IMG/VR virus record: IMGVR_UViG_3300044953_000267
Coordinates: 1 to 62,568 of that record
Length of the DNA stretch: 62,568 nt
Source of the DNA: a virus
Strand: one strand, 5' to 3'
In this document: positions 1-62,568 of the stretch, one piece after another
How positions within the stretch are numbered: position 1 is the first letter of the stretch
Layout of the letters: the number at the start of each line of letters is the position of its first letter
The notes under the pieces: generated by a model
The model's input: only the letters and a program-made list of their open reading frames with translations
Databases searched by the model: none
What the model was told of the DNA's origin: nothing
Made by a program: the position numbers and the translations under genes

Positions 1-445
1 TGGCATTTGTTGCCCACGAAGCTGTGTTTACGTTAGTAGCCCAACTAGAGGTTTGTGCCCAGCTACTTGTACCAAAAAATAAACTTGCAGTGATAACACT
101 TGCACTAATATTACTTGCAGTTAAATTAGTAACTGTATAACTTAATCCGCTATTTAAAGCATGTGCTGTTGTGGCATTTGTTGCCCAACTTGCTGTTCCT
201 ATTAAATTTCCATAAATATCTGCTTCACCAACCCAAATACCGGATGCACTTACAGTTCCACTTGCACTAATATTACTTGCAGTGATATTAGAAGTACCAA
301 TTAAAGTTCCAGCTCGATCAGTAACAAGAAAGAGATTACTACCGGTAATTTGACGTTCTATAAATGCAAATTGACCATTTGACAATGAACTTCCGCTCGT
401 TTGTGCAATAACGATCATTGATGCAGTTAAATTAGGATATGGCAT
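1..445 (-). CDS. Tail fibre-like structural protein, N-terminal part (partial)
   Basis: Open reading frame starting MPYPNLTASMIVIAQTSG at 445 and running off the left edge, so only the first 148 residues are present. It is rich in Ser, Thr, Ala, Gly and Asn, with repeated motifs such as ITASNISAS and GT(A/S)SWA(T/Q) that also occur in the fibre proteins at 53436-56626. These short repeats are common in fibre or appendage proteins of aquatic T4-like phages and probably form trimeric stalk or beta structure. It is the last visible gene of the minus-strand neck operon. The repeats give little specificity, so the exact fibre type and receptor role are inference. Confidence 0.7.
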   Translation of the reverse strand, partial: MPYPNLTASMIVIAQTSGSSLSNGQFAFIERQITGSNLFLVTDRAGTLIGTSNITASNISASGTVSASGIWVGEADIYGNLIGTASWATNATTAHALNSGLSYTVTNLTASNISASVITASLFFGTSSWAQTSSWATNVNTASWATNA

Positions 446-505
446 ACGTTAAAGAGTTTATATTTCTATAATAAATAGAAAAAAAAAATAATAAAAATAA
501 TAAAT

Positions 506-1675
506 TTATTCAAAATCAGATATAGATTGTCTTCTCCAACGACCTCCTACGTATATATAATGATAATCACCATCATACGCCATCCAACCTTCTTCACCCG
601 GACTAGTTGGACTTGCTGGCGGATCATGCCAAATGCTACAACAAGCACTTCCACTTGATGGTGTAAGAGTTTGTTGAATTAAAGCGGCATAACTTGTACG
701 TATTTTTGTTAAAACTTTGCCTCCTTCAGTTGTTGATTTTTCAGTAACAATAGAAGGTTCAGGAAATCTCCATGTTGTATTATCATCTACAACTGGATTT
801 ATATTATAATAAGGATTTGATTTATTATAATACGAATTGACTTTAACATCTTTATTTACAGCTTGCATTTGTGCTGAATTTACTACTTCACCTGTTATAC
901 TTATTTTTCTAGGAGTCAACATTTTTTGTACAGTAGACTTTCTATCTTCAAAACTTTCAGGTAAAAGATATGCAAAAACACTTAAACTAAAAGTGGTTCT
1001 TACCATTCTATCTTTATCAGTAGAAACTTCAACTGTATGAGTATAATCATTTATACTAACTCTGAATTTAAATCTTTGTTGATCTCCCCAATAATCTTCG
1101 CTTGCAAAATTTATTTTTTCTAAAATTTTGTTCATTTGCTCTAAATACTCTGCCCATACCATGAATTCGTATTCAACTTTAACATGATCTGGTAATGTGA
1201 TAGCAAATATTTGATTAACAGGAGCAACTGTGTCATTTAATAAACTAAATTTATCATATTTATTTTTTTCTGAAAACTTGGCCATTACTGGATATGTCAA
1301 ATAACGATTGAACGTTTGTAAATCTTGATTTTTACTAAATGAATTTCTTTTAAACATTAATGCGGGTAATTGAATCTTACCAGTTTGATCTCTAAAAAAT
1401 CCATCGGTTTGCACAGCTTTCCAACGTTCAGGATTTCCATATATAATAGGAACTTTTACATTTTGACCAGAGTCAACAACACTTGGATTAATTATAGTTT
1501 GTAAATATTCCATTATTGTCGTATCGATATCAATCAACGTGACCGTGAAATCCTTTTTCTTATCTTGATCTCTACGAACATCCAATGCCGTATTTTGTGT
1601 ATTTTTAAAATACGGATTTTCCTTATTTTTATTTTCGTTAGAAGGAACTGGATTATTTTTATCTCCTTGCCACAT
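506..1675 (-). CDS. 15: Tail sheath stabiliser / tail completion protein, T4 gp15-like
   Basis: 389 residues. The core has the gp15 pattern: VPIIYGNPERWK near residue 75, an LPALMF segment, then a YEFMVWAEYLEQMNKILEKI helix (about 168-188) and a beta-rich end of the core. In T4, gp15 caps the end of the tail tube and sheath and joins it to the neck. It is longer than T4 gp15 (272 residues), with extra residues at the N-terminus (Asn/Lys-rich) and a C-terminal tail containing CC and GGRWRR. Its position directly after the gp14-like gene, and then gp13, supports the call. Similarity was judged by eye from remembered T4 sequence. Confidence 0.7.
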   Translation of the reverse strand: MWQGDKNNPVPSNENKNKENPYFKNTQNTALDVRRDQDKKKDFTVTLIDIDTTIMEYLQTIINPSVVDSGQNVKVPIIYGNPERWKAVQTDGFFRDQTGKIQLPALMFKRNSFSKNQDLQTFNRYLTYPVMAKFSEKNKYDKFSLLNDTVAPVNQIFAITLPDHVKVEYEFMVWAEYLEQMNKILEKINFASEDYWGDQQRFKFRVSINDYTHTVEVSTDKDRMVRTTFSLSVFAYLLPESFEDRKSTVQKMLTPRKISITGEVVNSAQMQAVNKDVKVNSYYNKSNPYYNINPVVDDNTTWRFPEPSIVTEKSTTEGGKVLTKIRTSYAALIQQTLTPSSGSACCSIWHDPPASPTSPGEEGWMAYDGDYHYIYVGGRWRRQSISDFE

Positions 1676-1681
1676 ATATTT

Positions 1682-2149
1682 TTATCTTTCTACAAGATTA
1701 ATTTTACTGAGACGGCTATAATGAGTATTACAAATAATGCTATGACTTTTATCAGCTTGACCACCTAATAATTGTTCTTGTATTACATTATTAATTTCGT
1801 GATATCTATTATTAAATAAAATTAAATCTCCAACTTGTGGATAATAATTTGCATCTTTACAAGTATTTTCTCTAAATCTAAATACAACACTTTGATCTCT
1901 ATCTGGTCCAAATCCTTCATCATCGGTAGATGGATCGTTTCGTTCAATTAAACAACTCAATTCAACACCATCATAAAAAGTTTTGCCTTCTTCAGGAGAA
2001 CTTTCTCCATATATGTTTGTTTGTGTTGTATCAGCAGCAATTTTAAAACAAACAGCTAATGTTTGAATAATATTTCTAGTCAATTCAGCATTAATTGAAT
2101 TGATAAAAATTAAATCACGTTCACTATAATATCTTCCAAATAAACTCAT
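1682..2149 (-). CDS. 14: Neck protein, T4 gp14-like (head completion)
   Basis: 155 residues, shorter than T4 gp14 (256). It contains a segment like the gp14 core: an acidic or polar stretch, then YYPQVGDLILFNNRYHEINN near residues 102-121, which resembles the [21 protein letters not shown] region of T4 gp14. gp14 forms the neck with gp13 and seals the DNA-filled head before tail joining. It lies between the gp13/endonuclease pair and gp15, the T4 order 13-14-15 once the endonuclease is ignored. The identity rests on this motif plus synteny. Confidence 0.65.
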   Translation of the reverse strand: MSLFGRYYSERDLIFINSINAELTRNIIQTLAVCFKIAADTTQTNIYGESSPEEGKTFYDGVELSCLIERNDPSTDDEGFGPDRDQSVVFRFRENTCKDANYYPQVGDLILFNNRYHEINNVIQEQLLGGQADKSHSIICNTHYSRLSKINLVER

Positions 2150-2167
2150 AAATATAAATATAATATA

Positions 2168-3196
2168 TTATTTTTTATATTGATTTATTACATCCAGTAC
2201 TATTGCAGGAGAATCTGTTTCTTTAATTCTATATAATGGTATATTATATTTTTTAGCAATTTCATTTTTATGAATATCATTATAATATGATTCTTTTTTA
2301 AAATTATATTTACATTCTTCTAATGTTTGTTTATGCCAAAAATCTCCATCAAATTCCAATAAAATATCATAATCTATTAAATATGCATCAAACAATTTAT
2401 AATTCAATTCATATTGTTTTTTATATTTGATATTATTATCATCAAGAAATTTATATATTTTTATTTCTAACGAAGTTTCTCCATTGTGTTTAAATATTTT
2501 TTCAAATCCCTTTTTTGATGCACTTAATAAATGTTCTCTCCATTTACATTCGTCTTTTTCTTTAACTTTTTTCCAAATATTTCCAACAACTATTTTTCTT
2601 TCTGGATGTTCTTCCCAATATTTTTTCTTTGCGATTGAAATTTTTTTATTTCTTTGCGGAGTGTATATTTTATTTTTAATATCAGGGTTATTTATAAATT
2701 TTAATCTAGCAGAATTTGATTGTTTTTCGATTGTTTCTTGAGATTTAGGTTTACGTACTGCATTTAAATGATTCTGTTTTACATCTTCTCTTTTCATTGC
2801 GATTTTTGTCAAAATAGAAATTTTTTTTCTATTATTTAAATCAGAAAAATATTTTTTTACAAATTTAGAATGAGTATGACTATGTTCATTCGTTTTTGAA
2901 TAATGCTCTACTCCATATTTATTCATAATTGTCTGTTTAGCTTTGTTTCTAGCATCAGTAGTGTTCATCAATTTTCTAGAACAAGCACGACTGCATGTTG
3001 GCGCATATCCAATCGATAAATTTATGTATTTTGTTGTTTGTTTACATATTTTACATAATATGTTTTCTTTTTTAATAAACTTATTATAATAATATTCAGA
3101 TTGAGTTTTGTGTTCTTTTATCAAATGTGTTCCTAAACTCTTAAAATTTTTACATTCACGTTGACAAAGTTGGCATGTTAATTGAGATAAAATCAT
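2168..3196 (-). CDS. Free-standing homing endonuclease with zinc fingers and Vsr/EDxHD-like nuclease domain
   Basis: 342 residues. The N-terminus has a C2H2-like finger (CQLC ... HLIKEH, about 8-29) and a second Cys cluster (CKIC, CSRAC, about 48-72). A KQTIMNKYGVEHYSK element typical of phage homing endonuclease DNA-binding regions follows, then a Lys-rich middle. The C-terminal nuclease-like domain (about 240-342) shows a Glu in GETSLE, an Asp in LFDAYL, LLEFDGDFWH, and later an Asp/His pair (YNDIHKNE), ending IPLYRIKE. This resembles the Vsr-like EDxHD family. It starts 41 bases inside the end of gp13 and separates gp13 from gp14, as expected of a mobile endonuclease gene. Family assignment is from motifs only. 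Confidence 0.75.
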   Translation of the reverse strand: MILSQLTCQLCQRECKNFKSLGTHLIKEHKTQSEYYYNKFIKKENILCKICKQTTKYINLSIGYAPTCSRACSRKLMNTTDARNKAKQTIMNKYGVEHYSKTNEHSHTHSKFVKKYFSDLNNRKKISILTKIAMKREDVKQNHLNAVRKPKSQETIEKQSNSARLKFINNPDIKNKIYTPQRNKKISIAKKKYWEEHPERKIVVGNIWKKVKEKDECKWREHLLSASKKGFEKIFKHNGETSLEIKIYKFLDDNNIKYKKQYELNYKLFDAYLIDYDILLEFDGDFWHKQTLEECKYNFKKESYYNDIHKNEIAKKYNIPLYRIKETDSPAIVLDVINQYKK

Positions 3197-4436
3197 ACAT
3201 GTTAATACATATTAATCCAAACACAAAAACGCCAACATATATAAGTAAAGGGGTTTTTCTAAGTGTTTCTTGTATTTTTTCTGCTTCAGTTGCTTTAGCA
3301 TCTAATTGAGCAGCACGACCACTTGCTTCTAAGTTTTCTCTCAATTGTGTCATGAGAACTTCTTTTTCCGCAGTTGCTTCACTTCTTAGTTCAGCACCAT
3401 CAAGAGTTACTTCTCCACCCGGAATAGGCACTGTATTATATTTCTGTAAAATACGACCTAAAGTTTCTTTACATAAAGCTAAGAAATACTTTTTAATCCA
3501 TTGTTTTCCAACAGCGTTTATACTCTTATAAACTACATTTTGATATGGTGCATTACTATAATCACTTACAACATCATAATTGCTACCACTACTAAATAAA
3601 GATCCAGTTCCAAATTTATCTTTTTCGACTACATATTCAATATAAACAGTATGATCGTAAGTAGGTATTGGAAATATCTTTAATTTATTATTTACAATTT
3701 CAAAACTATATCCACTTTTACGAACTGTATCATTAAATTCAATAGCTTGTCCGCGAAGTAAATCTTCAAAGATAGGAGTCATCAAAAATTGAGTAGCAGG
3801 ACTAAATCCGGCGAATCCCATTTCATTTAATACATTACTATATGACATACCAGTCATACTAAATGGATCGTAAATACGTGCAAATGCAGGAGGAGGACCG
3901 TGAAATACTCTTCTAACTTCAATTCTGTTATTTGATTCAGATATATTACCTATCAATGCTTGTAAATCATATGTTTGTACACTTTGTGTCAAATGTATTC
4001 CGGTTTTCTTAATATTAACATTTCCACCTACACCAACTTCACTGCCATATTGTTTTGATAATTCCACTATATATGGTATACCACTTCCTTTTACATTCAT
4101 ACCAGTAATATTAGGAGCATTTACCACTGGCATGCCTTGTAAATTTAACATATTATTTCTAATATTAAACTGATTTACTTGTGCTCCATATTCAGTAACA
4201 GCTTCTTCAAAACATGCATAAAAATTAACGTCAATCATTTCTATATCAACAATCGGATATCCTAATCTTTTTGCTGCCCAACTTGCTGCTGCTTGACAAT
4301 CAAATTCAAAATATCCTATACTTCCTGTGGCAGCACCTTCGTTCAAATAAAATCCATACGGAACATTAGATGCACTTACTGCTGATCCACTTCCGGGAAA
4401 ACGTACTCTATCTTGGTCTATATTTGCATTTGGCAT
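3156..4436 (-). CDS. 13: Neck protein gp13 with altered C-terminus
   Basis: 426 residues. The start has RLGYPIVDIEMIDVNFYACF, matching the T4 gp13 RRLGAPIINVEL region. The C-terminal part has KQWIKKYFLALCKETLGRIL and IPGGEVTLDGAELRSEATAE, very like T4 gp13 (LPGGVTIDGQ). gp13 joins gp14 to close the portal vertex before tail attachment. T4 gp13 ends shortly after this block with a short ILVG-type end. Here IYVG is followed by about 24 hydrophobic residues (VFVFGLICINMY...) encoded next to and inside the 5' end of the endonuclease gene, so the natural stop seems to have been lost on endonuclease insertion. Confidence 0.85.
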   Translation of the reverse strand: MPNANIDQDRVRFPGSGSAVSASNVPYGFYLNEGAATGSIGYFEFDCQAAASWAAKRLGYPIVDIEMIDVNFYACFEEAVTEYGAQVNQFNIRNNMLNLQGMPVVNAPNITGMNVKGSGIPYIVELSKQYGSEVGVGGNVNIKKTGIHLTQSVQTYDLQALIGNISESNNRIEVRRVFHGPPPAFARIYDPFSMTGMSYSNVLNEMGFAGFSPATQFLMTPIFEDLLRGQAIEFNDTVRKSGYSFEIVNNKLKIFPIPTYDHTVYIEYVVEKDKFGTGSLFSSGSNYDVVSDYSNAPYQNVVYKSINAVGKQWIKKYFLALCKETLGRILQKYNTVPIPGGEVTLDGAELRSEATAEKEVLMTQLRENLEASGRAAQLDAKATEAEKIQETLRKTPLLIYVGVFVFGLICINMYDFISINMPTLST

Positions 4437-4449
4437 ATATTATAAATAG

Positions 4450-4725
4450 TTATTTATTTACTAATTTAGTTATTTTTACAATTAATTTCCCAGTTCCTTT
4501 TATAACACGGTGATATGTTTCTTTCGGTATGAATAATTTTTGTTTTAATAAAATAGGTAATTCATTATCCATTTGAAATAACCAATCTTTATTTTGAACT
4601 ACTTCAACTATTCGATCTTCACGGTCACGATGCCACTCAAGTTCATTACTATCAACATTTTCAGGAAATTCTCGTAAATATTGATTGGCACCCAAATCAA
4701 TTTGTTTAAATGGTAAATTATTCAT
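4450..4725 (-). CDS. Small cupin-like conserved phage protein
   Basis: 91 residues with an ELEWHRDREDRIVEVV stretch, then WLFQMDNELP and LFIPKETYHRVIKGTGKL. The order of beta strands with His residues and an IPKxxYHRV end looks like a small single-domain cupin. The pattern recalls a small conserved protein of marine T4-like phages whose function I do not know. Its stop overlaps nothing, but its start codon overlaps the end of the beta-helix gene by four bases (ATGA), so the two are translationally coupled. Confidence 0.6.
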   Translation of the reverse strand: MNNLPFKQIDLGANQYLREFPENVDSNELEWHRDREDRIVEVVQNKDWLFQMDNELPILLKQKLFIPKETYHRVIKGTGKLIVKITKLVNK

Positions 4726-5972
4726 TTAAATATACCTTTTAACCATTCAAGTATTTTTTGCATCCAAGATTTTTTAATCGGTAAAGTAGATATAAATTGA
4801 TTATCTATTAATTTAATTTTAGTTTCATCTACACTATTTCCCCAAAAACAAAGTAATTTTGTACTTTCTTCATGAGAATTAAATTTTTTTCTATATCCTA
4901 ACTGTACTTTATTTTTTGTAATTATTATATTTTCAAATCCGGGATATTTTGCATGATCTACATTCGGAGCATTTACATATCCTATAAAATTAGAAACAAT
5001 AGATGGTTGATACCAATGCCAATAACAATCTCCGATTGAGAGTTCTATATTATTATTAGAAACCTTTAAATTTTTATTAAAACTGATTTTCTCAGTGTTG
5101 TCCCAATGTTGACAGCTTAATTGCAAAAATTGCCAAACATTTTTTGCAACATTATTTTCAATTATAAAATCTATATTTGTCCAACTATCCATGTAAATAC
5201 AAGCACCGTTAAAATTAATAAAAGTATTATCTATAATTTTTGCATTTTTTGTATTTCCTATAGAAATTCCGTGCAATGGACTTTGTTGATTTACAACATC
5301 AAAGTTCATATTTTCAAATATATTACCTTTTACTAAGGTATCAAATCCACCAACAGCAACAACTGTATTTTCCGGAACATGTTTTGTTGTACTATTCGAT
5401 TTTCTTCCCGGCAAAGTAAAATAATTATCTATTATTTGCGTTCCTCTACCATTATTGTTTATTGGTCCAATTATAATTTGAAAACATTCGTGTAAATCTC
5501 TAGAACCCACACCAAAATTTATAAATTTACAACCTTTTACAATATTGCTTTCTCCTCTTATTCTAATGCCCATCAAAGTTGCTGTACTTTTATTATTTTC
5601 ATAATTTCCATCAAACGTTATACCTTCAATTAAATTATCATCACAACTTTCATTCCAATTAGTTGTAACCATTACTACTACGTCCTTTGGTTCATCAAAC
5701 AAATATGCTATATTACAATTATCAATCCATCGTAATATTGTTTTATCTCTACCGGCTCCAATTATTTTAATTTTATGTTTTCTACTCCATCCCCATACAA
5801 TACTACTATCACTCCATACATGACCAAGATGCCAGTTTTTATCGTTTCTTCCTATAATATGTTCACCTTCACTGATATAACATTCACCTGTAACATCAAT
5901 ACACTTATTAATGTATGGCGCAATATTTTCTCCTATTTTATAACCATAAAACTCTGGAGTATTTTCATTCAT
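4722..5972 (-). CDS. Right-handed beta-helix (pectate lyase-like) protein, possible tailspike or depolymerase
   Basis: 416 residues built of repeated short strands with Asn turns: LIEGITFDGNYENN, NIVKGCKFINFGVG, GTQIIDNYFTLPG, TLVKGNIFENMNFD, NAKIIDNTFINFNG, FIIENNVAKNVWQF, NLKVSNNNIELSIG and NIIITKNKVQLGY. About one such unit every 22-30 residues is the signature of a parallel beta-helix. No signal peptide is visible. In phages this fold is typical of tailspikes that bind or cut surface polysaccharides. It ends in a basic amphipathic helix (KKSWMQKILEWLKGIFK). No catalytic residues can be assigned, so the enzyme role is inference. Confidence 0.7.
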   Translation of the reverse strand: MNENTPEFYGYKIGENIAPYINKCIDVTGECYISEGEHIIGRNDKNWHLGHVWSDSSIVWGWSRKHKIKIIGAGRDKTILRWIDNCNIAYLFDEPKDVVVMVTTNWNESCDDNLIEGITFDGNYENNKSTATLMGIRIRGESNIVKGCKFINFGVGSRDLHECFQIIIGPINNNGRGTQIIDNYFTLPGRKSNSTTKHVPENTVVAVGGFDTLVKGNIFENMNFDVVNQQSPLHGISIGNTKNAKIIDNTFINFNGACIYMDSWTNIDFIIENNVAKNVWQFLQLSCQHWDNTEKISFNKNLKVSNNNIELSIGDCYWHWYQPSIVSNFIGYVNAPNVDHAKYPGFENIIITKNKVQLGYRKKFNSHEESTKLLCFWGNSVDETKIKLIDNQFISTLPIKKSWMQKILEWLKGIFK

Positions 5973-6254
5973 ACTTTTATTTTATCTATAACAGTAATAA
6001 TATTAGAATTATATACAATAAGATGTGTTACATTATCGGTTAATGGTGTTAATTGACCATCATAATATTTTGAAAGTGTTTGCAAGTAAATCTTCGAATC
6101 TGACTTATAAAAATCGTTTGCAATAGTTTGATATGCATCACATGCATATTTATTTTGCAGATAAACATTCACCGCAGTTATAAATGCTTTTTTTGGATTT
6201 TCATCAAATTTTCTAATACGTAATCTTTTTCTGGACTACTATTAATTTAATCAT
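5969..6254 (-). pseudogene. Small unknown gene broken by a +1 homopolymer frameshift near its start
   Basis: The only intact piece, read from a GTG at 6172, encodes 67 residues (NVYLQNKYACDAYQTIANDF...) and has no ribosome binding site. Upstream, an ATG at 6254 lies 5 bases after the preceding gene and reads MIKLIVVQKKITY before a stop. Removing one base from the run of five T at 6226-6230 (A on the coding strand) joins both parts into one 94-residue frame that ends with the ATGA overlap to the beta-helix gene. It is either a true frameshift or a homopolymer sequencing error. The function is not recognised. Confidence 0.6.
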
Positions 6255-6259
6255 ATAAT

Positions 6260-6871
6260 TTACCAGTATTTTCCCTTGCTTTTTGTTCCCAAACTACGAA
6301 TTCGATGACTACGGCAACTCCAATATCCTGCTGTTGTACGATCTTTCTTTTGGCTACATTTATGACGAGCAGCAAAACTCTTACGACGAGCTTTACTACT
6401 TGCACGAACACGCATTTTTGGATCACCGAATGTTACCTTTTTAATTTTTCCAGACTTGCTTTTTACATATACTGCAAATTTTTTAGGTCCACCCGGTGTT
6501 CTAAATGGACGATTTAATTTAACATTACGACCACGATGCTTTGCTTCATTGATTAGTTCTTCATCAACATCTTCTTCAATAGGAGCATCCAAATAAACTT
6601 CACGACCTTCATACATTGCAGTTTCACCCAAATCACTTTCAACAATATCTGCATCATATTCATTTAATTCAATCGCATCTTCATTATATAATTTTTTAAT
6701 TTCGTTTACTAAATCAAAATATGCTGTGCTATATTGACGAAATACACATTCTTCTAATGTCAATTTTTTAGTTAGATGATATTTTAAATTTGAACTAACA
6801 GACACCTCTTTAATTAATTTCATAGGTTCTGCTGGATATACAATATTTTCAACAATGTCAGTTAATTTCAT
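6260..6871 (-). CDS. Conserved phage protein with Arg/Lys/Cys-rich C-terminal domain
   Basis: 203 residues. The N-terminal half is acidic and helical. The C-terminal half (about 112-203) is basic: HRGRNVKLNRPFRTPGGPKK, VYVKSKSGKIKKVTFGDP, then ARRKSFAARHKC and GYWSCRSHR. I recall this end from many cyanophage and pelagiphage proteins next to head genes. The two conserved Cys and many Arg suggest nucleic acid or metal binding. Its place near gp23 and the neck genes suggests a virion or head role, but none is demonstrated. Confidence 0.65.
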   Translation of the reverse strand: MKLTDIVENIVYPAEPMKLIKEVSVSSNLKYHLTKKLTLEECVFRQYSTAYFDLVNEIKKLYNEDAIELNEYDADIVESDLGETAMYEGREVYLDAPIEEDVDEELINEAKHRGRNVKLNRPFRTPGGPKKFAVYVKSKSGKIKKVTFGDPKMRVRASSKARRKSFAARHKCSQKKDRTTAGYWSCRSHRIRSLGTKSKGKYW

Positions 6872-6886
6872 ATGATAATAAATAGT

Positions 6887-7633
6887 TTATAATTTTCGTT
6901 TATAATACTTTACTAGTGTTTTACTAACACTATATTTTTCAGATAATTGCTGTAATGTATAATTATTTGATTGTAAATCCACTTTAAATTCAGCTTTTCT
7001 AATCTTAAATGCCGCCTTGCTTTCACTTATACGCTTTTTATCATTGTCACTCATCGCACCACGTTGCTTTCCCTTCAATCCATTGTCATAAGCATAATTC
7101 ATTTTGCGATTTTGTAGTTTTATTCTACGCTCATTATATAATTTATTACCATCCTCTTCTCCATGCTTGTCTACGAACCATTGCAGTGAATAACGACCAA
7201 TTGCTGCTTCTTTTTGCTTTTCAATAGATTCAGGTTTGTGAGTTTTTCCATGCATATGACCTTGATTGTTTGCAATTTTCATTTTTTCTAATATAGCAAT
7301 TTTATCGGAATGGTTTGTGAAATTATCACCGCCACATGCTTTGTCTGAGATATTATAGCCAATTTGGCTTGGTTTAAACATATCAAGATAAAATTGTTTG
7401 CGTTCAAAAAGTTTTGTTTCTTCCACAGTTTTAACTATTGTAAATTCAAATGAATCTTTACCATGATAATTCCATGCATGTTGCAGTTTAGGATTTATAT
7501 GTTCATTTTTTATTAAATCATTTTGATGTTCTCACCATCTTCTATCGAGATTTTTGTAAGATCCAATGTAAAATTTACCGTTGTTTTTATTGGTTATTTT
7601 GTATATTCCGCTATTTTTAGTATTGTCATTCAT
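6887..7633 (-). pseudogene. GIY-YIG homing endonuclease (Seg-like) interrupted by an in-frame TGA
   Basis: The frame starting at the ATG at 7633 reads MNDNTKNSGIYKITN, then FYIGSYKNLDRRW. This is a clear GIY-YIG catalytic start with the conserved Arg region. A TGA at 7532-7534 (codon 34) stops it. The same frame continues EHQNDLIKNEHINPKLQHAW through KTVEETKLFERKQFYLDMF and a C-terminal DNA-binding region with HMHGKTHKPESIEKQKEAA (NUMOD3-like) and a final helix-turn-helix-like block, 248 codons in all. The downstream part alone (from a GTG at 7426) lacks the catalytic motifs. The gene sits just beyond the gp23 terminator, a typical place for mobile endonucleases. Confidence 0.8.
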
Positions 7634-7703
7634 AAATTTAATTAGTACATGACTATGTATAGCAGGATTTTAAGGTAAAATCAATATATAATAATTAAAA
7701 AGC

Positions 7704-7733
7704 AAAAAACCCCAGCAAATGCTGGGGTTTTTG
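7704..7733 (-). terminator. Rho-independent terminator after the major capsid gene
   Basis: A perfect 7-bp GC-rich stem (ccccagc, 7710-7716, with gctgggg, 7721-7727) and a 4-base loop are flanked by A5 on one side and T5 on the other. On the minus strand the hairpin is followed by six T, directly downstream of the gp23 stop. The symmetrical A and T runs could let it work in both directions. Confidence 0.9.
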
Positions 7734-7757
7734 TGTTATTTTAATTTAAATTATGGA

Positions 7758-9467
7758 TTATACTTGGTCGAGATCACCAATATATACTTTTCCATAAAAT
7801 TCGGGACGGATTACCTTCTTAGCATAGCGAGTCAATACACCACGACGTGGAGTAAAGTTGACTGGATCGTATACCATTGGAGTTTGAACGAGTGGGATGT
7901 ATGGAGCGTAAACTGCACCGGTTTCGAGGAAGTTGTTTCCACGGAAACCAACCAAGATTACGTTTTCAACCATATATGGGTTCTTGTAAACTTGGAAGCG
8001 ACTTGCGAAGCTGCCAACACGAGAAACACCCATTGCAAACTTAGCGCTGTCACCATCGGTGTTAACAACATATCCCGGAATAGATTCCAAGATGGTTGCT
8101 ACGTCTGGTGAGCAAACCAAGAAGTTTGCACCACCACGGAGAGTCAATTGGTGAATCTTGTTAGATACCTTTTGAATCTTATTACCAAGAGTTTGGAACC
8201 ATGTGCTCTTGACATATGCTGTCTTGTTAGCAACATCAGTACCAACACTGATTGAACTAACGTTTCCGTTACCATCCAATGAGGTTGTCAATTCACGACC
8301 AACAACTGCGCTCCAAGCTTGAGTTGTTGCTCCCGGAGCAGCACCAATTAACATGTCAAGGATTTCAAGATCGATTTCCATTGAAACGTATTCGCTCAAG
8401 AGAGCGGTCAATTCGGCTTCAGCATCAATACTGTGGTAAGCATTCAAGTCTTGAGCCAATTCTGGGGTCCAGACTGCCTTTAACTTACGGGTCTTAGCAA
8501 CGATTGGTTCGCTCTTAAGTTCCAAGTTAACTTCTGGAATTCCGATTGAATCCAAGCTATCAGTCGATGTCTTGTCTTCGAAGTCACCACGAGTTTGATC
8601 AGTTGGTTGCTTGTTGTAAGTTACAGTGTTTCCACTGAATTGTCCACCCTTAGCACTAATTAAACCAGCAGAAGCACTGAAGAACAATACAATGCTGTAT
8701 TGTGGACTTGAGATACTTCCAGTGTTATATGCTTCGTTGAATTCATTCAAGTTAGTATAAGCACTTGCGCTTGCGATAGTGAATGAACGAACTGCATTCA
8801 AGTCTGCGTTGAAAATTGCAGAAGCATTTGGGTTACCAGCACCAGAAGTATTGTCACCCAATACAACAGTTGCTTTGTAAATTCTTGCGGCAGCAACACT
8901 TGCGCTATAATCAATATTATTATTAACATCACTATAAGAAGCAGTGTTAATAGTTAATGTTGCACTTGAAGTAGTGAATGTCAATGCACTTGAAGTAGCA
9001 TTGTTGATAGTATATCCATAACGTCCTACTCCGTAAAGACCTCCACTTGCAGCGTCGGTAGAACCAAGTTTCTTATCAGTACCACCGAACAATGATGTTC
9101 CGGAAGTAAATGGAGCCTTAGTTGTACCATACTTGAAGTCTAAATAGAAGATAAGACCGCTTGGAAGATTCATTGGTTGTACACTAACGAATTCCTTAGC
9201 ACTGATTTCAGCAAATACACGGCGAACCAATGGAAGAGCTACGCCAGCCCATTGTTCACTGTTTGCTGAAGTACCAGTTGCGGTAGCTTCATCAAGCAAT
9301 TGTTTTGCTTGGTTTTCGAGCATGATAGACATATTTGCCTTCTCAACACCTTGAAGACCTTCAAGAAGACCAGTCTTATCCCACTTTGATTGCAATCCAC
9401 GAGTTTCAGCCATTAATCTGGCTTGTGGATTCATATTATTTGTCAATAATGATTTAATATCACTCAT
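7758..9467 (-). CDS. 23: Major capsid protein gp23
   Basis: 569 residues. It starts MSDIKSLLTNN with a charged helical pro-region (RGLQSKWDKTGLLEGLQGVE) and then the capsid core: VRRVFAEISAKEFVSVQPMN near residue 80, LPSGLIFYLDFKYG, and the conserved C-terminal end with YAPYIPLVQTP and TPRRGVLTRYAKKVIRPEFY. It is longer than T4 gp23 (521), mainly from a Ser/Thr/Ala-rich insertion at about 135-270. The gp21 protease is expected to remove the N-terminal pro-region. Upstream are a clear AGGA ribosome binding site and an AATAAATA late promoter, and downstream is a strong terminator, as expected for a highly expressed monocistron. Confidence 0.95.
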   Translation of the reverse strand: MSDIKSLLTNNMNPQARLMAETRGLQSKWDKTGLLEGLQGVEKANMSIMLENQAKQLLDEATATGTSANSEQWAGVALPLVRRVFAEISAKEFVSVQPMNLPSGLIFYLDFKYGTTKAPFTSGTSLFGGTDKKLGSTDAASGGLYGVGRYGYTINNATSSALTFTTSSATLTINTASYSDVNNNIDYSASVAAARIYKATVVLGDNTSGAGNPNASAIFNADLNAVRSFTIASASAYTNLNEFNEAYNTGSISSPQYSIVLFFSASAGLISAKGGQFSGNTVTYNKQPTDQTRGDFEDKTSTDSLDSIGIPEVNLELKSEPIVAKTRKLKAVWTPELAQDLNAYHSIDAEAELTALLSEYVSMEIDLEILDMLIGAAPGATTQAWSAVVGRELTTSLDGNGNVSSISVGTDVANKTAYVKSTWFQTLGNKIQKVSNKIHQLTLRGGANFLVCSPDVATILESIPGYVVNTDGDSAKFAMGVSRVGSFASRFQVYKNPYMVENVILVGFRGNNFLETGAVYAPYIPLVQTPMVYDPVNFTPRRGVLTRYAKKVIRPEFYGKVYIGDLDQV

Positions 9468-9485
9468 ATTGTATGTTTCCTGTTT

Positions 9486-9493
9486 TATTTATT
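9486..9493 (-). promoter_or_regulatory. T4-type late promoter (AATAAATA) for gp23
   Basis: On the minus strand AATAAATA lies 18 bases upstream of the gp23 start codon, followed by AACAGGAAAC with the ribosome binding site. NATAAATA is the late-promoter element of T4-like cyanophages (TATAAATA in T4), recognised by gp55. A gp55-like gene is present at 49467. AT richness makes chance matches easy, but this one precedes the most strongly expressed late gene. Confidence 0.55.
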
Positions 9494-9517
9494 TGTTTGG
9501 TTTGCTCACCGTTAAAA

Positions 9518-10573
9518 TTACTTCTTGATTCCGGCGAGACGTTGGAATCTGGAAGCCATCTCATTGGTATTTTCAACAATTACACCCTTGGATGGTTTAG
9601 TAGATGCAACTGCTTTGCTTGCCAAACCTTCGGTGATATTTTTTGCAACAGTATTGGTCTTCTTGACTGTTGATGCACCAGAACTTAATGATTCGGCTAA
9701 AATTGTATATGCATACTTGACTTCACGAATAGATGTAGCCAAGTCGAATTTTTCAACAATATTTAATTTTTGACTATTGTTTAAACTATATTGTTTGAAA
9801 AGTTTATTAGTATAAAGAAGTTTTGCATTCAACAAATTAATTTCATTAATTTGTTCACGCAAATATTCAATTACTTTGACGTGTTCTTGAAGTTCTTGAC
9901 GAAGACCGGCAACTTCATCATCATCAACAGTTTCTTCACCTTCTTCTTCACCTTCTTCTTCTTCTTCTTCTTCTTCTTCTTCTTCTTCTTCTTCTAATTG
10001 ACTCAATAGTTCTTCGAGATTAATTTCTACCATTTCTTCTTCTGCTTCAGCAACAGGAGGTTGTGGAGCAGGAGCAGGAGCGGGAGCAGGTTGTGCGGTA
10101 GCATAAATTGGAGGTACTGGAGGTACGGAAGCTACTGGAGCTTGTTGAGCCATAGGATCAACTGGAACAGCAGGAGGAACAACTGGAGCTTGTTGAGCCA
10201 TAGGATCAACAGGAGCAGGGGCAGGAACAGCAGGATTTTGTGCCATTTCTTCTTCTAATCCACGAAGAATTTCTTCTAAATCTTCACTTGTAATTTCTTC
10301 TGAAACTTCTTCTTCTTCATCAAAAGTTGCACCAGTTTCCAATCCTGCGTTGTGAGTTACACTTTTTTTTGCAGGAGCGGCAGTACCACTTCCATTCTTG
10401 GAACTATCCAATTCGTCCATTGATTCTGCTTGTAATTCTTCAGCAATCTTTTTTTCAAACATTCCAGTTACTTCACGCTTGAATGTTTCTTCCAATGCTA
10501 CTTTAGCATTTTCAATTGCCATTGCTTTGACTGCCTTTGCGTCAGCAATAGCTTCTTTTAATAGATTTGACAT
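9518..10573 (-). CDS. 22: Prohead scaffold (core) protein, gp22-like, with poly-Glu tract
   Basis: 351 residues. It has a helical N-terminus (KEAIADAKAVKAMAIENAKV), then a Pro/Ala-rich middle with two copies of VDPMAQQAPV, a run of 14 consecutive Glu followed by GEEEGEE (about 195-215), and a coiled-coil C-terminal half (LRQELQEHVKVIEYLREQIN) ending RLAGIKK. T4 gp22 is also acidic, helical and coiled, and is degraded by gp21 during head maturation. Position immediately upstream of gp23 is the T4 order. An AAGGAATA ribosome binding site precedes the ATG. Repeats at DNA level (listed separately) make this a variable region. Confidence 0.8.
   Translation of the reverse strand: MSNLLKEAIADAKAVKAMAIENAKVALEETFKREVTGMFEKKIAEELQAESMDELDSSKNGSGTAAPAKKSVTHNAGLETGATFDEEEEVSEEITSEDLEEILRGLEEEMAQNPAVPAPAPVDPMAQQAPVVPPAVPVDPMAQQAPVASVPPVPPIYATAQPAPAPAPAPQPPVAEAEEEMVEINLEELLSQLEEEEEEEEEEEEEEGEEEGEETVDDDEVAGLRQELQEHVKVIEYLREQINEINLLNAKLLYTNKLFKQYSLNNSQKLNIVEKFDLATSIREVKYAYTILAESLSSGASTVKKTNTVAKNITEGLASKAVASTKPSKGVIVENTNEMASRFQRLAGIKK
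9952..9995. repeat. 22: CTT/GAA trinucleotide microsatellite in the scaffold gene
   Basis: Fourteen consecutive CTT units plus two bases on the plus strand, read as GAA on the coding strand, so the repeat encodes the poly-Glu run. It keeps the frame, and slippage would change only the length of the acidic tract. Confidence 0.95.
10134..10210. repeat. 22: 29-bp direct repeat pair in the scaffold gene
   Basis: The 29 bases at 10134-10162 recur without mismatch at 10182-10210, 48 bases apart (period divisible by three). They encode the duplicated VDPMAQQAP module in the Pro/Ala-rich linker. Confidence 0.9.
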
Positions 10574-10674
10574 ATTTTAATATTCCTTTGTTTCTGAAGT
10601 TATTGAGATTCAACTTCAATAAAAATGTTGGTTTTATGTGCGACAAAGGAAATGTCGTATTACTAAATAATAAA

Positions 10675-10682
10675 TATAAATA
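10675..10682 (+). promoter_or_regulatory. T4-type late promoter (TATAAATA) for the plus-strand gene pair
   Basis: A perfect TATAAATA lies 40 bases upstream of the ATG at 10723, overlapping an AATAAATA at 10669-10676. It is oriented toward the only two adjacent plus-strand genes in the head region. It matches the T4 late consensus exactly. Confidence 0.55.
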
Positions 10683-10711
10683 AAAAATAAAAAATATCAA
10701 TTATTTTAATA

Positions 10712-10719
10712 TATTTATT
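10712..10719 (-). promoter_or_regulatory. Candidate late promoter (AATAAATA) for gp22
   Basis: On the minus strand AATAAATA lies about 140 bases upstream of the gp22 start, just before the start codon of the divergent plus-strand gene. The long leader it would make (10574-10711) contains small inverted repeats such as cgaca/tgtcg at 10641-10657. The AT-rich context makes this tentative. Confidence 0.35.
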
Positions 10720-10722
10720 ATC

Positions 10723-11196
10723 ATGGATCAAAATAAAAAAATAATACTAAAAAAGTATATTAAAAAAATATTGAAAGAATCACAAGCATTGCCTGTACAA
10801 TCTTCGGATGAAACAACAATATTATCACAATTAAGTCAAACAATATATAAACCATTTCCTATTGGCACACAAGAATTCGAAGCAATAAAACAATCAATAA
10901 AAAGTGTAAAGCCTGATAAATTTTCAGTAGATATTGAAAATAATACAGTTTCATTTACCATTTCTGGTACTTTTAAAAATTTTAATTGTACACTTAGAAA
11001 AATAATTAATCAAGGTAAACAAAATCAATTTAAATATGTATTGTGGAGGGTTCCATTTAAAGAAATGGAACAACTAGGTTCCGAAGAAAAAATTTATCCT
11101 GTATTTAGCGATGTATTTGATTCTAATATTAGTCCTCAAAATTTATTGTCGTTGATAACATCATTCACGAAAAAAGCGTTGCTAACAAATATATAA
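10723..11196 (+). CDS. Unknown protein of the plus-strand late island
   Basis: 157 residues, one of very few plus-strand genes. The N-terminus is a basic helix (KKIILKKYIKKILKESQALP) that resembles short N-terminal segments of other head-region proteins in this phage (compare NLKNILEEIDESQFA at 12158). The rest is mixed alpha/beta with VDIENNTVSFTISGTF. No known family is recognised. It shares a late promoter with the next gene, which starts 10 bases downstream. Confidence 0.75.
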   Translation: MDQNKKIILKKYIKKILKESQALPVQSSDETTILSQLSQTIYKPFPIGTQEFEAIKQSIKSVKPDKFSVDIENNTVSFTISGTFKNFNCTLRKIINQGKQNQFKYVLWRVPFKEMEQLGSEEKIYPVFSDVFDSNISPQNLLSLITSFTKKALLTNI

Positions 11197-11206
11197 TACA
11201 AATAAT

Positions 11207-11587
11207 ATGAATAAAAAAATGTTCAATGTAAACAATAAACGTCATTCAGTTAACTATACAAACTTTAATAAATCCACTGCACATTTAAGAAGTGATTATC
11301 ATATTAAAGATCATGAAAATAATAAATATTATAAATTAGATGACTTTGATAATCCAAATGGATGGTCCATGCAAGATATTGATATGTTTAGTGGTATGGG
11401 ATTTAATATACAAGGAGATACGCATATGGAGTTGAATGTTCCCGGAGAAAATGATTCATATCGTTATACAGTTGCAATGCACAAAGATTTAGGACCGGAA
11501 TTAAAAATCAATGAAAGAAAACATTATTTTAAATCATTAGAACATATGATGAAAAAAATAGATGAACTTGGTAAATTAGATATATAA
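11207..11587 (+). CDS. Unknown protein, second gene of the plus-strand island
   Basis: 126 residues, hydrophilic, with HSVNYTNFNKSTAHLRSDYH and GWSMQDIDMFSGMGFNIQGD. It has no signal peptide, membrane segment or recognised motif. It follows the previous gene by 10 bases and ends 4 bases before a bidirectional terminator. Confidence 0.75.
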   Translation: MNKKMFNVNNKRHSVNYTNFNKSTAHLRSDYHIKDHENNKYYKLDDFDNPNGWSMQDIDMFSGMGFNIQGDTHMELNVPGENDSYRYTVAMHKDLGPELKINERKHYFKSLEHMMKKIDELGKLDI

Positions 11588-11614
11588 AAAACCCCGCTAA
11601 AAAGCGGGGTTTTT
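11587..11614. terminator. Bidirectional Rho-independent terminator between convergent genes
   Basis: A perfect stem of seven pairs (ccccgct, 11592-11598, with agcgggg, 11603-11609) with an AAAA loop is flanked by A5 on the left and T5 on the right. It can stop both the plus-strand pair ending at 11587 and the minus-strand gene ending at 11631. Confidence 0.92.
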
Positions 11615-11630
11615 AATTATCATGATAAAC

Positions 11631-12158
11631 TTACATGTTAAAGTAACGTTCTAATTTAATACCAGCTTCTTCATATAATGCTTCTGCTTCTTTAATTGGT
11701 TTATAGCATTTATCAAGAATTTTTGATATTTCAGTTGAAAGTTTCTTTAATTCTTTCATATCTCTTTGAAGAGTTACTCCTTCAAACCATTCACTAGTTT
11801 CGTTCAAACCATATTTTTCAGTCAATTCTGCGATGTAAGAAATCTTTTCTGCAACTGTTTTTAATTCATCGGCAGATTTAAAAGCATTTCTATAATGATT
11901 AAATTCTCTTACTAATTCTAGTAATTGACGTTTTTCTTGTGCGCTTAGTTTTTTTTGATTTACTTTAATAGGAGACCCAATAGGAGCAGGTGCAATTGGA
12001 CTACTTGTAGTAATAGGATGTCTATCTGGATGAACATCATTTGTTTTAACAGGAGCACCAACTGGTGCTGGTGCCTCTGGAGTATCAGAAACTGTATAAG
12101 CACCTTGTGCAAATTGAGATTCATCAATTTCTTCTAATATATTTTTTAAATTTATCAT
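11631..12158 (-). CDS. Small head-region protein, probable prohead core or accessory protein
   Basis: 175 residues. It has an N-terminal helix (NLKNILEEIDESQFA), a Pro/Ala linker with two APVG-type repeats (EAPAPVGAPVK, IAPAPIGSPIK), then a coiled C-terminal helical domain. No enzyme motif is seen. It sits between gp21 and gp22 positions with other proteins of similar build, so a core or packaged-protein role is likely but unproven. Confidence 0.7.
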   Translation of the reverse strand: MINLKNILEEIDESQFAQGAYTVSDTPEAPAPVGAPVKTNDVHPDRHPITTSSPIAPAPIGSPIKVNQKKLSAQEKRQLLELVREFNHYRNAFKSADELKTVAEKISYIAELTEKYGLNETSEWFEGVTLQRDMKELKKLSTEISKILDKCYKPIKEAEALYEEAGIKLERYFNM

Positions 12159-12261
12159 ATAATTATAAATATTATCAATTCTATAAACACATTAAATTGT
12201 TTTATTGTTTATATGTTTTTGTAAACTTTGCAGCACCAGTTTGTTTGAATCCACCCATTGC

Positions 12262-14568
12262 TTATTTTGAAGAACCACTGGTTTTATTATTTGGTTTTAC
12301 TGGTTCTTTTTGTTGTCCTTCTATTTTTACAGCAGTTCCTTTTGGAGTAATACCGAACCATGCAAATTGAACTTGTGTTCCCATTGCTTTGTAAGCACTC
12401 TTTACAAAAGCATCGATTGAACTTAATGATTTATTAAACGCAGCGTCGTTGATTAAATTTTTCCAAATAAACTTTTTGATTTGAGGAGTTAATTGTTCAA
12501 TAGTCATTCCACCAGAAGCTTGTGGGTTTTTTGCATACATATTAGCAAATACTTCTGCAAGTCTTGTTGAAAATATATATGTTAAAGTTTTTTTATCATT
12601 AGATAACACTTCAAATAACAAATCGTTTTTGTATTTTAGTGCAATTTTTTTAGATTGTTCATTTTCAAATACTTCAAATTTACCAATGCTTGGCATATTG
12701 AATTGAGCATATAAATCGATATTACCTGTATTTCTATTTAATCTAAATAATAACTTAGCTCCATTAGTTTTGACCACTCGATTTTTTTCTAACTCTTCTT
12801 TACCCATCACTTTATATTTTTGTGCTCCGAAAATTTCAAATGATGACGCAAGTGATTTTAATTTTAATCCGAGATCAACTTTGATATTTTGAGATAACTC
12901 TTGTGATGTGCTTGTTGGTGTAGTTGGTTTTACTGGAGATGCACCTTCACTACTTCCAGTTGCACCGACCAAATCATATTTATTCAAATAATCAAGAATA
13001 TCTTTAAAACGAGTTCCTTGACTTTGCATGAATTTAATTACATTAGCACGTCCTTTTTCAGTTCCTGCTCCACTTTGATTCAACATTTTTGAAAGATCAT
13101 CTAAGAAATCATTTAATGCAGCCAATTGATCTACTTCTAATTGCTTTGCTTCTTCCAATTTATTATCTACTTTTTTAAATTTAAAAGTATTATTTGATTG
13201 TTTTTCAAATATTACTGCATCTTCTCTTACAACTCCTCTTGCTCTATCAAATGCAACTCTTGCTTGTTGTGGAGTCAATGCAGATTTAAAACGTTTAGGG
13301 GATGCTTGAGTTGCTTGAGCATCTTGAGTGTACATTCCTTGATTAGGATCGTTTGAACTACCCGGAACAATTTGAGATTGATCAACATTTGCTGTTGCAG
13401 ACACATCAGAAGGTGTGCCAGTATCTGGATAAAGTTTATTTGGATTAGTTTGATCAAATGGATATGCGCCACCTGTATTTTGTGGATTGATTCTATTTCC
13501 TTGAGCATCATACTGATTAGTATCAGCATCATAATCATATCCTCCTTGACCTTTTAATTCTTCAGGAGAACTTGCGATTCTATTTCCTTGAGCATCATAC
13601 TGATTGGTATCAGTATCATAATTATATCCACCACTTGTCTTCAAATCTTCAGGAGCAACATATGGTTGAACTGCGGCAGCAGGAGATTTGCTTGGAAATT
13701 GTGCTTGCACACCTCCACCCAACATATTATGAACTGCATCTACACCTTTTTCAGCAGCAGTTGCAAGTAAATTAGTAACACTAAAACCAGTACCAGCAAG
13801 TGCTCCACCAGCAATTGCTCCACCAACACCTGACATCAAACTATCACCTGTTCCACGTCCTTGTATTTTTGCTAATACAGCATTACCAATTCCGTTAACT
13901 AATCCACCAACAACTTTAGCTGCAATAGGATTTCCTCCACTCACTCCAGCAGCAGCAACACCTGCACCAAATGCCAATGCACCCAATAAAAATTTAACTT
14001 TACCCGGATTTTGACGAATAGCTGTTAAAATCTTGTCTTTTAAACCTTTTGGTGCAGAAGTTTGTGCAACAATTTTTTCAGCTTGTTTTGGACTAGGAGT
14101 AGGAGACGGATCTTTTTTAGTTTTATCTTCAAGTCTATCTAATGCAATTTGTCCAGCCTTTACAACATTAGGAGCAGTGTTTGCTTGTTGCGGAAGTACA
14201 GAAGGACGATTAATTAATGGTTCAAATTTACGTTGAAAACTCTTAAATCTAGAAGCAATTCCAGCATCTTTGCTGTCGGATGTTTGAGTACCTAATCCGG
14301 TTACATTTTTTACTGCTTGAACTGCTCTAGAAAATCCTGCTTTTAAACGGTCAAAAAATGCTTCATCAATATCTTTACCTTCTGTAAGATATTGTTCAGA
14401 CATTACATTTACGTTGGCACCATATTCAGCACCTTCATCGTAACATTCTTTTAAAAACGATTGAAAAGAAGAATCTAACGACTTAAATTCAGTTGATTCT
14501 CTTAAAATATCAAAAGAAAGATCTGCTTTTAATTTTGCTTGTTCAAATATTAAATTATAGTTGCTCAT
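12262..14568 (-). CDS. Large head-region protein with glycine-zipper hydrophobic segment and tandem repeats
   Basis: 768 residues from the ATG at 14568, which has a GGGAG ribosome binding site and lies one base after the protease stop. An in-frame ATG 28 codons upstream lies inside the protease gene and is rejected. The helical N-terminus (NLIFEQAKLKADLSFDILRE) is followed by a Lys/Pro linker, then a Gly/Ala-rich hydrophobic block (FLLGALAFGAGVAAAGVSGG ... GGLVNGIGNAVLA) at about 190-275. Two copies of a TNQYDAQGNRI repeat follow, then a Gln/Asn-rich linker and a globular C-terminal domain (about 560-755). This build suits an internal or ejected virion protein that contacts membrane, but I do not recognise the family. 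Confidence 0.75.
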   Translation of the reverse strand: MSNYNLIFEQAKLKADLSFDILRESTEFKSLDSSFQSFLKECYDEGAEYGANVNVMSEQYLTEGKDIDEAFFDRLKAGFSRAVQAVKNVTGLGTQTSDSKDAGIASRFKSFQRKFEPLINRPSVLPQQANTAPNVVKAGQIALDRLEDKTKKDPSPTPSPKQAEKIVAQTSAPKGLKDKILTAIRQNPGKVKFLLGALAFGAGVAAAGVSGGNPIAAKVVGGLVNGIGNAVLAKIQGRGTGDSLMSGVGGAIAGGALAGTGFSVTNLLATAAEKGVDAVHNMLGGGVQAQFPSKSPAAAVQPYVAPEDLKTSGGYNYDTDTNQYDAQGNRIASSPEELKGQGGYDYDADTNQYDAQGNRINPQNTGGAYPFDQTNPNKLYPDTGTPSDVSATANVDQSQIVPGSSNDPNQGMYTQDAQATQASPKRFKSALTPQQARVAFDRARGVVREDAVIFEKQSNNTFKFKKVDNKLEEAKQLEVDQLAALNDFLDDLSKMLNQSGAGTEKGRANVIKFMQSQGTRFKDILDYLNKYDLVGATGSSEGASPVKPTTPTSTSQELSQNIKVDLGLKLKSLASSFEIFGAQKYKVMGKEELEKNRVVKTNGAKLLFRLNRNTGNIDLYAQFNMPSIGKFEVFENEQSKKIALKYKNDLLFEVLSNDKKTLTYIFSTRLAEVFANMYAKNPQASGGMTIEQLTPQIKKFIWKNLINDAAFNKSLSSIDAFVKSAYKAMGTQVQFAWFGITPKGTAVKIEGQQKEPVKPNNKTSGSSK
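13489..13632. repeat. Imperfect 57-bp direct repeat, period 87
   Basis: Bases 13489-13545 recur at 13576-13632 with a few substitutions. They encode the duplicated YDxDTNQYDAQGNRI module of the 768-residue protein. Confidence 0.85.
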
Positions 14569-14569
14569 A

Positions 14570-15187
14570 TTATTTAATTTCTCCCAAAATGTCTCTGATA
14601 ATATTTTCCACTTTTTCCCATTTGTTTGAAATAGGATTTTTAACAAATTCAACTCCTTCTTGAATCGTTGATTGTGGCATCATGAATGCTCCTCTGGTAG
14701 ATGGATTACTAACAAAATCAAATGCGATCAATTCAAAGTCATCTTGAACTTCATCAGCACCTTCTGCCATTTTGCGTTTTACACTTCCAACTCCACGGCT
14801 ACTAATACCAACATTAATAGAACTTCTAAAAAGTTCTTTTAATATATTTCCACTTGGAGTAGGTAAAATTTCAACTGTTCCAATTAAATTATCACCTTCC
14901 CAATGTATTTCTACAACGTTATGACTTGCGTTTTGGAGATTTACAACACTTGATTCTGGATGATCTAATTCTCCTAAAGCTCTACGTTGTTTAATAAAAT
15001 TTTCAGTATATTTTACTACTTCTCTTTCCAATACATTTTTTGGATATACTCTACCATTTTGATTTTTTACATTGGCTCTTTGTAGAACTCCTTTAACAAT
15101 AAATGGACCTCCACTATTTGTCATTTCATTAATGATATCTCTACCGACTTCAAATGATATGCAATCTACGAGTAATTGTTTGTTCAT
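14570..15187 (-). CDS. 21: Prohead core protease gp21
   Basis: 205 residues, close to T4 gp21 (212). It shows the herpesvirus/T4 assembly protease pattern: VLQRANVKNQNGRVYPKNVL, then GELDHPESSVVNLQNASHNV containing the catalytic His, and RSSINVGISSRGVGSVKR containing the catalytic Ser. DFVSNPSTRGAFM follows. It cleaves gp23, the scaffold and core proteins after (L/I)xE during head maturation. It lies between portal and scaffold genes as in T4. Its stop is one base before the next ATG. Confidence 0.93.
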   Translation of the reverse strand: MNKQLLVDCISFEVGRDIINEMTNSGGPFIVKGVLQRANVKNQNGRVYPKNVLEREVVKYTENFIKQRRALGELDHPESSVVNLQNASHNVVEIHWEGDNLIGTVEILPTPSGNILKELFRSSINVGISSRGVGSVKRKMAEGADEVQDDFELIAFDFVSNPSTRGAFMMPQSTIQEGVEFVKNPISNKWEKVENIIRDILGEIK

Positions 15188-15190
15188 ATA

Positions 15191-15706
15191 TTATTTAAAT
15201 AAATTCTGTTGTTGAGGTTGTGATGCAACGGGTACAACTGGCTCAACTGGTTTTGGAGCTTTTTTTCTTTTAGAAATTTTTGGAGTAAATTGAGCACTTC
15301 CTAAAATTTTAATTCTATGATTTGGTTCTAAAAAATATTCTTTGTCATCTTCATCTTTGAAAACGACAACATATCTTTCATAGTAAAAATCAATACTGAC
15401 TGATTTTACATTAATAGTATAATCTTTTATTGGTTGACCGTATCCTTTACTTCCTCTCAATAATACTTTTTTGTTACCAACAATACTCATTAACTTATTT
15501 TGAAATAAATTTTTTGAGTTTTCAGTAAAAGAAGCTAGTGCTCTTTCAAAATTTGTAAAATCTAAACCAACATTATACTCTTGTCCTTGTTGTGCAGCAG
15601 GCGATACAGCAGCAGGAGGAGGAGCAGTAGGTGCAGATGGCATCACTTGTGATGGAACACCTGCATCTTCCCCTAATTTAATAAGTCTTTTTAAACTAAT
15701 AGGCAT
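15191..15706 (-). CDS. Head-region protein, probable prohead core component
   Basis: 171 residues. MPISLKRLIKLGEDAGVPSQ is followed by a Pro/Ala linker, a helical stretch, then a small beta domain (VKSVSIDFYYERYVVVFKDE) and a basic Pro-rich tail. It has no recognised family. It is in the portal-protease interval where T4 has core genes 67 and 68, and is coupled closely to gp21 (3 bases). Confidence 0.65.
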   Translation of the reverse strand: MPISLKRLIKLGEDAGVPSQVMPSAPTAPPPAAVSPAAQQGQEYNVGLDFTNFERALASFTENSKNLFQNKLMSIVGNKKVLLRGSKGYGQPIKDYTINVKSVSIDFYYERYVVVFKDEDDKEYFLEPNHRIKILGSAQFTPKISKRKKAPKPVEPVVPVASQPQQQNLFK

Positions 15707-15714
15707 AGTTTATA

Positions 15715-16116
15715 TTACTTTTTCAAACTTTGTTTGCGTGTTCTATACAAAAAATCCAATTCAGTTTCTGCATTTTGTAATGCATTTTTAATCTTTTCTA
15801 ATTTCTTAATGCGTACTTCTGGATCTAAAAGAGGATTCTTTTTACGTTTGGTAGGTTTGATCATTGGTTCATCATGTCCCTTTTTTTCTTCTGGTTCTTC
15901 TGTTGACTTTTTCTTTTCATCAATAGAACCAACAACTTTTGATCCCGGTAAACCAGCAGTTGGATTACTTACTTTACCAAACGCTTTTGGAGTCATATAC
16001 GATCCTGCGCTTGCACTGTTAGAAGTTTCCTTCATGTGTTTGCGAATAAGATCTTTGATTTTTTCTTTTAAATCTCCTACAATAAGTTTAGAATCTTTTT
16101 TCTTTATATTTTTCAT
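15715..16116 (-). CDS. Small Lys-rich head-region protein, core candidate
   Basis: 133 residues and very charged, with many Lys and Glu (EKKKSTEEPEEKKGHDEP, KPTKRKKNPLL) and a C-terminal helix (RIKKLEKIKNALQNAETELD). Small, charged and located between portal and protease, it resembles T4 gp67/gp68 core proteins in position and composition only. Sequence similarity cannot be claimed. Confidence 0.65.
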   Translation of the reverse strand: MKNIKKKDSKLIVGDLKEKIKDLIRKHMKETSNSASAGSYMTPKAFGKVSNPTAGLPGSKVVGSIDEKKKSTEEPEEKKGHDEPMIKPTKRKKNPLLDPEVRIKKLEKIKNALQNAETELDFLYRTRKQSLKK

Positions 16117-16118
16117 AA

Positions 16119-16988
16119 TTAAGACAATTGTGTTTTTATTTCTTTTATCAACTCATATGACAATAAAAGAACCATGATTTGATTATCTTTTATATTTCTT
16201 GAAGGTTTAACTTTGTTGAGTTGCTTTATCGTTTCATTAATTTTAATCTTCATAACATCAGAATCTATTTTTTCCAACAAAGTATTCAATTCATTCTTGA
16301 TAGTTTCTACTTCAGTAGATACCATACTATTTAATGAATTAATATTAGTTATATTATTTATAAACTCTCTCAATAAACGCTTTTGATTACTATCAAGTTC
16401 TTGATATTTTTCATTTAAACTATCAACCATTATCTTATATGATAATAATCTAATATCTTCACTTTGTTTTTTATAGGTAGCAATCAATTCATCTGTGGAT
16501 TCAACAATTTTCTTCTTATTGCCACATAAATTTTCAGAAATACAGTTACGAGCTTGAACGATTTCTTTTACATCAAATTTTGTTTTATTATTTACATAAT
16601 CTTCAAATAATTTATATATAGATGCAAACAATCTATAATTTTTTAAATTTGATTTTAATAATGCATCGGCAGAATATACACTATTAATTTCCTTTATTAA
16701 ATTATATTTTTGTTCTACTAAAGTTTTGTTATTTATTTTTTCTCGTTGTTTGAGTGCGATTGTTATATATTTTTCGGCATGAGTTTCATCTTTGGCTCTT
16801 TCATTTACCAAAAAATTATATAATTGCCATTCACGTCCCAAATCTGTATTGGGAGAAAAATATTTAAAAAGAAGATTTTTTGCTGGAGAATTTTCATTTC
16901 CAGACAAAATATCTGAAGTCACTTGTCTCGTAAGCAATTCAAACAATAATCCAGTATTTTTAAACTTAGAATGTTTTGCTTTATGCAT
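16119..16988 (-). CDS. Conserved helical head-region protein
   Basis: 289 residues, nearly all helix. HSKFKNTGLLFELLTRQVTS lies at the N-terminus and several heptad-like stretches follow. I recall proteins starting with this KYKNTGLLFELL-type motif next to portal genes in aquatic T4-like phages, but know no function. It lies directly downstream of gp20 and two bases before the Lys-rich gene, so a capsid-assembly role is inferred from context. Confidence 0.65.
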   Translation of the reverse strand: MHKAKHSKFKNTGLLFELLTRQVTSDILSGNENSPAKNLLFKYFSPNTDLGREWQLYNFLVNERAKDETHAEKYITIALKQREKINNKTLVEQKYNLIKEINSVYSADALLKSNLKNYRLFASIYKLFEDYVNNKTKFDVKEIVQARNCISENLCGNKKKIVESTDELIATYKKQSEDIRLLSYKIMVDSLNEKYQELDSNQKRLLREFINNITNINSLNSMVSTEVETIKNELNTLLEKIDSDVMKIKINETIKQLNKVKPSRNIKDNQIMVLLLSYELIKEIKTQLS

Positions 16989-17035
16989 AATAATAGTCTA
17001 TTCCGTTAAAATATAAATATAATAAAAATGTGTAA

Positions 17036-17056
17036 AAATCATTTAAAAATGATATT
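17036..17056 (-). terminator. Weak possible terminator after portal gene
   Basis: On the minus strand an ATCATTT/AAATGAT stem with a very short loop is followed by TTTTTACACATTTTT. It sits just after the gp20 stop at 17066, in the 77-base gap before the next gene. The all-AT stem makes it weak. Confidence 0.35.
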
Positions 17057-17065
17057 CTCACAAAT

Positions 17066-18937
17066 TTACTCTATAATATTAGATTCATCTAAAAATGATT
17101 TGGGTGTTTCTACATTTTCAGTTATAATTTTTTTATCTTTTACATTCAAATACGTATTTAAGTGTTCAAAATTTAAAGGTCCGTTTGAAAATTTATGAGA
17201 AATTGGATTTTCAGTGGTAGTTTTGTTGGCTTTTCTAGTATTCTCAATATTTCCTAAAGGATCTTCTCCAAAAAGATAATCACTTGCTTTTTTACGCCCT
17301 GTTTGATCTCTCTTTTTTTCAGCAATTGGTTTTGGAGTTTCAGTTTCTCCTGCTGTTTTCTCTCCTTCTGGTGGAGTTCCCGTTTCACCACCTGTTTCTG
17401 GACCACTAGAAGCACCACCACCAGTTTCTTCATCTGGTTTTATTTTGTTATAAGGTTTTGCGGGATCAATACCTTCATCTTCTATTTGTTTTACTCTGTA
17501 ATTTTGTTTAGTATCATCAATAATGTCATTAGTTACAACTAATATATCATCATCACTCATATGGAACACATTTTCATATATCCATTTACGACTAAACATC
17601 TTACTTTCTAACATATCCTTAGAAAGACTGACTTTTTCTTGCCATACACTTACTTTTTCTTTTTCAAATATTGTTGATGGATTAGTCAAACTAATATCAA
17701 AATTGACTAATTCAGCATCTCTATATCCTTGAGAATATAAATGAACAATAGCAATCTTCTTTAATTCATTTACAATAAATTTTTGAACACGATGTACAGT
17801 TCTTGCAAAACGAACATCTTCTTGTGCTAATGTAGCTTTGCCACTTAAATCTTCTTCATATCCCAAGAATGCTTTTGGTATCTTAAGTGCTGCCATCATC
17901 TTGTTACGAAGATATTCAATATCATCAATTCCTGTAAATTCCATGCCGCTTAGTGGTTCTATGCTTGTGCCACTATCACTTCCACGAACAGGTAAATAAA
18001 AATCTTCAACCATGTTTTGAAGATTGAATCTTAAATTATAATCACCTGTTGTTTCATCAATATACGGTACTTTCTTCGTCTTGTTCATCAATCTTTCCAT
18101 GTATTGATCAACTTCATTAGGAGGAATATTACCAATATCAATCTTAAATATGCGTTTTTCGGGTGCTCTCATGATGCGATGTATCAACATAGCATCTTCC
18201 ATCAAACTTACTTGCTTCCATACTCTTCTACCACCCTCAATTATACTCTTACCGTATGGTAAGAAATTACTATCACTCAATAATCTAAAATGAGCAACTT
18301 CATAACTTTCTAATTCTTCAATTTTTCCTCCTTCAGGAAGATTAACTTGAAATTTTACATAATTTTTATTATTTAAATCACTATTTTCAACACGAGTTAC
18401 ATTATAACTACTTATTGGTTCAATCATGTATACCCCAAACTCAGGACTAATATATAATTTTAAATAAAAATCTCCATACTTGACCAAATTACGAGTCCAA
18501 CTCCAAAGATTAAACTCAATATTTAAAATATCATAGTATAAATTGTATAATATTTGTTTTATATTATCATTTTCACTTTTTACGGTCAACATTTCTCCCA
18601 TTTCATTATTAGTTAAACATTCATCTGCATAAATGTCTAAAGCAGAACTAATAATTGGATCCATATCCATCGTATCATAGTCTTTAAATAATTCGATACG
18701 ACTACTTTGATAACTTAAAGTAAAATCTCGACTATATTGATTATATGCACTAGTACGTATTCTATTGAATCTGTCTCTTAGAGTATTTCTATCAGTAGCA
18801 TAAGACAATTCATCTGTATCAATTATTTTTAATTTCTTACCGCCGATATTACGGACAATTACATCAGTGCTAAATAAGCGTTTTAACTTTGAAAAAAGTG
18901 AACGTTGTTTAAGCTCTTTAAATTCATCATTTGGCAT
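17066..18937 (-). CDS. 20: Portal protein gp20
   Basis: 623 residues (T4 gp20 is 524). It carries portal hallmarks: DYDTMDMDPIISSALDIYAD (about 103-122), YDILNIEFNLWSWTRNLVKY, YGDFYLKLYISPEFG, GKSIIEGGRRVWKQVSLMED, APEKRIFKIDIGNIPPNEVD and RNKMMAALKIPKAFLGYEED. The dodecameric portal nucleates the prohead and is the channel for DNA packaging by the terminase encoded just upstream. The C-terminus is extended by a Gly/Glu/Thr-rich, probably disordered segment (about 495-560). Confidence 0.95.
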   Translation of the reverse strand: MPNDEFKELKQRSLFSKLKRLFSTDVIVRNIGGKKLKIIDTDELSYATDRNTLRDRFNRIRTSAYNQYSRDFTLSYQSSRIELFKDYDTMDMDPIISSALDIYADECLTNNEMGEMLTVKSENDNIKQILYNLYYDILNIEFNLWSWTRNLVKYGDFYLKLYISPEFGVYMIEPISSYNVTRVENSDLNNKNYVKFQVNLPEGGKIEELESYEVAHFRLLSDSNFLPYGKSIIEGGRRVWKQVSLMEDAMLIHRIMRAPEKRIFKIDIGNIPPNEVDQYMERLMNKTKKVPYIDETTGDYNLRFNLQNMVEDFYLPVRGSDSGTSIEPLSGMEFTGIDDIEYLRNKMMAALKIPKAFLGYEEDLSGKATLAQEDVRFARTVHRVQKFIVNELKKIAIVHLYSQGYRDAELVNFDISLTNPSTIFEKEKVSVWQEKVSLSKDMLESKMFSRKWIYENVFHMSDDDILVVTNDIIDDTKQNYRVKQIEDEGIDPAKPYNKIKPDEETGGGASSGPETGGETGTPPEGEKTAGETETPKPIAEKKRDQTGRKKASDYLFGEDPLGNIENTRKANKTTTENPISHKFSNGPLNFEHLNTYLNVKDKKIITENVETPKSFLDESNIIE

Positions 18938-18950
18938 ATAGATATATATA

Positions 18951-20135
18951 TTAAAGTAACCAAGTTAAATTTTCTTTTTTATTACTTCCCAAATTCATTT
19001 GCCATGCTTCATGTGCTTCTAAATTATTTGGTTTGTACACTGCTTCTGAAGCTCCGGTTCTATTAATTCCACTTAATAAAGATTTATTTAAGTCGATTCC
19101 TTGTTGACGCAACTTTAATGCAGTATCTCTGACCCACAATCCTATTCCAAATGACATAACTAAATCGTCATGATGATTTGGCATAGCTTCAGGTTTATTA
19201 CCATTCCATATAAATGTGCTTAATTCGTTCATTAAACGAACTGAACGAACTTCAATACTACGTTCTCTAAAATACATTTCCATTCTAGATACCAATAATG
19301 GTCTTGTTTTCATCGTAGTTGTAAACCCCGGAACCATTTTCTTTTCTTCTCTATAGTATTTGTTACTCAATTGTCTTTCAACGTCTACATATTGAAGATC
19401 TGCGCTGCTATAAAATGTATTTGGATACTGTCTGTCAATAATTTGTTGTAATACTGCCCATCCAATGTTTGCATTTTCTACAACCAACAATGCATTGTTA
19501 TATTCGGTTGCCGCTCCTACCAAAAAGTTACCATAATCTTTAGTTCCTATTTGTCCTTGATATTCAGCAACTTGAGTAAAGCTTTCAACGTCAATTACGT
19601 GAAATGCACTATAATCTGAACTATCACCACGAGCTACGTCAGCACTAATTATATAGTTACGAGTATAGTCTGGATATTCCCAAATCCAATATCCTTTATC
19701 TATTCCTCTCATTTCAATTGGATCTTTTACTTTTTCTGCTTTATAAAATTCTATTGTTGGAATTTCAATAACAGTATTACCGGTTGTTGTAAAATCACAA
19801 TTATGTGATACAATACCATCTACATAGAATAAGTTTCCTCCAGCAACATTAACTATATCATATAATTCTATCTGGGAATTTATAATCTTCTTTGCTTTTA
19901 CAAATGTTAAAATTGAGTTTTCACTATCTATTTCATCTCCAATATTTAATAATTCCGCAGCTATTTCTTTTTCTTTTTGTATGAATTTATGTTCTTTTGA
20001 ACATTTAATAATTTTATTGTTTGATAACAATATTTCAACATAAGAATCTTTAATGACTTTTCTTAAACCAGAGAACGATTGATATCCACTTGGAGTTAAA
20101 ATTTTGTATTTATTGTTATTTTTTAAAGAAATCAT
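18951..20135 (-). CDS. 17: C-terminal half of a split-intein large terminase: C-intein plus TerL nuclease domain
   Basis: 394 residues. Residues 1-112 are a C-intein that carries intein block B (IIKCSKEHKF), block F (LYDIVNVAGGNLFYVDG) and the splice end IVSHN, followed by Cys+1 at 113. The extein from CDFTTTGNTVIEI onward is the second part of gp17, with its RNase H-like nuclease: ISADVARGDSSDYSAFHVID (first Asp), LLVVENANIGW (Glu) and PNHHDDLVMSFGIGLW (third acidic site). N-terminal MISLKNNNKYKILTPSGYQS resembles the start of the AceL-TerL C-intein, where block B also lies in the C-half. The start overlaps the endonuclease stop (ATGA), so translation is coupled. The expected spliced TerL is 246 + 282 = 528 residues. 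Confidence 0.92.
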   Translation of the reverse strand: MISLKNNNKYKILTPSGYQSFSGLRKVIKDSYVEILLSNNKIIKCSKEHKFIQKEKEIAAELLNIGDEIDSENSILTFVKAKKIINSQIELYDIVNVAGGNLFYVDGIVSHNCDFTTTGNTVIEIPTIEFYKAEKVKDPIEMRGIDKGYWIWEYPDYTRNYIISADVARGDSSDYSAFHVIDVESFTQVAEYQGQIGTKDYGNFLVGAATEYNNALLVVENANIGWAVLQQIIDRQYPNTFYSSADLQYVDVERQLSNKYYREEKKMVPGFTTTMKTRPLLVSRMEMYFRERSIEVRSVRLMNELSTFIWNGNKPEAMPNHHDDLVMSFGIGLWVRDTALKLRQQGIDLNKSLLSGINRTGASEAVYKPNNLEAHEAWQMNLGSNKKENLTWLL

Positions 20136-20872
20136 ATTTTTATTCTTATGAATTTACATTTTAGATGGTTTTTAATTTCAATTTGTCGTATTTTATCTTT
20201 TTTTAAATACTTTGGATTGTTATGACGATTTTCATCTATTTCTAATACAACATTTTTTATTGGATCGTAGGCATCTAAAAAATATCCTAACTCTTTTATA
20301 TAAAATTCTCCTCCGTTTTCAGCATGTATAAAATTATATCCGTATTTTTTTCCATAATTTTCAATTATGGATATTGCATTTTTATTATATCTAGGAACTA
20401 TTTGATTACCAATTTTTGATTCTAAATGTTTTAATGTAGATATTCTCTGTTTTCTTTTTGTTTCTATTGAATGTGTTTTTCCCTCCCATGTATTATGATA
20501 TGAAGGACATTTTCTACAAAAAGAAGTCCATACATACTTTTTTCCACATTCACATTTTAATTTATTAATATCACTATTATATTCAATTAAAAATTTTACT
20601 CGATATTTAAAATTATAAGAACCTTTCCACGTTTTTTGTTTTTTTAATATCAATTCTAAAATTTTTGTATGATCATAAATAGATAAATATAGTATTGGAT
20701 TTTTCTTTATTAATATTCTATTTTTTCCTTTTCCGTATAAATGCTTATATAAGTCGTTTTTTTTCAATTCACTAATTGTTTCTGATAATGTATATCTATC
20801 AGTAATCGAATTAAGATTAGTTTTTATCTTCTCCCATCCTCGTTTAACATTAACACTCACTTTTGCATTCAT
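20132..20872 (-). CDS. Vsr-like homing endonuclease between the two terminase/intein halves
   Basis: 246 residues, free-standing. The middle has a zinc-binding pattern (CECGKKYVW..FCRKCPSYH, about 120-141). The C-terminal domain (about 165-246) reads GGEFYI, YFLDAYDPIKNVVLEIDENR, a His directly after, then KKDKIRQIEIKNHLKCKFIR. This spacing of E, D, ExD/E, H and D fits the Vsr-like EDxHD endonucleases described with fractured genes and split inteins. It starts 23 bases inside the N-terminase gene in another frame and ends with an ATGA overlap onto the C-half, so all three cistrons are coupled. It is expected to cut intein-less terminase genes and spread the insert. Confidence 0.85.
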   Translation of the reverse strand: MNAKVSVNVKRGWEKIKTNLNSITDRYTLSETISELKKNDLYKHLYGKGKNRILIKKNPILYLSIYDHTKILELILKKQKTWKGSYNFKYRVKFLIEYNSDINKLKCECGKKYVWTSFCRKCPSYHNTWEGKTHSIETKRKQRISTLKHLESKIGNQIVPRYNKNAISIIENYGKKYGYNFIHAENGGEFYIKELGYFLDAYDPIKNVVLEIDENRHNNPKYLKKDKIRQIEIKNHLKCKFIRIKI

Positions 20873-21704
20873 GTATATACATATTATAGAATTCTTCCAA
20901 TGTTATAAATTTTTTCTCATTCGTTTCTGTGTTTAGAACTGAAATTTTTGACTGTCCCCATAAACAATCACATTCTTGTGCGGATCCTTTTACTCCACTT
21001 AATGCGGTTTGTTCATCTCTCCACTTTTGATTTCTTTCTGGATGTAAGTGCCAAGGCAATTTAATTGTATTAAATTTATTTCTTTTTGCTTCAGCATCAA
21101 CCCATGTTTTATAAAAGAAATTACCAACTCCATTTGGAGTACTCAATATAATTGCACGACCACCTGTACTTAGTGTGTATTGTGCAGAAAGCCATATTTC
21201 TTCAATATTATCAATAAAAGCAGCTTCGTCTATTATTAACAATGAAAGTGCAGCAGAACGACCAGCAGTACCCGCACTACTTTCTGCTTTAATAGTTGCC
21301 CCATTCTTTAATATTAAGGAAAGACGATTATTTTCAGCAAATGGAACTTTTAACCAAGATGGTAAATTATCATTTGCAAAACGAACACGAGTCACTATTT
21401 CTTTACTGGTTTCTTGTGTAATACTAATACAACGAATATTTTTATCTGTATGAAACACCATCATCCATAAACTATATGCCGCTACTAATGTACTAATACC
21501 CATTTGACGAGCTTTTAATATAATATTAAAATCATGTTCAACAATACCAGTTAATGCTTCTTCTTGAAATGGATATAAATCAAAATTAATTGTACCACGA
21601 ATAGGATGTTGAATCTTGACATATTTCTTCATGAAATATATCGGATCTTTTAAACATTTTTTATACTCTTCCTTAATTATTTCTTTTAATGTTTTTTCAG
21701 ACAT
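20850..21704 (-). CDS. 17: N-terminal half of a split-intein large terminase: TerL ATPase domain plus N-intein
   Basis: 284 residues. Residues 1-246 are the gp17 ATPase with Walker A-like KARQMGISTLVAAYSLW and Walker B LSLLIIDEAAFID, followed by LSTPNGVGNFFYKTW (coupling motif) and ending SGVKGSAQECD. Residue 247 begins a 38-residue N-intein with Cys1 (CLWGQSKISVLNTETNEK, intein block A) running to the stop. This is far shorter than the usual ~90-100 residue N-inteins, since block B is in the other half. The junction ECD/CDF places the insertion in the ATPase-nuclease linker region where T4-like TerL has a CxF motif. Its start overlaps the upstream gene by 8 bases. Confidence 0.93.
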   Translation of the reverse strand: MSEKTLKEIIKEEYKKCLKDPIYFMKKYVKIQHPIRGTINFDLYPFQEEALTGIVEHDFNIILKARQMGISTLVAAYSLWMMVFHTDKNIRCISITQETSKEIVTRVRFANDNLPSWLKVPFAENNRLSLILKNGATIKAESSAGTAGRSAALSLLIIDEAAFIDNIEEIWLSAQYTLSTGGRAIILSTPNGVGNFFYKTWVDAEAKRNKFNTIKLPWHLHPERNQKWRDEQTALSGVKGSAQECDCLWGQSKISVLNTETNEKKFITLEEFYNMYIHECKSEC

Positions 21705-22377
21705 TATTTTCCTTATCTTTTATTTTTCGAATAACAATATCTTTAATATTTTTTTCAACACTTTTATCGTATTTATTGTGCTCCAATTCTGTATTTGCTA
21801 AAGTTATAAGATTATTAATACGATCCAAATCTTTTTTTAAATCCGCTAATACAATTTCACGACGATCTGTATCATCAAGCCAAGTTTCTTTACTTCCATC
21901 TTCATTGAAGAATTGTAAAGTTTTAGAAGATGCATAATACTTCTCTAAATACTCAATACTTTCAGTAATTTTTTGTTTGAAATCTATAAGTTGAGTCAAC
22001 TCATTATTTACAGTCTTATATTTTTCATAATCTTGAAAGTATCCTTTTTGTCTCAAAGTTCCTTCAAATTCAATATTACATTCATAACAACGTTGAGTTT
22101 TAGGATATGTTTTTTCGTCCAAATAATTACCCCACTTCATATCTGCGTTACAAATAGTACAACGTGGTTCCAAAATAAACTGTGCTTTTTTACTAACACG
22201 ATGTTTATATCCATTCTTTTTTACCCATTTAACTCCATTATTATCTTCCCATTCTTCTCCCTCTTTTCGACTTCGTAACGCTACATTTTCGTCATAACCA
22301 ACTTGTACGAATGGACGCTCTCCGCTTAAATAATCACGAACTATACTAAGATTGCTTTTACCAGTGGCTTTTTTCAT
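21697..22377 (-). CDS. Probable small terminase-position protein with zinc finger and coiled coil
   Basis: 226 residues. The N-terminus has KSNLSIVRDYLSGERPFVQV, a GVKWVKKNGYKHR basic strand, and a zinc-binding pair CTIC (about 74-77) and CYEC (about 97-100). A long coiled-coil C-terminal half follows. It directly precedes and overlaps the terminase ATPase gene, the place of gp16 in T4, where the small subunit binds DNA and starts packaging. I recall related proteins upstream of gp17 in aquatic T4-like phages. Sequence similarity to T4 gp16 itself is not obvious, so the subunit role is inferred. Confidence 0.6.
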   Translation of the reverse strand: MKKATGKSNLSIVRDYLSGERPFVQVGYDENVALRSRKEGEEWEDNNGVKWVKKNGYKHRVSKKAQFILEPRCTICNADMKWGNYLDEKTYPKTQRCYECNIEFEGTLRQKGYFQDYEKYKTVNNELTQLIDFKQKITESIEYLEKYYASSKTLQFFNEDGSKETWLDDTDRREIVLADLKKDLDRINNLITLANTELEHNKYDKSVEKNIKDIVIRKIKDKENNV

Positions 22378-22465
22378 AAATAATTATAACAATTTATATT
22401 AAATATATGTCGAATTTCATTAACGTTTTTATTTTTCTATATACTGTATATCTATAAATATAATA

Positions 22466-22501
22466 AAATAAAAACCCTGTCAGATTTATTCTGAAAGGGT
22501 T
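22466..22501 (-). terminator. Rho-independent terminator after the sheath gene
   Basis: Stem aaccct/agggtt plus tcaga/tctga with a one-base mismatch (22473-22501). On the minus strand it is followed by TTTTATTTTATT. It lies 20 bases past the gp18 stop. Confidence 0.85.
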
Positions 22502-22520
22502 GTGAATTAATATACTTTAA

Positions 22521-25500
22521 TTACGCACCGGGAAATTGAGCACCTGTTGGCAAGATGTTAAAGTCAAGTACGATAAATTCAGCAGTCTTAGCTGGTTGAA
22601 GATAGATTTGTCCATAAAGAATGTTTCTATCAATCAAATCAGGCGTATTATTTTGGTCATCCATCTTAACTTGGAAGGCATACAAACCACTGCGTTGTTG
22701 TACACTTTCAAGATATGGATTAACAATACCTAAGAAACGATTTCTTGTAGCTGCGACATTTTGTTCAAATACCAAGAACTTACTGCTACTTGCAATAAAT
22801 TTCTTGAGTGCAATCAACAAGCGACGAACATTAATACGATCCAATGCACTTGCCTTGAATTGTAATGTTTTTTGACCCCATACACAAATTCCTTGACCGG
22901 GGAATGCAGCTATTGGATTAACTCTTCCTTCATAGAGAGTATCTCTTTCAGCATGAGTCAATCTGTCAAGTACTTGAACTGCTTGTGGAATTCCACCACG
23001 ATTCAATCCGGCAGGAGCAAACCATTCAGCACTTGCATTATCATTTGCTGCGTATACAGATGGCATGATAATTGAAGGAGGAACACTTACAATCTTGTTC
23101 AAATTAGTATCAAGAATCTTGACCCAAGGATAATATGTTCCTACATAGTTACTATCAACCGTCGATACATCATTGACAGCAGCATCAATTAATCCAACTG
23201 TTTGATTGCTACGAGGAAATACGATGTTATCCATGATATAGAAACAGTCTCCACGAGATTCGCACATATCGGTTACTAATTGTGCAACATAACTATGTTG
23301 ACTGTGGAAAATACCCGGAGTAACAATTAAGTTTATATCGAATTCATCCGCATTTCCAAGAGCACCAACACATTGTTTGTAAGCAATACTACCTGCACTA
23401 TTAATATTAACACAATTTAATCCTTGTGTATTTCCTGCGGTAATATCACTTCCAACATTGATTGGAACTGCTGGTGATTGACCATCAAAGCCACCTTGGA
23501 ATCCTAGTACAAATTTGCGCATCTTAACATAATTTGTTTCATTTGCTGCATCATATGTACTTGGAATACTTCCACTGGTTGCTGCTGGTAACAAAGATCC
23601 AGTTGTGCTAAATTCACCAATTGTTACATCTTCCAAATTGAAGTCTTCATTAACTCCATTACTGTCAGATGCTCCAAATGCTGGAAGTGGTGCGAAATAT
23701 TGCAACGTATCTGCGGCAACAGTTACACCAGTACTTGCAGTTGGATATAATGCAGCTAATTCATCATCAGCACCTAATGGAATATCACCGAATATTGTAC
23801 CAGACGGATACTTACCCGGAGCTTGACCATAAATACTTGCTTTAGAGTATTTTACTTTTGGAACATATGATGTTAGTGAACTTCCAATTGGAGTTGAATA
23901 TGCTTTGAATCCATAAGGAACTGCACTGACTGGATAAGCAATATCACTCATTTCAATGCGAACATATTTACTCAAGTTTGAATATGTTCCGAACTCAATA
24001 ATCTTACCTGCATAGGTAATATAATTGTATCTATCACCAATACGACGTGCAATAAAGTTTGCACTGTCAGGATCAAGAGTCAAGTTTTGGAAAATTTCCA
24101 AATACTTAGGTTTTTTGTCTGTATCACTATAGTCACGAACTGCCAATGTAAAGCTGCCCCAGTCACTTCCAGCAACTGTTCCTGCTAATTTTACATTGCC
24201 AATTTCAATCTTATACTTATTATTGGTACTTGTTCCATCTGAAAGAGTATGAACTTTAAACAATTGGAACTTAGTTGATGTAGTTGAACTACCATCGGCA
24301 CTCCAAGGAGCAATTTTTTGACTTGTTACCCAAGGAGTTGTAGCATTTGTTAATGCAAACGCACAATCACCGGCATTCAAGTTAGTTGAATAACTATCAG
24401 TAAATGTCAAAGGTTCACCAGTAGACACAGATCCTGATGGTAATGCTGCTCCAACTAATCTCCACCCATCACTTGTAGAAGTATAATTTGCAGCAACTCT
24501 CTTCAAGCTACTTTCAAAGAATTTATACAAATAAGCAGCTTCAATCTTAGTTCCACTGACTTGTTTTGCTGGATCTCCAGCAGTTGGATCAGTACCAAAT
24601 ACATTTGAAATATATTTAGAACTTGCTGGATCAATTGAGAAGTCATAGGTGCCGACAGTCGAACCATTTGATTTAAGATTCAATTTGAAATTCAAATTGT
24701 CATAATCAAAACTTCCACTATATACTCCACTTGTAGCAGAAGCAGTAATTAATGTACTTCCGCTAAATCCGGGAGCATTAAAACTACTATCCAATGACGC
24801 ATATTGGGTATCTGCCAATACTGCTAATACAAGAGGTAAACGAGCACTACTTGTATTTGGGCTACAAGGATCAGCAGATGGTGTATAACCTGCTGTAAAT
24901 GACCCGTTTAAGTTACCAAACGATCCACTAACTACACCAGAAATAATAATTTTTACTCCGCAACCATTAGTATCTCTTTGTGCTTTGAATGATCCGCTAA
25001 CTAACTTAATTGAAGAACCATCTGTGCTGATACCTTGATCCAAATTGACAATAGTCACCGAAAGACCAAATGAACCACTTACTCCAGCACCGGTAATACC
25101 ACCAACTTCAGTTAATGCTTGCAACAATTTTTGTTGAGAAGTATAATTATTATTTCCTTGTATACTACTAGATACATAGTTAATGGCTGATCCGATTGTT
25201 TGTGCAGCATTGAATGCAAATGTAAATTGTTGTCCGTAATATAATAAACTTCCACTTGGAGAAGTTACTGTTAAGTCAGTATCATCTGCGGCTACGGATT
25301 GAAATTTACCGACAAATGAACTTCCACTAGTAAATACTAAAGATCCTGCGCTTACAGCACTATTTGATCCGGTCGTATAAGTAAGTGTTTCAGCTAAACT
25401 TGATGTAGTAGTAGCATCAAAAAGCAAATATGAACTTCCACTATTCAAAGCACCTGCTGAATTGCTTCTACCCCACGTTCCGGGTTCAGCATAAAGTACA

Positions 25501-25817
25501 AATGGTTTTAATTGATTATATCCTGTCAATGCACCCACACGGCAAACGGTTACGAACCCTTTTTCTTTTAGATATTCTTTTGCTGTATAAGGTCCGTAGT
25601 AAACTCCATCTGCAACGCCGAACTTTTCTTCAAGTTCAGCCGTGCTTCTTATGAGTGTAGGGGAAAACCCCGGACCTTGTGCAAATGGTGCAACAACAAC
25701 TGCACCAATATCTGCAACACCTTGTGCGATGCCGCTAAGATCGTTTTCGCGTGTAAATACACCGGGACTTACGATTCTGTCTGTTGGACTAAATTTTCCA
25801 CCTTCAGTTATTGGCAT
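22521..25817 (-). CDS. 18: Tail sheath protein gp18, enlarged
   Basis: 1098 residues against 659 in T4. The N-terminus has the sheath start IVSPGVFTRENDLSG ... GAVVVAPFAQGPGFSPTLIR. The C-terminal third (about 760-1098) is the conserved sheath core: PWVKILDTNLNKIVSVPPSI, SAEWFAPAGLNRGG, LTHAERDTLYEGRVNPIAAF, VWGQKTLQFKASALDRINVR, and the end IDRNILYGQIYLQPAKTAEF. The middle (about 130-720) is a long Ser/Gly/Thr-rich insertion likely to form surface domains on the contractile sheath. GAAAGGAAT ribosome binding site and a GATAAATA late promoter lie upstream, and a terminator lies downstream. Confidence 0.95.
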   Translation of the reverse strand: MPITEGGKFSPTDRIVSPGVFTRENDLSGIAQGVADIGAVVVAPFAQGPGFSPTLIRSTAELEEKFGVADGVYYGPYTAKEYLKEKGFVTVCRVGALTGYNQLKPFVLYAEPGTWGRSNSAGALNSGSSYLLFDATTTSSLAETLTYTTGSNSAVSAGSLVFTSGSSFVGKFQSVAADDTDLTVTSPSGSLLYYGQQFTFAFNAAQTIGSAINYVSSSIQGNNNYTSQQKLLQALTEVGGITGAGVSGSFGLSVTIVNLDQGISTDGSSIKLVSGSFKAQRDTNGCGVKIIISGVVSGSFGNLNGSFTAGYTPSADPCSPNTSSARLPLVLAVLADTQYASLDSSFNAPGFSGSTLITASATSGVYSGSFDYDNLNFKLNLKSNGSTVGTYDFSIDPASSKYISNVFGTDPTAGDPAKQVSGTKIEAAYLYKFFESSLKRVAANYTSTSDGWRLVGAALPSGSVSTGEPLTFTDSYSTNLNAGDCAFALTNATTPWVTSQKIAPWSADGSSTTSTKFQLFKVHTLSDGTSTNNKYKIEIGNVKLAGTVAGSDWGSFTLAVRDYSDTDKKPKYLEIFQNLTLDPDSANFIARRIGDRYNYITYAGKIIEFGTYSNLSKYVRIEMSDIAYPVSAVPYGFKAYSTPIGSSLTSYVPKVKYSKASIYGQAPGKYPSGTIFGDIPLGADDELAALYPTASTGVTVAADTLQYFAPLPAFGASDSNGVNEDFNLEDVTIGEFSTTGSLLPAATSGSIPSTYDAANETNYVKMRKFVLGFQGGFDGQSPAVPINVGSDITAGNTQGLNCVNINSAGSIAYKQCVGALGNADEFDINLIVTPGIFHSQHSYVAQLVTDMCESRGDCFYIMDNIVFPRSNQTVGLIDAAVNDVSTVDSNYVGTYYPWVKILDTNLNKIVSVPPSIIMPSVYAANDNASAEWFAPAGLNRGGIPQAVQVLDRLTHAERDTLYEGRVNPIAAFPGQGICVWGQKTLQFKASALDRINVRRLLIALKKFIASSSKFLVFEQNVAATRNRFLGIVNPYLESVQQRSGLYAFQVKMDDQNNTPDLIDRNILYGQIYLQPAKTAEFIVLDFNILPTGAQFPGA

Positions 25818-25897
25818 ATGTATTAATTCCTTTCAAAATAGTTTAAATTTATCAAATAAACTAAATATAAATATAGTTAATTTTTTCAAGATTATAA

Positions 25898-25905
25898 TAT
25901 TTATC
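25898..25905 (-). promoter_or_regulatory. Candidate late promoter (GATAAATA) for the sheath gene
   Basis: On the minus strand GATAAATA (NATAAATA type) sits 80 bases upstream of the gp18 start in a 104-base intergenic gap. It would give a leader ending in the strong GAAAGGAAT ribosome binding site. Confidence 0.45.
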
Positions 25906-25921
25906 GGAAATTTTATAAAAA

Positions 25922-27949
25922 TTATGCCGACTCCGCTTCATATAATTTTCCAGTATTTGGATCCACTGCTACAAATTTGTATCCTGCTTGTGAAATTGAA
26001 GGTATAGTTGGCAATGCATCAAAAAAAACATCGGCATCAACTTTTAAATTTGATGCAGTAACTTTAGTAGTAACTGTTAAATTGTTAACTATTAAATTGT
26101 TAAATACAGCGTCTTGATTAGATCCGCCCGAAGGACTGCTACTACCAGATGGATCAAATGTTTGAATTGTTCGTAAATTAGAATATATCAGATTAGAGTT
26201 ATTATCGTACAACTCAGCTTTAATATCAAATAACTCATTTGCTTGATTTACGTTAAATGGTATTCTAACAGTGTATGATGATAAACTAAATCCACTAGTT
26301 TGATTTGGTTTAATTGATAAATTATTTATAATTAATGTATTCAAGTATCTAGGAACAATTACTAATGTACCATATAAATCATTTGATGGAGTAAATTTAA
26401 ATTGTAATGTTTTTATAAAATTTTTACGTGTAGTTGCGTCTGAAATTACAATATCTGCCAACTTTACTCCGTAAGTTGTATTATAATTTTTTTCTTTTTT
26501 ATTATCAATATAAGAACCAGTTAAATAAAATTCTAATGTTGCCACAGAATTTGGGTTCTTTGAACTAAAAAAACAATTAAAACTTAAAACATACTCTGTA
26601 TTTTTTATAAATTTCAAAAAATTAGTATCGTATGCAGATCCACTTTGATTATTATATTCTAATTGATCAAACGGAACATATGTAGAATTTCTGTATAAGG
26701 TTGAAGAGTTTAATTTTGTTATAATATATCCATTTGAAATATTGTTGCCGTCAATTTTTAATGCATCAATATATGTTGTATCATCATATGATAAACTTAT
26801 ATCATTTGAACTTGTAAACCAAAATCTATTTATAAAATCTAAAGAATAAAAATTTCCTAAATTTTGAAATGATTTTAATGGTACAACATCATTTTTTAAT
26901 ATTTCATTAACATTAAAATTTTCATCTAAAATAAGAGAATAATCACCTGCTATATTTAAACTTTTTCTATATATTTTATGACCTGAAACAATTCCACTGA
27001 ATGTATCTAAATTTCTATAAGTTATTTCTGCAATAGAGTATTTTTTGAATCGTGTTTGCCCAGTTAAACCTATACTTTCAGTAACATAACTTGAAGGAGT
27101 GAAAAATTGTGAATCATATGCATAACTTGAATATAAAATATTATAAGTGCCTTCAACAATATCAGTAACAACATTTTTGTTGTTTACTGTATTTTTGTAA
27201 ATAAAAGGATTTTCTAACTGAATAGTATTTTTATTTATTACATTTTTTATTGTAATTGAAGAAGTCTGTGAAATTAAAATATCTGAATTTGAATTATAAT
27301 TTTTAACTTTTGTTATATACAAATTTGCTTGAAATGGAACAAAACTCGCACTAAATATTGAATTAGTAGAAACGATTTGATAATCGACCAAATTTTTATC
27401 ATAGAAATTTTCATCAACGTTAAAATTACTAGAAGGATAAATTGATTTTCCATAAAATGTTCCAGTTGCTGTTTTTGGATTTGTTTCACTTACACTTGTT
27501 TGTGTTGCAAATGTTAACAATGGAAAAACTTCTATAGTTGGCTGACTATAAAATCTAGATTTACTTCTAGTTACTAATGAGTTATCTATATTAAAATAAG
27601 CTGTATATCTTACTATTTTAGAACCAAATGTACCTAATAAAAACAATTTTCCAACACCTTTATTGTTTTGTGGATATACATGAAAAGATAAAGTAATAGA
27701 TGTTGTTTTTCTTATAATAAAGTCATTATTTATTGCTTTTTCAACATATAACACGTTCCCTCCGGAATCTATAGCTTCTACTTGTAGATCAGATGGAGGG
27801 TTATTTACAACAAATGAATTTTTGCCACCATAAAAATTTTCATCAAACTCGGTTAAAATAAAATATGCAGAGGACAACAATGAAGTGTCCTCTACATCAA
27901 CTTTTAATTTCGATAATTCTAAACTAGTACCTGTTTTAAAATCTGGCAT
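25922..27949 (-). CDS. Large virion structural protein, unknown type
   Basis: 675 residues, beta-rich, Asn/Ser-rich and without signal peptide. It begins MPDFKTGTSLELSKLKVDVE and ends FVAVDPNTGKLYEAESA, preceded by NLIVNNLTVTTKVTASNLKV, which looks like a trimerising fibre-type repeat. The middle contains immunoglobulin- or jelly-roll-like strand patterns. It lies between the sheath gene and gp46/47 and is probably late and virion-associated. No specific family is recognised. Confidence 0.65.
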   Translation of the reverse strand: MPDFKTGTSLELSKLKVDVEDTSLLSSAYFILTEFDENFYGGKNSFVVNNPPSDLQVEAIDSGGNVLYVEKAINNDFIIRKTTSITLSFHVYPQNNKGVGKLFLLGTFGSKIVRYTAYFNIDNSLVTRSKSRFYSQPTIEVFPLLTFATQTSVSETNPKTATGTFYGKSIYPSSNFNVDENFYDKNLVDYQIVSTNSIFSASFVPFQANLYITKVKNYNSNSDILISQTSSITIKNVINKNTIQLENPFIYKNTVNNKNVVTDIVEGTYNILYSSYAYDSQFFTPSSYVTESIGLTGQTRFKKYSIAEITYRNLDTFSGIVSGHKIYRKSLNIAGDYSLILDENFNVNEILKNDVVPLKSFQNLGNFYSLDFINRFWFTSSNDISLSYDDTTYIDALKIDGNNISNGYIITKLNSSTLYRNSTYVPFDQLEYNNQSGSAYDTNFLKFIKNTEYVLSFNCFFSSKNPNSVATLEFYLTGSYIDNKKEKNYNTTYGVKLADIVISDATTRKNFIKTLQFKFTPSNDLYGTLVIVPRYLNTLIINNLSIKPNQTSGFSLSSYTVRIPFNVNQANELFDIKAELYDNNSNLIYSNLRTIQTFDPSGSSSPSGGSNQDAVFNNLIVNNLTVTTKVTASNLKVDADVFFDALPTIPSISQAGYKFVAVDPNTGKLYEAESA

Positions 27950-27975
27950 ATACTCATAAATATATACCAGATTTA

Positions 27976-30900
27976 TTATATATGAACAATCTTAGAAAAA
28001 CCATTTTCCTTTTTGATCTCCAACTGAGTATCAACCATGTCTTTCATAATATCCAAATGGCTTACTACCCATACAAAATCAAAATTGAACTTAAAGTAAG
28101 ACAATAATGATGACATTGAATTTAGATTTTCTTTATCTGCACATCCAAATCCTTCATCAATTGCTATAAAATTAGGACGTGGTAAATTTGATATATTGAT
28201 TAATGCAACCCTAATCGCCAATGAAGATACAAAACGTTCTAATCCACTTGCCATTTCAAGTGCCCATTTTTTACCATCATAATTTATATATCCAATTACA
28301 TTTTTACCATCAGTTTTTAATTCAATAGTAAACTCGACAATTTGTTGTAAAATATTATTTATCTCACCTTCAAGCGTAGGTAACGCCTGAGAAATTAAGT
28401 CATATGGAATTCCATCTCTATCAACTGCCATAACATAATATTTATACGCTTCCTGTTCTAACTGTAGAACCTTTGAGTGTTTGATAGTTTCTTCATAATT
28501 TTTCTTTTGTTCATTTGCAACAGTTTTCTTACCTGTAAAATCAATCAATTTCTTATTAGAAGCTTTTATAGAATCTTCTATAGTTTTAATAATTCCTTTA
28601 ATAGAAATAATGTTTTGATTAATTATTTTATTCTTTTCTATTGCTTCTTTTTCTTTATGATATGCATTAATTTGAGTTTCTATCTTTTGAAGTTCATGTT
28701 CAATAGACTGAATTCTATTTTCATTCTTTAATATTAAATTAGATTCGATATTAATTTTATTTTGAATTTCATTTTTCTTTTTCTCTAACTCTTGATATTC
28801 ATTATTTTTATCAACTGTATATTCTAATTTTTTTGCGTCTTCATTAAGTTTTTGTTCTTCTTTTAATAAAGAATTATAATCAGTTTCTAATATTTTGAGA
28901 TCTTCAATCGTTTGTGTAAGTTCTTTTACAATAGCATTACTTCGACATGCTTCACAGTCTGGATTATATTTGTGTTCCTTTAACTTATTAATACGCTTTG
29001 TCTTTGTATCAATATCATATTTTTTAAAATTGATTTTAGATTTTACTTCCTTGCCCAATTCAATTAGTTCATTATATTTAATAGTATCATCTTTTAATTT
29101 ATTTAAATCAATTTTCTGAATATTTTTATTTTCAGATTCGAGTAAAGATTCAAATTGTGTAAGATAAGGCTTTTGTTTATTAACTAATTCAATTAAATCT
29201 TGTCTTTCTTTTGTTAACTTTGTTTTAGAAGTATTTAATTCATCTATGTTTGTAGGTGCATTTTCTGTGTTTATAAGTTTCTTCGATTCTTCTAGAAGTT
29301 TTTCATTCTGAATTGATAGTTTGTCATTCAATATATTTAAAGCAGCATTTTCTTTGTTTAATTCTGCATCTAAAATAACAATATCATGTAATCTTTCTTC
29401 TAATAATCTAGGATAATCTGTTTTTTCATAGGTTTTTAACAAGGTATTTATTTCTTTTGACTTATCTTTTGATGCCTCTGTCAATTTATCGAAAATAGTA
29501 ATTCCCATAAATTTAGAAATTAGATCTTTTCGATCAGCTTGTCCCATATCAATAAAACTTCCTTGATTATTGTTTTGAATACTCAAAACAGTCAATAAAA
29601 AGTCTTCATATGTACCAAGATATTCACGAATTACATCGTTAGTATTGCGTCTAGCTTCTCCATTTAAGTCTTCAATATTACCATTTATGTTACGGTAAAC
29701 TTTTACATCAACTTTTACATTACCCTTCTTATCTTGTACACCTTTGCGTTCAATAAAGTAATCTATATTATCAATTTCAAAGTTAAATTTACAGTTGAAA
29801 CTCATTTTTTGAGTATTCATCACATGAATTGCTTTAAATGCGCGGTCACATTTATCGAAAATACAGTAACAAAGCGCAGACAAAATACTACTTTTCCCTG
29901 ATGCATTATTTGCGAACAATCCAATAATATTTTTCATATTGGAAAAGTCAATCACATTACCACTTCCATATGAAAACATATTTTCAAATTCAAACTTTTT
30001 TGGTTTCCATCTGATGTTACGAACATTCAAATCTTTACTGATTTGATTATTCATTTCTTTATTAATGTTGTATACTTGTTTAGCCAAATCTTCTTTTAAA
30101 TTGATAGATCTATTCTCGAAAAATGCAGAGATTAATCTATTTTGGTAATCTAAGTTTCCAACATTATTTACATTTAAGTTAGTTACATCAATGATATTTT
30201 TCTTTTCAGATTCTTTAAAGTCTATTTTTTCATAAACAACTTCCAAAACATCAGACGTTTCTTTGATTTTCTTTAAGACTTTTTCTATCTCTGCTTTAAT
30301 TGTTTGATTGCATTTGGCTCTAAGAAACACCTTTTTAGGAAGATTATCCACAGAAGTGTATAACTTTCCATTCTCTATTTCTACTGTGTAAAATCCATAA
30401 TCATTTTGAATTTCAGTATGAGAATATTGCTTTGTTTTTAAATCCCATAAAACATATCCATGTCCATTAATTTTTTCACCATGATTTTGTTGAATCAATG
30501 ATCCGGCATAAACAATTGCTGGTTGACTGTAATTATCACTGTATTCTTGCAAACGTTGATGATGATGAATATCTCCGAGCAAAACAATGTGATGTCCATC
30601 AAACGTATTATTGTTTATAGTTTTACTGGCAATACGAAATCCATAGTCAGTCATAGCATCTTGAACTGTACCATGATATAAAGCAATATGATGTTCAGTT
30701 TCATTCAATGCTTTCTTTGGAATTTTAAAATAATTTATATATTGCGTATAATCATCAAAAACACAATAATGATTAAATAATATATTTCCAAAAACATAAA
30801 TTCCACCATCTCTTAAGAAAAAGAGATTAGGATGATTAATTGCATTAACAACAGGAGACGAACTGTCTAATCTATTTTTATTATTTAGATTAGAATCATG

Positions 30901-31176
30901 ATTTCCGGGAATTAATATTGTAGGACGAAGGTCCGCAATATTTCTAAGAAAATCTACGGCAATTTGTAAACATTCTGGAGTTAGCTCACATTTACTATGA
31001 AATAAGTCTCCCAAAATTGCGACCGCCGTTTCTTGTGGAGTTTTTTGAATTTCAGCATACAATTTTTGAAACACTTGAACATACTCTTCGTGACGCTGAC
31101 GAAGACGAATGTGAATATCTGAAATATGCAAGATATGCGTGAATCGTTTTACTGATGGATATAAGTAATTTATCAT
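27976..31176 (-). CDS. Fused recombination nuclease-ATPase: Mre11-like (gp47) plus Rad50-like (gp46) in one chain
   Basis: 1066 residues in one uninterrupted frame. Residues about 12-340 are a calcineurin-like phosphoesterase: HISDIHIR (D20, H22), ILGDLFH, IPGNHDSN, LYHGTVQ and LLGDIHHHQ, as in T4 gp47/SbcD. From about 385 the chain is Rad50/SbcC-like: Walker A GLFANNASGKSSILSAL (about 418-434), long coiled coils, a zinc-hook CEAC near 738, signature ASGLERFVSSLAIR (about 980) and Walker B NFIAIDEGFG (about 1005). In T4 these are separate genes 47 and 46 (339 and 560 residues) in this order. The complex resects DNA ends for recombination-dependent replication. It is two bases from the primase gene. 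Confidence 0.95.
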   Translation of the reverse strand: MINYLYPSVKRFTHILHISDIHIRLRQRHEEYVQVFQKLYAEIQKTPQETAVAILGDLFHSKCELTPECLQIAVDFLRNIADLRPTILIPGNHDSNLNNKNRLDSSSPVVNAINHPNLFFLRDGGIYVFGNILFNHYCVFDDYTQYINYFKIPKKALNETEHHIALYHGTVQDAMTDYGFRIASKTINNNTFDGHHIVLLGDIHHHQRLQEYSDNYSQPAIVYAGSLIQQNHGEKINGHGYVLWDLKTKQYSHTEIQNDYGFYTVEIENGKLYTSVDNLPKKVFLRAKCNQTIKAEIEKVLKKIKETSDVLEVVYEKIDFKESEKKNIIDVTNLNVNNVGNLDYQNRLISAFFENRSINLKEDLAKQVYNINKEMNNQISKDLNVRNIRWKPKKFEFENMFSYGSGNVIDFSNMKNIIGLFANNASGKSSILSALCYCIFDKCDRAFKAIHVMNTQKMSFNCKFNFEIDNIDYFIERKGVQDKKGNVKVDVKVYRNINGNIEDLNGEARRNTNDVIREYLGTYEDFLLTVLSIQNNNQGSFIDMGQADRKDLISKFMGITIFDKLTEASKDKSKEINTLLKTYEKTDYPRLLEERLHDIVILDAELNKENAALNILNDKLSIQNEKLLEESKKLINTENAPTNIDELNTSKTKLTKERQDLIELVNKQKPYLTQFESLLESENKNIQKIDLNKLKDDTIKYNELIELGKEVKSKINFKKYDIDTKTKRINKLKEHKYNPDCEACRSNAIVKELTQTIEDLKILETDYNSLLKEEQKLNEDAKKLEYTVDKNNEYQELEKKKNEIQNKINIESNLILKNENRIQSIEHELQKIETQINAYHKEKEAIEKNKIINQNIISIKGIIKTIEDSIKASNKKLIDFTGKKTVANEQKKNYEETIKHSKVLQLEQEAYKYYVMAVDRDGIPYDLISQALPTLEGEINNILQQIVEFTIELKTDGKNVIGYINYDGKKWALEMASGLERFVSSLAIRVALINISNLPRPNFIAIDEGFGCADKENLNSMSSLLSYFKFNFDFVWVVSHLDIMKDMVDTQLEIKKENGFSKIVHI

Positions 31177-31178
31177 AA

Positions 31179-32102
31179 TTATTTTAGTTTCAATCTAATC
31201 AAATTTTTAAAAGTTAGTGCTGGCGTATTATTTATTATGTTCCAAGTTTTTTCAAAACCTAATGAAGAAGGATCTTTATCTGGTAACTGAACCATATGTG
31301 TTGGTATTCCATTTTTTAGTAAAAACTCACATATTTCAATTGCATCATCGGTTGCATCATTATCTAACAATACATTTACTTTAGGAACATCTGATTCTAA
31401 TAATTTTGTTTTTAATTTTTCTGACAAATTTTTTCCAAACAAAGGAATACTATTTCGTCTCACTGCAATTGCATCAAATTGTCCTTCAACTAAAGTAATA
31501 GGTTCTTCAAAATTGATAAAGAGTTCAAATCCAATTATGTTTTTACTAGATGAACATAACTTATATTTCATATAATCATTTCCATAATAATCTCTAGCAG
31601 AAAAGAAATTCAAAATTCCATCCGAATCATACGAAGGAATTACAATTCGTCCTTTATATAAACCGGAATCACAATATCCCATATTATATCTTAAAATATC
31701 ATGTCTTCTAATATTTCTTTGTAGTAAATATTTTATTGCATTTTTATAATCAGGATCATTGACGGGCACATACAAAGGTTTAAATTCAGATGGAAGTTCT
31801 ACTTTAGTATCAATTGAACACGACTTATTATTATTTGTTGGTCCTGTATATAATGATAAATCATTTAAAATGATATAGTATTCAGACGAAGCATTAAATT
31901 TTTTAAACAACGATCCTAAACTTACTCCTCTAAAATTGCATACCCAACAATTATATTTACCTGTAAGTAAATTAATTTCAAGTTTTCTTTTATAGTGATT
32001 ACAAATTGGACAAAAGTATACTGCATCAGTTCCTTTTCTAATTTTAGGAGTCTGATTTAGTAATTTATTCAGAGTTGTTAAAATTAATTCTTGCTTCAAC
32101 AT
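31179..32102 (-). CDS. 61: DNA primase, T4 gp61 / DnaG-type
   Basis: 307 residues. The zinc-binding domain has C31, C34, C52 and C55 (FCPICNHY, YNCWVCNFRG). A Toprim domain follows with ITLVEGQFDAIAVRR near residue 205 (catalytic Glu) and VNVLLDNDATDDA near 247 (Asp pair). It makes RNA primers for lagging-strand synthesis with the gp41 helicase, which is not in this window. It is encoded in a replication/recombination cluster with the fused nuclease and a RuvC-like gene. Confidence 0.9.
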   Translation of the reverse strand: MLKQELILTTLNKLLNQTPKIRKGTDAVYFCPICNHYKRKLEINLLTGKYNCWVCNFRGVSLGSLFKKFNASSEYYIILNDLSLYTGPTNNNKSCSIDTKVELPSEFKPLYVPVNDPDYKNAIKYLLQRNIRRHDILRYNMGYCDSGLYKGRIVIPSYDSDGILNFFSARDYYGNDYMKYKLCSSSKNIIGFELFINFEEPITLVEGQFDAIAVRRNSIPLFGKNLSEKLKTKLLESDVPKVNVLLDNDATDDAIEICEFLLKNGIPTHMVQLPDKDPSSLGFEKTWNIINNTPALTFKNLIRLKLK

Positions 32103-32108
32103 CTATAC

Positions 32109-32750
32109 CTACACACTATCAGAAAGGTATTTCTTCTGCAAGTTTTTTTCTTTATCTGGTTTTGACCAAGGATTTTTATCCAATGCCACCGCTATTTTCA
32201 TTAATTTAATCGGATCAATCGGAGTTTCTACATCTTCGGAAATATTTTCAGATGCCTCTGATTTTTGAGATGTTTCATCTATATTTTCTGAGTCTTTATC
32301 GTTATTCTTAACATCTTCAGATTGAGATGTTTCAGTTGGTTTAGATTTAGGAATATAACCTATTGCATTTCGAGACATAATACCATGAATCAAATATCTA
32401 CAATAATCATCAAACATAGATTTATAATAATCATATGCATTTATTATATCGTCATATTGTTGATCTGTCAATTTAATTTTTACTGTATTTTTTGATTCTG
32501 ACCAATGAAAAGCAGGAACTTCTAATATCATACAAATAATATTCGATAATAAAGTTTTATAAAATTTATTTCTAATTATTATAAATCTATTAGTGGGAGG
32601 ATCTACAGAAACAAAATCTTCTTCTGAACAATTGTATTTCTTACAAAGTCTTTGGAATTTTTCTTTCGCAGCATCCGCTTCACCACCCACTCCCGCATCT
32701 GCCAATTTTTTTACTTTCTTTATAAGTTCAAGTATCGTTTGCCTATCCAT
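32109..32750 (-). CDS. DUF2786-like protein
   Basis: 213 residues. The N-terminus ILELIKKVKKLADAGVGGEA ... KEKFQRLCKKYNCSEEDF looks like the short DUF2786 helical domain found in many phages. The middle has mixed helices. A Ser/Glu/Asp-rich disordered segment (about 138-175) follows, then a short basic C-terminus. The function is unknown. It sits one base from the RuvC-like gene and six from primase, which suggests a role in DNA metabolism. Confidence 0.65.
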   Translation of the reverse strand: MDRQTILELIKKVKKLADAGVGGEADAAKEKFQRLCKKYNCSEEDFVSVDPPTNRFIIIRNKFYKTLLSNIICMILEVPAFHWSESKNTVKIKLTDQQYDDIINAYDYYKSMFDDYCRYLIHGIMSRNAIGYIPKSKPTETSQSEDVKNNDKDSENIDETSQKSEASENISEDVETPIDPIKLMKIAVALDKNPWSKPDKEKNLQKKYLSDSV

Positions 32751-32751
32751 A

Positions 32752-33285
32752 TTAATACATAGAACATACTATTGAATCATACATATCAAAATTTCGATCA
32801 TCCCAATTTCCATTCTTTTTAAATTTATCCCATTTCGATAACGATACTATCTTTTCTAATTCAGATTTAACAAATTGTTTGGATGGTATTCCTTTAATTC
32901 TACATTTACCAAATGCCTTTTTTCTCATTTTATTTACACTAATTAAATTAACAGGAATTTTCCAATGCTCTCCTATAATGTATTCAAAAATAGCATTGAA
33001 TCTAGCTAATTTTATTATAACTTGCTGACTTGTTCTGCCTCCCATAAATCCACTAAGGGCAGCTTCTAAATTTATTTTTTCTATATCTTTTATTAGTTTA
33101 TTATTATCTAATACAAAAATAACATGTAAAGTTTTATCTTTATTATTTTGTAATTTACTGATATCAATAAATCCACAATCTAATATCTCACCAGAATGTT
33201 CTTTACGACCATTGGGTCCGATTCCATCATTAAAAAAAGACCACCCAACGGTGGCCGTACTAGCATCAAATCCTAAAATAACCAT
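32752..33285 (-). CDS. RuvC-like Holliday junction resolvase / RNase H-fold nuclease
   Basis: 177 residues. The first strand ILGFDASTATVGWSFF carries D7 in the RuvC DxSxxxxG pattern. A second acidic site lies in KINLEAALSGF near residue 73, and a C-terminal DMYDSIVCSMY gives the last Asp residues (167/170). A basic stretch (NKMRKKAFGKCRIKG) lies between. T4 uses the unrelated endonuclease VII, so here branch resolution before packaging would be by a RuvC-type enzyme. It is grouped with primase and gp46/47. Confidence 0.85.
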   Translation of the reverse strand: MVILGFDASTATVGWSFFNDGIGPNGRKEHSGEILDCGFIDISKLQNNKDKTLHVIFVLDNNKLIKDIEKINLEAALSGFMGGRTSQQVIIKLARFNAIFEYIIGEHWKIPVNLISVNKMRKKAFGKCRIKGIPSKQFVKSELEKIVSLSKWDKFKKNGNWDDRNFDMYDSIVCSMY

Positions 33286-33307
33286 ATATTATATATATGG
33301 ATGAAAA

Positions 33308-33604
33308 TTATTCTTTATATTTTTTATTTGAAAATCCTTTAATATAAGTTGATAATTGGTTTGAATTACTATTAATACGATCTGGTACATCTGAAAAATC
33401 AGACAATCCAACTGGTTGTTTGGTTCTAAATTTACCTTTTGTTAAAGAAAATAATTGTCCTTTTAACGAATCATCATATGTTGGTGCTAAATCGTCATCT
33501 GAAGTTACAATATTTTTTGCATCAAATGATCCTCCAACCTTTTGGTTGTTGTATCTGTTTACAAGATCCGTATTCAATGATTGTCTATTAATAGGAGTAG
33601 GCAT
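33308..33604 (-). CDS. Small unknown protein
   Basis: 98 residues, hydrophilic (MPTPINRQSLNTDLVNRYNN, later TSDDDLAPTYDDSLKGQLFS). It has no recognised motif. On the minus strand a perfect TATAAATA at 33617-33624 lies just upstream but only 12 bases from the ATG, so its role as a promoter is doubtful. A GAAAGATA ribosome-binding-like sequence follows. Confidence 0.65.
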   Translation of the reverse strand: MPTPINRQSLNTDLVNRYNNQKVGGSFDAKNIVTSDDDLAPTYDDSLKGQLFSLTKGKFRTKQPVGLSDFSDVPDRINSNSNQLSTYIKGFSNKKYKE

Positions 33605-33631
33605 ATATTATCTTTCTATTTATAAATATAA

Positions 33632-35947
33632 TTAAATATCCCATTTAACTAAAATATTTAAAGGTAATTCCCCAGAATTTTTTATGGGTGTGCCTAATTT
33701 TGCAATAGCGACTAATTCAGTTCCAGAATACAATCCAATTGATGTCACATATGGAGCCAAATACGAGCCGGTTTTATCTAATGAAGAACTATATTGAAAA
33801 TTAAAAAATTCAGGAACTATTTTTCCATATCCATTTTTTCCAACTTGTGTGTCTAAATATGAAATAATTGATTCTAACGCTTTGCGGGTAGATTTTGTAT
33901 CTACAAATTTAAACACTGTATTTTTATCAAGTTTGTTTATAAAATACTTCCATATCAAATACATGTCACTAAATGATATTTTATTATTACCATCAATATC
34001 AAATAAATCATATACAGATTCAAGTTTAGTTGTATATGAAGCTAAATATGTAGAAGGAACATTAGTTAAATTATATTTGGAATAATAATATAAAAACCAG
34101 TAATATTCTCCTTCATCGAATGTAAAATAATTAAACCATTCTTGGTCTGCGTTTAACATATTACTAATATATCTAAAAATAAGATCCAAATCAATAAAAC
34201 TAAACTGTTGATTATTATCAATATCAAAATTAAATGTATTTCTTATTAAAGCCGTTGGGTTTGTACTATAATTAAATTCTCCCGGTTCTACTCGACAAAC
34301 AATTTGCTTTTCATATAAAGTAACTTGAGATTGATAATTTATATCAAATTTAGGAGCTTGGGAATTTATACGATTTTTTAGTAAATTATCAAAATCAGAT
34401 CCACTATTAGATAAAATTAATTTTCCATTTCTATAAAAAACATTACCAACTTGATAGTTTCTCGTTAAATTTTTTATATCATAAATATATGACAATCCGA
34501 ATACACTAGATGAGAAAGAACCAGTAATATTTTCAGGGTCATGTAAATTTACTGGAGAACCAACAATTATATCATCATTTGTGATAGAAATACTTTGTCC
34601 AAATGTAGAATGCGGATAATTTATTTTTTTCTTTTTTGTGACTAAATCAAACATATCCCATTGAGGATCTAATAATGACGATGTATTAAGTTTATAAATT
34701 TGAAATTGTCCTATTATCAAATTAGTTGAATTAAACACATCGTTGATAGTATTAGCTATATAACTTGAAGAATACGTGGTGATATCTAATACACTAGATG
34801 CAACTGCATAAGTGTTTGTCATATCAACACAATATCCAAAATTGTTCGTTTTTTGTAAATCAGCATCACCAAATGATTTTTCTATCAAATAATAATCTGT
34901 TGCGTCATTACATTTATTATAAAAATATACCGCTCCTCTATTTCTTAATGTAGATGCACCTTCATATTCACGATAATACATGTCACTTGGAGATCCAACC
35001 ATTAGAAAATCTCCGTATAATGCTACACTTCGACCATATCCGCTTCCACTTGCAACATTTTCAATATAAGGAGGAAAATCTACATTATTTAAAGAACCAG
35101 TTAATGTTCTATCTTCAAAAACAGTTTCTGATTTTGCCCAGAACCCGGTAGATGAATTATAAGTATAAACATCAACGCCAAAAATTGACGACGTTGAAAA
35201 ATTACCAACGGCAATTCGCTTTGAACCGCTTGGATCAATTTTTACAGATCCTCCGTATCTATGTCCAGCCGCAGACCCTGAAAAACTTTGATACAAATCC
35301 CAAGTATTGCTTAACGATTGAGTATAAATATAAAATGCTCCTGACGTATTACTAGATAAACTAGAACCTACAACCAACACGTTTCCAGCAAGAGATATAG
35401 ATTCTCCAAGCGTATTGTTTACTTCGTAAGATGAGCTGTTGTATATAACATAACTTGGAGATGCCACACTTGCACTTGATGTTATTGAACTTAAATTATA
35501 CAATTCTATTGTTGCAGAGCCAGTCAATATAGCAGATGTAGGAAAATTTTTATAATAAAAATAAGGACATCCTATTGCTAATATAGAACCAGATAAAGAT
35601 ACTGATGTTCCAAATCCATCACTTAGTTTTATAATACTAGCTGAGTCAAGATCGATTAATAAATTTAAACCATTTGCATTTGATGATGTATCTGCATTCA
35701 AAAATGTTTCTATAGCACTACTCGTATCAACTGCTAAAACAGAATTATCATTAAATGAATATGTCTTCTTTATGTTTTTTAAATATTGATAACTGTCATA
35801 TTCACTAGAATACTTATAAACATATACACTACCTGTTCCTACATAAGTGTTATGTAAATAAAAAGAAGAAGGATTTCCGATAACTGCATATGTTGCATTT
35901 ATATCGGTTGCCGTTCCATATTTAAATTTTTCAAAATTTTCGCTCAT
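33632..35947 (-). CDS. Tail appendage protein: seven-blade FG-GAP-type beta-propeller, dockerin-like pair, shared baseplate C-domain
   Basis: 771 residues. Seven repeats of the FG-GAP type are visible at the N-terminus: YGTATDINATYAVIGNPS, FGTSVSLSGSILAIGCPY, LGESISLAGNVLVVGSSL, YGGSVKI...RIAVGNF, YGRSVALYGDFLMVGSPS, FGYCVDMTNTYAVASSV and FGQSISITNDDIIVGSPV (to about 465). Two dockerin/EF-hand-like calcium motifs follow: FDIDNNQQFSFIDLDLIFRY near 575 and DIDGNNKISFSDMYLIWKYF near 650. The C-terminus (SIGLYSGTELVAIAKLGTPI) matches that of the 365-residue protein at 36574. A carbohydrate- or protein-binding tail role is likely. Confidence 0.8.
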   Translation of the reverse strand: MSENFEKFKYGTATDINATYAVIGNPSSFYLHNTYVGTGSVYVYKYSSEYDSYQYLKNIKKTYSFNDNSVLAVDTSSAIETFLNADTSSNANGLNLLIDLDSASIIKLSDGFGTSVSLSGSILAIGCPYFYYKNFPTSAILTGSATIELYNLSSITSSASVASPSYVIYNSSSYEVNNTLGESISLAGNVLVVGSSLSSNTSGAFYIYTQSLSNTWDLYQSFSGSAAGHRYGGSVKIDPSGSKRIAVGNFSTSSIFGVDVYTYNSSTGFWAKSETVFEDRTLTGSLNNVDFPPYIENVASGSGYGRSVALYGDFLMVGSPSDMYYREYEGASTLRNRGAVYFYNKCNDATDYYLIEKSFGDADLQKTNNFGYCVDMTNTYAVASSVLDITTYSSSYIANTINDVFNSTNLIIGQFQIYKLNTSSLLDPQWDMFDLVTKKKKINYPHSTFGQSISITNDDIIVGSPVNLHDPENITGSFSSSVFGLSYIYDIKNLTRNYQVGNVFYRNGKLILSNSGSDFDNLLKNRINSQAPKFDINYQSQVTLYEKQIVCRVEPGEFNYSTNPTALIRNTFNFDIDNNQQFSFIDLDLIFRYISNMLNADQEWFNYFTFDEGEYYWFLYYYSKYNLTNVPSTYLASYTTKLESVYDLFDIDGNNKISFSDMYLIWKYFINKLDKNTVFKFVDTKSTRKALESIISYLDTQVGKNGYGKIVPEFFNFQYSSSLDKTGSYLAPYVTSIGLYSGTELVAIAKLGTPIKNSGELPLNILVKWDI

Positions 35948-35949
35948 TA

Positions 35950-36570
35950 TTATATAGGAGAAAGTTCTTGAAATTTATTAAAGTAACTTCCACTAAAAAT
36001 TAAGTTTGTTTTTCCATCATCGATAATAGTATATGCTTCGTCAAATTGATTATCATATATAACAACACTGTTTGGTACAATCTTTTCTCCGAAATTAGAC
36101 TTATTTAAGCTAAATACATCCATTGCATCTGTTAATAACCTCATCGAAGAACTTAAATTAATATTTTCTAATCCTAATAATTCAGTAGGATTATCATAAG
36201 TATTAAAAAATAATCTTTGATGTGTATTATAAACTACTCGCATATAACTACCATCTTGATTACGAGGGTTTGATTCTGAAACATATTCGAACATTCCCTC
36301 TGTAAAAAATGTACCTGATTTTTTAATACCTCGTTGATAGGTTATGTATGAATTTACATCTTGTTGTTGTAAAGCCAGATAACTACTACTATTCACATAT
36401 GGCGTTGTAGATCCGTCGCCATAATCAGTATAAATTGCAGATAATTCCCCTGTTAAAGATCCTGACATCCACAAAATTAAATCTTCATTATCTAAATTTT
36501 GTAAGTTCCAAGATTTTTGTGCAATAAAGGGAGTAACTTGAATATCATCTTTATTTAAATTTTTTATCAT
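35950..36570 (-). CDS. Virion (tail/baseplate region) protein
   Basis: 206 residues, beta-rich. IQVTPFIAQKSWNLQNLDNE lies at the start and HQRLFFNTYDNPTELLGLEN in the middle. It recalls small structural proteins of aquatic T4-like phages that accompany the GLYxxxxELVAVAKL family. It lies 2 and 3 bases from its neighbours in the baseplate operon. No function can be given beyond probable virion component. Confidence 0.65.
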   Translation of the reverse strand: MIKNLNKDDIQVTPFIAQKSWNLQNLDNEDLILWMSGSLTGELSAIYTDYGDGSTTPYVNSSSYLALQQQDVNSYITYQRGIKKSGTFFTEGMFEYVSESNPRNQDGSYMRVVYNTHQRLFFNTYDNPTELLGLENINLSSSMRLLTDAMDVFSLNKSNFGEKIVPNSVVIYDNQFDEAYTIIDDGKTNLIFSGSYFNKFQELSPI

Positions 36571-36573
36571 TAT

Positions 36574-37671
36574 TTAAAAATCTAAACGAACACGAATTAA
36601 CAACTCATTATTAAAATCCTTTTGAACTGGTTGGCTTAACTTTGCAACCGCAACCAATTCATTCGATTCGTCATACAATCCAATTGTTGTTGGATATGTT
36701 TTTGGATCTGTTAAAAATTCTGTAATAAGTATAGTTCCTTTGGTATTACCATCAGTACCATCCGATACGTAAGTTGGATTATTACTGTAATTAAAATCTT
36801 GATTTTTAACACGCACAAAGTATTGTCTTGAAGGTAAAAATTCAGATTTTCTTACTTTCATTATACTTTTTTCAGCAAGAGTCAATCCTGCATATAAATA
36901 TTGTTGATTTACTTTATAAGCTCCGGTATTACTTCTATTTAATGTAATACCAATACTTGAACTTAATGTAGTAGCGTTTAAAACAACAATACCAGTTTTT
37001 GGATAAAATAGTCCCAAAGCTTTGTAATGTAATACACTGCTCGACAACGATGCACTTGGTACACCATCAACAATACTACCACTGATAATATTATAAACAT
37101 CTTGTTGCGTTTTAACTACAGAAGAATCGTCTATAAAAGTAAATAATCCTATCGATCCGCTTAAGCTAAATTGCAATTGACCTTCATCTACTCTGTCTTT
37201 ATATTTATCATTTGCAAATGTAATAACAAATATCGAGTCTGAGTTTGTTGTAGAAGTTGAATCAGTAATAATACTGCTTATATTACTATAACTTCCGGTT
37301 TTAAAACTAAACAAAGTATCTGTTGGACTTAATAAATAATTTTTATATTGAGAATATATTGCTTTAGTAGGATTTGCTAAACTACTTGTGTCGGCAGTTC
37401 CAGAACCAGAACCATAATAATCTCCATATGCTATAGAAAAGTGAACTTGTGCGCTCGCAAAAAATAAAGGATTTGATGAATATACATCATAATAATATAA
37501 TCCATTCTTAATATCATTAGTTCCACTGGATCCTGTTATTTGTGTTTGTGTAGATGACGTAAACAATGCAGATTGAGAATGCGCAAAGTTACCATCTGAC
37601 CAAAAACCAGATGAAACTCTGTTAGTTCTTCCTAAAACAACATCGGAATCAGAAAATTTGCTAAATATCAT
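36574..37671 (-). CDS. Virion structural protein with GLY-AVAKL C-terminal domain
   Basis: 365 residues. The middle contains ALGLFYPKTGIVVLNATTLS. The end has FVRVKNQDFNYSNNPTYVSD and TIGLYDESNELVAVAKLSQP, closing IRVRLDF. The same C-terminal domain, split by a dockerin-like insert, ends the 771-residue protein at 33632. I recall this domain in structural proteins of marine T4-like phages. It is probably a baseplate or tail component from position. Confidence 0.7.
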   Translation of the reverse strand: MIFSKFSDSDVVLGRTNRVSSGFWSDGNFAHSQSALFTSSTQTQITGSSGTNDIKNGLYYYDVYSSNPLFFASAQVHFSIAYGDYYGSGSGTADTSSLANPTKAIYSQYKNYLLSPTDTLFSFKTGSYSNISSIITDSTSTTNSDSIFVITFANDKYKDRVDEGQLQFSLSGSIGLFTFIDDSSVVKTQQDVYNIISGSIVDGVPSASLSSSVLHYKALGLFYPKTGIVVLNATTLSSSIGITLNRSNTGAYKVNQQYLYAGLTLAEKSIMKVRKSEFLPSRQYFVRVKNQDFNYSNNPTYVSDGTDGNTKGTILITEFLTDPKTYPTTIGLYDESNELVAVAKLSQPVQKDFNNELLIRVRLDF

Positions 37672-37675
37672 AATA

Positions 37676-38305
37676 TTATACGGTTACTTTTACTGGAATT
37701 GTTAAACTGCCTCCACTTTCATTGCCAACAATCGTAATTGTTGTTGTAGTTGTACGAGTCAATGCTGAATTAGGTACAAATTTAAATTGCAAACCAACAA
37801 CAACTTGTGAACTTTCAGCCACTGCATCTCCTGCAAAGCTTGGAATTGTACTCGAAACAGAATTTATACTATTAACTTGAGTTACAATAAGACTTCCAAT
37901 ATTTTTATTTCCAAGAATTGCAGTGTATCCTAACGTTGTATTGTATGTAGGATTTGTACTCGGAGAAATGATTATATCAGCGGCATAACTCTTTGGCACA
38001 TCGATTGAAGTTTGTGCAACGCTGATAATTGGAATCGCAGTAACACCAGATGGTAAAGTTACTAACTTATATTTCATTAATTGCGATTCATCACTAAATG
38101 GTTCTAATACAGGAGTATTTCTGATTGCTAAATCATAATAAGCAGATCCTAACGGATGATTTGATTGATACAAAGTATAATCAATTTCATCATCTGCTAA
38201 TGCAAACGATGTTATATTTAAATTTCCGTTCTTTGCGAGCAATTCTCTTCCTTTTTTAGTTAGAGTTGCAGTCACTGTAATTGTATTGTTGTCTAGATAT
38301 GCCAT
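37676..38305 (-). CDS. Virion structural protein, conserved in aquatic T4-like phages
   Basis: 209 residues. It starts with TITVTATLTKKGRELLAKNG, then SFALADDEIDYTLYQSNHPL and GSAYYDLAIRNTPVLEPFSD. I recall this pattern (GRxxLA...FALxDDEIDY...HP.GSAYYD) from a structural protein of marine phages. A beta-rich C-terminal domain follows. It is the first gene after a 40-base gap downstream of the 1370-residue protein. Confidence 0.7.
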   Translation of the reverse strand: MAYLDNNTITVTATLTKKGRELLAKNGNLNITSFALADDEIDYTLYQSNHPLGSAYYDLAIRNTPVLEPFSDESQLMKYKLVTLPSGVTAIPIISVAQTSIDVPKSYAADIIISPSTNPTYNTTLGYTAILGNKNIGSLIVTQVNSINSVSSTIPSFAGDAVAESSQVVVGLQFKFVPNSALTRTTTTTITIVGNESGGSLTIPVKVTV

Positions 38306-38345
38306 ATTATTAATAAATATATGTTATATTATTTTTTATTAAATA

Positions 38346-41300
38346 TTAATTAGTACTTAAAGAATTTAAATTTCTATCTCTATTAATAAAAGTTATTTCT
38401 ACAGGAGACGTACCGTCTAAAATACCTTTTTCATTAACTGTCGTATATATAGTTTGTTCAGATTTAACAAATAAAGAAGAACTTATAGATTTATCAATCA
38501 ATTTATTAACTTTAAATGTTCTGCACGGTCTTGTTTTTAACGAATAATGTCCAACTGGATATGATTGTATATCTATGTTGCTTCCGTCTTCCAAAACACT
38601 ATCTGATTTAGCCAAATTATACTGTTTTAACGTTTTATAATAAATACTATTGTCAGAAGTAATATTATAAGGTTTAAATAAATTATAAATTTTATATGTT
38701 TCCAATGATCCAGTTGAATCAAATGTAGTATAACTACCTGAAATAGAAAATATTGAATTTCTGATTGCTATTGCATCGTCTGAAACATAATTAAATTTAA
38801 AATTATTTGTATTACCTATTGTATTGTTTCCATTTTTTGGAATATCAAGAAAAATAGAAGATGATTTCATACCGATATTAATTGCACTTGATGTATATCG
38901 TTTGTTAAATACATTTGCAGTTAAATCGGAATAGATTCCGCTATCAATTGGTTGATTTTTATATTTACTTCTTTCTAAAACAGAAGGTTCAATTAAAATA
39001 CCATCAATTAATTTATTTCTTAACGGTATTAATTGTCTAACTGTTGTAAAAAACGACTTATCAAAATAATTTTTATATAGTGTTAAAAATTCTTGATACA
39101 ATACTTTCTCAGCTAAATTATTTTTATTATAATCATTTCTTAATTGACGTAATGAATCATAGGATGATTGATAAATGTTGTTAGGATCTCCAATAACATT
39201 CATTAAATTATAATTTCCAAGAAAATCAATTATATCGTCTTCTTTAGTTTTAAATGGAGAAATATATACACCAATTAAATTAGAATCCTGTGTAACTGTA
39301 TTTGGAACTACACTTCTTTCATCTGGCATTAAACGAGCAACAACATCTTCGGTTGCCTTATTAATTTTTCTATTCTTATATTTGTTTGGCCCTGCGCTAT
39401 TAAGTTTTATATTTTGATTTGCATCAATTATATCGTATTGATATGGAAATATTGAAGCAGATGTAGGAATACAGTTAATTTCGGTAATTGTATTTGGTGG
39501 AAAATAGTATACCGAGGCAGTAAGTGTTGAATAATATTTATTTGCATTATAAAATGGATATAATCCAGAAGATGTATACAAATTTATTGGATAATCACGA
39601 CTATATCTAAAATGTAAGTCCGAATAACTAGAAGTAGGAGAATAATTATTATATCCATCAAAATTTTTACAATGGTCTAAAAATGCTTCATCGCTTAACT
39701 GAAATTTCCATATATTGATTTTATCTATGTTACCATAAAAATTATTTGTATTAAAATAATTTCCAACACGAATTGTAGATCCTGTAACAAATGACTCTAT
39801 TAAATCTTTGTGATGTATGTCTTGATGACTATTATCATATACAATACGATCATCCTCAACTGACGTTAATCTAATTTTAAACAAACTAGGAGGAGCATCT
39901 GTTCCATAGTCAAAATCTTCTGAAAGATCCACAACATTTAATAAACAATTAAATATTTTACCCGTGAACAAAGGAACATTTTCAAATACAACCTCATATA
40001 ATCCTGCGAATTTGCTTACAATGAATTTTCCCATTCCGTTTTTTACGTCTTTTTCAATTTTAATCTTGAAAGAATCCGTATCATCACAAATGAGAGTTAC
40101 CGGCACTTTTTGAGGATAATTGTGAGTAGAATCTACACGAAATTTAAATTCGATTGCCTTTTGAGGAGAAACTGGTGGAATTAAAATTTGAGTGCTATTT
40201 CCATTAAATTTAGTGAAATAGTAACGTTTTGAAAAAGTATAAGATGAATCATCATCGGTGGATAAATTATTTCCTCCGTATTCTTTTACACCTAATAAAT
40301 TATTAGGAATACCGTAAATATTTTCTATTAATCTAATACATTCTTCAGTTCCCTTCGTTTTATATATTACAGGAAGATTTTGAAGAATACGATTCCACAA
40401 TGTTTTATTTTTTTCGTCATTTGATATTGTATTTGATCCACTCAAATACATCGATTCAATAGACAAATCGTCAAATGAACTAATAGGATTCCATCCAAAT
40501 TGTTCTAATAGTACATTTGCAAATGATGAAACATACGATGAGCTACCATATGAAATAGATGCAGTATTAAACGATGATGAAAAATCACCACTAACATACT
40601 GTAATATAGGAAATTTGTTTATATAAAGATATAAGTTATCAAAATGATGACCTATCATTGATAAGAAAATTAAATAATCAGAATTATCTGAATCATTAAC
40701 AATATATGCAGGTACATTGTTAACAAGACTGTCTTTATTGTCTCTATCATATTCTATCGCAGAATTAATATAATCTTGGTAATCACTATTATTGGATCCG
40801 GATTGTATAAATGATAAATTATTTAAATAAATTTCATATCCATCAAAAGAATCATATATAGTGTTTATTTGTTTTTTTGCATTTGATGTATCGAATGCAT
40901 ACGACATACTTAAAGCACTGCTTGCTGATATAGATGAACTTTGATACTGTAAAATTTTATTGTTTAATGAATTTACTTTTAATAATTTATTTAATAATAA
41001 TTTTACTCTTATTTCCGCAGAAGAAAATAATATAAAGTTAGAAAAATTGCTATAATCTACATTTAATTCAGTTTCTTTTTTATAAAAATTTACACTATTT
41101 TTTACATCATCTGATAATTTTAAATCATTAGACGATTTAAAATCAACAGGATTTGATACGTAACTGTCAACTCTAACTTTGAAATTCGGAGGAGCAATTT
41201 TAAACGTTTGTCTTACTTTAGGTACATTTATTACTATCTTTTGAATCAAAGGTTGAATTGAAATATTAGATACCCAACAACGATCTCGTAATCCAACAGA

Positions 41301-42458
41301 TAATGGTAAGAAATCAAATAATTTAACAATTAAAACCGGAGAACCAGATTGATTAATATACCCTTTGAAATTTAAAATTGTTAAAAAATTACCATTTCCG
41401 AAGTTTAATGCGTTTTGTAAATATCCTAAAAATTTATTTTTATATTCAATATCAATAGTATCTAATACAATTTTAACAAAATTATCATAAAAAATACCAG
41501 TTATAAAATTTGTAATTTTTTCTTTATTTACTGCATTGTTTCCAAAAAATAAATTTAATTTATTTAATTCAGATTCAGTTGCTTTATTTATTATGTATTT
41601 AAATTCATTTTGTAAATCTTCTACTGATACTATTTTTTGATAGTAAGTATAGATCCAGTTTTTTAAGTAATTTAAAATGCCATCAAAAATTTCATATATA
41701 ATTTGATTATCGTTTCCTTTTATAGATTTAGTATATCCTATATAAGTATCATTTAAAAACTTTATTATATCCATGTCGGTTTTAAACCCGAACACAGACT
41801 TCATCAACGCAAATATAGCTTTATTATTATCAATTAATTGTTGTGATTGTGCGTAAATTTGATATTTTTCTAATTTAGAAACTAAAATATTTACAATATC
41901 TCGTAAAAGTATTTTCTTTTGACAAAATGCACTCAATTGTAAATTAACTAATACATTTTCATTATCGTTTTTGTCAATATTAAATGTAGGAGATAATTCT
42001 ATTTCTTTTCTATTTTGTGAAATATTTGTAATTAAAAGAGGATAATCTGTAGAACTTCCAATATTTCTAACAAAATTATAAGAAACGATATTATTACCAG
42101 TAGTTATTCCACTTGCACTTAAATTTGTTAATAGATTCAATAAAAAATTTCTATTGAATGAAACTGTATAATTACTATTATCAAATCTTTTATATTCGTA
42201 TGTTAAAGTTTTTTGATCAACATCTTTGTATGTTCTAGAAACAATATTATAAATCGGATTTACCGATAAATAATTCCATGCTTGTAAATTACCTTCTATA
42301 TCATAGATTGAAAATTCTACTAAATCTTGTTCTGAATTTCCAAAATAATAATCAGATACAGATCCTGAAAAAACATTATCCAGATCTTTTTGTTCGTAAA
42401 AAGACGCTGTATTTAATTGGTCTGTATAATTTGATATTGTTTTATATGCAAATGCCAT
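38346..42458 (-). CDS. Very large baseplate/tail protein with P2 gpI-like segment and LamG-like domain
   Basis: 1370 residues. The N-terminal half is beta/alpha mixed with no clear family. Near residues 640-720 is a tail-protein-like stretch (LLEQFGWNPI..., LWNRILQNLPVIYKTKGTEE, CIRLIENIYGIP) resembling P2 gpI-type baseplate wedge proteins. At about 750-940 there is a LamG/concanavalin-like sandwich (AIEFKFRVDSTHNYPQKVPV ... SFVTGSTIRVGNYFNTNNFYG). The C-terminus is a separate segment after about 1040. Size and place next to gp6 and gp25 suggest a gp7-type wedge component, but this is inference from position. It could bind glycans through the LamG-like part. Confidence 0.7.
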   Translation of the reverse strand: MAFAYKTISNYTDQLNTASFYEQKDLDNVFSGSVSDYYFGNSEQDLVEFSIYDIEGNLQAWNYLSVNPIYNIVSRTYKDVDQKTLTYEYKRFDNSNYTVSFNRNFLLNLLTNLSASGITTGNNIVSYNFVRNIGSSTDYPLLITNISQNRKEIELSPTFNIDKNDNENVLVNLQLSAFCQKKILLRDIVNILVSKLEKYQIYAQSQQLIDNNKAIFALMKSVFGFKTDMDIIKFLNDTYIGYTKSIKGNDNQIIYEIFDGILNYLKNWIYTYYQKIVSVEDLQNEFKYIINKATESELNKLNLFFGNNAVNKEKITNFITGIFYDNFVKIVLDTIDIEYKNKFLGYLQNALNFGNGNFLTILNFKGYINQSGSPVLIVKLFDFLPLSVGLRDRCWVSNISIQPLIQKIVINVPKVRQTFKIAPPNFKVRVDSYVSNPVDFKSSNDLKLSDDVKNSVNFYKKETELNVDYSNFSNFILFSSAEIRVKLLLNKLLKVNSLNNKILQYQSSSISASSALSMSYAFDTSNAKKQINTIYDSFDGYEIYLNNLSFIQSGSNNSDYQDYINSAIEYDRDNKDSLVNNVPAYIVNDSDNSDYLIFLSMIGHHFDNLYLYINKFPILQYVSGDFSSSFNTASISYGSSSYVSSFANVLLEQFGWNPISSFDDLSIESMYLSGSNTISNDEKNKTLWNRILQNLPVIYKTKGTEECIRLIENIYGIPNNLLGVKEYGGNNLSTDDDSSYTFSKRYYFTKFNGNSTQILIPPVSPQKAIEFKFRVDSTHNYPQKVPVTLICDDTDSFKIKIEKDVKNGMGKFIVSKFAGLYEVVFENVPLFTGKIFNCLLNVVDLSEDFDYGTDAPPSLFKIRLTSVEDDRIVYDNSHQDIHHKDLIESFVTGSTIRVGNYFNTNNFYGNIDKINIWKFQLSDEAFLDHCKNFDGYNNYSPTSSYSDLHFRYSRDYPINLYTSSGLYPFYNANKYYSTLTASVYYFPPNTITEINCIPTSASIFPYQYDIIDANQNIKLNSAGPNKYKNRKINKATEDVVARLMPDERSVVPNTVTQDSNLIGVYISPFKTKEDDIIDFLGNYNLMNVIGDPNNIYQSSYDSLRQLRNDYNKNNLAEKVLYQEFLTLYKNYFDKSFFTTVRQLIPLRNKLIDGILIEPSVLERSKYKNQPIDSGIYSDLTANVFNKRYTSSAINIGMKSSSIFLDIPKNGNNTIGNTNNFKFNYVSDDAIAIRNSIFSISGSYTTFDSTGSLETYKIYNLFKPYNITSDNSIYYKTLKQYNLAKSDSVLEDGSNIDIQSYPVGHYSLKTRPCRTFKVNKLIDKSISSSLFVKSEQTIYTTVNEKGILDGTSPVEITFINRDRNLNSLSTN

Positions 42459-42461
42459 AAA

Positions 42462-42920
42462 TTATTCTGGTGGATTATCAACGTTTTTCAAATATGGAAA
42501 TTGACTAGAAAAATCAGACTCGACCTTTCCTTCTCCTAATTGAATTCTTAATTGTATGATAAGATTTTTTGCTGCGGCAACATCATCGTCTGTGGTTTTA
42601 ATTTTACTAGAATTTATTACTGCGTTCAATTGATCATTCAAAGCAGCTACTTCAATATTTAGTCTACTTATCGTATCTTTGTTAGATTCAGTCTCAATCA
42701 ATTCAGAAACCGTAGGTGTTGCTATCTCTTCCATACTAACATCGTATAATTCTTTTATTTTTTTGTTGTCATAAAGATTATTTAATAATCTAAATGATAC
42801 ATATTCTTCATTTATATTATTAGGAACGGAAAATATATTTATATTACCAAAATTGTCTAAATTATTAGTAAATTCTCCTGTTAATAAAAACTGATTTATT
42901 TCTGGTATGAAAGATTTCAT
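42462..42920 (-). CDS. Small unknown protein with coiled-coil segment
   Basis: 152 residues. The N-terminus has IPEINQFLLTGEFTNNLDNF, and a coiled coil lies at about 75-100 (ISRLNIEVAALNDQLNAVIN). Its start overlaps the end of the next upstream gene by four bases, and it ends three bases before the 1370-residue gene. It is probably a baseplate-operon accessory protein. The family is not recognised. Confidence 0.65.
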   Translation of the reverse strand: MKSFIPEINQFLLTGEFTNNLDNFGNINIFSVPNNINEEYVSFRLLNNLYDNKKIKELYDVSMEEIATPTVSELIETESNKDTISRLNIEVAALNDQLNAVINSSKIKTTDDDVAAAKNLIIQLRIQLGEGKVESDFSSQFPYLKNVDNPPE

Positions 42921-44497
42921 CTTGTAATTTTAAATACATATCCATTGTCAAATATTTGTGTAGTATTATTTGTCACGGTTTTGATTAGAATTCTATAGTA
43001 TCTTTCTACTGCAAATGAAGTTGTATCTAAATTAAAATAATGAACATTACCATCACAACTTAATTTTGTATAACTATCAAAGTCTAAAATCATTCTTTCA
43101 CTTTCATTATCTTTAATAGCATAACAAGAACTTGTCGGAAGTAAACTTGATGTCAAATACTGATTCATTTGATATCCCTTTACAAAATTCTTCAAAGGAT
43201 TCTTTGCTCTTGCAAAAACATCAATTCTAGGTAATGATCCAAATTTATAATTTTTGCTTACATTTTTTAATACCACTGTAAATGGAACACTTTCACTTAC
43301 TGAAACTAAACTTCCACTTATATAAGAAGTATCATCCCATTGTGCGTCAAGATACGGTGTATAAATAGTATTTGAATCTTTACTGTAAAATTTAAGAGTT
43401 CCTGTGGTATTTTCGGCTTCTGATAACTCTAAAGAACTTAATAATATTATTCCTTCATTAGGTACGCATCCACAAATCCATGATTTAACAATAGATGTTA
43501 CATTCATATTAATATCTGATGTTGTATAATCAAAAGATTGTGAACAAACTAATGAAGATGTCGTTTGTAAATTTGAACAATATCCACTTGCAGGTACACT
43601 ATACGAACTTGGAATTGTATAATACCACGTTCCTCCTCCTTTTTGAAAAGATTCACTTGCATAAGAACTAGTATTTAAATAATCTACAAATTTATACGTA
43701 GCACTTGCTGTTATTGGATACCATTCTAAACTACCAGAGTTACCTGAATAGTTTCTATAATACCAACTTGCTCCTAAATGACTTCCTCCAGTTGCATATC
43801 GTCCGTTTCCCATTTCCCAACTTTGGCTAACAGGATATCCATAAATTGAGTAAGAAAGTGGCAACTCTTCAGACTCAGTTACAATTAATTTTAAATTAAA
43901 TTTCATTGATCCAGTATTCGATATAGTTCCATCTGCAATTGATTTAGAAATAGTAGTTAAATCAAATTTTAACAATGCTCTACTTAACTCTGGTAAATTT
44001 GAATTTACTGTTATTGGATTATAAACACTTTGAGTTCCTAAAAATGTTCCTAATCCAGTTCCACTAAATGATTGCACACTTCCAGATGCATTGTCGATAC
44101 ATCCAGACCAACTACCTGTAATTGAACCGGATATACTTCCGGTCATACTTGCAGATGTATTTGTAATACTTCCAATATATACGGTGCCTTCTAAACTTCC
44201 CGTTAAAATACCTGTAAAGTAATTTGATGCGGTTACATTAGCACTTCCACTAACAATCAAATATGATCCTGTGCCAGATCCACTTAAATCAGCATTTAAA
44301 CTTCCAGAGAATTTATTATAAGTTAAAACAATATTTGAACTTTGAGAAACACTGCTACTTTGATAAAACACTGTAGTTTGTATCAATTGAGTATTCGCTT
44401 TAACTTCTAAAATTTCATCAATACCCAAACTTTTAGAAACATAAGTGGTTTCGTTAGTAAGATAAGTATCTTTAGACGGATATATAAAATAATGCAT
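42917..44497 (-). CDS. DNRLRE-like virion protein with Ser/Gly/Thr-rich insertion
   Basis: 526 residues. It follows the DNRLRE/CBM96-like pattern: an initial IYPSKDTYLTNET, SRALLKFDLTTISKSI, YSIYGYPVSQSWEMGNGRY, NVTSIVKSWICGCVPNEGII and LKFYSKDSNTIYTPYLDAQW. This domain often mediates surface or polysaccharide binding. Between about 55 and 165 lies a repetitive SGS/TGS-rich insertion of low complexity. It lies one base from gp6 and overlaps the next gene by four, so it belongs to the baseplate operon. Confidence 0.75.
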   Translation of the reverse strand: MHYFIYPSKDTYLTNETTYVSKSLGIDEILEVKANTQLIQTTVFYQSSSVSQSSNIVLTYNKFSGSLNADLSGSGTGSYLIVSGSANVTASNYFTGILTGSLEGTVYIGSITNTSASMTGSISGSITGSWSGCIDNASGSVQSFSGTGLGTFLGTQSVYNPITVNSNLPELSRALLKFDLTTISKSIADGTISNTGSMKFNLKLIVTESEELPLSYSIYGYPVSQSWEMGNGRYATGGSHLGASWYYRNYSGNSGSLEWYPITASATYKFVDYLNTSSYASESFQKGGGTWYYTIPSSYSVPASGYCSNLQTTSSLVCSQSFDYTTSDINMNVTSIVKSWICGCVPNEGIILLSSLELSEAENTTGTLKFYSKDSNTIYTPYLDAQWDDTSYISGSLVSVSESVPFTVVLKNVSKNYKFGSLPRIDVFARAKNPLKNFVKGYQMNQYLTSSLLPTSSCYAIKDNESERMILDFDSYTKLSCDGNVHYFNLDTTSFAVERYYRILIKTVTNNTTQIFDNGYVFKITR

Positions 44498-44498
44498 A

Positions 44499-46481
44499 TT
44501 AAATCACTGCTCCTCTAATGTCTGTGTCTGGATATTTAATTTCAAAAACAGATGGGTCTAACGACGGATAAACAATTTTATTCACAGTTGCTTGCTCAAA
44601 ATTATATTCATGCGGAGAATATGTTCCATCATTAATTGTTAAATTTTTAAATTTAATCTCTACAACAGATTGTACACCTTCTGTATTTGCAATTTCTAAT
44701 TCTAATTGATTTATATTTATTGGTTGATTAAACGTCCATTTATCTATTAAAAAGTAATTTTTAACTTTTTCTATACATTGATTTAACACATCTCTTTTAT
44801 TATAGTTATTAAATACATAAATTTTAAAATCTATTCCAAAATTGATAATATATCCATCAATAATATTGATACCATCAGACAATAATTTATATTTTTCTAA
44901 ATATTTTTTGAGATTGTATAATAACGCATTATTAATTGATGATAAATTTTTATTTGAATCATAAGTTAAAACATATAAATTAATACTAAATGGATTTGAT
45001 ATATCATAATTTACTTTTCTAAAGTAATTATCAACCGCATTATTTAATAAAGTAACTTGATCGTTGTAATCATAAAATCCACTTATATTTTTATTTATAT
45101 TTACGTTTAAATTAGAATTTGTCACTGCAAAAACTTTTGCAATTGTTCCAAATTTTGCAGGTAAACTATAAACTCGTGTTATATAATCATCCGCTGTAAC
45201 TGCTCTGTTTTGTGAAGCGAAATATGCCAACGCATTTTGTCTAATTTCATCAACTGTTTCTTCGCCACCTCCACCAGTTGCTGGAATTGGATTATTTACT
45301 CTTAATGAGTTTTGAATAGTTTGTATTAAATTTAATTGAGATGGATTTAATGTTGAAAAATCATTTGCATATTCAACAGAAACAATAGTTTTTATATCAT
45401 CGGACGCACAATTACTTAATATACCACCTCCAATAATATATTTTATGTTTAATACAGTGTTTGCGGGGGCTTGACCCATTGAATTTGTTTTGAGCAACTT
45501 ACTACTATCATATGATAGATTTAAATTTCCTAAATTACTCAATCCTATTCCTACAATATCTTGAGTTGGATAAATAATTTCATCAGACATACTATCTGTA
45601 CCCGGACCAAATTGCAAAAAGGTCGTATTATTAGACGTAACATTAACAGTAAACTTTCTTGAAGTTTTCAATGTTTTTATTAATTTTGAAACCGTAGTTT
45701 TATACGCAGGTAAAGTTTGGTCATTATTAATTGAATTTTCTTCTTCAGTAAAAATTAAATCTTGTGCTAAATAATCAACTTGATACCATTTATTATTATC
45801 ACTATCACGTACATCTAATATATCAACGACATTTTTTTCAGCTAATGAAATATTTAAAAATGATTGCGCACTGTTTATATTAAATTCTGTATTTACAATT
45901 TGTCCAGCAATTACGGATGCAGATTTTTTCAATAAAAAGAATTGTGGAATTCCATAATCATCCCTAGAATAAATTGTTGATTCTCTAGGAGAAGTCTTTG
46001 TGTCTACTGCGAAATCAATAGGAGAAGTTGTTATGTAATATACACCCGCTGTATTCATAACTTGCATATATTCTCTTAATGCGAGAGCATATGTCAAATC
46101 TGGTTCGTATTCATTGGTTGTTTCATTTTTTACAGCGGGAATTAATTGATAAACATCAATAGTTGTTATTGCAGATTTTGTAGGTTTAGTTTTATATCCT
46201 AAATAATTTGCCAATGCTATTACATTTTTTATTTCTTCTGCATAAGCAAGTAAACTTTCTTTGAATTGATAGTCTGTGTAATATGCTAATACATCTCCAA
46301 CATAAGATGCTTGTTCGATAAACATTGTACCCGGAGAAGCAGCAGTAAAATCTTTGTATGAAGTAGGAAAATATGTTTGAGCATATTGAATTAATGCATC
46401 TTTAAAGGAAGCAAAATCTTTATTTATATATTTTATATCCTTTTTAGATGTATTAAATTGCTTTTGAATTATATCTGCCAT
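44499..46481 (-). CDS. 6: Baseplate wedge protein gp6
   Basis: 660 residues, the same length as T4 gp6. The N-terminus has YINKDFASFKDALIQYAQTY and AASPGTMFIEQASYVGDVLAYYTDYQ, the gp6/baseplate J start. The middle has ATGGGGEETVDEIRQNALAY and NRAVTADDYITRVYSLPAKF, the conserved J-like core, and the C-terminus has the small domain SVVEIKFKNLTI. gp6 forms the inner ring of the baseplate wedges and drives the conformational change. It sits four bases from gp25. Confidence 0.93.
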   Translation of the reverse strand: MADIIQKQFNTSKKDIKYINKDFASFKDALIQYAQTYFPTSYKDFTAASPGTMFIEQASYVGDVLAYYTDYQFKESLLAYAEEIKNVIALANYLGYKTKPTKSAITTIDVYQLIPAVKNETTNEYEPDLTYALALREYMQVMNTAGVYYITTSPIDFAVDTKTSPRESTIYSRDDYGIPQFFLLKKSASVIAGQIVNTEFNINSAQSFLNISLAEKNVVDILDVRDSDNNKWYQVDYLAQDLIFTEEENSINNDQTLPAYKTTVSKLIKTLKTSRKFTVNVTSNNTTFLQFGPGTDSMSDEIIYPTQDIVGIGLSNLGNLNLSYDSSKLLKTNSMGQAPANTVLNIKYIIGGGILSNCASDDIKTIVSVEYANDFSTLNPSQLNLIQTIQNSLRVNNPIPATGGGGEETVDEIRQNALAYFASQNRAVTADDYITRVYSLPAKFGTIAKVFAVTNSNLNVNINKNISGFYDYNDQVTLLNNAVDNYFRKVNYDISNPFSINLYVLTYDSNKNLSSINNALLYNLKKYLEKYKLLSDGINIIDGYIINFGIDFKIYVFNNYNKRDVLNQCIEKVKNYFLIDKWTFNQPININQLELEIANTEGVQSVVEIKFKNLTINDGTYSPHEYNFEQATVNKIVYPSLDPSVFEIKYPDTDIRGAVI

Positions 46482-46485
46482 AAAA

Positions 46486-46881
46486 TTATACTTTATTTTG
46501 TGTCAATTCTACATTTACTGAATCCGATTGATTATTTACAATAAATTCTACTTTAATGTATACTTTATAAGTATCTTTAAAATTGTTTTTTTCACTATCA
46601 GTAAATTTTAAATTAACATTTTTAACAGTTACGCCCGGTATCCACAAATTTATTTTGTCTTGGATTACTTTTTTCAAAATTTCTAGAGTTTCTTCCAAAT
46701 TTTGTTCAAACAGATATTCTTGTAAACCACTTGAAAACTGTGGTTGCATTCTTCTTTCACCTGAATTAGTAAGCAATAAATTTATTATGTTAGATTTAAT
46801 TTGAGTCAATGTATCATATGATTGATCAAAAAATCCTGCATTTCCACGAGTTAATGGTAGTACTAATCCTATAGGTTTCAT
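46486..46881 (-). CDS. 25: Baseplate wedge protein gp25
   Basis: 131 residues (T4: 132). The pattern is the gp25-like fold: IGLVLPLTRGNAGFF at the start, QIKSNIINLLLTNSGERRMQ, PQFSSGLQEYLFEQN, IQDKINLWIPGVTVKNV, and the final strand. It joins sheath and wedge in the baseplate. gp25 followed by gp6 is the usual order in many contractile phages. Confidence 0.93.
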   Translation of the reverse strand: MKPIGLVLPLTRGNAGFFDQSYDTLTQIKSNIINLLLTNSGERRMQPQFSSGLQEYLFEQNLEETLEILKKVIQDKINLWIPGVTVKNVNLKFTDSEKNNFKDTYKVYIKVEFIVNNQSDSVNVELTQNKV

Positions 46882-46882
46882 A

Positions 46883-47416
46883 TTAGTCTATCGTTGAAAA
46901 ATCAGTCGGAACTCCACCGTCAATACTTAATCCCCCAACAGATCCTCCTAAAAAGCCACCAGCTTTCTTCTTCGTATCAACTGCTTTCATCAATTTTCTA
47001 TAATCTTTAAATATTCCCATTTTAGCTTGTGCTTTAGTTTCTTCATTTAATACTGGAGATGCAGAAGATACAGGTTGTTCTTTGATATTTAATTTTTGTG
47101 AAGGCATTTTTTTAACCGGAGGCAACATTTGTTGTCCATATGAAGCCTCTTGTGGAACTTCACCTTCAGTTTTATTCAATATTTGATTTATTAAAGGATT
47201 TGTTGAATACTTTTTTGGTGTCTTAACTTGTTTAGAAGAATTATCCTCTTTTTTTAGAGAACTAAAAAAGTCTTCGCTCTCATGTTTTTCAGAACTTTGT
47301 TTTTTTTCAGTTAAAATCTCTGATAAAACACTTGGAATTAAACTAGGCAATTCTTTTTGAATCTCTTCGTGAACAATTTTACGTATTATTTGTTTCAATT
47401 GATCGTTTTTTGTCAT
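46883..47416 (-). CDS. Small baseplate-region protein, possible assembly factor
   Basis: 177 residues. The helical N-terminus (LKQIIRKIVHEEIQKELPSL) is followed by a Lys/Glu/Ser-rich middle, and the Gly-rich C-terminus (KKAGGFLGGSVGGLSIDGG) ends PTDFSTID. Related proteins with an IxxIIRxEIxxxLPSL start occur between gp5 and gp25 in aquatic T4-like phages. The function is unknown. It is one base from gp25. Confidence 0.65.
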   Translation of the reverse strand: MTKNDQLKQIIRKIVHEEIQKELPSLIPSVLSEILTEKKQSSEKHESEDFFSSLKKEDNSSKQVKTPKKYSTNPLINQILNKTEGEVPQEASYGQQMLPPVKKMPSQKLNIKEQPVSSASPVLNEETKAQAKMGIFKDYRKLMKAVDTKKKAGGFLGGSVGGLSIDGGVPTDFSTID

Positions 47417-47466
47417 ATATAATAACTATCTTTGAATATTTTATTTTATCTATATAATTTTGATGA

Positions 47467-49098
47467 TTACCAACGTTTTTCTCGTCTTGACTTGGCATAA
47501 TATCCTCCCGGAACTCCTTTTCCACTATCAAGGTTCACCGTTGTAGGTATTACATTACTATCAGTATTGATTGGAGATACTCCGTCTGCTCCTAATGCAT
47601 ATCCTCCACCCGTAACAAATACTCGTCTACTCATCAAGTATTTCAATCTAGCTTGTAATTTTTCCAACAATTTGATTTGAGGATTTACAGGTACATTTGT
47701 CACATTTGGTACTGCGCCACCTGCATGAGGATGTGTATGATCATATAAGTGGATATGTGCTTTTAACCACTCACACAAATCATATAACCAATCAACAGTT
47801 GTTTGTCCTAAAAGTGCAGGTTCATTTGTTTCATCATATTGACCTAAGTAAATTACAGGACTATTAATTACAGTTTTTTTATTGGTAGTAATAACAACTT
47901 GATCATCTGCATCCACTGTGTATTCACTGTCAGTTATAACGGCATATCTTTTTTTACTATAATGAAAAGTTTCTGCCAAACGGCTACTTAAAATCAATCG
48001 ATCAGTATTTATAACAATTTGGTCTCCGTCTAATACAGAAGGATTAATAAACGAAGTTGCACCTTCTGGTGAATATTTAGATTGTTCCTCTTTCTTATTC
48101 TTACAGAATATAGTTTTATATACTGTGGTTTTCCATTTTGACTGAGTTAATCCACATGTAATATAAATTGAACTTCCATCATTGTTTATATCTTCCTCTA
48201 TAATACCTCCTGAATTCTTTTCTAAAGGTGGTATTTTCGGTATTTTTGGCAACAATTTATGAAGTCCTTCTGTTTCTCCATTTTCATTTCCCAATTGACG
48301 TTGACGATTTCGTATTATAATCATCGGATTACCTGCACCTGTATAATCAGGATAACGTGAATCTCCTATGTCAAATTTTCTATTAGAATCATATGAAGAA
48401 AACCTAATAGATTGACCGAAACGACTTTCAATCGTCATATCTCCTTCATATTTTTTTATAGTTCTTATTTTATTATTTGCTAAATAATATTCTCCCAAAA
48501 CCCCTCCATAATTTGCATTTTTTATTTGGGATGGACCTACATATGATATTGGACCTTTTAAAGGCTTATATGTATTATTTTTTGATACATTATCTTGTCG
48601 ATTACCTACTGTATTACCTTCAGTTTTTTCAATATCAAAACGAGCATTGTTATTTTGAAAGCCATTAATATTTAATTTTCGAAAATAATACCATTCTCTT
48701 CTAAATTTACCAATTAATACTACTTCATTTAACAGAGGAAATTCTATTATTCCAGTAGAATTCATTGGCTTTGCCCATACTAATTGTTCTCTTGGTACAC
48801 CTATTTGCGAATTCAATAAACGAAATAAAACTCTTCCTATGTACGTATAGTTTTTTGAACCTTTTTTTGTATCCTTATCGATTTGATCTGTTAATTGATT
48901 TTTATAATTATCTGGCCATTCTTCTGCCACCAAAGTTTCAATAGCAGGATGAGTCGCATCTAATATTACATCTAAAACTACAGCTTCTTCTAATTCATAA
49001 AATTCTGATAAATTTGATGTCTCTGATGTAGTTTTAAACCCATTTTCATTAAATTTAGAATTACTACCTATTGAATTTTTAATATTCCAGTAAGACAT
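47467..49098 (-). CDS. 5: Baseplate hub protein gp5-like (OB-fold, no lysozyme domain)
   Basis: 543 residues. The OB-fold region has YTYIGRVLFRLLNSQIGVPR, VWAKPMNSTGIIEFPLLNEV and VLIGKFRREWYYFRKLNING, typical of gp5-like hub proteins of marine T4-like phages. The middle has EGDMTIESRFGQSIRFSSYD, similar to phage spike/hub proteins. A C-terminal His-rich stretch (HIHLYDHTHPHAGGA) precedes a short helix. T4 gp5 carries a lysozyme domain, and I see none here. It should form the central hub above the spike. Confidence 0.8.
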   Translation of the reverse strand: MSYWNIKNSIGSNSKFNENGFKTTSETSNLSEFYELEEAVVLDVILDATHPAIETLVAEEWPDNYKNQLTDQIDKDTKKGSKNYTYIGRVLFRLLNSQIGVPREQLVWAKPMNSTGIIEFPLLNEVVLIGKFRREWYYFRKLNINGFQNNNARFDIEKTEGNTVGNRQDNVSKNNTYKPLKGPISYVGPSQIKNANYGGVLGEYYLANNKIRTIKKYEGDMTIESRFGQSIRFSSYDSNRKFDIGDSRYPDYTGAGNPMIIIRNRQRQLGNENGETEGLHKLLPKIPKIPPLEKNSGGIIEEDINNDGSSIYITCGLTQSKWKTTVYKTIFCKNKKEEQSKYSPEGATSFINPSVLDGDQIVINTDRLILSSRLAETFHYSKKRYAVITDSEYTVDADDQVVITTNKKTVINSPVIYLGQYDETNEPALLGQTTVDWLYDLCEWLKAHIHLYDHTHPHAGGAVPNVTNVPVNPQIKLLEKLQARLKYLMSRRVFVTGGGYALGADGVSPINTDSNVIPTTVNLDSGKGVPGGYYAKSRREKRW

Positions 49099-49104
49099 AT
49101 TTGT

Positions 49105-49464
49105 TTATTTTTCTATTGGTTTACTTATTTCTTTGGCAATACTACTTGCTTCTTCCATCAATTGTTTTCGTTCGTCTTCACTTAAACCAAAACCAGTTTC
49201 TCCATCTTTTCCACCTTGATTTGAAGCTAATCTTTGAATAATTGCCGCTAATTTTACAAGCTGCTCGTCATTTTTTATAGTAACATCTAAATATTCTCGT
49301 ATTAAAGGAATAATTAATAACGCATCTTGTGGTGTTTTTACCATAGATCTTAAATCATTAATTAATTGCTCTATGGTATCATTTCTATCTTCACTATTAA
49401 TAACAATATCTTTAAGCAACGAAGAAAATTTCTTTCCTTTATATATTTCAAATTCTAAATCCAT
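49105..49464 (-). CDS. Small unknown protein near the late sigma gene
   Basis: 119 residues, helical, with LIIPLIREYLDVTIKNDEQL and AAIIQRLASNQGGKDGETGF. It has no metal or enzyme motif. It lies 2 bases from the sigma gene and 6 from gp5. I recall no function. Confidence 0.6.
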   Translation of the reverse strand: MDLEFEIYKGKKFSSLLKDIVINSEDRNDTIEQLINDLRSMVKTPQDALLIIPLIREYLDVTIKNDEQLVKLAAIIQRLASNQGGKDGETGFGLSEDERKQLMEEASSIAKEISKPIEK

Positions 49465-49466
49465 AC

Positions 49467-50366
49467 TTATATTCCATATGATTGTTGTAAAATTCCATTA
49501 TTAACATAACACTTAGTTATATTCGTTTGATATTGTTTCATTTTATTTATAACCTTGGTTATTTGTTGTGTTTTACACGAACTAATTTCTCGAATATAAA
49601 GATACAATGCTTTTTTATTAAATACATCAATTCTTTCACTATTTCTAAACAATTCTATAACAGCATTAGCTATATTTAAATCTTTTTGCTTTGTAAAAAT
49701 TCTTCCCACGTTTTTTTCCCAATATTCAATCATTAATTTCATGAACTCTGACATTTCTGTGTTCTTATAATACTTATCTTCAACTTGTAAACACACCGCA
49801 GTCTCACTTGGTGTATCACTAATATCTACATTTTGATTAAATCTTTTATAATTATTATTGTTATGAAATATTAAATAATGTTTAGCGATTATACTAAAAT
49901 AGCTAAATGCTTTTCCTTTTCCCGCTTGAAATTTATTAATATTTGCAACTAAATGTGCAACGGTTTCTTTCTGTATTTCTATTGGAGAGTTATCAAAATA
50001 AGTAAATTTAAACGTATTAAAAACATTTTCTACTAATTTTTCAAAACTATATTTTATCTGGTTGTTATAAATATAATTTCTTTTTTCAGAATTTTCTTCT
50101 GAATTATACGATATAATCGCATTTTCAGTATCTTGTGTAAAATACATTGACGATGCAGATACTTTCTTTTCTTTTTTAACTTTTGGTTCTTTAACTTTTT
50201 GAGACTTTGATTCTTTATTTTTAATTACCTTCGGAATATCAATTTGAATTTTTATGTTTTTTGCTTGTTTCTTCGAAATCTTTGTAGACTTCACTCTGGT
50301 CTTTTTAAATTTTTTAATATTAATTTTTGATATTTTTTTATTTTTTATTTTCTTCTTGGTAATCAT
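49467..50366 (-). CDS. 55: Late transcription sigma factor, T4 gp55-like
   Basis: 299 residues, longer than T4 gp55 (185). Residues about 75-200 hold the conserved part: TENAIISYNSEENSEKRNYI, YSFEKLVENVFNTFKFTYFD, QKETVAHLVANINKF and KAFSYFSIIAKHYLIFHNNN, the region-2-like segment recalled from gp55 proteins of T4-like phages. The first ~70 residues are extremely Lys-rich and look disordered. gp55 directs host RNA polymerase to TATAAATA-type late promoters, which appear upstream of gp23, gp18 and others here. It overlaps the membrane-anchored small gene by 29 bases. Confidence 0.75.
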   Translation of the reverse strand: MITKKKIKNKKISKINIKKFKKTRVKSTKISKKQAKNIKIQIDIPKVIKNKESKSQKVKEPKVKKEKKVSASSMYFTQDTENAIISYNSEENSEKRNYIYNNQIKYSFEKLVENVFNTFKFTYFDNSPIEIQKETVAHLVANINKFQAGKGKAFSYFSIIAKHYLIFHNNNNYKRFNQNVDISDTPSETAVCLQVEDKYYKNTEMSEFMKLMIEYWEKNVGRIFTKQKDLNIANAVIELFRNSERIDVFNKKALYLYIREISSCKTQQITKVINKMKQYQTNITKCYVNNGILQQSYGI

Positions 50367-50646
50367 ATTTTGTTTTTATTTTTTCGATCAATGTTAAAAT
50401 ATCAGAAAAAACAAAGCCTACGTCTTCATCTTTTTCAAATATTTGTTTATCATCTACGATTTTTAAATTTTTATAAGTATTTGAAATATCTTCTACAATT
50501 TCTTTAATGATAGAATCCAATTCACTATTTTTATTAGCTAATTCTTCAGTTTTATCAAAAAGATTTAATAATTTTGATCCAAAATAAAAATTTAATATCA
50601 AAGATACTAACAATAATAACCCTAATATAACAATTGTCAATAACAT
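50338..50646 (-). CDS. Small membrane-anchored coiled-coil protein
   Basis: 102 residues. An N-terminal membrane segment (LLTIVILGLLLLVSLILNFYF, about 2-22) is followed by a coiled region (LFDKTEELANKNSELDSIIK) and an acidic helical end. It is probably anchored with the C-terminus in the cytoplasm. The function is unknown. Overlap with the sigma gene shows coupling. Confidence 0.7.
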   Translation of the reverse strand: MLLTIVILGLLLLVSLILNFYFGSKLLNLFDKTEELANKNSELDSIIKEIVEDISNTYKNLKIVDDKQIFEKDEDVGFVFSDILTLIEKIKTKYDYQEENKK

Positions 50647-50649
50647 AAT

Positions 50650-50787
50650 TTATTCCTCTTCTTCCTCTTCAACATCCTCTAAAAATTCATTCATATAATC
50701 AATACTATCTTGTACCAGATCCCAATCATTATTTTTAATTGATGTCTTCAACATTTTTATAATTTCTTTAATATAAGATTCTTCCAT
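50650..50787 (-). CDS. Short acidic protein (45 residues)
   Basis: Starts MEESYIKEIIKMLKTSIKNN, then DWDLVQDSIDYMNEFLEDV and ends in a run of Glu. It is an amphipathic helix pair with an acidic tail, 3 bases upstream of the membrane-anchored gene. Composition and in-operon spacing support a real gene. It is in the neighbourhood where a gp33-like coactivator might be sought, but nothing in the sequence proves that. Confidence 0.6.
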   Translation of the reverse strand: MEESYIKEIIKMLKTSIKNNDWDLVQDSIDYMNEFLEDVEEEEEE

Positions 50788-50833
50788 ATATTTCAGTAAG
50801 TGTTAAACTGTAATCTAAATATATACGACATTT

Positions 50834-51808
50834 TCAAAAACTAAAAAATCTTTTAGGATATTGTTCAGCAGAAGGTTGTGCGGGAGTTTCCGAAGGAATT
50901 TCGTTAACATTAGTAACTTCTGACGTAACTATATCTTTCGAAACCTCTTCAGATTTAGTTTCTTGATTTATATTTTCTTTTTCTTTTTCTAATATAGACT
51001 CTGGTTTAGTAAAATTAGTTACACTATAATTTTTATTGATTGTTGTATTATATGCCAACAACAAACATATTGCCAATGGATCGAACACAGATATTAATGC
51101 TATAATAAACCATTTTGCTACTTTATTAATATTTACTCCAAATTCATCTGCAACAAATTTAAACGTTTGTAAATCTTTTTTAGACCCAGATTGTATTTTT
51201 AACTGTCCTATTTGACTGTCTAGTTTTTGTAAATCGTCTATAGATAATTGAATCTTTTCATTTTCTTTTTGAATCGAAAGTTCACTTTGATCTATTAATT
51301 CTTTAGTTTGTTCTTGTATTTGTTTTAATTGTACAGGATTTCTTGCAATTAAAATATTGGTCATACTTTGACTTAAACGCGATTCTTGACTATTTCTTAA
51401 CTCGGTTATACTAGAAATTCTCGATTTTGATGAATTAATTTTATCTTTAATAGTTATTTTTTGATCTTCAATTACTTTTATTTTTTCTTGTAACAAACTA
51501 TCTTCTATACTGGATTGTTGATAAGCACTGCTCAAATATCCAAAAATTCCAAGTGAAGTAATTAGCATCAATACAAATATAGCCACAGTTAAATATATTT
51601 TTAAAAATCCTTTTGTTAAAGTCCAGTATCTGTATAGAAAACTTGTCGCAACAAGTTTTCCTAATTCTAATGAACTTGCCATCAACATAGCTGCGATAGA
51701 AGATCCACTAAATAGCATGCCAATACCGACAATACTAAAAAATGCTGCACAGGATGCGATAAACAAAGATGTTAATCCAACTAAATTTTCAAATTTTGTA
51801 AATTTCAT
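50834..51808 (-). CDS. Multi-span membrane protein with long coiled coil
   Basis: 324 residues. Three membrane segments lie at the N-terminus (about 8-35, 38-60 and 68-95: ENLVGLTSLFIASCAAFFSI, AAMLMASSLELGKL, IYLTVAIFVLMLITSLGIFG). A ~110-residue coiled coil (about 105-215) follows, then a fourth membrane segment (FIIALISVFDPLAICLLLAY, about 236-256) and a Glu/Ser/Thr-rich tail. This plan suggests a membrane protein acting late, such as in lysis control or superinfection exclusion. The family is unrecognised and the role is speculative. It follows the Hsp20 terminator. Confidence 0.75.
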   Translation of the reverse strand: MKFTKFENLVGLTSLFIASCAAFFSIVGIGMLFSGSSIAAMLMASSLELGKLVATSFLYRYWTLTKGFLKIYLTVAIFVLMLITSLGIFGYLSSAYQQSSIEDSLLQEKIKVIEDQKITIKDKINSSKSRISSITELRNSQESRLSQSMTNILIARNPVQLKQIQEQTKELIDQSELSIQKENEKIQLSIDDLQKLDSQIGQLKIQSGSKKDLQTFKFVADEFGVNINKVAKWFIIALISVFDPLAICLLLAYNTTINKNYSVTNFTKPESILEKEKENINQETKSEEVSKDIVTSEVTNVNEIPSETPAQPSAEQYPKRFFSF

Positions 51809-51821
51809 ATTAATAAATATA

Positions 51822-51856
51822 AAACCTCTGTTATTTTTTATATATAACAGAGGTTT
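51822..51856 (-). terminator. Rho-independent terminator after the Hsp20 gene
   Basis: A perfect 13-bp stem (51822-51834 with 51844-51856, aaacctctgttat) and a 9-base loop. On the minus strand it is followed by TATATTTATT, a modest T-rich tail. It lies between the Hsp20 stop and the membrane protein start. Confidence 0.85.
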
Positions 51857-51879
51857 ACTATAACCTTTATTTATTTGTT

Positions 51880-52365
51880 TTACTTAATAGGTATCTTTTT
51901 TGCTACTTGTTTTTCATTCGACGGTTTTATTTTAAACAATGTAACAGTTAATATACCATTTTCAAATTTTGCATCTATATTTTCTTTAGCTAAATTATCT
52001 GCTAATGTAAAACTTCGACGAAACGAAGAATGTTTTAGTTCTTTATAAATTAATTTTCCAAACTCGTCTTTTTGTTCTTTTTTACGTTTATTTCCACTTA
52101 TAACTAAAATATTTTCAAGAACTTCTACATTGACATCTTCTCTCGGTAACCCCGGTATTTCAGCTTCAATTACTATACGATCATTGTAATCAGTAATATC
52201 TACCTTTGGATATGATCCTTTTTCGAAAAAATCAACACCAAAATCTTGGGTGAAGTTAGGAGAGTTTGCTTTGAAGAATTCATCAAAAATTCTATCAAAT
52301 GGAGTTAAAAATTCTTCTCTTTGAAGAAGATTATACATCGGTGTTTTATATTTAATAATACTCAT
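51880..52365 (-). CDS. Small heat shock protein (Hsp20/alpha-crystallin family)
   Basis: 161 residues from the ATG at 52365 (MSIIKYKTPMYNLLQREEFL). An in-frame ATG 18 codons upstream overlaps a structured leader and adds an unlikely extension. The alpha-crystallin domain spans about 55-150: YPKVDITDYNDRIVIEAEIP, GLPREDVNVEVLENILVISG, then SFRRSFTLADNLAKENIDA, FENGILTVTLFKI, and a C-terminal IPIK motif that docks between dimers. Hsp20 genes are common in marine T4-like phages, probably protecting virion proteins during folding. It has its own terminator. Confidence 0.92.
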   Translation of the reverse strand: MSIIKYKTPMYNLLQREEFLTPFDRIFDEFFKANSPNFTQDFGVDFFEKGSYPKVDITDYNDRIVIEAEIPGLPREDVNVEVLENILVISGNKRKKEQKDEFGKLIYKELKHSSFRRSFTLADNLAKENIDAKFENGILTVTLFKIKPSNEKQVAKKIPIK

Positions 52366-52376
52366 ATTTTTTTCTA

Positions 52377-52424
52377 AATAGCTTATTAAGCCTATTTTCA
52401 TATATCTCATTTTGAGCATATATG
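52377..52424 (-). promoter_or_regulatory. Two hairpins in the Hsp20 leader
   Basis: Upstream of the Hsp20 ATG the minus strand folds into two stems. One pairs AATAG with CTATT and CTT with AAG (52377-52396). The other pairs CATATAT(G)CTC with GAGATATATG (52399-52424, one bulge). They may be RNA thermometer-like leader structures, but no masked ribosome binding site is clear. Confidence 0.35.
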
Positions 52425-52482
52425 GATGATTTTAATATCATCATCTATTATATATAGCAAAAAAATTATTTTTCAATTTTTT

Positions 52483-53412
52483 TTATTCAATTGGATTTGG
52501 TGGAGGTAAATTTTTTTTAGTATACTCACTAATAGTTCTATTTTTAAAGTTTATGCCTGCATATATTTCATACTCATGTAAAGATCTAATATTGCCAAAT
52601 CCATATTTGCCTATATTTTCATTATTTTCAAACAATTGCTTGTATCGATTCATAGACTTTTTATCCAAATCATACCAATTATATTTACTTTTATTAATAA
52701 TTTTATTGTGATCTTCCCAATGCTTGTGTCTATAAGCTCTATCATATTGATGCCATCCTATAATTTTATGCGGGTGATATAAATCATAGCCATGAGTAAA
52801 TGCTCGTACTCCTATGTTTGTTTCTTCACCAAAAAAATAGTAATTAGGATCATATGGAACTTTCTTAATAAAATCACCATCTACAAACGCAAAATGTCCA
52901 CTAAAAAAACGAGATGGAACAGGATATTTAATATTTTTTATATTTGGAATTTGTTCGGGAACAAAAAACAATGGTCCTTCATCCAAAAACTTTTCCAAAT
53001 TCATCTGCCATACTTCTTTTTTATAAATCTTTTTACACGAATCAAAATGTGGCAAATATGCTGTTAATAAAGGATTGGAACTTCCTAAACTTTTACATTG
53101 ATCATATAACTTATATAGTTTTGTATCCCACCCTTTTACAAATCTATGATGTGAATCTAATTGCAATATAAAATCTTCATCTTTATATTCTTTTTGTATC
53201 AAACTTCTTGCCCAACAAACACCTTTACTTTCGTTATACGGTATATCAATGTACTTGATATATTTTTTAATAGGTAAAATAGATTCATTAGAATCATGTT
53301 GCCATGCAACAACAATTCGTAGTCGTTTTGGATAATCTGCATTTTTTATTAAATCTAATACAGTTGGTATTAGTTGTGGATCTCTATAACTTGCGATTTG
53401 TACAAATATCAT
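52483..53412 (-). CDS. Glycosyltransferase of the GlcNAc (GT60-like) family
   Basis: 309 residues. The start IFVQIASYRDPQLIPTVLDL and later PKRLRIVVAWQHDSN match the start of UDP-GlcNAc transferases related to the Skp1 enzyme. FILQLDSHHRFVKGWD gives the metal-binding DxH site (about 82-97). FFSGHFAFVDGDFI and YYFFGEETNIGVRAFTHGYD supply acceptor and sugar residues. It probably modifies phage DNA, virion proteins or host envelope. It lies upstream of Hsp20 in its own small operon, beside fibre genes. Confidence 0.85.
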   Translation of the reverse strand: MIFVQIASYRDPQLIPTVLDLIKNADYPKRLRIVVAWQHDSNESILPIKKYIKYIDIPYNESKGVCWARSLIQKEYKDEDFILQLDSHHRFVKGWDTKLYKLYDQCKSLGSSNPLLTAYLPHFDSCKKIYKKEVWQMNLEKFLDEGPLFFVPEQIPNIKNIKYPVPSRFFSGHFAFVDGDFIKKVPYDPNYYFFGEETNIGVRAFTHGYDLYHPHKIIGWHQYDRAYRHKHWEDHNKIINKSKYNWYDLDKKSMNRYKQLFENNENIGKYGFGNIRSLHEYEIYAGINFKNRTISEYTKKNLPPPNPIE

Positions 53413-53435
53413 GGATATAACACATAAATTTATCT

Positions 53436-54839
53436 TTAATACATATTTTGAGTTACCACAGCGTATATAACTGTATTATTTTTTGCACCAGATCCTTTTG
53501 GTCCTAGATTCGATGTATTTACTGAATAAAAAGTGAAAAAATCTGCACGAGCTGCATTTCCAGTAGAGATAGCCGGTTGACTTCCATTTTTCCAAACGAT
53601 AGGACAATCAAACGTTTCTCCACTGCTGCTTAAAAAGGATCCTGTAAAATAAATTTTACCATTCCACGAACCATTATTCTCATATGCTTGATTGACTATT
53701 ACGTTTAAATGAGTACCCTGACTCATTGTTATAGATGCGGTTCCGTCATTTTGGAGTTCAATATACTTTGTTGCGTAATTTTCCGAGTTCAAACTGATAA
53801 CTTGTCCCTGTTGTGTAATTGCAAGATAGGAATCACTCTTTAACTTTAATCCTCCGTTAACTTCTAATCTTCCTCCCATGTAAGTTTTACCACTACTACT
53901 TACACAAAAAGTAACATTATTTGTTGATCCACTACCATAATATACTTCAATCGCTTTGTGTAAATGATCAACAGTAGGATTTGCACTACTTCCACTATAA
54001 ATCTGAATCATTAATCTTGATTCGTGATTTTCTGAACTGGAATCAACACCGATATTAAATGTACCATCTTTTGAAATACTTTGCACTCCTGCCAATGGCC
54101 AGAAATAAAATCCGTTTGAACGCATTCGCATTACTCTTAAAATACCATATGCAAGATTATCTGCTGTATAATCTTTTCCTCCAAATGTCCAATTATTAGA
54201 TCCTGTATATGATATCCATTCAAATGAACCTCTTCCCCAACTTGCACTTAATGGACTTCCAAATGTATAATAATAACCATCTGCTCCTACTGTAAATATC
54301 ATTGCATCTGATGCAGTTGTAAGACTATCTAAAATTAACGAACTATTAAAAGTTGAACTAACTTGTATAATCGGTTGTGAATTTCCATAAACACGCAAAT
54401 ATTTATTTGTACCATGTACTTGAAAATTATCTGTAGAAATATTGCTACTACTTACAGAAGAATAATACATGCTCGCATCTGTCAAACTATTTGCAGAGTT
54501 CCACTTTGTAAAATATTGTGCTGTACCAGTTCCAATTAGTCCTCCTGCATTTTGTGCATAACTTGCAGATAATGCATAACTAGCACTATTAACAGTACCA
54601 ACTACTCTTGAACCAGTAACAAATGATGCAGTCAATGCATTATTAGCCCAACTAGAAGTACCTGTTAATGTTCCAATAAAACTTCCCGTAAAACTACCAG
54701 TGCTCAAAAAAGATTGTAATGAAGATATAGGTGCTCTGTGTGTAGTTAAACTACTACTCTTATTTACAGGAAAATAATCACTGCTAGTAATTGTTCCTAC
54801 AAATTCATTTAATTCACTTATTTTTACACTTGTTGACAT
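53436..54839 (-). CDS. Tail fibre-like protein with SASYA repeats
   Basis: 467 residues. It starts MSTSVKISELNEFVGTITSS, a typical start of short fibre proteins, followed by repeats such as GTLTGTSSWANNALTASF and NSASYALSASYAQNAG (about 55-100). A beta-rich body with GSS and Gly/Asn turns and a C-terminal domain with GNAARADFFTFYSVNTS follow. No chaperone or peptidase motif is visible. Together with the next gene it forms a fibre pair next to glycosyltransferases. Confidence 0.75.
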   Translation of the reverse strand: MSTSVKISELNEFVGTITSSDYFPVNKSSSLTTHRAPISSLQSFLSTGSFTGSFIGTLTGTSSWANNALTASFVTGSRVVGTVNSASYALSASYAQNAGGLIGTGTAQYFTKWNSANSLTDASMYYSSVSSSNISTDNFQVHGTNKYLRVYGNSQPIIQVSSTFNSSLILDSLTTASDAMIFTVGADGYYYTFGSPLSASWGRGSFEWISYTGSNNWTFGGKDYTADNLAYGILRVMRMRSNGFYFWPLAGVQSISKDGTFNIGVDSSSENHESRLMIQIYSGSSANPTVDHLHKAIEVYYGSGSTNNVTFCVSSSGKTYMGGRLEVNGGLKLKSDSYLAITQQGQVISLNSENYATKYIELQNDGTASITMSQGTHLNVIVNQAYENNGSWNGKIYFTGSFLSSSGETFDCPIVWKNGSQPAISTGNAARADFFTFYSVNTSNLGPKGSGAKNNTVIYAVVTQNMY

Positions 54840-54850
54840 ATTATTTTAAA

Positions 54851-56626
54851 TTAAGTTAATCCTACACATGGTGATTTTCCTACAATTCCTAATTGAACTT
54901 CTCCATTACCTCTAGTAATATATGACCAATACTTTTCATCTCCGGTAGTAGTATCATACTCTAAAGAAAATTGTGGATCCCAGTCATTATCATATGTAAA
55001 ATCTTTGTACGATTGTATTACAACTGCTTTTTCGTAATTTAATTGGCTAAATCTAGTTGCATCGGGTTGTTGAAACCACTCTCCTATATTAGCAGAATTG
55101 TATCCATTTATATTAAATACGTGACATGCACCACATCCAGATGTAATTAAATATAATCTTTTCTTAATAGGATTATAATTCGTAGAAAAAATATACTGAT
55201 TTTTATATGCTTCAAGTTTATAAAACGCTGCCCAGTTTGTAATATTTGCTTGAGCAGCAGAACCTATTAAATTCATCGGATATGAATTGTGAAGTGCTTG
55301 GTATGTATAAGTTGTTCCATTATAATAGATTTTATACATTTGCATGCCACTTAATGTACCCCTATTGACTCTACTTGCCATCATATAAAATGTAGGATTA
55401 GTAGTAGTTGCATTATTATCATTTTGATTTGCAGTTGTATTTACATATACACAACGTAATCCTTGCCAAGCTGCTCCTATGCTTCTACTAATTGCAGTTG
55501 GTGTACTAGATATATTGCTCAATACATTTATAAAACCACTAGCATCACCATATACAATACGGTCTATATTTCCTCCAAGACCTTTAGCATCGTCATATTT
55601 TTGAATTGAAAAAAATCCACCTATTGCAAGATCACTAGGATAACGATCATATACAAATTCAATATCATGATTTACTTGATCTTGTCTAATAATTTGACAG
55701 TACCATTGAGATCCTAATCCTTTATAAGATGCTATATAATGATAATCGCCATATGTAATACTACCTAACGGATCTTTGATATTGAATGATTGTGCAGAAG
55801 TAACTCCATATGTAGTTGTTGCGTTTGCAGTTTGTGCATAAACTGCATAACTAGCAGTTAAACTATAACTTGCTGATGCAGCGTTACTCGAACTAAATGA
55901 ATAACTTGATGTTCTAGCATTTGATGCAGATCTAGCGTTAGTTGCGTAAGATGATGTGCCTAGAAATCCAACTTCGTTTACTACACTTGATGTAAAACTA
56001 GAAGCAGATATAGACCCACTCAATGTTAATAAAGAGACAGTTCCTGTTACTGAATCTGGTTGAAATGTAAATGAGCTTTTTCCATTGAATAAGCCAACAG
56101 GATCATGATATTGAACTGAATATTGACTTCCTCCCGGACTTACAGTACTGCCGCTTATACCTGATAATGTAACTATAATATTATTACTTTCAACATCTTC
56201 ACTGACTGTCACACCACCTGTTCCAGTAATATTTTTAAAAGTCAAATTTGGTCCGTTTCCGTTTGCTACAACAGATCCGCCTCCAACACCTACACTTTCA
56301 GCAGTTACACTCAACGAATTTAATGCATAGCTAGAAGTCTTAGCATAACTTGAACTTCTTGAATTAACTGACCAACTACTTGTTCCTAAAAAACCAACTT
56401 CATTGACCACACTAGAGGTAAAACTGGAACCAGATACGGAGCCAGAAAAAGTAAAATTGCTGCCATTTTTATTTATACCTAAAGTTGAAACAGTGTATGC
56501 TCCAAAATCTCCCGCTGTTATTTTTTTAGTTTCCTGATGTGTTAAATCTGTTATATAAAGCAAATCAGTAGACTGTACTTCAGCGGTGGTATATGCATTT
56601 AAATCTGTAATTATTTTGCTGGCCAT
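54851..56626 (-). CDS. Tail fibre-like protein with duplicated SFTSSVVNEVGFLGT module
   Basis: 591 residues. The first ~90 residues start MASKIITDLNAYTTAEVQST. A module containing SFTSSVVNEVGFLGTSS and SSYAxxSSYA repeats occurs twice (about 67-108 and 209-250), separated by a Gly-rich linker. The C-terminal half (about 285-591) is a globular beta-rich domain (YHYIASYKGLGSQWYCQIIR, ITSGCGACHVF), probably receptor-binding. It lies 11 bases upstream of the other fibre gene and starts after a 26-base gap from phoH. Confidence 0.75.
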   Translation of the reverse strand: MASKIITDLNAYTTAEVQSTDLLYITDLTHQETKKITAGDFGAYTVSTLGINKNGSNFTFSGSVSGSSFTSSVVNEVGFLGTSSWSVNSRSSSYAKTSSYALNSLSVTAESVGVGGGSVVANGNGPNLTFKNITGTGGVTVSEDVESNNIIVTLSGISGSTVSPGGSQYSVQYHDPVGLFNGKSSFTFQPDSVTGTVSLLTLSGSISASSFTSSVVNEVGFLGTSSYATNARSASNARTSSYSFSSSNAASASYSLTASYAVYAQTANATTTYGVTSAQSFNIKDPLGSITYGDYHYIASYKGLGSQWYCQIIRQDQVNHDIEFVYDRYPSDLAIGGFFSIQKYDDAKGLGGNIDRIVYGDASGFINVLSNISSTPTAISRSIGAAWQGLRCVYVNTTANQNDNNATTTNPTFYMMASRVNRGTLSGMQMYKIYYNGTTYTYQALHNSYPMNLIGSAAQANITNWAAFYKLEAYKNQYIFSTNYNPIKKRLYLITSGCGACHVFNINGYNSANIGEWFQQPDATRFSQLNYEKAVVIQSYKDFTYDNDWDPQFSLEYDTTTGDEKYWSYITRGNGEVQLGIVGKSPCVGLT

Positions 56627-56652
56627 ATTTCATTAATATATATAAATATACA

Positions 56653-57390
56653 TCATTTTAAATTTTTTATTTTTTTAATAATATATTTTACCAAACCGCT
56701 TCTTACAATATCGTCTTCTGTAAATTTAAATGTAAAAATACCATTTTGGCGACTTTCTTCATCATCAAAATGATTCATCATCTTTAAAAATCCACTTTTA
56801 CCACCAATATCAGCTTGATCTGGATCTCCAAGTACAAAAACTTTGCTAAATTCACCAATTCTGGTAATTAAAGTTACTAGTTCTTTTTGTGTCATATTTT
56901 GAGATTCATCTGCTACGATACACTTAGCATTCCAGTTTAATCCTCTCAAAAATCCTATAGGAACACTACTTATACGACCGTCTTTTTCCAAAACATCTAC
57001 TTCACGCTTTGGTAATAACTCAGATAACTTTTCTAATAATGGTTGTATATATGGTTCCATTTTTTCATCGGCTTCTCCCGGAAGAAATCCAATTTTACTA
57101 TCACTGCTTTCAACTGCACTTCTTAAATACAATAAATCACTGACTTTCTTTTGATTTAATAACATTAATGCCACATAAATACTTACATAAGTTTTACTAG
57201 TTCCCGCAGGACCGCTGATAAAAATTAATTTTGTATTTTTATCAAGTGCAAGTTCAATAAATTTTTTTTGCTTTTCTGTAAACTCCTTTCTTACTGTTAT
57301 ATTTAATTCATTTTTAATTTTTTCCTTTTGTGGTATAACTGGACTAGTGTCTTTTTTATTTTTTTTATTTTTTTTATTTTTCATGCGCAT
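56653..57390 (-). CDS. phoH: PhoH-like ATPase
   Basis: 245 residues. Walker A is GPAGTSKT (60-67), Walker B CIVADESQNM near 160, and FVLGDPDQADIGG and RSAVESSDSKIGFLPG are conserved PhoH segments. The N-terminus has an unusual KNKKNKKNKK run. PhoH is a cytoplasmic NTPase found in many marine phages, with a possible RNA-related role. It is not a phosphate transporter. Its start overlaps the preceding gene by 17 bases. Confidence 0.93.
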   Translation of the reverse strand: MRMKNKKNKKNKKDTSPVIPQKEKIKNELNITVRKEFTEKQKKFIELALDKNTKLIFISGPAGTSKTYVSIYVALMLLNQKKVSDLLYLRSAVESSDSKIGFLPGEADEKMEPYIQPLLEKLSELLPKREVDVLEKDGRISSVPIGFLRGLNWNAKCIVADESQNMTQKELVTLITRIGEFSKVFVLGDPDQADIGGKSGFLKMMNHFDDEESRQNGIFTFKFTEDDIVRSGLVKYIIKKIKNLK

Positions 57391-57721
57391 TTAATTTATA
57401 TGTAATTACGTTTAGTTTGTTTTCCAGACTTTTAACTCGTTTACACAATTCATATTTTTCAGTTTCAATATAATATTTATAAACATTTTCTAAATTATGC
57501 TTGAAATGATCATATGATAATATAACAACAAAGTCTGAACTTTTAAATTTAAAAACTTCTACGACCTGTAAATTTTTTTCTAATGCATATTCGATTGATG
57601 TAACCACTTGTTCTGTCATTGTCGTTTTATTATTGATTATAAACGAATTCATCTCTTTGAAATTAGATGGCAAAACATAAGGAGTATATACGACTTTTTT
57701 GGTTTTAATTTTTTTTGTCAT
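57374..57721 (-). CDS. Unknown small protein upstream of phoH
   Basis: 115 residues from the ATG at 57721 (MTKKIKTKKVVYTPYVLPSN). An upstream in-frame ATG at 57769 would overlap the preceding terminator and is not chosen. The body has a basic start, EQVVTSIEYALEKNLQVVEV and a C-terminal coiled helix. It resembles small phage proteins that precede phoH. The function is unknown. Confidence 0.7.
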   Translation of the reverse strand: MTKKIKTKKVVYTPYVLPSNFKEMNSFIINNKTTMTEQVVTSIEYALEKNLQVVEVFKFKSSDFVVILSYDHFKHNLENVYKYYIETEKYELCKRVKSLENKLNVITYKLNAHEK

Positions 57722-57761
57722 ACACAAATAAATAGAAGAAAGTAAAATACAAAAACAAAAA

Positions 57762-57790
57762 AACGTCATTGATTTTATGTCAATGACGTT
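57762..57790 (-). terminator. Rho-independent terminator
   Basis: A perfect 11-bp stem (aacgtcattga / tcaatgacgtt) with a 7-base loop, followed on the minus strand by TTTTTGTTTTTG. It ends the operon whose last gene stops at 57822. Confidence 0.9.
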
Positions 57791-57821
57791 AAGTTTTTAT
57801 ATATCTGTATATATTATATTT

Positions 57822-58073
57822 TTACTTTTTCTTTTTTGTGAAAACAACCTTCTTTTGTTTCTTTGCCTTAACTGGCTTTGCTTCAGTCTTAACTTCTTTC
57901 TTTTGAACACCAGTGGCAATTTCTGTCAATCTACGTTTGGCAGTGTTATTCCATCGTGATCTTGTTCTGTAATCTACTTGTTCAAACGTCTTTCTTAAAC
58001 TAAGCAACTTATTAATTTCATCTGACGTTGTTGCATTCGCAATTTGCTCTCTCAAACCATGTGTATTATTCAT
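57822..58073 (-). CDS. Small basic protein with Lys-rich tail
   Basis: 83 residues. A helical N-terminus (GLREQIANATTSDEINKLLS) and WNNTAKRRLTEIATGVQ are followed by a tail with KTEAKPVKAKKQKK and FTKKKK, like histone H1-type tails. It could bind DNA or a ribosome, but no family is recognised. It follows the 73-residue gene by 2 bases and is followed by a terminator. Confidence 0.7.
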   Translation of the reverse strand: MNNTHGLREQIANATTSDEINKLLSLRKTFEQVDYRTRSRWNNTAKRRLTEIATGVQKKEVKTEAKPVKAKKQKKVVFTKKKK

Positions 58074-58075
58074 AA

Positions 58076-58297
58076 TTAATAAACCTTATGCTTCTTTTCG
58101 TTATATTCTTCAACAACAATTTTAGTTCCATCCGGCCAACGAGAAATAATTTTCTTCCAATGTTCAACTTCATCAGAAGCAGATTCAATAGAATCATAAT
58201 CCTTCTCACTGACACGAACACCACTGCGAGTAACAACATACTTCTTTTTAGAGGCAGTTCCAACATTATTTTCTTGCTTACCAACTTTGGTTGTCAT
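58076..58297 (-). CDS. Small unknown protein
   Basis: 73 residues. It has a Lys-rich start (KQENNVGTASKKKYVVTRSG), then DYDSIESASDEVEHWKKIIS and WPDGTKIVVEEY. The reading frame was chosen over an overlapping frame because composition is typical and the stop is 2 bases from the next start. Confidence 0.65.
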   Translation of the reverse strand: MTTKVGKQENNVGTASKKKYVVTRSGVRVSEKDYDSIESASDEVEHWKKIISRWPDGTKIVVEEYNEKKHKVY

Positions 58298-58342
58298 ATA
58301 TATTACACTTTTTATTGTTTATATTATTTGGTTTTGAGTAAA

Positions 58343-58369
58343 AAATACATGATAACCAGTCATGTATTT
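58343..58369 (-). terminator. Terminator overlapping the end of a gene
   Basis: A 10-bp AT-rich stem (aaatacatga / tcatgtattt) with a 7-base loop, followed by six T on the minus strand. The stem includes the TGA stop of the gene ending at 58360, so stop and terminator overlap. Confidence 0.6.
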
Positions 58370-58626
58370 AAATTTTTTTCTAAATAAGACAGAAGTTCTT
58401 TCGCCTTATCCTTGTTTAAGACTACCATATCAGTATATGGATGTCCAGTTTTTATAAAATGCCAGATACATCTCAACTTATCAGTCCAAGAAGTATATCT
58501 TCCTTCAAATCCTCTTTCATACATACTAATGTAAAATTCATCTTCGTTTACATCTTTTTCAAAAAGTAATCCGTGACTATAACAGTCGCACATTATAAAT
58601 ATATCTTTTTTAGATTGATTATTCAT
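58360..58626 (-). CDS. Conserved small phage protein
   Basis: 88 residues. The pattern CDCYSHGLLFEKDVNEDEFY, then GFEGRYTSWTDKLRCIWHFI and HPYTDMVVLNKDKAKELL is one I recall from small proteins of many T4-like phages. The function is unknown. It is four bases overlapped with the upstream gene. Confidence 0.75.
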   Translation of the reverse strand: MNNQSKKDIFIMCDCYSHGLLFEKDVNEDEFYISMYERGFEGRYTSWTDKLRCIWHFIKTGHPYTDMVVLNKDKAKELLSYLEKNLNT

Positions 58627-59072
58627 TCTATTATTCTACATTTTTCTTTTTTTATTGGGTGTAGTGCAACACTTTCATAATAAAAATATTGCATTTGATC
58701 AAATGTTTGATTATAAACTTTTACTCCTCCTCTTGGAAAAGAGGGCTTACCAGCATCAATATATTCTACAAAATATATTTTATAAAATGTGGGATATTTA
58801 GCAACTATAACTCTTGATCCAGTGTCAGTATCTTTACTTATTTTTTTATCAGACGGAATGTTTGCAAAAACAAGATGACATACAGTAGATGGAGGAAACA
58901 CTTTATTGATTGGTCGAAATACATTTGTTATTTCTGTTTGTTCCAATTCTTCCTCAGAGATGTCTGGTTTTTTTGATGTCGATACTTTTTTCTTTTTAAC
59001 ATCAGAGTCTAATATCTCATGTTTAATTTTAGTTTTTGCGACATTTTTAATACTGGATTTCTTTTTACGCAT
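58623..59072 (-). CDS. Unknown small protein with basic start
   Basis: 149 residues. The Lys-rich N-terminus (RKKKSSIKNVAKTKIKHEIL) and acidic middle are followed by a beta domain (VIVAKYPTFYKIYFVEYIDA, GGVKVYNQTF). No family is recognised. Coupled by ATGA to the previous gene. Confidence 0.65.
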   Translation of the reverse strand: MRKKKSSIKNVAKTKIKHEILDSDVKKKKVSTSKKPDISEEELEQTEITNVFRPINKVFPPSTVCHLVFANIPSDKKISKDTDTGSRVIVAKYPTFYKIYFVEYIDAGKPSFPRGGVKVYNQTFDQMQYFYYESVALHPIKKEKCRIIE

Positions 59073-59073
59073 A

Positions 59074-59247
59074 TTAGTCTATTGAGTTATAACAGTTTTT
59101 ACATAATTGTCCGGCTCCCTCAATATAACCATATCTCTCTGATACATCTTTAGTTAAAGGAATATTAGTTTCGACTTTACAAACAATACATTTTTCAAAT
59201 TGAATTACTTCAAAGTCATTTTCTTTTTTAATAATTGTATTATTCAT
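59074..59247 (-). CDS. Small zinc-ribbon-like protein (57 residues)
   Basis: Starts MNNTIIKKENDFEVIQFEKC. Cys pairs CIVC (20-23) and CKNC (49-52) form a putative treble-clef or zinc ribbon, with GYIEGAGQL between. It lies one base upstream of the 149-residue gene. The function is unknown. Confidence 0.65.
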   Translation of the reverse strand: MNNTIIKKENDFEVIQFEKCIVCKVETNIPLTKDVSERYGYIEGAGQLCKNCYNSID

Positions 59248-59250
59248 AAT

Positions 59251-59511
59251 TTATTCAACTTGTTTAGTATACATTACTTTCCCCTCAGATGTATAGTACG
59301 CTCTATATACAGTCTCAACAATATTAGTAGTTTGTGTTACATTTGTTGATTGTTTTGAATATTCTATGTAGTCATTCATTATTCTTTTAATTTTACCTTC
59401 TTTTGCGACTTCGTTCAACGCAGGTTCGTAACTGTATCTAAGTATAGTACAACCAGATTGAGTAAGCAATCAAAAAAGTAACCAACAATTTATTAATTTT
59501 TTTATTTCCAT
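59251..59511 (-). pseudogene. Small lipoprotein gene interrupted by an in-frame TGA
   Basis: From the ATG at 59511 the frame reads MEIKKLINCWLLF, then TGA at 59470-59472 (codon 14), then LLTQSGCTILRYSY and 60 more residues to the stop at 59251. With the stop ignored this is a signal peptide with an SGC lipobox and a small outer-membrane lipoprotein-like body (YEPALNEVAKEGKIKRI). Without it the part from TTG at 59469 has no signal. It could be a decayed lysis or surface lipoprotein, or TGA may be misread or a sequencing error. Confidence 0.6.
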
Positions 59512-59526
59512 ATTATATAATTCATA

Positions 59527-60297
59527 TTAACTAAAATTTTTATCAGATTCTTGTATATATGTAATATTTTTAGGTTCTTTAATGACTCCTGTATTTAAAA
59601 ACGAATAACTATAACTATATTTACCGATGTGAGACAATCTTATAGTTGTATCACAATATAATTTTATTCCAATTTGTCTTAGTCTATGACAAAATGCAAA
59701 ATCTTCTCCTAGATATTCATCATCAAGAAGTATTGGATAAAAATATGGATATACATTATATTGTCCTCCCCATATTTTCACTTTTTTCATGTTTAAATCT
59801 TTTGCCATTTTTTCATATACACTTCTGTGAGTATACATAAATCCAGTGGCAGAATAATTTACTTCATACAATCTTCCTTGTTCACCTAACTTTACTTTAG
59901 TATCAACAAATTGGGTAGTTAATGAAGGCCAACCTTTTACACTATAAGGAGCACTTACAAATAATAACTTGTGATTTATTATTTTTTCTACATCATGTGG
60001 CCAAAATGCAACATCAGCGTCAATCCAAAACAAATGTTCGAATCCTGAATCTAATGCTTCTTGTGCCATTGCACATCTTCCTTGATCAATCGCAGACCAA
60101 CCATATCTTCGCCAAACTGTATATCCTAAATTTTCCAATTTTCGTAAAGATTCATCAACAGATGGTTCGATGCTATTAGAAACTGGTACTAAAATTACAA
60201 CAGATTTAGGAATAACCTTATTTGAAAGTACATTTTTTAAATCTTTTTGTTTCTTTTCACGAAACTTCCTAAATAAATTGACAATATAATCTATCAT
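59527..60297 (-). CDS. GT-A-type glycosyltransferase
   Basis: 256 residues. An N-terminal basic helix is followed by a Rossmann-like domain: SVVILVPVSNS, GRCAMAQEALDSGFEHLF, FWIDADVAFWPHD (DxD metal site), then YLGEDFAFCHRLRQIGIKLY (catalytic ED) and IRLSHIGKYSYS. It probably transfers sugar to virion protein, DNA or surface polymer. It is encoded away from the GT60-like gene but in the same late region. The precise sugar and acceptor are unknown. Confidence 0.85.
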   Translation of the reverse strand: MIDYIVNLFRKFREKKQKDLKNVLSNKVIPKSVVILVPVSNSIEPSVDESLRKLENLGYTVWRRYGWSAIDQGRCAMAQEALDSGFEHLFWIDADVAFWPHDVEKIINHKLLFVSAPYSVKGWPSLTTQFVDTKVKLGEQGRLYEVNYSATGFMYTHRSVYEKMAKDLNMKKVKIWGGQYNVYPYFYPILLDDEYLGEDFAFCHRLRQIGIKLYCDTTIRLSHIGKYSYSYSFLNTGVIKEPKNITYIQESDKNFS

Positions 60298-60317
60298 AAT
60301 AATATAAATAAGTAGTA

Positions 60318-60800
60318 CTAATTTTTAAAATATTTAATAACTTTGCGCCCACCTTCAAATTCTTTTACAACTTCTTGTTTATCAAATAAATGCTCAAAAG
60401 GTGGCATATATGTATCTCCTTCATATTTTCCATTTACATGAGTGACATGAAATTCTGTAATATATGGAAGAAATAACGCATAAGTCTTTGCACCACCAAT
60501 ACATATCAGATTTGGTTGAGATTCTTTAATTACTAAGATATTTTGAAATGATTTATAGCATAACGCACTATTAAAAATTGGATCATAAGAATCTTCATAC
60601 CCGTTAGATGTTGATGTTACAACTATTATATTTCTATTTCTAAGAGGAGGTAGAGTATCAAACGTTCTATGTCCACAAAATAATATTTTATTAGTAGTAA
60701 ACTATTTAAAATACTTAAAATCATCTTTTATAGTTGGCCACGTAAGTCCTCCATTTTTACCCACGGCTCTGTTTTCAGACATCGCCATTATTGCTTTCAT
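60318..60800 (-). pseudogene. frd: Dihydrofolate reductase gene interrupted by an in-frame TAG
   Basis: From the ATG at 60800 the frame reads MKAIMAMSENRAVGKNGGLT, WPTIKDDFKYFK, then TAG at 60702-60704 (codon 33). It continues with CGHRTFDTLP, NIIVVTSTS, LICIGGAKTYALFLPYITEF and HVTHVNGKYEGDTYMP to codon 161. The whole is a normal-length DHFR (T4 frd is similar), with the NADPH site IGGA and the folate-site start. It is broken by one amber codon where family members have a coding codon such as Glu. DHFR supports dNTP synthesis. No ATG follows the stop closely, so the second part alone is unlikely to be made. Confidence 0.85.
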
Positions 60801-60803
60801 AAC

Positions 60804-60890
60804 TTATTTGTAAAAATTTGGAGTTCTCCAATGTGGTTCTATAATAATTTTACCGTTAACATATAACTTTGCTCTATATTTATATTTCAT
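60804..60890 (-). CDS. Very small protein (28 residues)
   Basis: Frame from 60890: MKYKYRAKLYVNGKIIIEPH, then WRTPNFYK. It has protein-like composition (Trp, His, Tyr) and sits three bases upstream of the DHFR start, so it may be a genuine small gene in the DHFR operon. No family is recognised. Confidence 0.4.
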   Translation of the reverse strand: MKYKYRAKLYVNGKIIIEPHWRTPNFYK

Positions 60891-60946
60891 AACTTGATTA
60901 GTATACTAAAAAATTTATCAACGTCAAGACTTTGGTGTGTAAAAAA

Positions 60947-61441
60947 TCAACTTAAATTAGTATAATAATCTTGATATTGACTGTGATTTCCTATAAAAAT
61001 CCACTTTAAATATATTTGATTTGTAGCATCATATCTATATGCGATTGCTCTATAATTTCCATTAATATCAACTGACCAATATTTTCTATTAATTTGTTTT
61101 AAAGGTTTGAAATGTAAACTTGGATCAAATGGATTTTTTAAAAATAATTGAAATTTTAATTTAGATACTTTCTTAACAGGTTCTGGTAATTTATCATACA
61201 TTTCCCAAAATTCTTTTGTAGGTCTGCTATCTACTAATATTTTTATGTTAGATGAAATCTCTGTTACATACTCCATTTCCTTTTCAAGTGAACGAGAAGT
61301 GTCAACTGGTGTATTGAAAATTTCCCAATCTGCTGTTTCTTCCCAATCTGTTGGATTTAAAAACTCAAATAATAATTTTTTGTGGCGTTCAAATGTATCA
61401 GAAAATATATTCATATCATATAAATATACAAAAAAACTCAT
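60947..61441 (-). CDS. RelE/ParE-superfamily-like protein with N-terminal extension
   Basis: 164 residues (or 155 from the second ATG at 61414). The C-terminal half (about 90-160) has FLKNPFDPSLHFKPLKQINR, then YWSVDINGNYRAIAYRY and LKWIFIGNHSQY. This is a RelE/HigB-type toxin pattern: a helix, then strands with a WSVxxNxxYRA motif and a WIGxHxxY end. The N-terminal half is an acidic helical region. No antitoxin gene is adjacent, so a classical toxin-antitoxin pair is not seen. It may act on mRNA or ribosome, but catalysis is not shown. Confidence 0.65.
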   Translation of the reverse strand: MSFFVYLYDMNIFSDTFERHKKLLFEFLNPTDWEETADWEIFNTPVDTSRSLEKEMEYVTEISSNIKILVDSRPTKEFWEMYDKLPEPVKKVSKLKFQLFLKNPFDPSLHFKPLKQINRKYWSVDINGNYRAIAYRYDATNQIYLKWIFIGNHSQYQDYYTNLS

Positions 61442-61469
61442 AAGTAAATAATTACTTATGGGTCAAATA

Positions 61470-61559
61470 TGGCGGTAGAGGAGGGATTCGAACCCCCAGA
61501 GGCTTTGATACCTCTGCGGTTTTCAAGACCGCCACCTTAGTCCACTCAGCCACCCTACC
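61470..61559 (-). tRNA. tRNA-Ser (anticodon UGA)
   Basis: On the minus strand the molecule folds with acceptor GGTAGGG/CTCTACC (one G·U), D-arm, anticodon stem GCGGT/ACCGC with loop CTTGAAA (anticodon TGA), a long class II variable arm (AGAGG...CCTCT), T-arm with GTTCGAATC, discriminator G and an encoded CCA. It reads UCA codons, which are frequent in this AT-rich genome. Confidence 0.95.
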
Positions 61560-61566
61560 ATGAAAT

Positions 61567-61767
61567 TTATTCTTCTTCTTCCTTTGAAGATTTAGTGATC
61601 TTCAAACTCAAATCACCATTTGCTTCTTCAACTACAGCTTTGATCTCATTTTCAAGCTCTTTAATCTTTTCCTTATAGCCAGCCGCTACATCCTTGAAGT
61701 CTTTTTTTGTAAAAATTAACTTTTCTGTTAATTCATAAACCTTTTTTTCTGCTTCTGTTTTTGTCAT
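61567..61767 (-). CDS. Small coiled-coil protein
   Basis: 66 residues, charged helix throughout (KKVYELTEKLIFTKKDFKDV, ELENEIKAVVEE), with an acidic end EEEE. A late-promoter-like AATAAATA lies 25 bases upstream on the minus strand. The function is unknown. It lies between tRNA-Ser and tmRNA. Confidence 0.65.
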   Translation of the reverse strand: MTKTEAEKKVYELTEKLIFTKKDFKDVAAGYKEKIKELENEIKAVVEEANGDLSLKITKSSKEEEE

Positions 61768-61792
61768 ATGTTAATATATATTGTAAATATTT

Positions 61793-61800
61793 TATTTATT
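61793..61800 (-). promoter_or_regulatory. Candidate late promoter (AATAAATA)
   Basis: NATAAATA-type element on the minus strand 25 bases upstream of the 66-residue coiled-coil gene, just after the tmRNA 3' end. Confidence 0.4.
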
Positions 61801-61809
61801 CGAGAAATT

Positions 61810-62192
61810 TGGTGGACGTGGCGAGAGTCGAACTCGCGTGTTTAATATATTAACTATACCAGACTACATGTTTATTCATTTTGAATTTGTTTGTGACAAT
61901 TCTAATAAATGAAAAACAAAATTGTCCTTTAGATTGCTCAATGTTCAATCATATAACACAATCCGATTATATAATTTACTCTGATAAATGTCATTTACTG
62001 TAATATCAGATATTTTACAATAAACGGGCTACCTTTTAATTAGGCAGCAACGGCGACTTCATCATAAGAGAAGTCATATGCAATTACATTGTCGTCTGCA
62101 TTTAGTTTTTTAATGGATTTTTTAGGAAGCCAACCATTATCTTCCACATGCCTAGCATAACTAGTTTATTAAATCGAAACCAGTACACGCCC
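61810..62192 (-). ncRNA. ssrA: Phage-encoded tmRNA (ssrA)
   Basis: The minus strand gives acceptor GGGCGTG (5') paired with CACGTCC (3'), an encoded CCA, a 3' T-arm GCGAGTTCGACTCTCGC and a 5' TGGTTTCGA segment, about 383 bases. An internal frame, 62040-62099, starts with GCA after TAAAT and encodes ADDNVIAYDFSYDEVAVAA then TAA, so it is a proteolysis tag ending in VAA rather than LAA. tmRNA rescues ribosomes stalled on broken mRNAs, and the tag would mark the products for degradation. It is in one piece, not circularly permuted. Confidence 0.93.
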
Positions 62193-62250
62193 GTAAATTT
62201 ATTATTTTTTTATTTATATTTTAATATTTATTATAGAAAGGATATTTACT

Positions 62251-62391
62251 ATGATTCTAACTATTATTTTAGTATTAGCAACTGCTGTTGGTGTATTCTT
62301 GTTTGTAAAGAATAATCCTCTTAGAGCAAAGAAAATCGATGATGTTGCAAAAAAAGTAATCAGCGAAGTTGAAGAAGCTATTAAAAAATAA
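62251..62391 (+). CDS. Small single-span membrane protein (46 residues)
   Basis: Starts MILTIILVLATAVGVFLFVK (membrane segment about 3-19), then a charged amphipathic helix (IDDVAKKVISEVEEAIKK). An AAGGATATTT ribosome binding site precedes the ATG and a strong terminator follows, so it is a clear one-gene transcript opposite to its neighbours. It could be a small phage membrane or stress peptide, with no known family. Confidence 0.75.
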   Translation: MILTIILVLATAVGVFLFVKNNPLRAKKIDDVAKKVISEVEEAIKK

Positions 62392-62411
62392 ATATATAAA
62401 AGTTACTTTTC

Positions 62412-62439
62412 AAGCCGTACTTATGTACGGCTTTTTTAT
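62412..62439 (+). terminator. Rho-independent terminator after the small plus-strand gene
   Basis: A perfect 9-bp stem aagccgtac/gtacggctt with TTAT loop is followed by TTTTTATTT on the plus strand. Confidence 0.9.
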
Positions 62440-62446
62440 TTAAAAA

Positions 62447-62521
62447 TGGCAGGGGATGCTGGAGTCGAACCAACTTCTTCTCGTTCAAAGCGAGACATAA
62501 TAGCCATTATACTAATCCCCC
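62447..62521 (-). tRNA. tRNA-Gln (anticodon UUG)
   Basis: On the minus strand the acceptor GGGGGAT/ATCCCCT (first pair G·U) frames a D-arm, anticodon stem TCTCG/CGAGA with loop CTTTGAA (anticodon TTG), a T-arm with TTGGTTCGACTCCAG, discriminator G and CCA encoded. It reads CAA, frequent in this genome. Confidence 0.92.
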
Positions 62522-62529
62522 ATTAAAAT

Positions 62530-62568
62530 TGGAGCGGGTAGTGAGAATCGAACTCACCTTGCCAGTTT
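62530..62568 (-). tRNA. Partial tRNA, probably tRNA-Gly (3' part only)
   Basis: The minus strand ends in TACCCGCTCCA preceded by a T-arm (GTGAGTTCGATTCTCAC) and the 3' strand of an anticodon stem. CCA is encoded and the discriminator is U, which fits tRNA-Gly with acceptor GCGGGTA. The anticodon lies outside the window, so identity is not certain. Confidence 0.7.

What the first reader, a model, noticed from the sequence alone, without database searches (positions are those of the whole stretch)
18951..21704. Large terminase split by an atypical natural split intein
The gp17 ATPase gene ends in a 38-residue N-intein (block A, Cys1). The nuclease-half gene begins with a 112-residue C-intein (blocks B, F and G, ending SHN then Cys+1). 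Known split inteins usually have N-halves of about 90-100 residues. This short-N type with block B in the C-half is the plan of AceL-TerL, itself found in a phage terminase, so this is a probable new member with a longer N-half and different sequence. The DNA-packaging motor would depend on trans-splicing.
Basis: partly seen in the sequence, partly recalled or inferred. Interest (0 to 1): 0.92.

Follow-up and report, generated by a model that had tools for sequence, protein, structure and literature searches.

The report
Split-intein phage terminase carrying homing endonuclease
In this phage the DNA-packaging motor gene is broken in two by a split intein, a pair of peptide tags that join the two protein halves, with a probable DNA-cutting "homing" gene in the break; it is a well-supported new member of a known kind of intein, and relatives show that the whole insert can move between phages as one unit.

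Summary
On the minus strand the T4-type large terminase is two genes. TerL-N (21704-20850) ends in a 38-aa N-intein, and TerL-C (20135-18951) starts with a 112-aa C-intein (blocks B, F, G; SHN|C).

The C-intein matches the consensus atypical intein CatC (PDB 6dsl, E=1.4e-18). Leave-window-out profiles find both intein parts and the endonuclease at one place only. About 40 distinct related IMG/VR cassettes sit in TerL at essentially the same position, in three states: contiguous mini-intein, split without endonuclease, split with endonuclease. 75 relatives have the uninterrupted site. In one pair of relatives the cassette differs by 3.2% and the flanking exteins by 15.5%, changing close to the intein borders, so the cassette moved as a unit.

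Best explanation: an AceL/GOS-TerL-type atypical split intein restores TerL by trans-splicing, while the gap endonuclease spreads the cassette. Splicing, cleavage and homing are inferred, not shown. A 38-aa N-half is not exceptional (GOS-TerL has 37). Verdict: new member of a known kind, with useful evolutionary evidence.

The parts
20967..21704 (-). TerL N-extein (246 aa): ATPase half, ends ...AQECD
   Evidence: Pfam Terminase_6N E=1.4e-15, PHROG 5989 E=5.6e-41; joined in frame to the C-extein in 75 relatives
20853..20966 (-). N-intein, 38 aa, Cys1, block A CLWGQSKI, helix ITLEEFY; stop codon 20850-20852
   Evidence: leave-window-out profile E=3.2e-10, only hit in six frames; 59% identical over 37 aa in L089
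20132..20872 (-). Free-standing putative homing endonuclease gene (246 aa) in the gap; overlaps the end of TerL-N by 23 nt and the start of TerL-C by 4 nt
   Evidence: 27 homologues in the same gap of other phages; invariant HAENxGE...GYxxDxY...E...E..H residues; weak fold matches to I-Bth0305I and Vsr; NUMOD3, ROS_MUCR and DUF559 hits in family members
19800..20135 (-). C-intein, 112 aa, block B KCSKEH, block F ELYDIVNV, block G ending SHN
   Evidence: PDB 6dsl_B CatC E=1.4e-18; leave-window-out profile E=1.1e-43
18951..19799 (-). TerL C-extein (282 aa plus stop), Cys+1 in CDFTTTGN, nuclease half
   Evidence: matches to gp17 nuclease structures and to terminase PHROGs

Best explanation
This is a fractured terminase gene. 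A class-1, atypically split intein (N-half about 30-38 aa, split after the first helix; C-half 112 aa) sits in the T4-type TerL between ATPase and nuclease, after QECD. The two precursors are translated separately, the N-intein docks into the C-intein to form a HINT fold, and Cys1, Cys+1, the block-B His and the terminal His-Asn carry out trans-splicing to give intact TerL. A free-standing Vsr/EDxHD-like homing endonuclease gene lies between the halves; it is proposed to cut TerL genes that lack the intein, so that the N-intein/endonuclease/C-intein unit is copied in as one cassette. Shown here: gene structure, homology, catalytic residues, empty sites, purifying selection, and unit transfer in relatives. 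Inferred: splicing activity, endonuclease activity and its target.
For: C-half to CatC E=1.4e-18; leave-out profiles hit N- and C-halves once each. A nucleophile at position 1 (almost always Cys) and C-terminal HN followed by Cys+1 are kept across the family. A contiguous relative (L046) aligns with both window halves, is modelled at pLDDT 96.5, and its best PDB match is the Cat intein 6dsl, with VidaL and gp41-1 close behind. 75 of 79 intein-less relatives have the exteins joined in frame at the same point. One TerL ATPase is found in each of 11 records, including split-intein contigs of 174, 181 and 303 kb. dN/dS is well below 1 for intein and endonuclease. In L015 versus L033 the cassette is 3.2% divergent and the exteins 15.5% (Fisher p=1.8e-28), changing near the intein ends; synonymous differences in the equivalent pair L013/L033 are 0.10-0.12 in endonuclease and C-intein but 0.53-0.58 in the exteins. 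28 gap endonucleases form one family. The cassette is AT-richer than the exteins.
Against: No splicing or cleavage data. The record is a 62.6-kb fragment, so a second TerL elsewhere in this phage cannot be excluded. The endonuclease is identified by weak domain and fold matches (Foldseek E about 0.4-0.5). Split relatives without it and contiguous relatives show that it is dispensable. The window's own cassette shows no sign of very recent transfer (WIN versus L091); unit transfer is seen clearly in one pair of relatives and more weakly in a second.
Confidence: 0.87

Rival explanations
1. The intein is inactive and the two TerL halves assemble without covalent joining, as two-chain proteins can after a gene is split by an endonuclease gene.
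For: Nothing here measures splicing. The split falls between the ATPase and nuclease domains, where a two-chain enzyme is imaginable.
Against: Splicing residues are conserved across the family, and the intein is under purifying selection, with dN/dS mostly 0.08-0.29 where computable. Contiguous inteins at the same site cannot be tolerated without splicing.
Confidence: 0.06
2. The split gene is a decayed copy and another intact TerL serves this phage.
For: The record is a fragment of 62.6 kb.
Against: A single TerL ATPase in each of 11 records, including contigs up to 303 kb with split TerL. Both exteins are under strong purifying selection (extN 0.06, extC 0.10 for window versus L089).
Confidence: 0.04
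3. The gap ORF is not a homing endonuclease but another phage gene that happens to sit there, and the intein is inherited without its help.
For: Foldseek and Pfam matches of the ORF are weak. Intein and endonuclease distances correlate with extein distances, as vertical descent would give.
Against: Same family in the same gap in 28 cassettes, with other endonuclease families (GIY-YIG and others) taking that place elsewhere. Invariant acidic and His residues. Unit transfer of the cassette in L015/L033.
Confidence: 0.12
4. The join is made at RNA level by an intron or by ribosome bypassing, and the intein similarity is incidental.
For: Introns in phage TerL genes are known, for example in ICP1 (PMC10448857).
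Against: No intron model matches the window. Both segments match intein profiles strongly, and intein ends coincide with the extein junction of empty relatives.
Confidence: 0.01

Closest known systems
AceL-TerL, GOS-TerL and the consensus Cat-TerL atypical split inteins (PDB 6dsl)
   Same: TerL inteins with a short N-half ending after the first helix, block B in the C-half and Cys+1; the window C-half aligns with CatC at E=1.4e-18. Published N-halves are 25, 37 and 30 aa (PMC11766414).
   Different: N-half 38 aa, in which the residues beyond the ~30-aa family core overlap the next gene. Cys1 as in AceL, not Ser1 as in GOS-TerL. A gap endonuclease gene is present here; whether the AceL or GOS contigs carry one was not checked.
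Fractured genes with split inteins and an intervening endonuclease (Dassa et al. 2009; known here only through citing papers and own knowledge)
   Same: Split intein halves flanking a free-standing homing endonuclease gene.
   Different: Atypical split point; the endonuclease family was not matched by sequence to a solved structure. The original paper is not held, so the host genes and endonucleases could not be compared.
Aeromonas phage PX29 17A/17B, Vibrio phage VP-1 and Providencia phage PSTRCR_127 terminases
   Same: TerL split in the same region by a related C-intein. PX29 is annotated 'contains putative N-intein' and 'GIY-YIG endonuclease and C-intein'. VP-1 has the same block A, CLWGQS.
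   Different: Their endonucleases are GIY-YIG-like; in VP-1 it follows the N-intein in frame, in PX29 it precedes the C-intein in frame, in Providencia it is a separate ORF.
VidaL split intein (PDB 6vgv)
   Same: Atypical short N-half; HINT fold match to the contiguous relative.
   Different: Weaker sequence match (E=0.0015 for the family profile) and a split after beta-2 (S1), not after helix 1 (PMC13014065).
I-Bth0305I / EDxHD and Vsr-fold endonucleases
   Same: Acidic/His pattern in a small nuclease core; both appear among the weak Foldseek matches (3r3p prob 0.75, 1vsr prob 0.57).
   Different: No significant sequence or fold E-value, so family membership is not established.

Membership tests
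Atypical (S2) split intein of TerL, AceL/GOS/Cat type | Sequence homology of the C-half to the family | tested here: met
   CatC 6dsl_B E=1.4e-18; family profile E=2.3e-24
Atypical (S2) split intein of TerL, AceL/GOS/Cat type | Short N-half ending after helix 1, with block B in the C-half | tested here: met
   Alignment to and model of contiguous relative L046: helix 23-27, split falls in the following segment
Atypical (S2) split intein of TerL, AceL/GOS/Cat type | N-half homologous to the known N-halves | tested here: inconclusive
   Met against environmental relatives (profile E=3.2e-10), but the 38-aa piece alone has no PDB hit and AceL/GOS N-halves were not available for direct comparison
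Atypical (S2) split intein of TerL, AceL/GOS/Cat type | Trans-splicing activity | not testable with these tools
   Needs purified halves
Class 1 intein | Cys/Ser at 1, block-B His, terminal Asn with penultimate His, Cys/Ser/Thr at +1 | tested here: met
   Cys1, KCSKEH, SHN|C in the window
Fractured gene (split intein with intervening endonuclease gene) | Separate ORFs with a free-standing ORF between the intein halves | tested here: met
   ORF 20872-20132 and 27 homologues in the same gap
Fractured gene (split intein with intervening endonuclease gene) | The intervening ORF is an endonuclease | tested here: inconclusive
   Weak domain and fold matches only for this family
Fractured gene (split intein with intervening endonuclease gene) | Uninterrupted homologous gene in relatives | tested here: met
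   75 of 79 relatives joined in frame
EDxHD (Vsr-like) homing endonuclease | Catalytic-domain homology or fold | tested here: inconclusive
   3r3p prob 0.75 and 1vsr prob 0.57, but E about 0.5; DUF559 and MTES_1575 each in 2 of 25 members; no PDB sequence hit
EDxHD (Vsr-like) homing endonuclease | Site-specific cleavage of the intein-less allele | not testable with these tools
   Needs a cleavage assay

The most novel reading that the evidence does not exclude
TerL of uncultured T4-type phages hosts a large, still mobile family of atypical split inteins in which N-intein, a gap endonuclease gene and C-intein move together as one cassette between phages. The intein passes repeatedly between split-with-endonuclease, split-without-endonuclease and contiguous states, so the origin and loss of natural gene fracture can be read from living relatives.
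Probability: 0.6. Interest if true: 0.6.

Novelty: new member of a known kind. Interest (0 to 1): 0.42.

Why it matters
Split inteins with a short N-half are useful for protein labelling, and few natural ones are characterised. This window and about 40 distinct relatives give a set of natural pairs. The relatives also offer a view of how a split intein arises and is lost: the same site in TerL is found empty, with a contiguous intein, split without an endonuclease, and split with one. One pair shows the split intein and the separate gap gene transferred together. Whether a split intein with a free-standing endonuclease homes as a unit then becomes an experiment with a defined donor and a defined empty target.

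Tried and rejected
Intron explanation: Rfam finds only tmRNA and two tRNAs. Direct PDB match of the 38-aa N-piece alone: none; resolved with a family profile. PDB sequence match for the endonuclease family: none meaningful. Pfam and NCBIfam intein models on the window: below their cut-offs, so CatC and family profiles carry the argument. Distances of exteins, intein and endonuclease over the whole family all correlate (rho 0.36-0.68), so that test does not show mobility by itself; the pairwise divergence test does. Tree of intein states: many weak branches and no root, so the direction of change is not claimed (quick method). A model of the window's own N:C pair was not made, because the folding tool takes one chain read directly from the DNA. 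The Dassa 2009, I-Bth0305I and 2022 atypical-intein papers are not held. Metagenome and GTDB collections were not scanned.

Full report
OBSERVATION. On the minus strand, TerL-N (21704-20850, 284 aa) carries the T4-type terminase ATPase (Terminase_6N E=1.4e-15; PHROG 5989 E=5.6e-41) and runs past QECD into 38 residues starting CLWGQSKI. TerL-C (20135-18951, 394 aa) starts with 112 residues ending VSHN, then CDFTTTGN and the nuclease domain, which matches gp17 structures. It overlaps the end of TerL-N by 23 nt and the start of TerL-C by 4 nt, so the three genes are packed as one unit.

INTEIN IDENTITY. The C-half matches CatC, the consensus of atypically split TerL inteins (PDB 6dsl_B), at E=1.4e-18 over residues 6-114. 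Profiles built from 38 related loci, leaving out the window and its nearest relative, find one place each in the six-frame window: N-half E=3.2e-10 and C-half E=1.1e-43; a profile of 24 gap ORFs finds the window's at E=2.2e-105. The generic Pfam intein model is only suggestive (E=7.6e-4, below its cut-off). The residues expected of a class-1 intein are present: Cys1, KCSKEH (block B), ELYDIVNV (block F), SHN|C.

RELATIVES. A profile scan of IMG/VR returned 80 loci from a larger set. Reading their frames shows that most carry this intein in TerL at the same point, QECD|C...SHN|CDF, or two residues earlier. Three states occur. In the contiguous state (for example L046, L065, L073, L079) one ORF runs through N-extein, intein and C-extein. 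In the split state without endonuclease (for example L011, L024, L034, L038, L044, L048) the halves are separated by a short gap or overlap by a few nt. In the split state with endonuclease (26 of 40 distinct cassettes) the gap holds a 231-295-aa ORF. N-halves in split members are mostly 30-37 aa. The N-half of 38 aa in the window, and of 45 in its nearest relative L089, extends into the overlap with the gap ORF. Published values are 25 (AceL), 37 (GOS) and 30 (Cat) (PMC11766414), and 15-37 for natural atypical inteins overall (PMC13014065), so the length is not new.

EMPTY SITES. Of 79 relatives brought in by the nuclease half alone (L092-L170), 75 have the two exteins joined in frame at the insertion point and none has the intein. 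The closest, L092, is 91% and 79% identical to the window's two exteins. Its terminase ATPase lies in a frame of 542 aa, against about 280-300 aa in most of the split ones.

ONLY ONE TERMINASE. Searching 11 records, among them split-intein contigs of 174, 181 and 303 kb, found one TerL ATPase in each. These records are not known to be complete, but a hidden intact copy is unlikely. That packaging depends on splicing is therefore a likely reading, not a demonstrated one.

STRUCTURE. A contiguous relative (L046), aligned with the window halves and other members, gave an AlphaFold model with mean pLDDT 96.5. Its best PDB match is the Cat intein 6dsl (E=2.6e-7), followed by other inteins including VidaL and gp41-1. 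In this alignment the window's N-half ends just after helix 23-27 and its C-half starts before strand 46-49. This is the S2 split described for AceL and GOS TerL (PMC13014065). The window's own two-chain complex was not modelled.

THE GAP GENE. 28 gap ORFs, the window's included, form one BLAST family; full-length members are about 44-66% identical to it. The family has invariant residues in its last 90 positions (HAENxGE ... GYxxDxY ... N ... E ... E ... H) and a set of invariant cysteines, and some members have an N-terminal zinc-finger-like extension. Members hit NUMOD3, ROS_MUCR, DUF559 and a restriction-endonuclease family at modest E-values. The model (pLDDT 86.7) gives no significant fold match, but I-Bth0305I and Vsr are among the weak matches with fair probabilities (0.75 and 0.57). 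I read it as a Vsr/EDxHD-like homing endonuclease, with the family assignment inconclusive. Other phages carry unrelated endonucleases in the equivalent gap: GIY-YIG-like in VP-1, PX29, Providencia PSTRCR_127 and L084, and other types in L002 and L083. The gap behaves as a socket for endonuclease genes.

MOBILITY. L015 and L033 have the cassette, from N-intein to C-intein, at 3.2% divergence while the flanking terminase is 15.5% divergent (Fisher p=1.8e-28). The nearest flanking differences are 13 nt upstream of the N-intein and 33 nt downstream of the C-intein. Synonymous differences in the equivalent pair L013/L033 are 0.10-0.12 in endonuclease and C-intein but 0.53-0.58 in the exteins. In the pair L013/L021 the same parts differ by 0.42-0.53 against 0.49-0.66 in the exteins, so the low value is not a general slowness of the cassette. 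A chimeric assembly would be expected to give near-identity inside, not 3.2%. L020/L025 shows a weaker form of the same pattern (12.9% against 19.2%). The window and its nearest relative show no recent transfer. Selection on the endonuclease is purifying (dN/dS 0.09-0.28). The cassette is AT-richer than its surroundings (23% GC against 31-33% in the window's exteins).

EVOLUTION OF THE SPLIT. On a quick tree of 40 inteins the three states are intermixed: five changes between split and contiguous by parsimony, with at least two forced by strongly supported branches. L048, split without endonuclease, groups with three endonuclease-bearing members, which suggests that the gene can be lost while the split stays. 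The tree is unrooted and many branches are weak, so I do not claim a direction.

CONCLUSION. This is an AceL/GOS-TerL-type atypical split intein in a fractured terminase with a gap endonuclease: a new member of a known kind. PX29 is already annotated with an N-intein, an endonuclease and a C-intein in gene 17. The added value lies in the family view and in the unit-transfer evidence. I found no paper in the held library that describes this for TerL, but the original fractured-gene paper is not held, so the novelty of this part is uncertain.

Noticed in passing
window 2168-3196 (-): 342-aa ORF with a Vsr-like C-terminus, overlapping the 3' end of the gene at 3156-4436 and BLAST-linked to the endonuclease in the TerL gap of L002. 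Possibly a second free-standing homing endonuclease.
   Followed up: partly
window 6887-7426 (-): 179-aa GTG-start ORF that resembles a truncated GIY-YIG/NUMOD homing endonuclease, next to the gp23 capsid gene at 7758; no Pfam match.
   Followed up: partly
window 61810-62192 (-): A tmRNA gene with tag ADDNVIAYDFSYDEVAVAA, flanked by tRNA-Ser and tRNA-Gln, in a phage record.
   Followed up: no
window 60947-61441 (-): 164-aa ORF with weak ParE/HigB-like toxin similarity, next to the RNA genes.
   Followed up: no
L002 2215-7107: A TerL that appears interrupted by three inteins, two of them atypically split (Walker A site and the window's site) and one contiguous and large.
   Followed up: partly
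L006 3504-4832 (Campylobacter phage Los1): A related C-intein begins the TerL C-half at a different site (before CAFID), with no N-half in the adjacent sequence; the N-half is presumably elsewhere in the genome.
   Followed up: no
L005 1102-3216 (Vibrio phage VmeM-32): A contiguous relative of this intein at the Walker B site of TerL, plus what looks like a separate C-intein at the start of the same ORF.
   Followed up: partly
window 22521-25817 (-): A tail sheath protein of 1098 aa, about twice the length of the main sheath profile (496 positions).
   Followed up: no

What the first reader, a model, noticed from the sequence alone, without database searches (positions are those of the whole stretch)
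20132..20872. Vsr-like homing endonuclease gene exactly between the intein halves
The endonuclease starts 23 bases inside the N-intein end in another frame and ends with an ATGA overlap on the C-intein start. It has EDxHD-type motifs and a CxC/CxxC cluster. Fractured-gene arrangements with Vsr-like endonucleases are described for other genes (gp41, IMPDH, nrd). Here the whole triple is packed with overlaps, which suggests translational coupling and stoichiometric production of both halves.
Basis: partly seen in the sequence, partly recalled or inferred. Interest (0 to 1): 0.72.

Follow-up and report, generated by a model that had tools for sequence, protein, structure and literature searches.

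The report
Homing endonuclease inside split phage terminase
A phage's DNA-packaging motor gene is broken in two by a self-splicing protein element with a DNA-cutting "homing" gene lodged between the halves; the arrangement is a known kind, but most relatives also carry, just before the cutter gene, a short copy of the cutter's presumed target, which looks like a self-control switch that could be tested.

Summary
On the minus strand, TerL is split into N-half (21704-20850), a 246-codon ORF (20872-20132) and C-half (20135-18951). The halves carry an atypically split intein (38-aa IntN, 112-aa IntC) of the AceL/GOS-TerL kind at ECD|CDF. The middle ORF is a Vsr-like (DUF559/EDxHD-type) homing endonuclease (HEN): its nuclease fold matches Vsr and I-Bth0305I, and the nuclease residues and Zn cluster are invariant among relatives. 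More than 25 viral contigs have the same triple at the same site. 37 distinct intein-less TerLs are joined exactly there, including near-isogenic empty/occupied pairs, one with divergence piled up at the junction (co-conversion). HEN decay and loss, and probable intein re-fusion, also occur, so the whole homing cycle is visible. This is a new member of the "fractured gene" kind (Dassa 2009). Unexpected: 22 of 28 HEN+ elements carry a 15-nt copy of the target core (CAAGARTGTGAWTGT) near IntN's end and the HEN start, mostly noncoding. It is far better conserved than its flanks and does not track the host allele. It resembles the I-TevI operators, so HEN autoregulation is likely but unproven. The window's own copy is degenerate. 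Translational coupling and stoichiometry remain unproven.

The parts
20967..21704 (-). TerL N-extein (246 codons, ATPase half, ends AQECD)
   Evidence: Terminase_6N E 1.4e-15; phrog_5989 E 5.6e-41; intein-less relatives join exactly at codon 246|247
20850..20966 (-). IntN, 38 aa starting at Cys1, plus stop codon (atypical S1-type split)
   Evidence: Translation; aligned start CLWG/CIWG in all relatives. No PDB sequence match on its own
20859..20873 (-). Degenerate copy of the target core (CATGAATGCAAAAGT, 10/15) holding the HEN start codon; L002 has 13/15 at the same place
   Evidence: recognisable only through relatives
20964..20978 (-). Target core CAAGAATGTGATTGT at the 5' extein/intein junction; in empty alleles it runs on into the C-extein
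   Evidence: Exact match; empty alleles
20132..20872 (-). Vsr-like homing endonuclease ORF, 246 aa (P0001)
20498..20872 (-). HEN N-terminal helical region (residues 1-125), shared mainly by TerL-intein HENs; presumed DNA-recognition part
   Evidence: no Pfam or PHROG family
20507..20554 (-). CxC-x9-CxxC cluster (C107, C109, C119, C122), presumed Zn site
   Evidence: Invariant in 25 of 25 aligned HENs
20132..20497 (-). HEN nuclease domain (residues 126-246), Vsr/DUF559-like; also found stand-alone in other phage loci
20186..20308 (-). Presumed active-site residues E189, D200, E211, E214, H217, D226, R229
   Evidence: Conserved over 55 relatives
19800..20135 (-). IntC, 112 aa, ends VSHN before Cys+1
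   Evidence: CatC (6dsl) E 1.4e-18; gp41-1 weak
18951..19799 (-). TerL C-extein (nuclease half, starts CDFTTTGN)
   Evidence: T4 gp17 structures E 3.5e-6; phrog_24361 E 4.7e-13

Best explanation
This is a mobile split intein plus its own homing endonuclease in the phage terminase large-subunit gene. The halves are translated separately, IntN and IntC assemble, and class-1 trans-splicing (Cys1, His-Asn, Cys+1) rejoins TerL at ECD|CDF (inferred from intact residues and the solved CatC relative). The middle gene makes a Vsr-like nuclease that should cut intein-less terL alleles at caagaatgtgat|tgtgatttt, so that repair from the occupied allele copies IntN-HEN-IntC with some flank (supported by empty/occupied pairs and junction divergence; cutting itself not shown). 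In most relatives a 15-nt copy of the left and central target core at the IntN/HEN boundary probably lets the nuclease bind its own start region and repress itself without cutting, as I-TevI does (inferred). In the window this copy is partly decayed.
For: Same triple at the same codon in many contigs and 37 distinct empty alleles among 77 distinct TerLs; at least 8 occupancy changes on the TerL tree. L002/L080 occupied/empty pair, about 90% nt identity, interrupted exactly at the site. L010/L063 pair, 98.5% upstream, with mismatches 10/120 within 60 nt of the junction against 56/3580 elsewhere, P 4e-5. HEN conserved residues, low dN/dS and Vsr/I-Bth0305I-like fold; DUF559 hits in 12 of 55 relatives, best 6e-8. 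IntC to CatC E 1.4e-18. Target-core copy: 22 of 28 HEN+ elements against a mean of 2.4 for shuffled motifs. Of own-host 15-mers tested every 3 nt from -120 to +117, those starting -18 to -9 score 17-21 of 28; the next best is 8. Pairwise identity 0.86 in the copy, 0.33-0.52 in flanks, 0.505 at host third-codon positions; no tracking of own host at wobble sites, 0.64 against 0.61. I-TevI precedent: PMC2988022.
Against: No cutting, splicing or repression is shown. PDB structure matches are moderate (Z 7.1-7.5 to I-Bth0305I and Vsr; RAP-domain mitoribosome proteins score higher, 9.9), and Foldseek PDB E-values are weak. The copy is absent from six HEN+ lineages and degenerate in the window. Of the held-out HEN+ elements only 4 of 7 show it, and one shuffled motif reached 6 there.
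Confidence: 0.85

Rival explanations
1. The target-core copy is only a scar of how the endonuclease gene entered the intein (it arrived with a piece of its terL target) and has no present function.
For: It sits at the boundary where the HEN entered the intein, and collaborative-homing models expect such junctions (PMC2988022). Some HEN+ lineages lack it.
Against: Neutral DNA would have decayed: identity is 0.86 in the copy against 0.33-0.52 in flanks and 0.505 at host third-codon positions. It does not track the host allele. It is commoner in HEN+ (26/35) than in HEN-less elements (2/11), P 0.0015, not corrected for kinship.
Confidence: 0.25
2. The copy is a second homing target, so the HEN alone can re-enter HEN-less split inteins.
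For: The HEN is lost independently of the intein (L154/L151), and HEN-less L148 keeps a 14/15 copy.
Against: Most HEN-less elements lack the copy. In L154/L151 the copy was deleted with the HEN. The copy lacks the right half of the site (offsets -3 and 0 give 8 and 4 of 28).
Confidence: 0.1
3. The endonuclease is decayed or domesticated in this phage, and only the split intein is maintained.
For: HEN decay and loss occur in relatives (L024, L082/L157, L151). The window's copy is degenerate.
Against: The window ORF is full length, keeps all presumed catalytic and Cys residues, and dN/dS to L002 is 0.26.
Confidence: 0.1
4. The middle ORF is an unrelated phage gene, or a RAP-like non-nuclease, that happens to lie between the halves.
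For: The RAP-domain proteins have the highest structural Z. No Pfam or PDB sequence hit above threshold for the window protein itself.
Against: The E/D/E/H/D/R set is conserved. Relatives hit DUF559 and MTES_1575, and viral fold matches are DUF559, homing and Vsr endonucleases. The triple recurs and is absent from empty alleles.
Confidence: 0.03

Closest known systems
Fractured genes with split inteins and Vsr-like homing endonucleases (Dassa et al. 2009, doi 10.1093/nar/gkp095; full text not held here, recalled, cited within)
   Same: Conserved phage gene broken by a split intein with a free-standing Vsr-like endonuclease gene in between.
   Different: Host gene is TerL and the split is atypical (short IntN). 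Whether the 2009 set already had such TerL loci could not be checked.
AceL-TerL / GOS-TerL / Cat atypically split TerL inteins (reviewed in PMC11766414)
   Same: Same host gene, short IntN (25-37 aa) with long IntC (104-115 aa), Cys+1; IntC matches CatC at E 1.4e-18.
   Different: Studied as splicing tools; the endonuclease between the halves is not described in the text found. Here Cys1 as in AceL; IntN is 38 aa.
I-Bth0305I, EDxHD homing endonuclease (3r3p)
   Same: Vsr-like catalytic fold: Z 7.1, rmsd 3.0 over 73 residues, Foldseek prob 0.91.
   Different: Group I intron-encoded; 12-13% identity; different DNA-binding region.
[quoted passage not shown]
   Same: A sequence like the enzyme's own homing site lies just upstream of its ORF (15/20 nt for I-TevI).
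   Different: Different nuclease family and intron hosts; autorepression proven only for I-TevI; not tested here.

Membership tests
Fractured gene with split intein and free-standing endonuclease | Conserved gene broken in two, halves carrying IntN and IntC | tested here: met
Fractured gene with split intein and free-standing endonuclease | Separate endonuclease ORF between the halves | tested here: met
Fractured gene with split intein and free-standing endonuclease | Uninterrupted homologues at the exact insertion site | tested here: met
   37 distinct empty alleles
Vsr-like / EDxHD homing endonuclease | Vsr-like fold of the catalytic domain | tested here: met
   1cw0 Z 7.5 and 3r3p Z 7.1; DUF559 and Vsr hits among viral models; moderate, RAP proteins rank higher
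Vsr-like / EDxHD homing endonuclease | Conserved acidic/His active-site residues | tested here: inconclusive
   E189, D200, E211, E214, H217, D226, R229 conserved, but not superposed residue by residue on I-Bth0305I
Vsr-like / EDxHD homing endonuclease | Site-specific cutting of the empty allele | not testable with these tools
   Needs biochemistry; genetic traces of homing only
AceL/GOS-TerL atypically split intein | Short IntN, long IntC, insertion in TerL | tested here: met
   38 + 112 aa; CatC match
AceL/GOS-TerL atypically split intein | Trans-splicing activity | not testable with these tools
   C1, H111, N112 and Cys+1 present in the sequence
I-TevI-type autoregulated endonuclease | Homing-site-like operator upstream of the ORF | tested here: met
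   In 22 of 28 relatives; in the window only degenerate, 10/15
I-TevI-type autoregulated endonuclease | Binding to the operator and repression of own promoter | not testable with these tools
   No expression or binding data; promoter scan at chance level

The most novel reading that the evidence does not exclude
Vsr-like homing endonucleases of fractured terminase genes control their own expression by binding a conserved 15-nt copy of their homing site (single, or as an inverted repeat in one clade) placed at the intein/endonuclease boundary: an I-TevI-like autorepressor circuit evolved independently in another nuclease family and in split inteins.
Probability: 0.45. Interest if true: 0.65.

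Novelty: new member of a known kind. Interest (0 to 1): 0.5.

Why it matters
Atypically split TerL inteins are used as protein-engineering tools, but how they arose and move is little tested. These loci hold natural near-isogenic allele pairs: empty/occupied (L063/L010, L080/L002) and HEN+/HEN- in one intein (L154/L151). They also hold probable re-fused contiguous inteins nested among split ones. Together these make the birth, spread, decay and reversal of a split intein directly testable. The conserved target-core copy predicts the endonuclease's recognition site and a self-control circuit.

Tried and rejected
Pfam, PHROGs, NCBIfam and PDB sequence searches with the window HEN gave nothing above threshold; only relatives and folds place it. 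Profile searches of PDB sequences with the HEN alignments found no nuclease. The IntN peptide alone has no PDB match. Chance as the source of the target-core copy: in the window alone the motif is at chance level (18 matches against 19.3 expected), so the claim rests on relatives. A coding constraint on the copy: rejected for group 1, since its frame relative to IntN and HEN varies and it mostly follows the IntN stop; in group 2 it is in the IntN frame (QECDYL/QEGDYL), so coding constraint cannot be excluded there. RNA hairpin: possible in group 2, where the core forms an inverted repeat, but group 1 has no second arm. Concerted evolution with the host site: copies match their own host no better than other hosts at wobble positions. 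Promoter claim: sigma-70-like sites are at shuffle level, and TATTTATA-like sequences near the copy were only noted. The key papers gkp095 and gkr669 are not held.

Full report
Observation. The window is an IMG/VR virus record of 62,568 bases with T4-type structural genes: Gp23 capsid and a tail sheath. On the minus strand three ORFs follow each other: TerL N-half 21704-20850, a 246-codon ORF 20872-20132, and C-half 20135-18951, overlapping by 23 and 4 nt. The N-half is a terminase ATPase half that ends AQECD and runs into a 38-residue IntN (CLWGQ...). The C-half begins with a 112-residue IntC ending VSHN before CDFTTTGN. IntC matches CatC, the consensus of the AceL/GOS-TerL atypically split inteins, at E 1.4e-18.

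Relatives. Searches of viral contigs with the HEN and with the C-half gave over 150 loci. A layout scan shows the same order, N-extein / HEN / IntC / C-extein, at the same codon in many contigs. TerLs without any intein are joined exactly at codon 246|247. Among 77 distinct TerL pairs, 37 are empty and 40 occupied. On the TerL tree occupancy changes at least 8 times.

Homing traces. L002 (occupied) and L080 (empty) are colinear at about 90% nucleotide identity and differ by the element exactly at the site. L010 (occupied) and L063 (empty) are 98.5% identical over 3.86 kb upstream. Their mismatches crowd at the junction, 10/120 within 60 nt on each side against 56/3580 elsewhere (P 4e-5), as co-conversion from a diverged donor would give. 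L154 and L151 are 98-99% identical, but L151 lacks the HEN through a 766-nt deletion that leaves the HEN gene's last codons. L082/L157 keep only a HEN remnant, and L024 has lost the HEN N-terminus. L140 and L142/L143 are contiguous. L142/L143 lie within the split clade on both trees and keep a QEPEYL remnant of the QECDYL tail, so re-fusion after HEN loss is the simplest reading.

The endonuclease. C107, C109, C119 and C122 are invariant in 25 fractured-TerL HENs. Over 55 sequences E189, D200, E211, H217 and R229 are invariant, and E214 and D226 nearly so. Members hit DUF559 (12 of 55, best 6e-8), MTES_1575 (9) and NUMOD3 (19). The AlphaFold model has mean pLDDT 89. The C-domain model matches Vsr (1cw0, Z 7.5) and I-Bth0305I (3r3p, Z 7.1; Foldseek prob 0.91), with RAP-domain mitoribosome proteins higher (Z 9.9). 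Viral models matched include DUF559, homing and Vsr endonucleases. dN/dS is 0.06-0.26. The nuclease domain also occurs stand-alone elsewhere, sometimes next to an intact TerL.

The target-core copy. While reading the IntN/HEN boundaries I saw repeats of the terL target. With the terL consensus CAAGAATGTGATTGT, the best match inside the element falls at the boundary (element positions 85-120) in 22 of 28 non-redundant HEN+ elements, against 2.4 on average (maximum 15) for 500 shuffled motifs. As a control, 15-mers of each locus's own terL were tested every 3 nt from -120 to +117 around the insertion: those starting at -18 to -9 score 17-21 of 28, the next best 8. In 15 loci of group 1 the copy has pairwise identity 0.86, against 0.33-0.52 in flanks and 0.505 at host third-codon positions. 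It mostly follows the IntN stop, its frame relative to IntN and HEN varies, variation falls mainly on positions equivalent to wobble positions, and it does not follow the host's own allele. In group 2 the core forms an inverted repeat around a TATTTATA-like spacer. In 7 held-out HEN+ elements, 4 have it (mean 0.58 for shuffles, maximum 6). HEN+ elements have it more often than HEN-less ones (26/35 against 2/11, P 0.0015, not corrected for kinship). The window's copy is degenerate: CATGAATGCAAAAGT at 20873-20859, 10/15, with the HEN ATG inside it.

Interpretation. I-TevI binds a homing-site-like operator upstream of its ORF and represses itself; similar sites lie before I-TevII and I-TevIII (PMC2988022). 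The present copies fit that pattern in another nuclease family. Because the first base triplet of the intein is also TGY, the copy may derive from the 5' junction or from the empty site; both contain the 15-mer. The copy lacks the right half of the site, which may be why it is not cut. This is inference; a scar or a second homing target are rivals.

Verdict. The endonuclease between the intein halves is real and is a new member of a known kind. The boundary copy is the new and testable part, at family level rather than in this window.

Noticed in passing
window 2168-3196 (-): Second, different Vsr-like endonuclease-type ORF (342 aa, LLEFDGDFWHK motif, Cys-rich N-terminus) overlapping the preceding ORF 3156-4436; read from sequence, no significant Pfam nuclease hit.
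   Followed up: partly
window 61810-62192 (-): The phage carries a tmRNA gene (Rfam E 5.7e-44) and two tRNAs.
   Followed up: no
L022 and L055 (TerL N-half end): A related intein sits two codons upstream (AQE|C...). In L022 the host is of the CDTEF type, the type found in empty TerLs that lack the usual Cys+1: a shifted insertion site using another cysteine. L055 has a different nuclease domain (IEFDGLYWHK) behind a similar N-terminal domain.
   Followed up: partly
L018:3113-4741: The TerL N-half and IntN are fused in frame to the endonuclease in one 542-codon ORF.
   Followed up: no
L142/L143 and L140: Contiguous, endonuclease-less TerL inteins; L142/L143 are nested in a split, HEN+ clade, suggesting natural re-fusion of a split intein.
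   Followed up: partly
L002:5950-8741: The portal gene of this close relative appears to carry two further in-frame intein-like insertions that the window's portal gene (18937-17066) lacks.
   Followed up: no
L097, L113, L115, L123, L004-L007: N-extein is close to the window (78-84%) but C-extein is distant (56-59%), while other loci show the opposite: TerL halves look mosaic around the intein site.
   Followed up: partly

What the first reader, a model, noticed from the sequence alone, without database searches (positions are those of the whole stretch)
27976..31176. Single-chain Mre11-Rad50 (gp47-gp46) fusion
One 1066-residue frame has an intact calcineurin-type nuclease domain followed by a complete Rad50-type ATPase with a CxxC zinc hook. 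T4 and most bacteria encode these as two proteins that assemble as a 2:2 complex. A covalent 1:1 chain fixes stoichiometry and geometry.
Basis: partly seen in the sequence, partly recalled or inferred. Interest (0 to 1): 0.75.

Follow-up and report, generated by a model that had tools for sequence, protein, structure and literature searches.

The report
Fused Mre11-Rad50 phage DNA-end enzyme
This phage really does make its DNA-end-processing nuclease and its ATP-driven motor as one protein, but such fused proteins have been described since 2011 and turn out to be standard in a very common family of aquatic phages.

Summary
ORF 27976-31176 (-) is one uninterrupted 1066-residue chain. It holds a complete SbcD/Mre11 nuclease (residues ~7-318), a Rad50-binding helix-loop-helix (~342-379), a linker of about 10 residues, and a complete SbcC/Rad50 ATPase (~390-1066) with a CEAC zinc hook. 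It is not an assembly accident: 111 of 120 related loci carry the same single ORF. The nine others are truncated by contig ends (5), frameshifted (1), split by an insertion (2), or open but only partly aligned (1). A complete Microcystis phage genome carries the fusion too. The novelty does not hold. Yoshida, Claverie and Ogata (2011, PMC3175470) described Mre11/Rad50 fusions in Mimivirus, plasmids, a phage, bacteria and eukaryotes, and noted that R555-like genes are abundant in aquatic viral metagenomes, on scaffolds with phage primases. The locus here has that arrangement, and the nearest viral structure matches are giant-virus 'DNA repair' proteins. The most likely role is the T4 gp46/47 role in one chain: ATP-driven DNA-end tethering and resection for recombination-dependent replication, as a homodimer equal to the canonical 2:2 complex. 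The fusion does not change stoichiometry, and nothing here shows changed geometry. It is a new member of a known kind.

The parts
27976..31176 (-). whole fused sbcD-sbcC (Mre11-Rad50) gene, 1066 aa
30223..31158 (-). Mre11/SbcD nuclease and capping domains (residues ~7-318)
   Evidence: Pfam Metallophos; structure match to SbcD/Mre11, Z up to 24.3; motifs I-V
30040..30153 (-). Rad50-binding helix-loop-helix of Mre11 (residues ~342-379), inferred from two helices and conserved YQN...IN
   Evidence: helices H342-355 and H362-379 in the model; conservation
30010..30039 (-). inter-domain linker (residues ~380-389), ungapped or nearly so in relatives
   Evidence: Rad50 structures align from residue 388-390 with their own residue 1
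29500..30009 (-). Rad50/SbcC N-lobe with Walker A NxxGKS (residues ~390-559)
28957..29499 (-). ascending coiled coil (residues ~560-740)
   Evidence: model secondary structure
28945..28956 (-). zinc hook CEAC (residues 741-744)
   Evidence: C741 invariant and C744 nearly invariant in 22 sequences
28423..28944 (-). descending coiled coil (residues ~745-918)
27979..28422 (-). Rad50/SbcC C-lobe with SG-L-E signature, Walker B IDEGFG and switch His (residues ~919-1066)
31179..32102 (-). DNA primase gene directly upstream, conserved neighbour of the fused gene
   Evidence: phrog_47 5.4e-37; a primase homologue lies upstream in 104 cases, nearly all within 60 bp
32752..33285 (-). RuvC-like resolvase gene in the same cluster (weak match)
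   Evidence: phrog_159 3.5e-4; 20 relatives have a homologue upstream

Best explanation
A phage SbcCD/Mre11-Rad50 enzyme of the Mimivirus R555-like fused type. Two copies of the single chain pair through the Mre11 domains and the ATPase heads, with the zinc hooks at the coiled-coil tips, giving the usual M2R2 machine. ATP binding and hydrolysis by the Rad50 heads controls access of DNA ends or hairpins to the Mre11 nuclease. In the phage it most likely does the T4 gp46/47 job: making and tethering 3' ended DNA for recombination-dependent replication and break repair, expressed with the neighbouring primase. Shown here: one ORF, both complete domains, the conserved catalytic set, long-term conservation of the fused form, and primase linkage. 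Inferred: dimer assembly, enzymatic activity and role in replication.
For: Both domains on one chain. Catalytic positions conserved across 22-24 fused relatives. Model domains match solved SbcD/Mre11 and SbcC/Rad50 structures. Nearest viral structure matches are full-length giant-virus DNA repair proteins (Tupanvirus, Harvfovirus, Catovirus) and Tenacibaculum phages pT24 and PTm1. Fused form in 111/120 related loci and in Microcystis phage Mel-JY01. Primase directly upstream, as reported for aquatic R555-like scaffolds (PMC3175470). Linker ~10 aa against the predicted 9-12 aa.
Against: No biochemical data for any phage fusion of this type were found. Motif V has Asp (D202) where canonical Mre11 has a metal-binding His, and motif II has His (H60) where most have Asp. 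R555 has the same two changes, and RaK2 and a T5-like phage have one each, so activity is likely but not certain. The ABC signature is SG-L/M-E rather than SGGE. The dimer could not be modelled, and the rest of this phage's recombination set is not in the 62.6 kb fragment.
Confidence: 0.88

Rival explanations
1. Two working proteins are still made from the one frame, by an internal translation start before the Rad50 part or by proteolysis of the linker, so the fusion is only formal.
For: Internal ATG/TTG/GTG codons exist at residues 364-420.
Against: None has a convincing Shine-Dalgarno sequence, though the gene's own start has none either. Met375 is present only in the window and its closest relative; most relatives have Leu there. 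Met400 is conserved but would delete the first Rad50 strand, which begins at residue ~389.
Confidence: 0.06
2. Assembly or sequencing artefact joining two genes.
For: None beyond the record being an IMG/VR metagenomic fragment.
Against: The same open frame spans the junction in 111 of 120 related loci, at 28-68% identity in the first scan, and in the complete Mel-JY01 genome.
Confidence: 0.01
3. The fused enzyme has drifted to a different task (for example host DNA breakdown or counter-defence) rather than replication-linked end processing.
For: Changed residues in motifs II and V and the altered ABC signature. In cellular hosts the fused copy mostly coexists with the normal genes, suggesting another role there (PMC3175470).
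Against: Strong linkage to a primase and conservation of the remaining catalytic set point to phage DNA metabolism. T4 gp46/47 itself does both recombination and host DNA degradation.
Confidence: 0.1

Closest known systems
Mimivirus R555 and R555-like Mre11/Rad50 fusion proteins (Yoshida et al. 2011, PMC3175470)
   Same: Same domain order in one chain, same Asp-to-His change in motif II and His-to-Asp change in motif V, linker of about 10 residues, primase genes on the aquatic phage scaffolds
   Different: 1066 aa here against 1351 aa in R555 (shorter coiled coil); the carrier is a tailed phage, not a giant virus of amoebae
Fused protein of Microcystis phage Mel-JY01 (WWT39521.1, annotated only as 'AAA domain containing protein')
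   Same: Full-length relative at 36% identity, single ORF, primase gene just upstream
   Different: One small gene lies between primase and fusion; annotation misses the nuclease half
Tenacibaculum phage pT24 BAV39141.1 ('DNA repair', 1310 aa)
   Same: Mre11 and Rad50 on one chain; joins the fused group in the tree
   Different: Very divergent (long branch), longer, hook CHKC, motif I DFQ
T4 gp47/gp46 and E. coli SbcD/SbcC
   Same: Same two enzymes, same motifs, nuclease gene upstream of ATPase gene
   Different: Two separate genes; T4 has two small genes between them

Membership tests
Mre11/Rad50 (SbcD/SbcC) fusion proteins, R555-like | Mre11-type nuclease and Rad50-type ATPase in one open frame, nuclease first | tested here: met
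Mre11/Rad50 (SbcD/SbcC) fusion proteins, R555-like | Capping and Rad50-binding helix-loop-helix retained, linker of 9-12 residues | tested here: met
   capping to residue 318; helices 342-355 and 362-379, Rad50 from ~389; that the two helices bind Rad50 is inferred from position
Mre11/Rad50 (SbcD/SbcC) fusion proteins, R555-like | R555 hallmark changes: His for the third Asp of DxH-GDxxD-GNHD, and Asp for the motif V His | tested here: met
   H60 and D202, both invariant in the 22-sequence alignment; R555 changes from PMC3175470
Mre11/SbcD nuclease | Complete metal and catalytic set in motifs I-V | tested here: met
   D20, H22, D57, N92, H93, H168, D202 (replacing His), H204
Rad50/SbcC ATPase | Walker A, signature, Walker B, coiled coil with CxxC hook | tested here: met
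   signature is SG-L/M-E rather than SGGE
Rad50/SbcC ATPase | ATP-dependent nuclease complex M2R2 | not testable with these tools
   needs purified protein or a dimer model
T4 gp46/47 type (two separate genes) | Nuclease and ATPase encoded separately | tested here: not met
   single ORF against T4 and RaK2

The most novel reading that the evidence does not exclude
Most tailed-phage fusions of this kind descend from one ancient fusion and have been kept fused across a huge aquatic clade, with a co-altered nuclease centre (GDxxH plus GDIH) that changes metal use or substrate choice. In that reading it would be a functionally distinct branch of Mre11-Rad50, not just a linked version.
Probability: 0.15. 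Interest if true: 0.4.

Novelty: new member of a known kind. Interest (0 to 1): 0.2.

Why it matters
The fused form offers a compact one-gene version of a well-studied DNA-end machine, useful for structural and biochemical work because both halves are always present in equal amounts. It also shows that the 2011 metagenomic inference (fused Mre11/Rad50 is common in aquatic phages), then confirmed on only a few long sequences, holds with full-length genes in over a hundred contigs. It does not reveal a new system.

Tried and rejected
Assembly artefact: rejected by relatives. Separate Rad50 from an internal start: no conserved start. Recent fusion private to this phage: rejected, since relatives down to 28% identity are fused the same way. 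Split intermediates close to this family: none found among phage records; the next phage hits are distant split pairs and plasmids give only weak matches. An intron in the interrupted copy L036: Rfam gave no group I or II intron. Literature searches for a specific description of the Mel-JY01 protein or later papers on fused phage SbcCD found nothing beyond PMC3175470; the library holds open-licence papers only. Dimer structure: not possible with the tool, and model coordinates are not exposed, so docking of the Rad50-binding helices could not be measured. The tree groups all 21 fused sequences against 5 split ones, but with long branches and without Mimivirus, plasmid or Bacillus phage fusions, so it does not overturn the 2011 conclusion of several fusion events.

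Full report
Observation. The minus-strand ORF 27976-31176 starts with ATG and runs 1066 codons without a stop. Its N-terminal third matches SbcD/Mre11 and the rest matches SbcC/Rad50 (Pfam Metallophos; PHROGs phrog_100 and phrog_77; NCBIfam sbcd and sbcc, below their curated cut-offs; PDB sequences of SbcC, Rad50 and Mre11).

Anatomy. An AlphaFold2 model from 22 fused relatives has mean pLDDT 81 (pTM 0.47, plausibly because of the long coiled coil). Against solved structures, residues 7-318 match SbcD/Mre11 nuclease and capping domains (Z up to 24.3) and residues 390-1066 match Rad50/SbcC heads (Z up to 28.4). Rad50 structures align from residue 388-390 with their own first residue, so the fusion point is essentially exact. 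Between them lie two helices (342-355, 362-379) in the position of the Mre11 Rad50-binding helix-loop-helix, then about 10 residues of linker. The coiled-coil arms are about 175-180 residues each, with the CEAC hook at 741-744. The full Mre11 metal and catalytic set is present, with Asp202 in place of the motif V His and His60 in place of the motif II second Asp. Both changes are also reported for Mimivirus R555; RaK2 gp47 has only the motif II change and a T5-like D12 only the motif V change.

Is the junction real? Of 120 related loci examined, 111 carry one ORF covering both halves (958-1202 codons). Of the others, five (L024, L032, L033, L034, L045) are truncated at or near a contig end, L020 is frameshifted, L022 is a single 1049-codon ORF that the search aligned only in part, and L036 and L088 are split by an insertion. 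The complete genome of Microcystis phage Mel-JY01 has the fusion, annotated only as 'AAA domain containing protein'. This rules out an artefact. No internal start for a separate Rad50 is conserved.

Context. A primase gene abuts the fused gene, and a primase homologue lies upstream in 104 cases, almost always overlapping or within a few bases. Tail sheath, portal, terminase and capsid genes show that the window is a contractile-tailed phage fragment.

Prior knowledge. Yoshida, Claverie and Ogata (PMC3175470) reported Mre11/Rad50 fusions in Mimivirus R555, five bacteria (plasmids in some), six eukaryotes and Bacillus phage 0305phi8-36. They argued from the T. maritima complex that nuclease-first fusion with a 9-12-residue linker fits the normal assembly, and showed that R555-like genes are very abundant in aquatic viral fractions, on scaffolds with phage primases. 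The present protein fits all of these points. In the viral structure library its best full-length matches are giant-virus 'DNA repair' proteins (Tupanvirus, Harvfovirus, Yasminevirus, Catovirus), followed by Tenacibaculum phages pT24 and PTm1. A second, divergent fused group occurs in a 735-kb uncultured phage and ten IMG/VR relatives.

Evolution. A tree of 21 fused and 5 split sequences puts all fused ones on one side of a branch (100/99), with the window next to L002. Long branches and missing giant-virus, plasmid and Bacillus phage sequences mean this only fails to rule out one origin for the phage fusions.

Mechanism. The best-supported reading is that the chain works as T4 gp46/47 or SbcCD does: a homodimer in which ATP-driven head engagement gates the nuclease, used to process and tether DNA ends in recombination-dependent replication. 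Activity, oligomer and role are inferred. The claim that fusion 'fixes stoichiometry and geometry' is weak, because the canonical complex is already 1:1 and no geometric consequence was shown.

Verdict. A real, well-formed and widespread fused Mre11-Rad50; a new member of a known kind, of modest interest. Side observations on genes in pieces (terminase split by an apparent split intein, and two relatives whose fused gene is split inside the nuclease domain) may be worth separate attention.

Noticed in passing
window 18951-21704 (-): Terminase large subunit is in pieces: N-part ORF 20850-21704 ends in a short tail after Cys, then an ORF with a weak NUMOD3 match (20132-20872), then ORF 18951-20135 that starts with a Hint/intein-like domain ending in SHN followed by Cys and the terminase nuclease. 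Looks like an atypically split intein (short N, long C fragment) with a homing endonuclease gene between the halves; resemblance to AceL-TerL and 'fractured genes' is from memory.
   Followed up: partly
L036 1941-6163 (LR756508.1, 484-kb phage): The fused sbcDC gene is interrupted just after the motif V GDIH by an ORF with a TnsA-like nuclease match (PF08722, 5.8e-6); the first piece and the inserted ORF overlap. No Rfam intron found, so it may work as a protein in pieces.
   Followed up: partly
L088 5950-9287: A relative split at the same place into two ORFs with an ATGA overlap and no endonuclease gene; its tail VVREDELESYL resembles that of L036 (VVEEDELEKYL). A pattern scan found the tail only in this contig.
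   Followed up: partly
window 61470-62521 (-): A phage tmRNA gene (tag ADDNVIAYDFSYDEVAVAA) flanked by tRNA-Ser(tga) and tRNA-Gln(ttg).
   Followed up: no
window 33632-35947 (-): 771-aa protein with FG-GAP repeats (7.5e-17) and weak EF-hand matches, probably a virion or adhesion protein.
   Followed up: no
L026 and L005/L027: L026 keeps only one Cys of the zinc hook; L005 and L027 have DIQ instead of DIH in nuclease motif I.
   Followed up: no

What the first reader, a model, noticed from the sequence alone, without database searches (positions are those of the whole stretch)
61810..62192. Phage-borne tmRNA with a long acidic tag ending VAA
A complete tmRNA with an internal tag frame sits among phage tRNAs. 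The tag is about 20 residues with several Asp and Tyr, and differs from the common short ANDENYALAA or GENNYALAA types. It could reflect the host lineage or divert rescued peptides to another protease.
Basis: partly seen in the sequence, partly recalled or inferred. Interest (0 to 1): 0.7.

Follow-up and report, generated by a model that had tools for sequence, protein, structure and literature searches.

The report
Phage tmRNA with lineage-specific long tag
This phage, probably of Bacteroidota, carries a complete tmRNA (the RNA that frees stalled ribosomes and tags the unfinished protein), and its long tag has a conserved core found in scores of related phages but, in the pattern searched, in no tmRNA of about 85,000 bacterial and archaeal species.

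Summary
In detail: window 61810-62192, minus strand, is an intact one-piece tmRNA (RF00023, 114 bits; ARAGORN) with a 19-residue tag, ADDNVIAYDFSYDEVAVAA, beside tRNA-Ser and tRNA-Gln on a T4-like phage contig. It belongs to a large phage tmRNA family. Covariation in 33 relatives is strong, with G3-U70 in all 33 and the acceptor and T stems 100% paired. In loci fetched without reference to the tag, 92 of 92 readable homologous tmRNAs keep the core V[IV][SA]Y[DNE][FL] in tags of 18-30 residues; 27 of 31 distinct tags end in AA. Net charge runs from -5 to +8, so acidity is not the conserved property. The tag frame shows a protein-coding signature. The core pattern hit 57 viral contigs; the one hit in 84,980 cellular species is not a tmRNA. 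'Reflects the host' is therefore not supported. 'Another protease' is neither shown nor excluded. No SmpB was found in 28 related contigs, so host SmpB is presumably used. Most likely it is a working phage tmRNA that adds the phage's own degron during infection. Phage tmRNAs are already known; the lineage-specific conserved core and a 6-bp T-stem variant in relatives appear new.

The parts
61810..62192 (-). One-piece tmRNA (ssrA) gene, 383 nt including encoded CCA
   Evidence: ARAGORN; Rfam RF00023 114.4 bits; covariation
62040..62099 (-). Tag reading frame ADDNVIAYDFSYDEVAVAA plus stop UAA; resume codon GCA (Ala)
   Evidence: protein-coding signature in relatives
62186..62192 (-). Acceptor stem 5' strand GGGCGUG, with G3 of the G3-U70 pair
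   Evidence: paired in 100% of cells; G-U at pair 3 in 33/33 relatives
61810..61820 (-). Acceptor stem 3' strand CACGUCC, discriminator A and encoded CCA
61821..61837 (-). T arm, 5-bp stem GCGAG/CUCGC with canonical T-loop UUCGACU
   Evidence: all five pairs change on both sides in relatives, 100% paired
62112..62145 (-). Pseudoknot PK1 (GGAAG/CUUCC; AAUGG/CCAUU)
   Evidence: both helices 100% paired
62028..62048 (-). Hairpin P5 holding the end of the tag frame and its stop codon
   Evidence: 92% paired
61980..62026 (-). Pseudoknot PK2
   Evidence: 87-89% paired
61931..61976 (-). Pseudoknot PK3 (fully complementary in the window)
   Evidence: only 46-57% paired across relatives on this alignment, so not settled for the family
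61885..61926 (-). Pseudoknot PK4
   Evidence: stem 1 92%, stem 2 69% paired
61567..61767 (-). ORF66: 66-aa highly conserved helical protein downstream of the tmRNA; may or may not belong to it
   Evidence: same strand and downstream in 91/91 loci, median 100 nt; co-occurs with tmRNA in 22/22 and absent in 16/16 without, but this is about one or two evolutionary events
61470..61559 (-). tRNA-Ser (UGA)
62447..62521 (-). tRNA-Gln (UUG)

Best explanation
A functional phage tmRNA. Inferred mechanism: expressed from a tRNA/tmRNA locus during infection, matured like a tRNA, charged with alanine by host AlaRS (G3-U70) and carried by host SmpB and EF-Tu to ribosomes stalled on broken messages, for example as host mRNA is degraded. 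It resumes translation at GCA and appends ADDNVIAYDFSYDEVAVAA. The AA end still marks the peptide for a host Clp-type protease; the conserved internal V[IV][SA]Y[DN]F is kept by selection, most simply as a contact for the protease or an adaptor. Shown by sequence: intact fold with compensatory changes, conserved G3-U70, maintained reading frame and core, presence across a phage lineage, no SmpB found in the related records searched. Inferred: expression, charging, ribosome rescue and the fate of tagged proteins.
For: Full-length Rfam match. In 33 relatives the acceptor, T stem, part of P2 and PK1 are 100% paired; 442 double-change cells against 154 in shuffles; covariation score 0.42 against 0.08-0.16 in slid controls. 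Tag: pN/pS 0.43; V, Y and the Ala at the fourth-last aligned position invariant in 33/33; pairwise differences by codon position 1573:837:2642. The core is present in 92/92 tag-independent tmRNAs, and 27/31 distinct tags end AA. In many relatives the tmRNA sits a few nt behind a tRNA-Gly, suggesting co-processing. No SmpB in 28 related viral records, while the control search rings. Literature: phage tmRNAs are recognised (PMC9004378, PMC4131195), and lambda-immP22 depends on trans-translation in E. coli (PMC2862035).
Against: No expression or activity data. The window is a fragment, so a phage SmpB elsewhere in this phage is not excluded. PK3 pairs poorly across relatives on this alignment. 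A few relatives end VVA, AVAT or ALAV, so a strict AA end is not universal. Some third positions in the core are also frozen (GTA, GAC), so part of the conservation may be at RNA level.
Confidence: 0.65

Rival explanations
1. Diverted fate: the phage tag works against the host system. Its long internal core keeps tagged peptides from the host's usual adaptor or protease, or sends them to another, so that rescue is uncoupled from normal degradation.
For: The core is conserved across phages while flanks and charge change widely; more distant phages of the group and two Cellulophaga phages also have very long, odd tags, the latter ending VGV. Ribosome rescue, not tag degradation, is what cells need most (review PMC8012679), so a phage could change the tag freely.
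Against: 27 of 31 distinct family tags keep the AA end expected of Clp-type degrons. No phage protease or adaptor found: ClpP only in 1 of 30 records, a 303-kb contig.
Confidence: 0.2
2. Host relic: the gene was taken from an unsampled host lineage whose own tmRNA carries this long tag, and the phage merely copies it.
For: Phage tRNAs and tmRNAs are often host-derived (PMC9004378 reports SAR11-like ssrA in phage Melnitz).
Against: No tmRNA of 84,980 cellular species bears the core in the pattern searched, while 57 viral contigs do; many sequence types across the phage lineage point to long residence in phages.
Confidence: 0.12
3. Decoy or attachment-site relic: an RNA that only ties up host SmpB, or a leftover of integration into host ssrA.
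For: TLD-only forms are known in phage DS6A (PMC4131195), and one relative, LR756508, has a 112-nt TLD-only RNA besides a full tmRNA.
Against: The full message part, reading frame and pseudoknots are under selection here, and the phage is T4-like with no integrase seen among the ORFs examined.
Confidence: 0.03

Closest known systems
Bacterial one-piece tmRNA, Rfam RF00023 (ssrA)
   Same: Acceptor with G3-U70 and CCA, T arm, PK1-PK4 layout, Ala resume codon, tag ending in AA
Phage-encoded tmRNAs (mycobacteriophage Bxz1 group, Bacillus phage G; Methylophilales phage Melnitz and pelagimyophages)
   Same: tmRNA in the genome of a phage
   Different: Phage G tag is AKLNITNNELQVA; Melnitz has a two-piece, riboswitch-controlled tmRNA (PMC9004378); the tags of the mycobacteriophages were not compared here
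tmRNAs of Cellulophaga phages Calle_1 and phi38:1
   Same: Flavobacterial phages with a long tag
   Different: Pervagoviridae (Calle is podovirus-like), with an unrelated tag, probably GNNTNAVNAQIEANMEAVNAILNLEVAVGV

Membership tests
tmRNA (RF00023) | Covariance-model match above the gathering score | tested here: met
   114.4 bits against 47, positions 1-374
tmRNA (RF00023) | tRNA-like domain with alanine identity pair G3-U70, T arm, CCA | tested here: met
   G-U in 33/33, acceptor and T stem 100% paired with compensatory changes
tmRNA (RF00023) | Internal tag frame with resume codon and stop | tested here: met
   19 codons from GCA to UAA, frame under selection
tmRNA (RF00023) | PK1, PK2, PK4 | tested here: met
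   87-100% of cells paired, except PK4 stem 2 at 69%
tmRNA (RF00023) | PK3 | tested here: inconclusive
   Complementary in the window, 46-57% across relatives
tmRNA (RF00023) | Charging, SmpB binding, trans-translation | not testable with these tools
   Needs experiment
Two-piece (permuted) tmRNA | Circularly permuted gene order | tested here: not met
   The acceptor halves are the two ends of one continuous gene
Host-type tag | Same tag core in a cellular tmRNA | tested here: not met
   0 tmRNAs among 84,980 species for the pattern used; looser patterns not scanned

The most novel reading that the evidence does not exclude
These phages encode their own trans-translation degron: the conserved core V[IV][SA]Y[DN]F redirects proteins tagged during infection to a different adaptor, protease or fate, possibly with ORF66 as a phage partner.
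Probability: 0.15. Interest if true: 0.8.

Novelty: new variant of a known kind. Interest (0 to 1): 0.45.

Why it matters
Why phages carry tmRNA is an open question. A phage lineage that keeps its own tag core under selection while flanks and charge drift makes it testable whether phages merely restock ribosome rescue or rewrite what happens to the tagged proteins. The relatives also supply tmRNAs with a 13-bp acceptor-T stack, a natural test of the rules of the tRNA-like domain.

Tried and rejected
DNA similarity to 50,697 isolate phages found no tmRNA relative. Tag tblastn against phages gave nothing, but a 20-aa query is weak. Reading about half the family as lacking a tmRNA because ARAGORN missed them was rejected: they carry a variant T arm and the covariance model finds them. 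Tag conservation was not measured on the 57 contigs found by the tag pattern, because that pattern fixes the core; tag-independent loci were used. The idea that L205 marks a circular genome was dropped (its tmRNA is internal). A RelE-like gene next to the tRNA-Ser as a tmRNA partner was rejected as not conserved. ORF66 as a tmRNA partner: perfect co-occurrence, but one or two events on the tree; the model is one long helix and no known family or structure matches. A T4 late-promoter-like TATAAATA lies upstream of the tmRNA, but the motif occurs 15-16 times per strand in this AT-rich window. Host tmRNA tags of Bacteroidota could not be surveyed: no cellular Bacteroidota genome handle was reachable.

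Full report
What is there. Window 61810-62192 on the minus strand is a complete one-piece tmRNA. ARAGORN gives the same ends and the tag ADDNVIAYDFSYDEVAVAA. Rfam RF00023 matches over its whole length with 114.4 bits. The window is an IMG/VR virus record of 62.6 kb, classed linear and probably a fragment. Its major capsid and portal proteins are nearest to Flavobacterium phage immuto and 'Microcystis' phage Mel-JY01, about 52-54% identical, and more distantly to Rhodothermus phage RM378. Only 5 of 39 gene starts show a Shine-Dalgarno-like motif. A Bacteroidota host is therefore likely but not proven.

A family, not a single oddity. Two searches not based on the tag (PhoH and the small protein ORF66) gave 131 loci. 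Of these 93 hold a homologous tmRNA, and 92 tags can be read. All 92 contain V[IV](D)[SA]Y[DNE][FL] (one with an extra D), in 31 distinct tags of 18-30 residues, 27 of them ending AA. Some of these loci lie on the same contigs, so the 31 distinct tags are the better count. Another unbiased look, RF00023 on 33 records chosen by capsid protein, found 5 tmRNAs with the same core, including the diverged L132 (AKNVIAYDFTPEMDEVAVAA).

Selection on RNA and tag. On 33 relatives the structure drawn from the window is 84.7% paired, with 74 of 100 pairs showing changes on both sides. It exceeds all 500 shuffles and all slid versions by far. The acceptor keeps G3-U70 in 33/33. PK3 is the weak point on this alignment. 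The tag shows pN/pS 0.43, with invariant V, Y and a near-terminal Ala, and an excess of third-position differences. Some core codons are frozen at the third position too, so an RNA-level constraint may contribute.

Host or phage. The core pattern AAYGTNRTNDSNTAYGAYTTYWSNTAYGA hit 57 viral contigs; in each the hit reads as a complete tag, with a full tmRNA around it where the contig allows. In genome contigs (84,980 species) it hit once, in a Pirellulaceae genome, inside a frame reading NVVAYDFTYETLTRMSD. That genome's tmRNA lies on another contig and ARAGORN reads its tag as ANNNLALVA. The tag is thus a phage-lineage trait as far as sampled. The limits are that the scan used one strict pattern, and that host tags of Bacteroidota could not be surveyed. 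The short host tags quoted (GENNYALAA and the like) are background knowledge.

Partners. No SmpB was found in 28 related viral records, with the control ringing in 10 of 14 genomes. ClpP occurs in one of 30 records, twice, in a 303-kb contig. The phages therefore most likely rely on host SmpB and host proteases. In many relatives the tmRNA follows a tRNA-Gly by a few bases, which suggests processing from a shared transcript.

Known background. About 2% of isolate phages carried tmRNAs in a 2021 survey (402 of 18,146; PMC9004378), and earlier lists name Bacillus phage G and mycobacteriophages (PMC4131195). Huge phages also carry tmRNA and SmpB (PMC7162821). Tags of bacteria range from 8 to 35 residues (PMC2862035), so length alone is not new. 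New here, as far as searched, are the conserved phage-lineage core and the T-arm variant in relatives.

Mechanism. The best reading is a working phage tmRNA that supplements ribosome rescue during infection and adds the phage's own, probably still proteolytic, tag. The alternative that the core changes the fate of the tagged peptides is open and testable. The relic and decoy views fit less well.

Noticed in passing
L152, L155, L160, L161, L293 and others (24 viral contigs): tmRNAs with a variant tRNA-like domain: acceptor GGGGAUG/CAUCUCC, 6-bp T stem GCGGGG/CCCCGC, T-loop UGCGACU (GGCGGCU and a compensated outer A-U pair in L293), and a changed D-loop. ARAGORN misses them; Rfam finds those tested.
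   Followed up: partly
L165:849-1235, L168:1410-1796: Mosaic tmRNAs with a canonical 5' end and a variant 3' end, giving a broken acceptor stem (5 of 7 pairs): recombinants or assembly chimeras.
   Followed up: no
window 61567-61767 (-): ORF66, a very conserved helical 66-aa protein that co-occurs with this tmRNA type, with no significant match in Pfam, PHROGs or 50,697 isolate phages; two loci, L314 and L320, have it without a tmRNA.
   Followed up: partly
window 60329-60800 (-): Dihydrofolate reductase gene with an in-frame TAG; homologues lie in L212, L279, L280 and L334. TAG ends only 1 of 40 genes in the window, so pseudogene or recoding is open.
   Followed up: partly
window 18951-21704 (-): Terminase large subunit split in two, with intein-like halves and a NUMOD3-like endonuclease ORF (weak match) between them; resembles the 'fractured gene' split inteins (comparison from memory).
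   Followed up: partly
window 60947-61441 (-): RelE/HigB-like toxin domain (weak Pfam match) next to the tRNA-Ser; homologues only in L197 and L198 among the loci searched.
   Followed up: partly
LR756508.1 92434-92880 and 414804-414915 (L346, L348): A 484-kb phage with a tmRNA whose tag is probably ADYESAGFTAEDFAQMDGESLYHGSERKPAAV (ARAGORN picks another frame), plus a 112-nt TLD-only RNA.
   Followed up: partly
L353 (184.8-kb contig), L354 (294-kb contig): Other long-tag phage tmRNAs: AKRNLAKVSFLSVRKNADVEMLAAA, and one ending TFEDAMAFVGAGEVLMAA.
   Followed up: partly
PP540027.1 27560-27651 (L388): The tmRNA reported for Maribacter phage Panino scores only 26 bits with RF00023, below the cut-off.
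   Followed up: partly
L157, L159, L193 3' ends: tmRNA genes without encoded CCA, followed by a shared sequence AGTGCA...TGCACTTGA.
   Followed up: no
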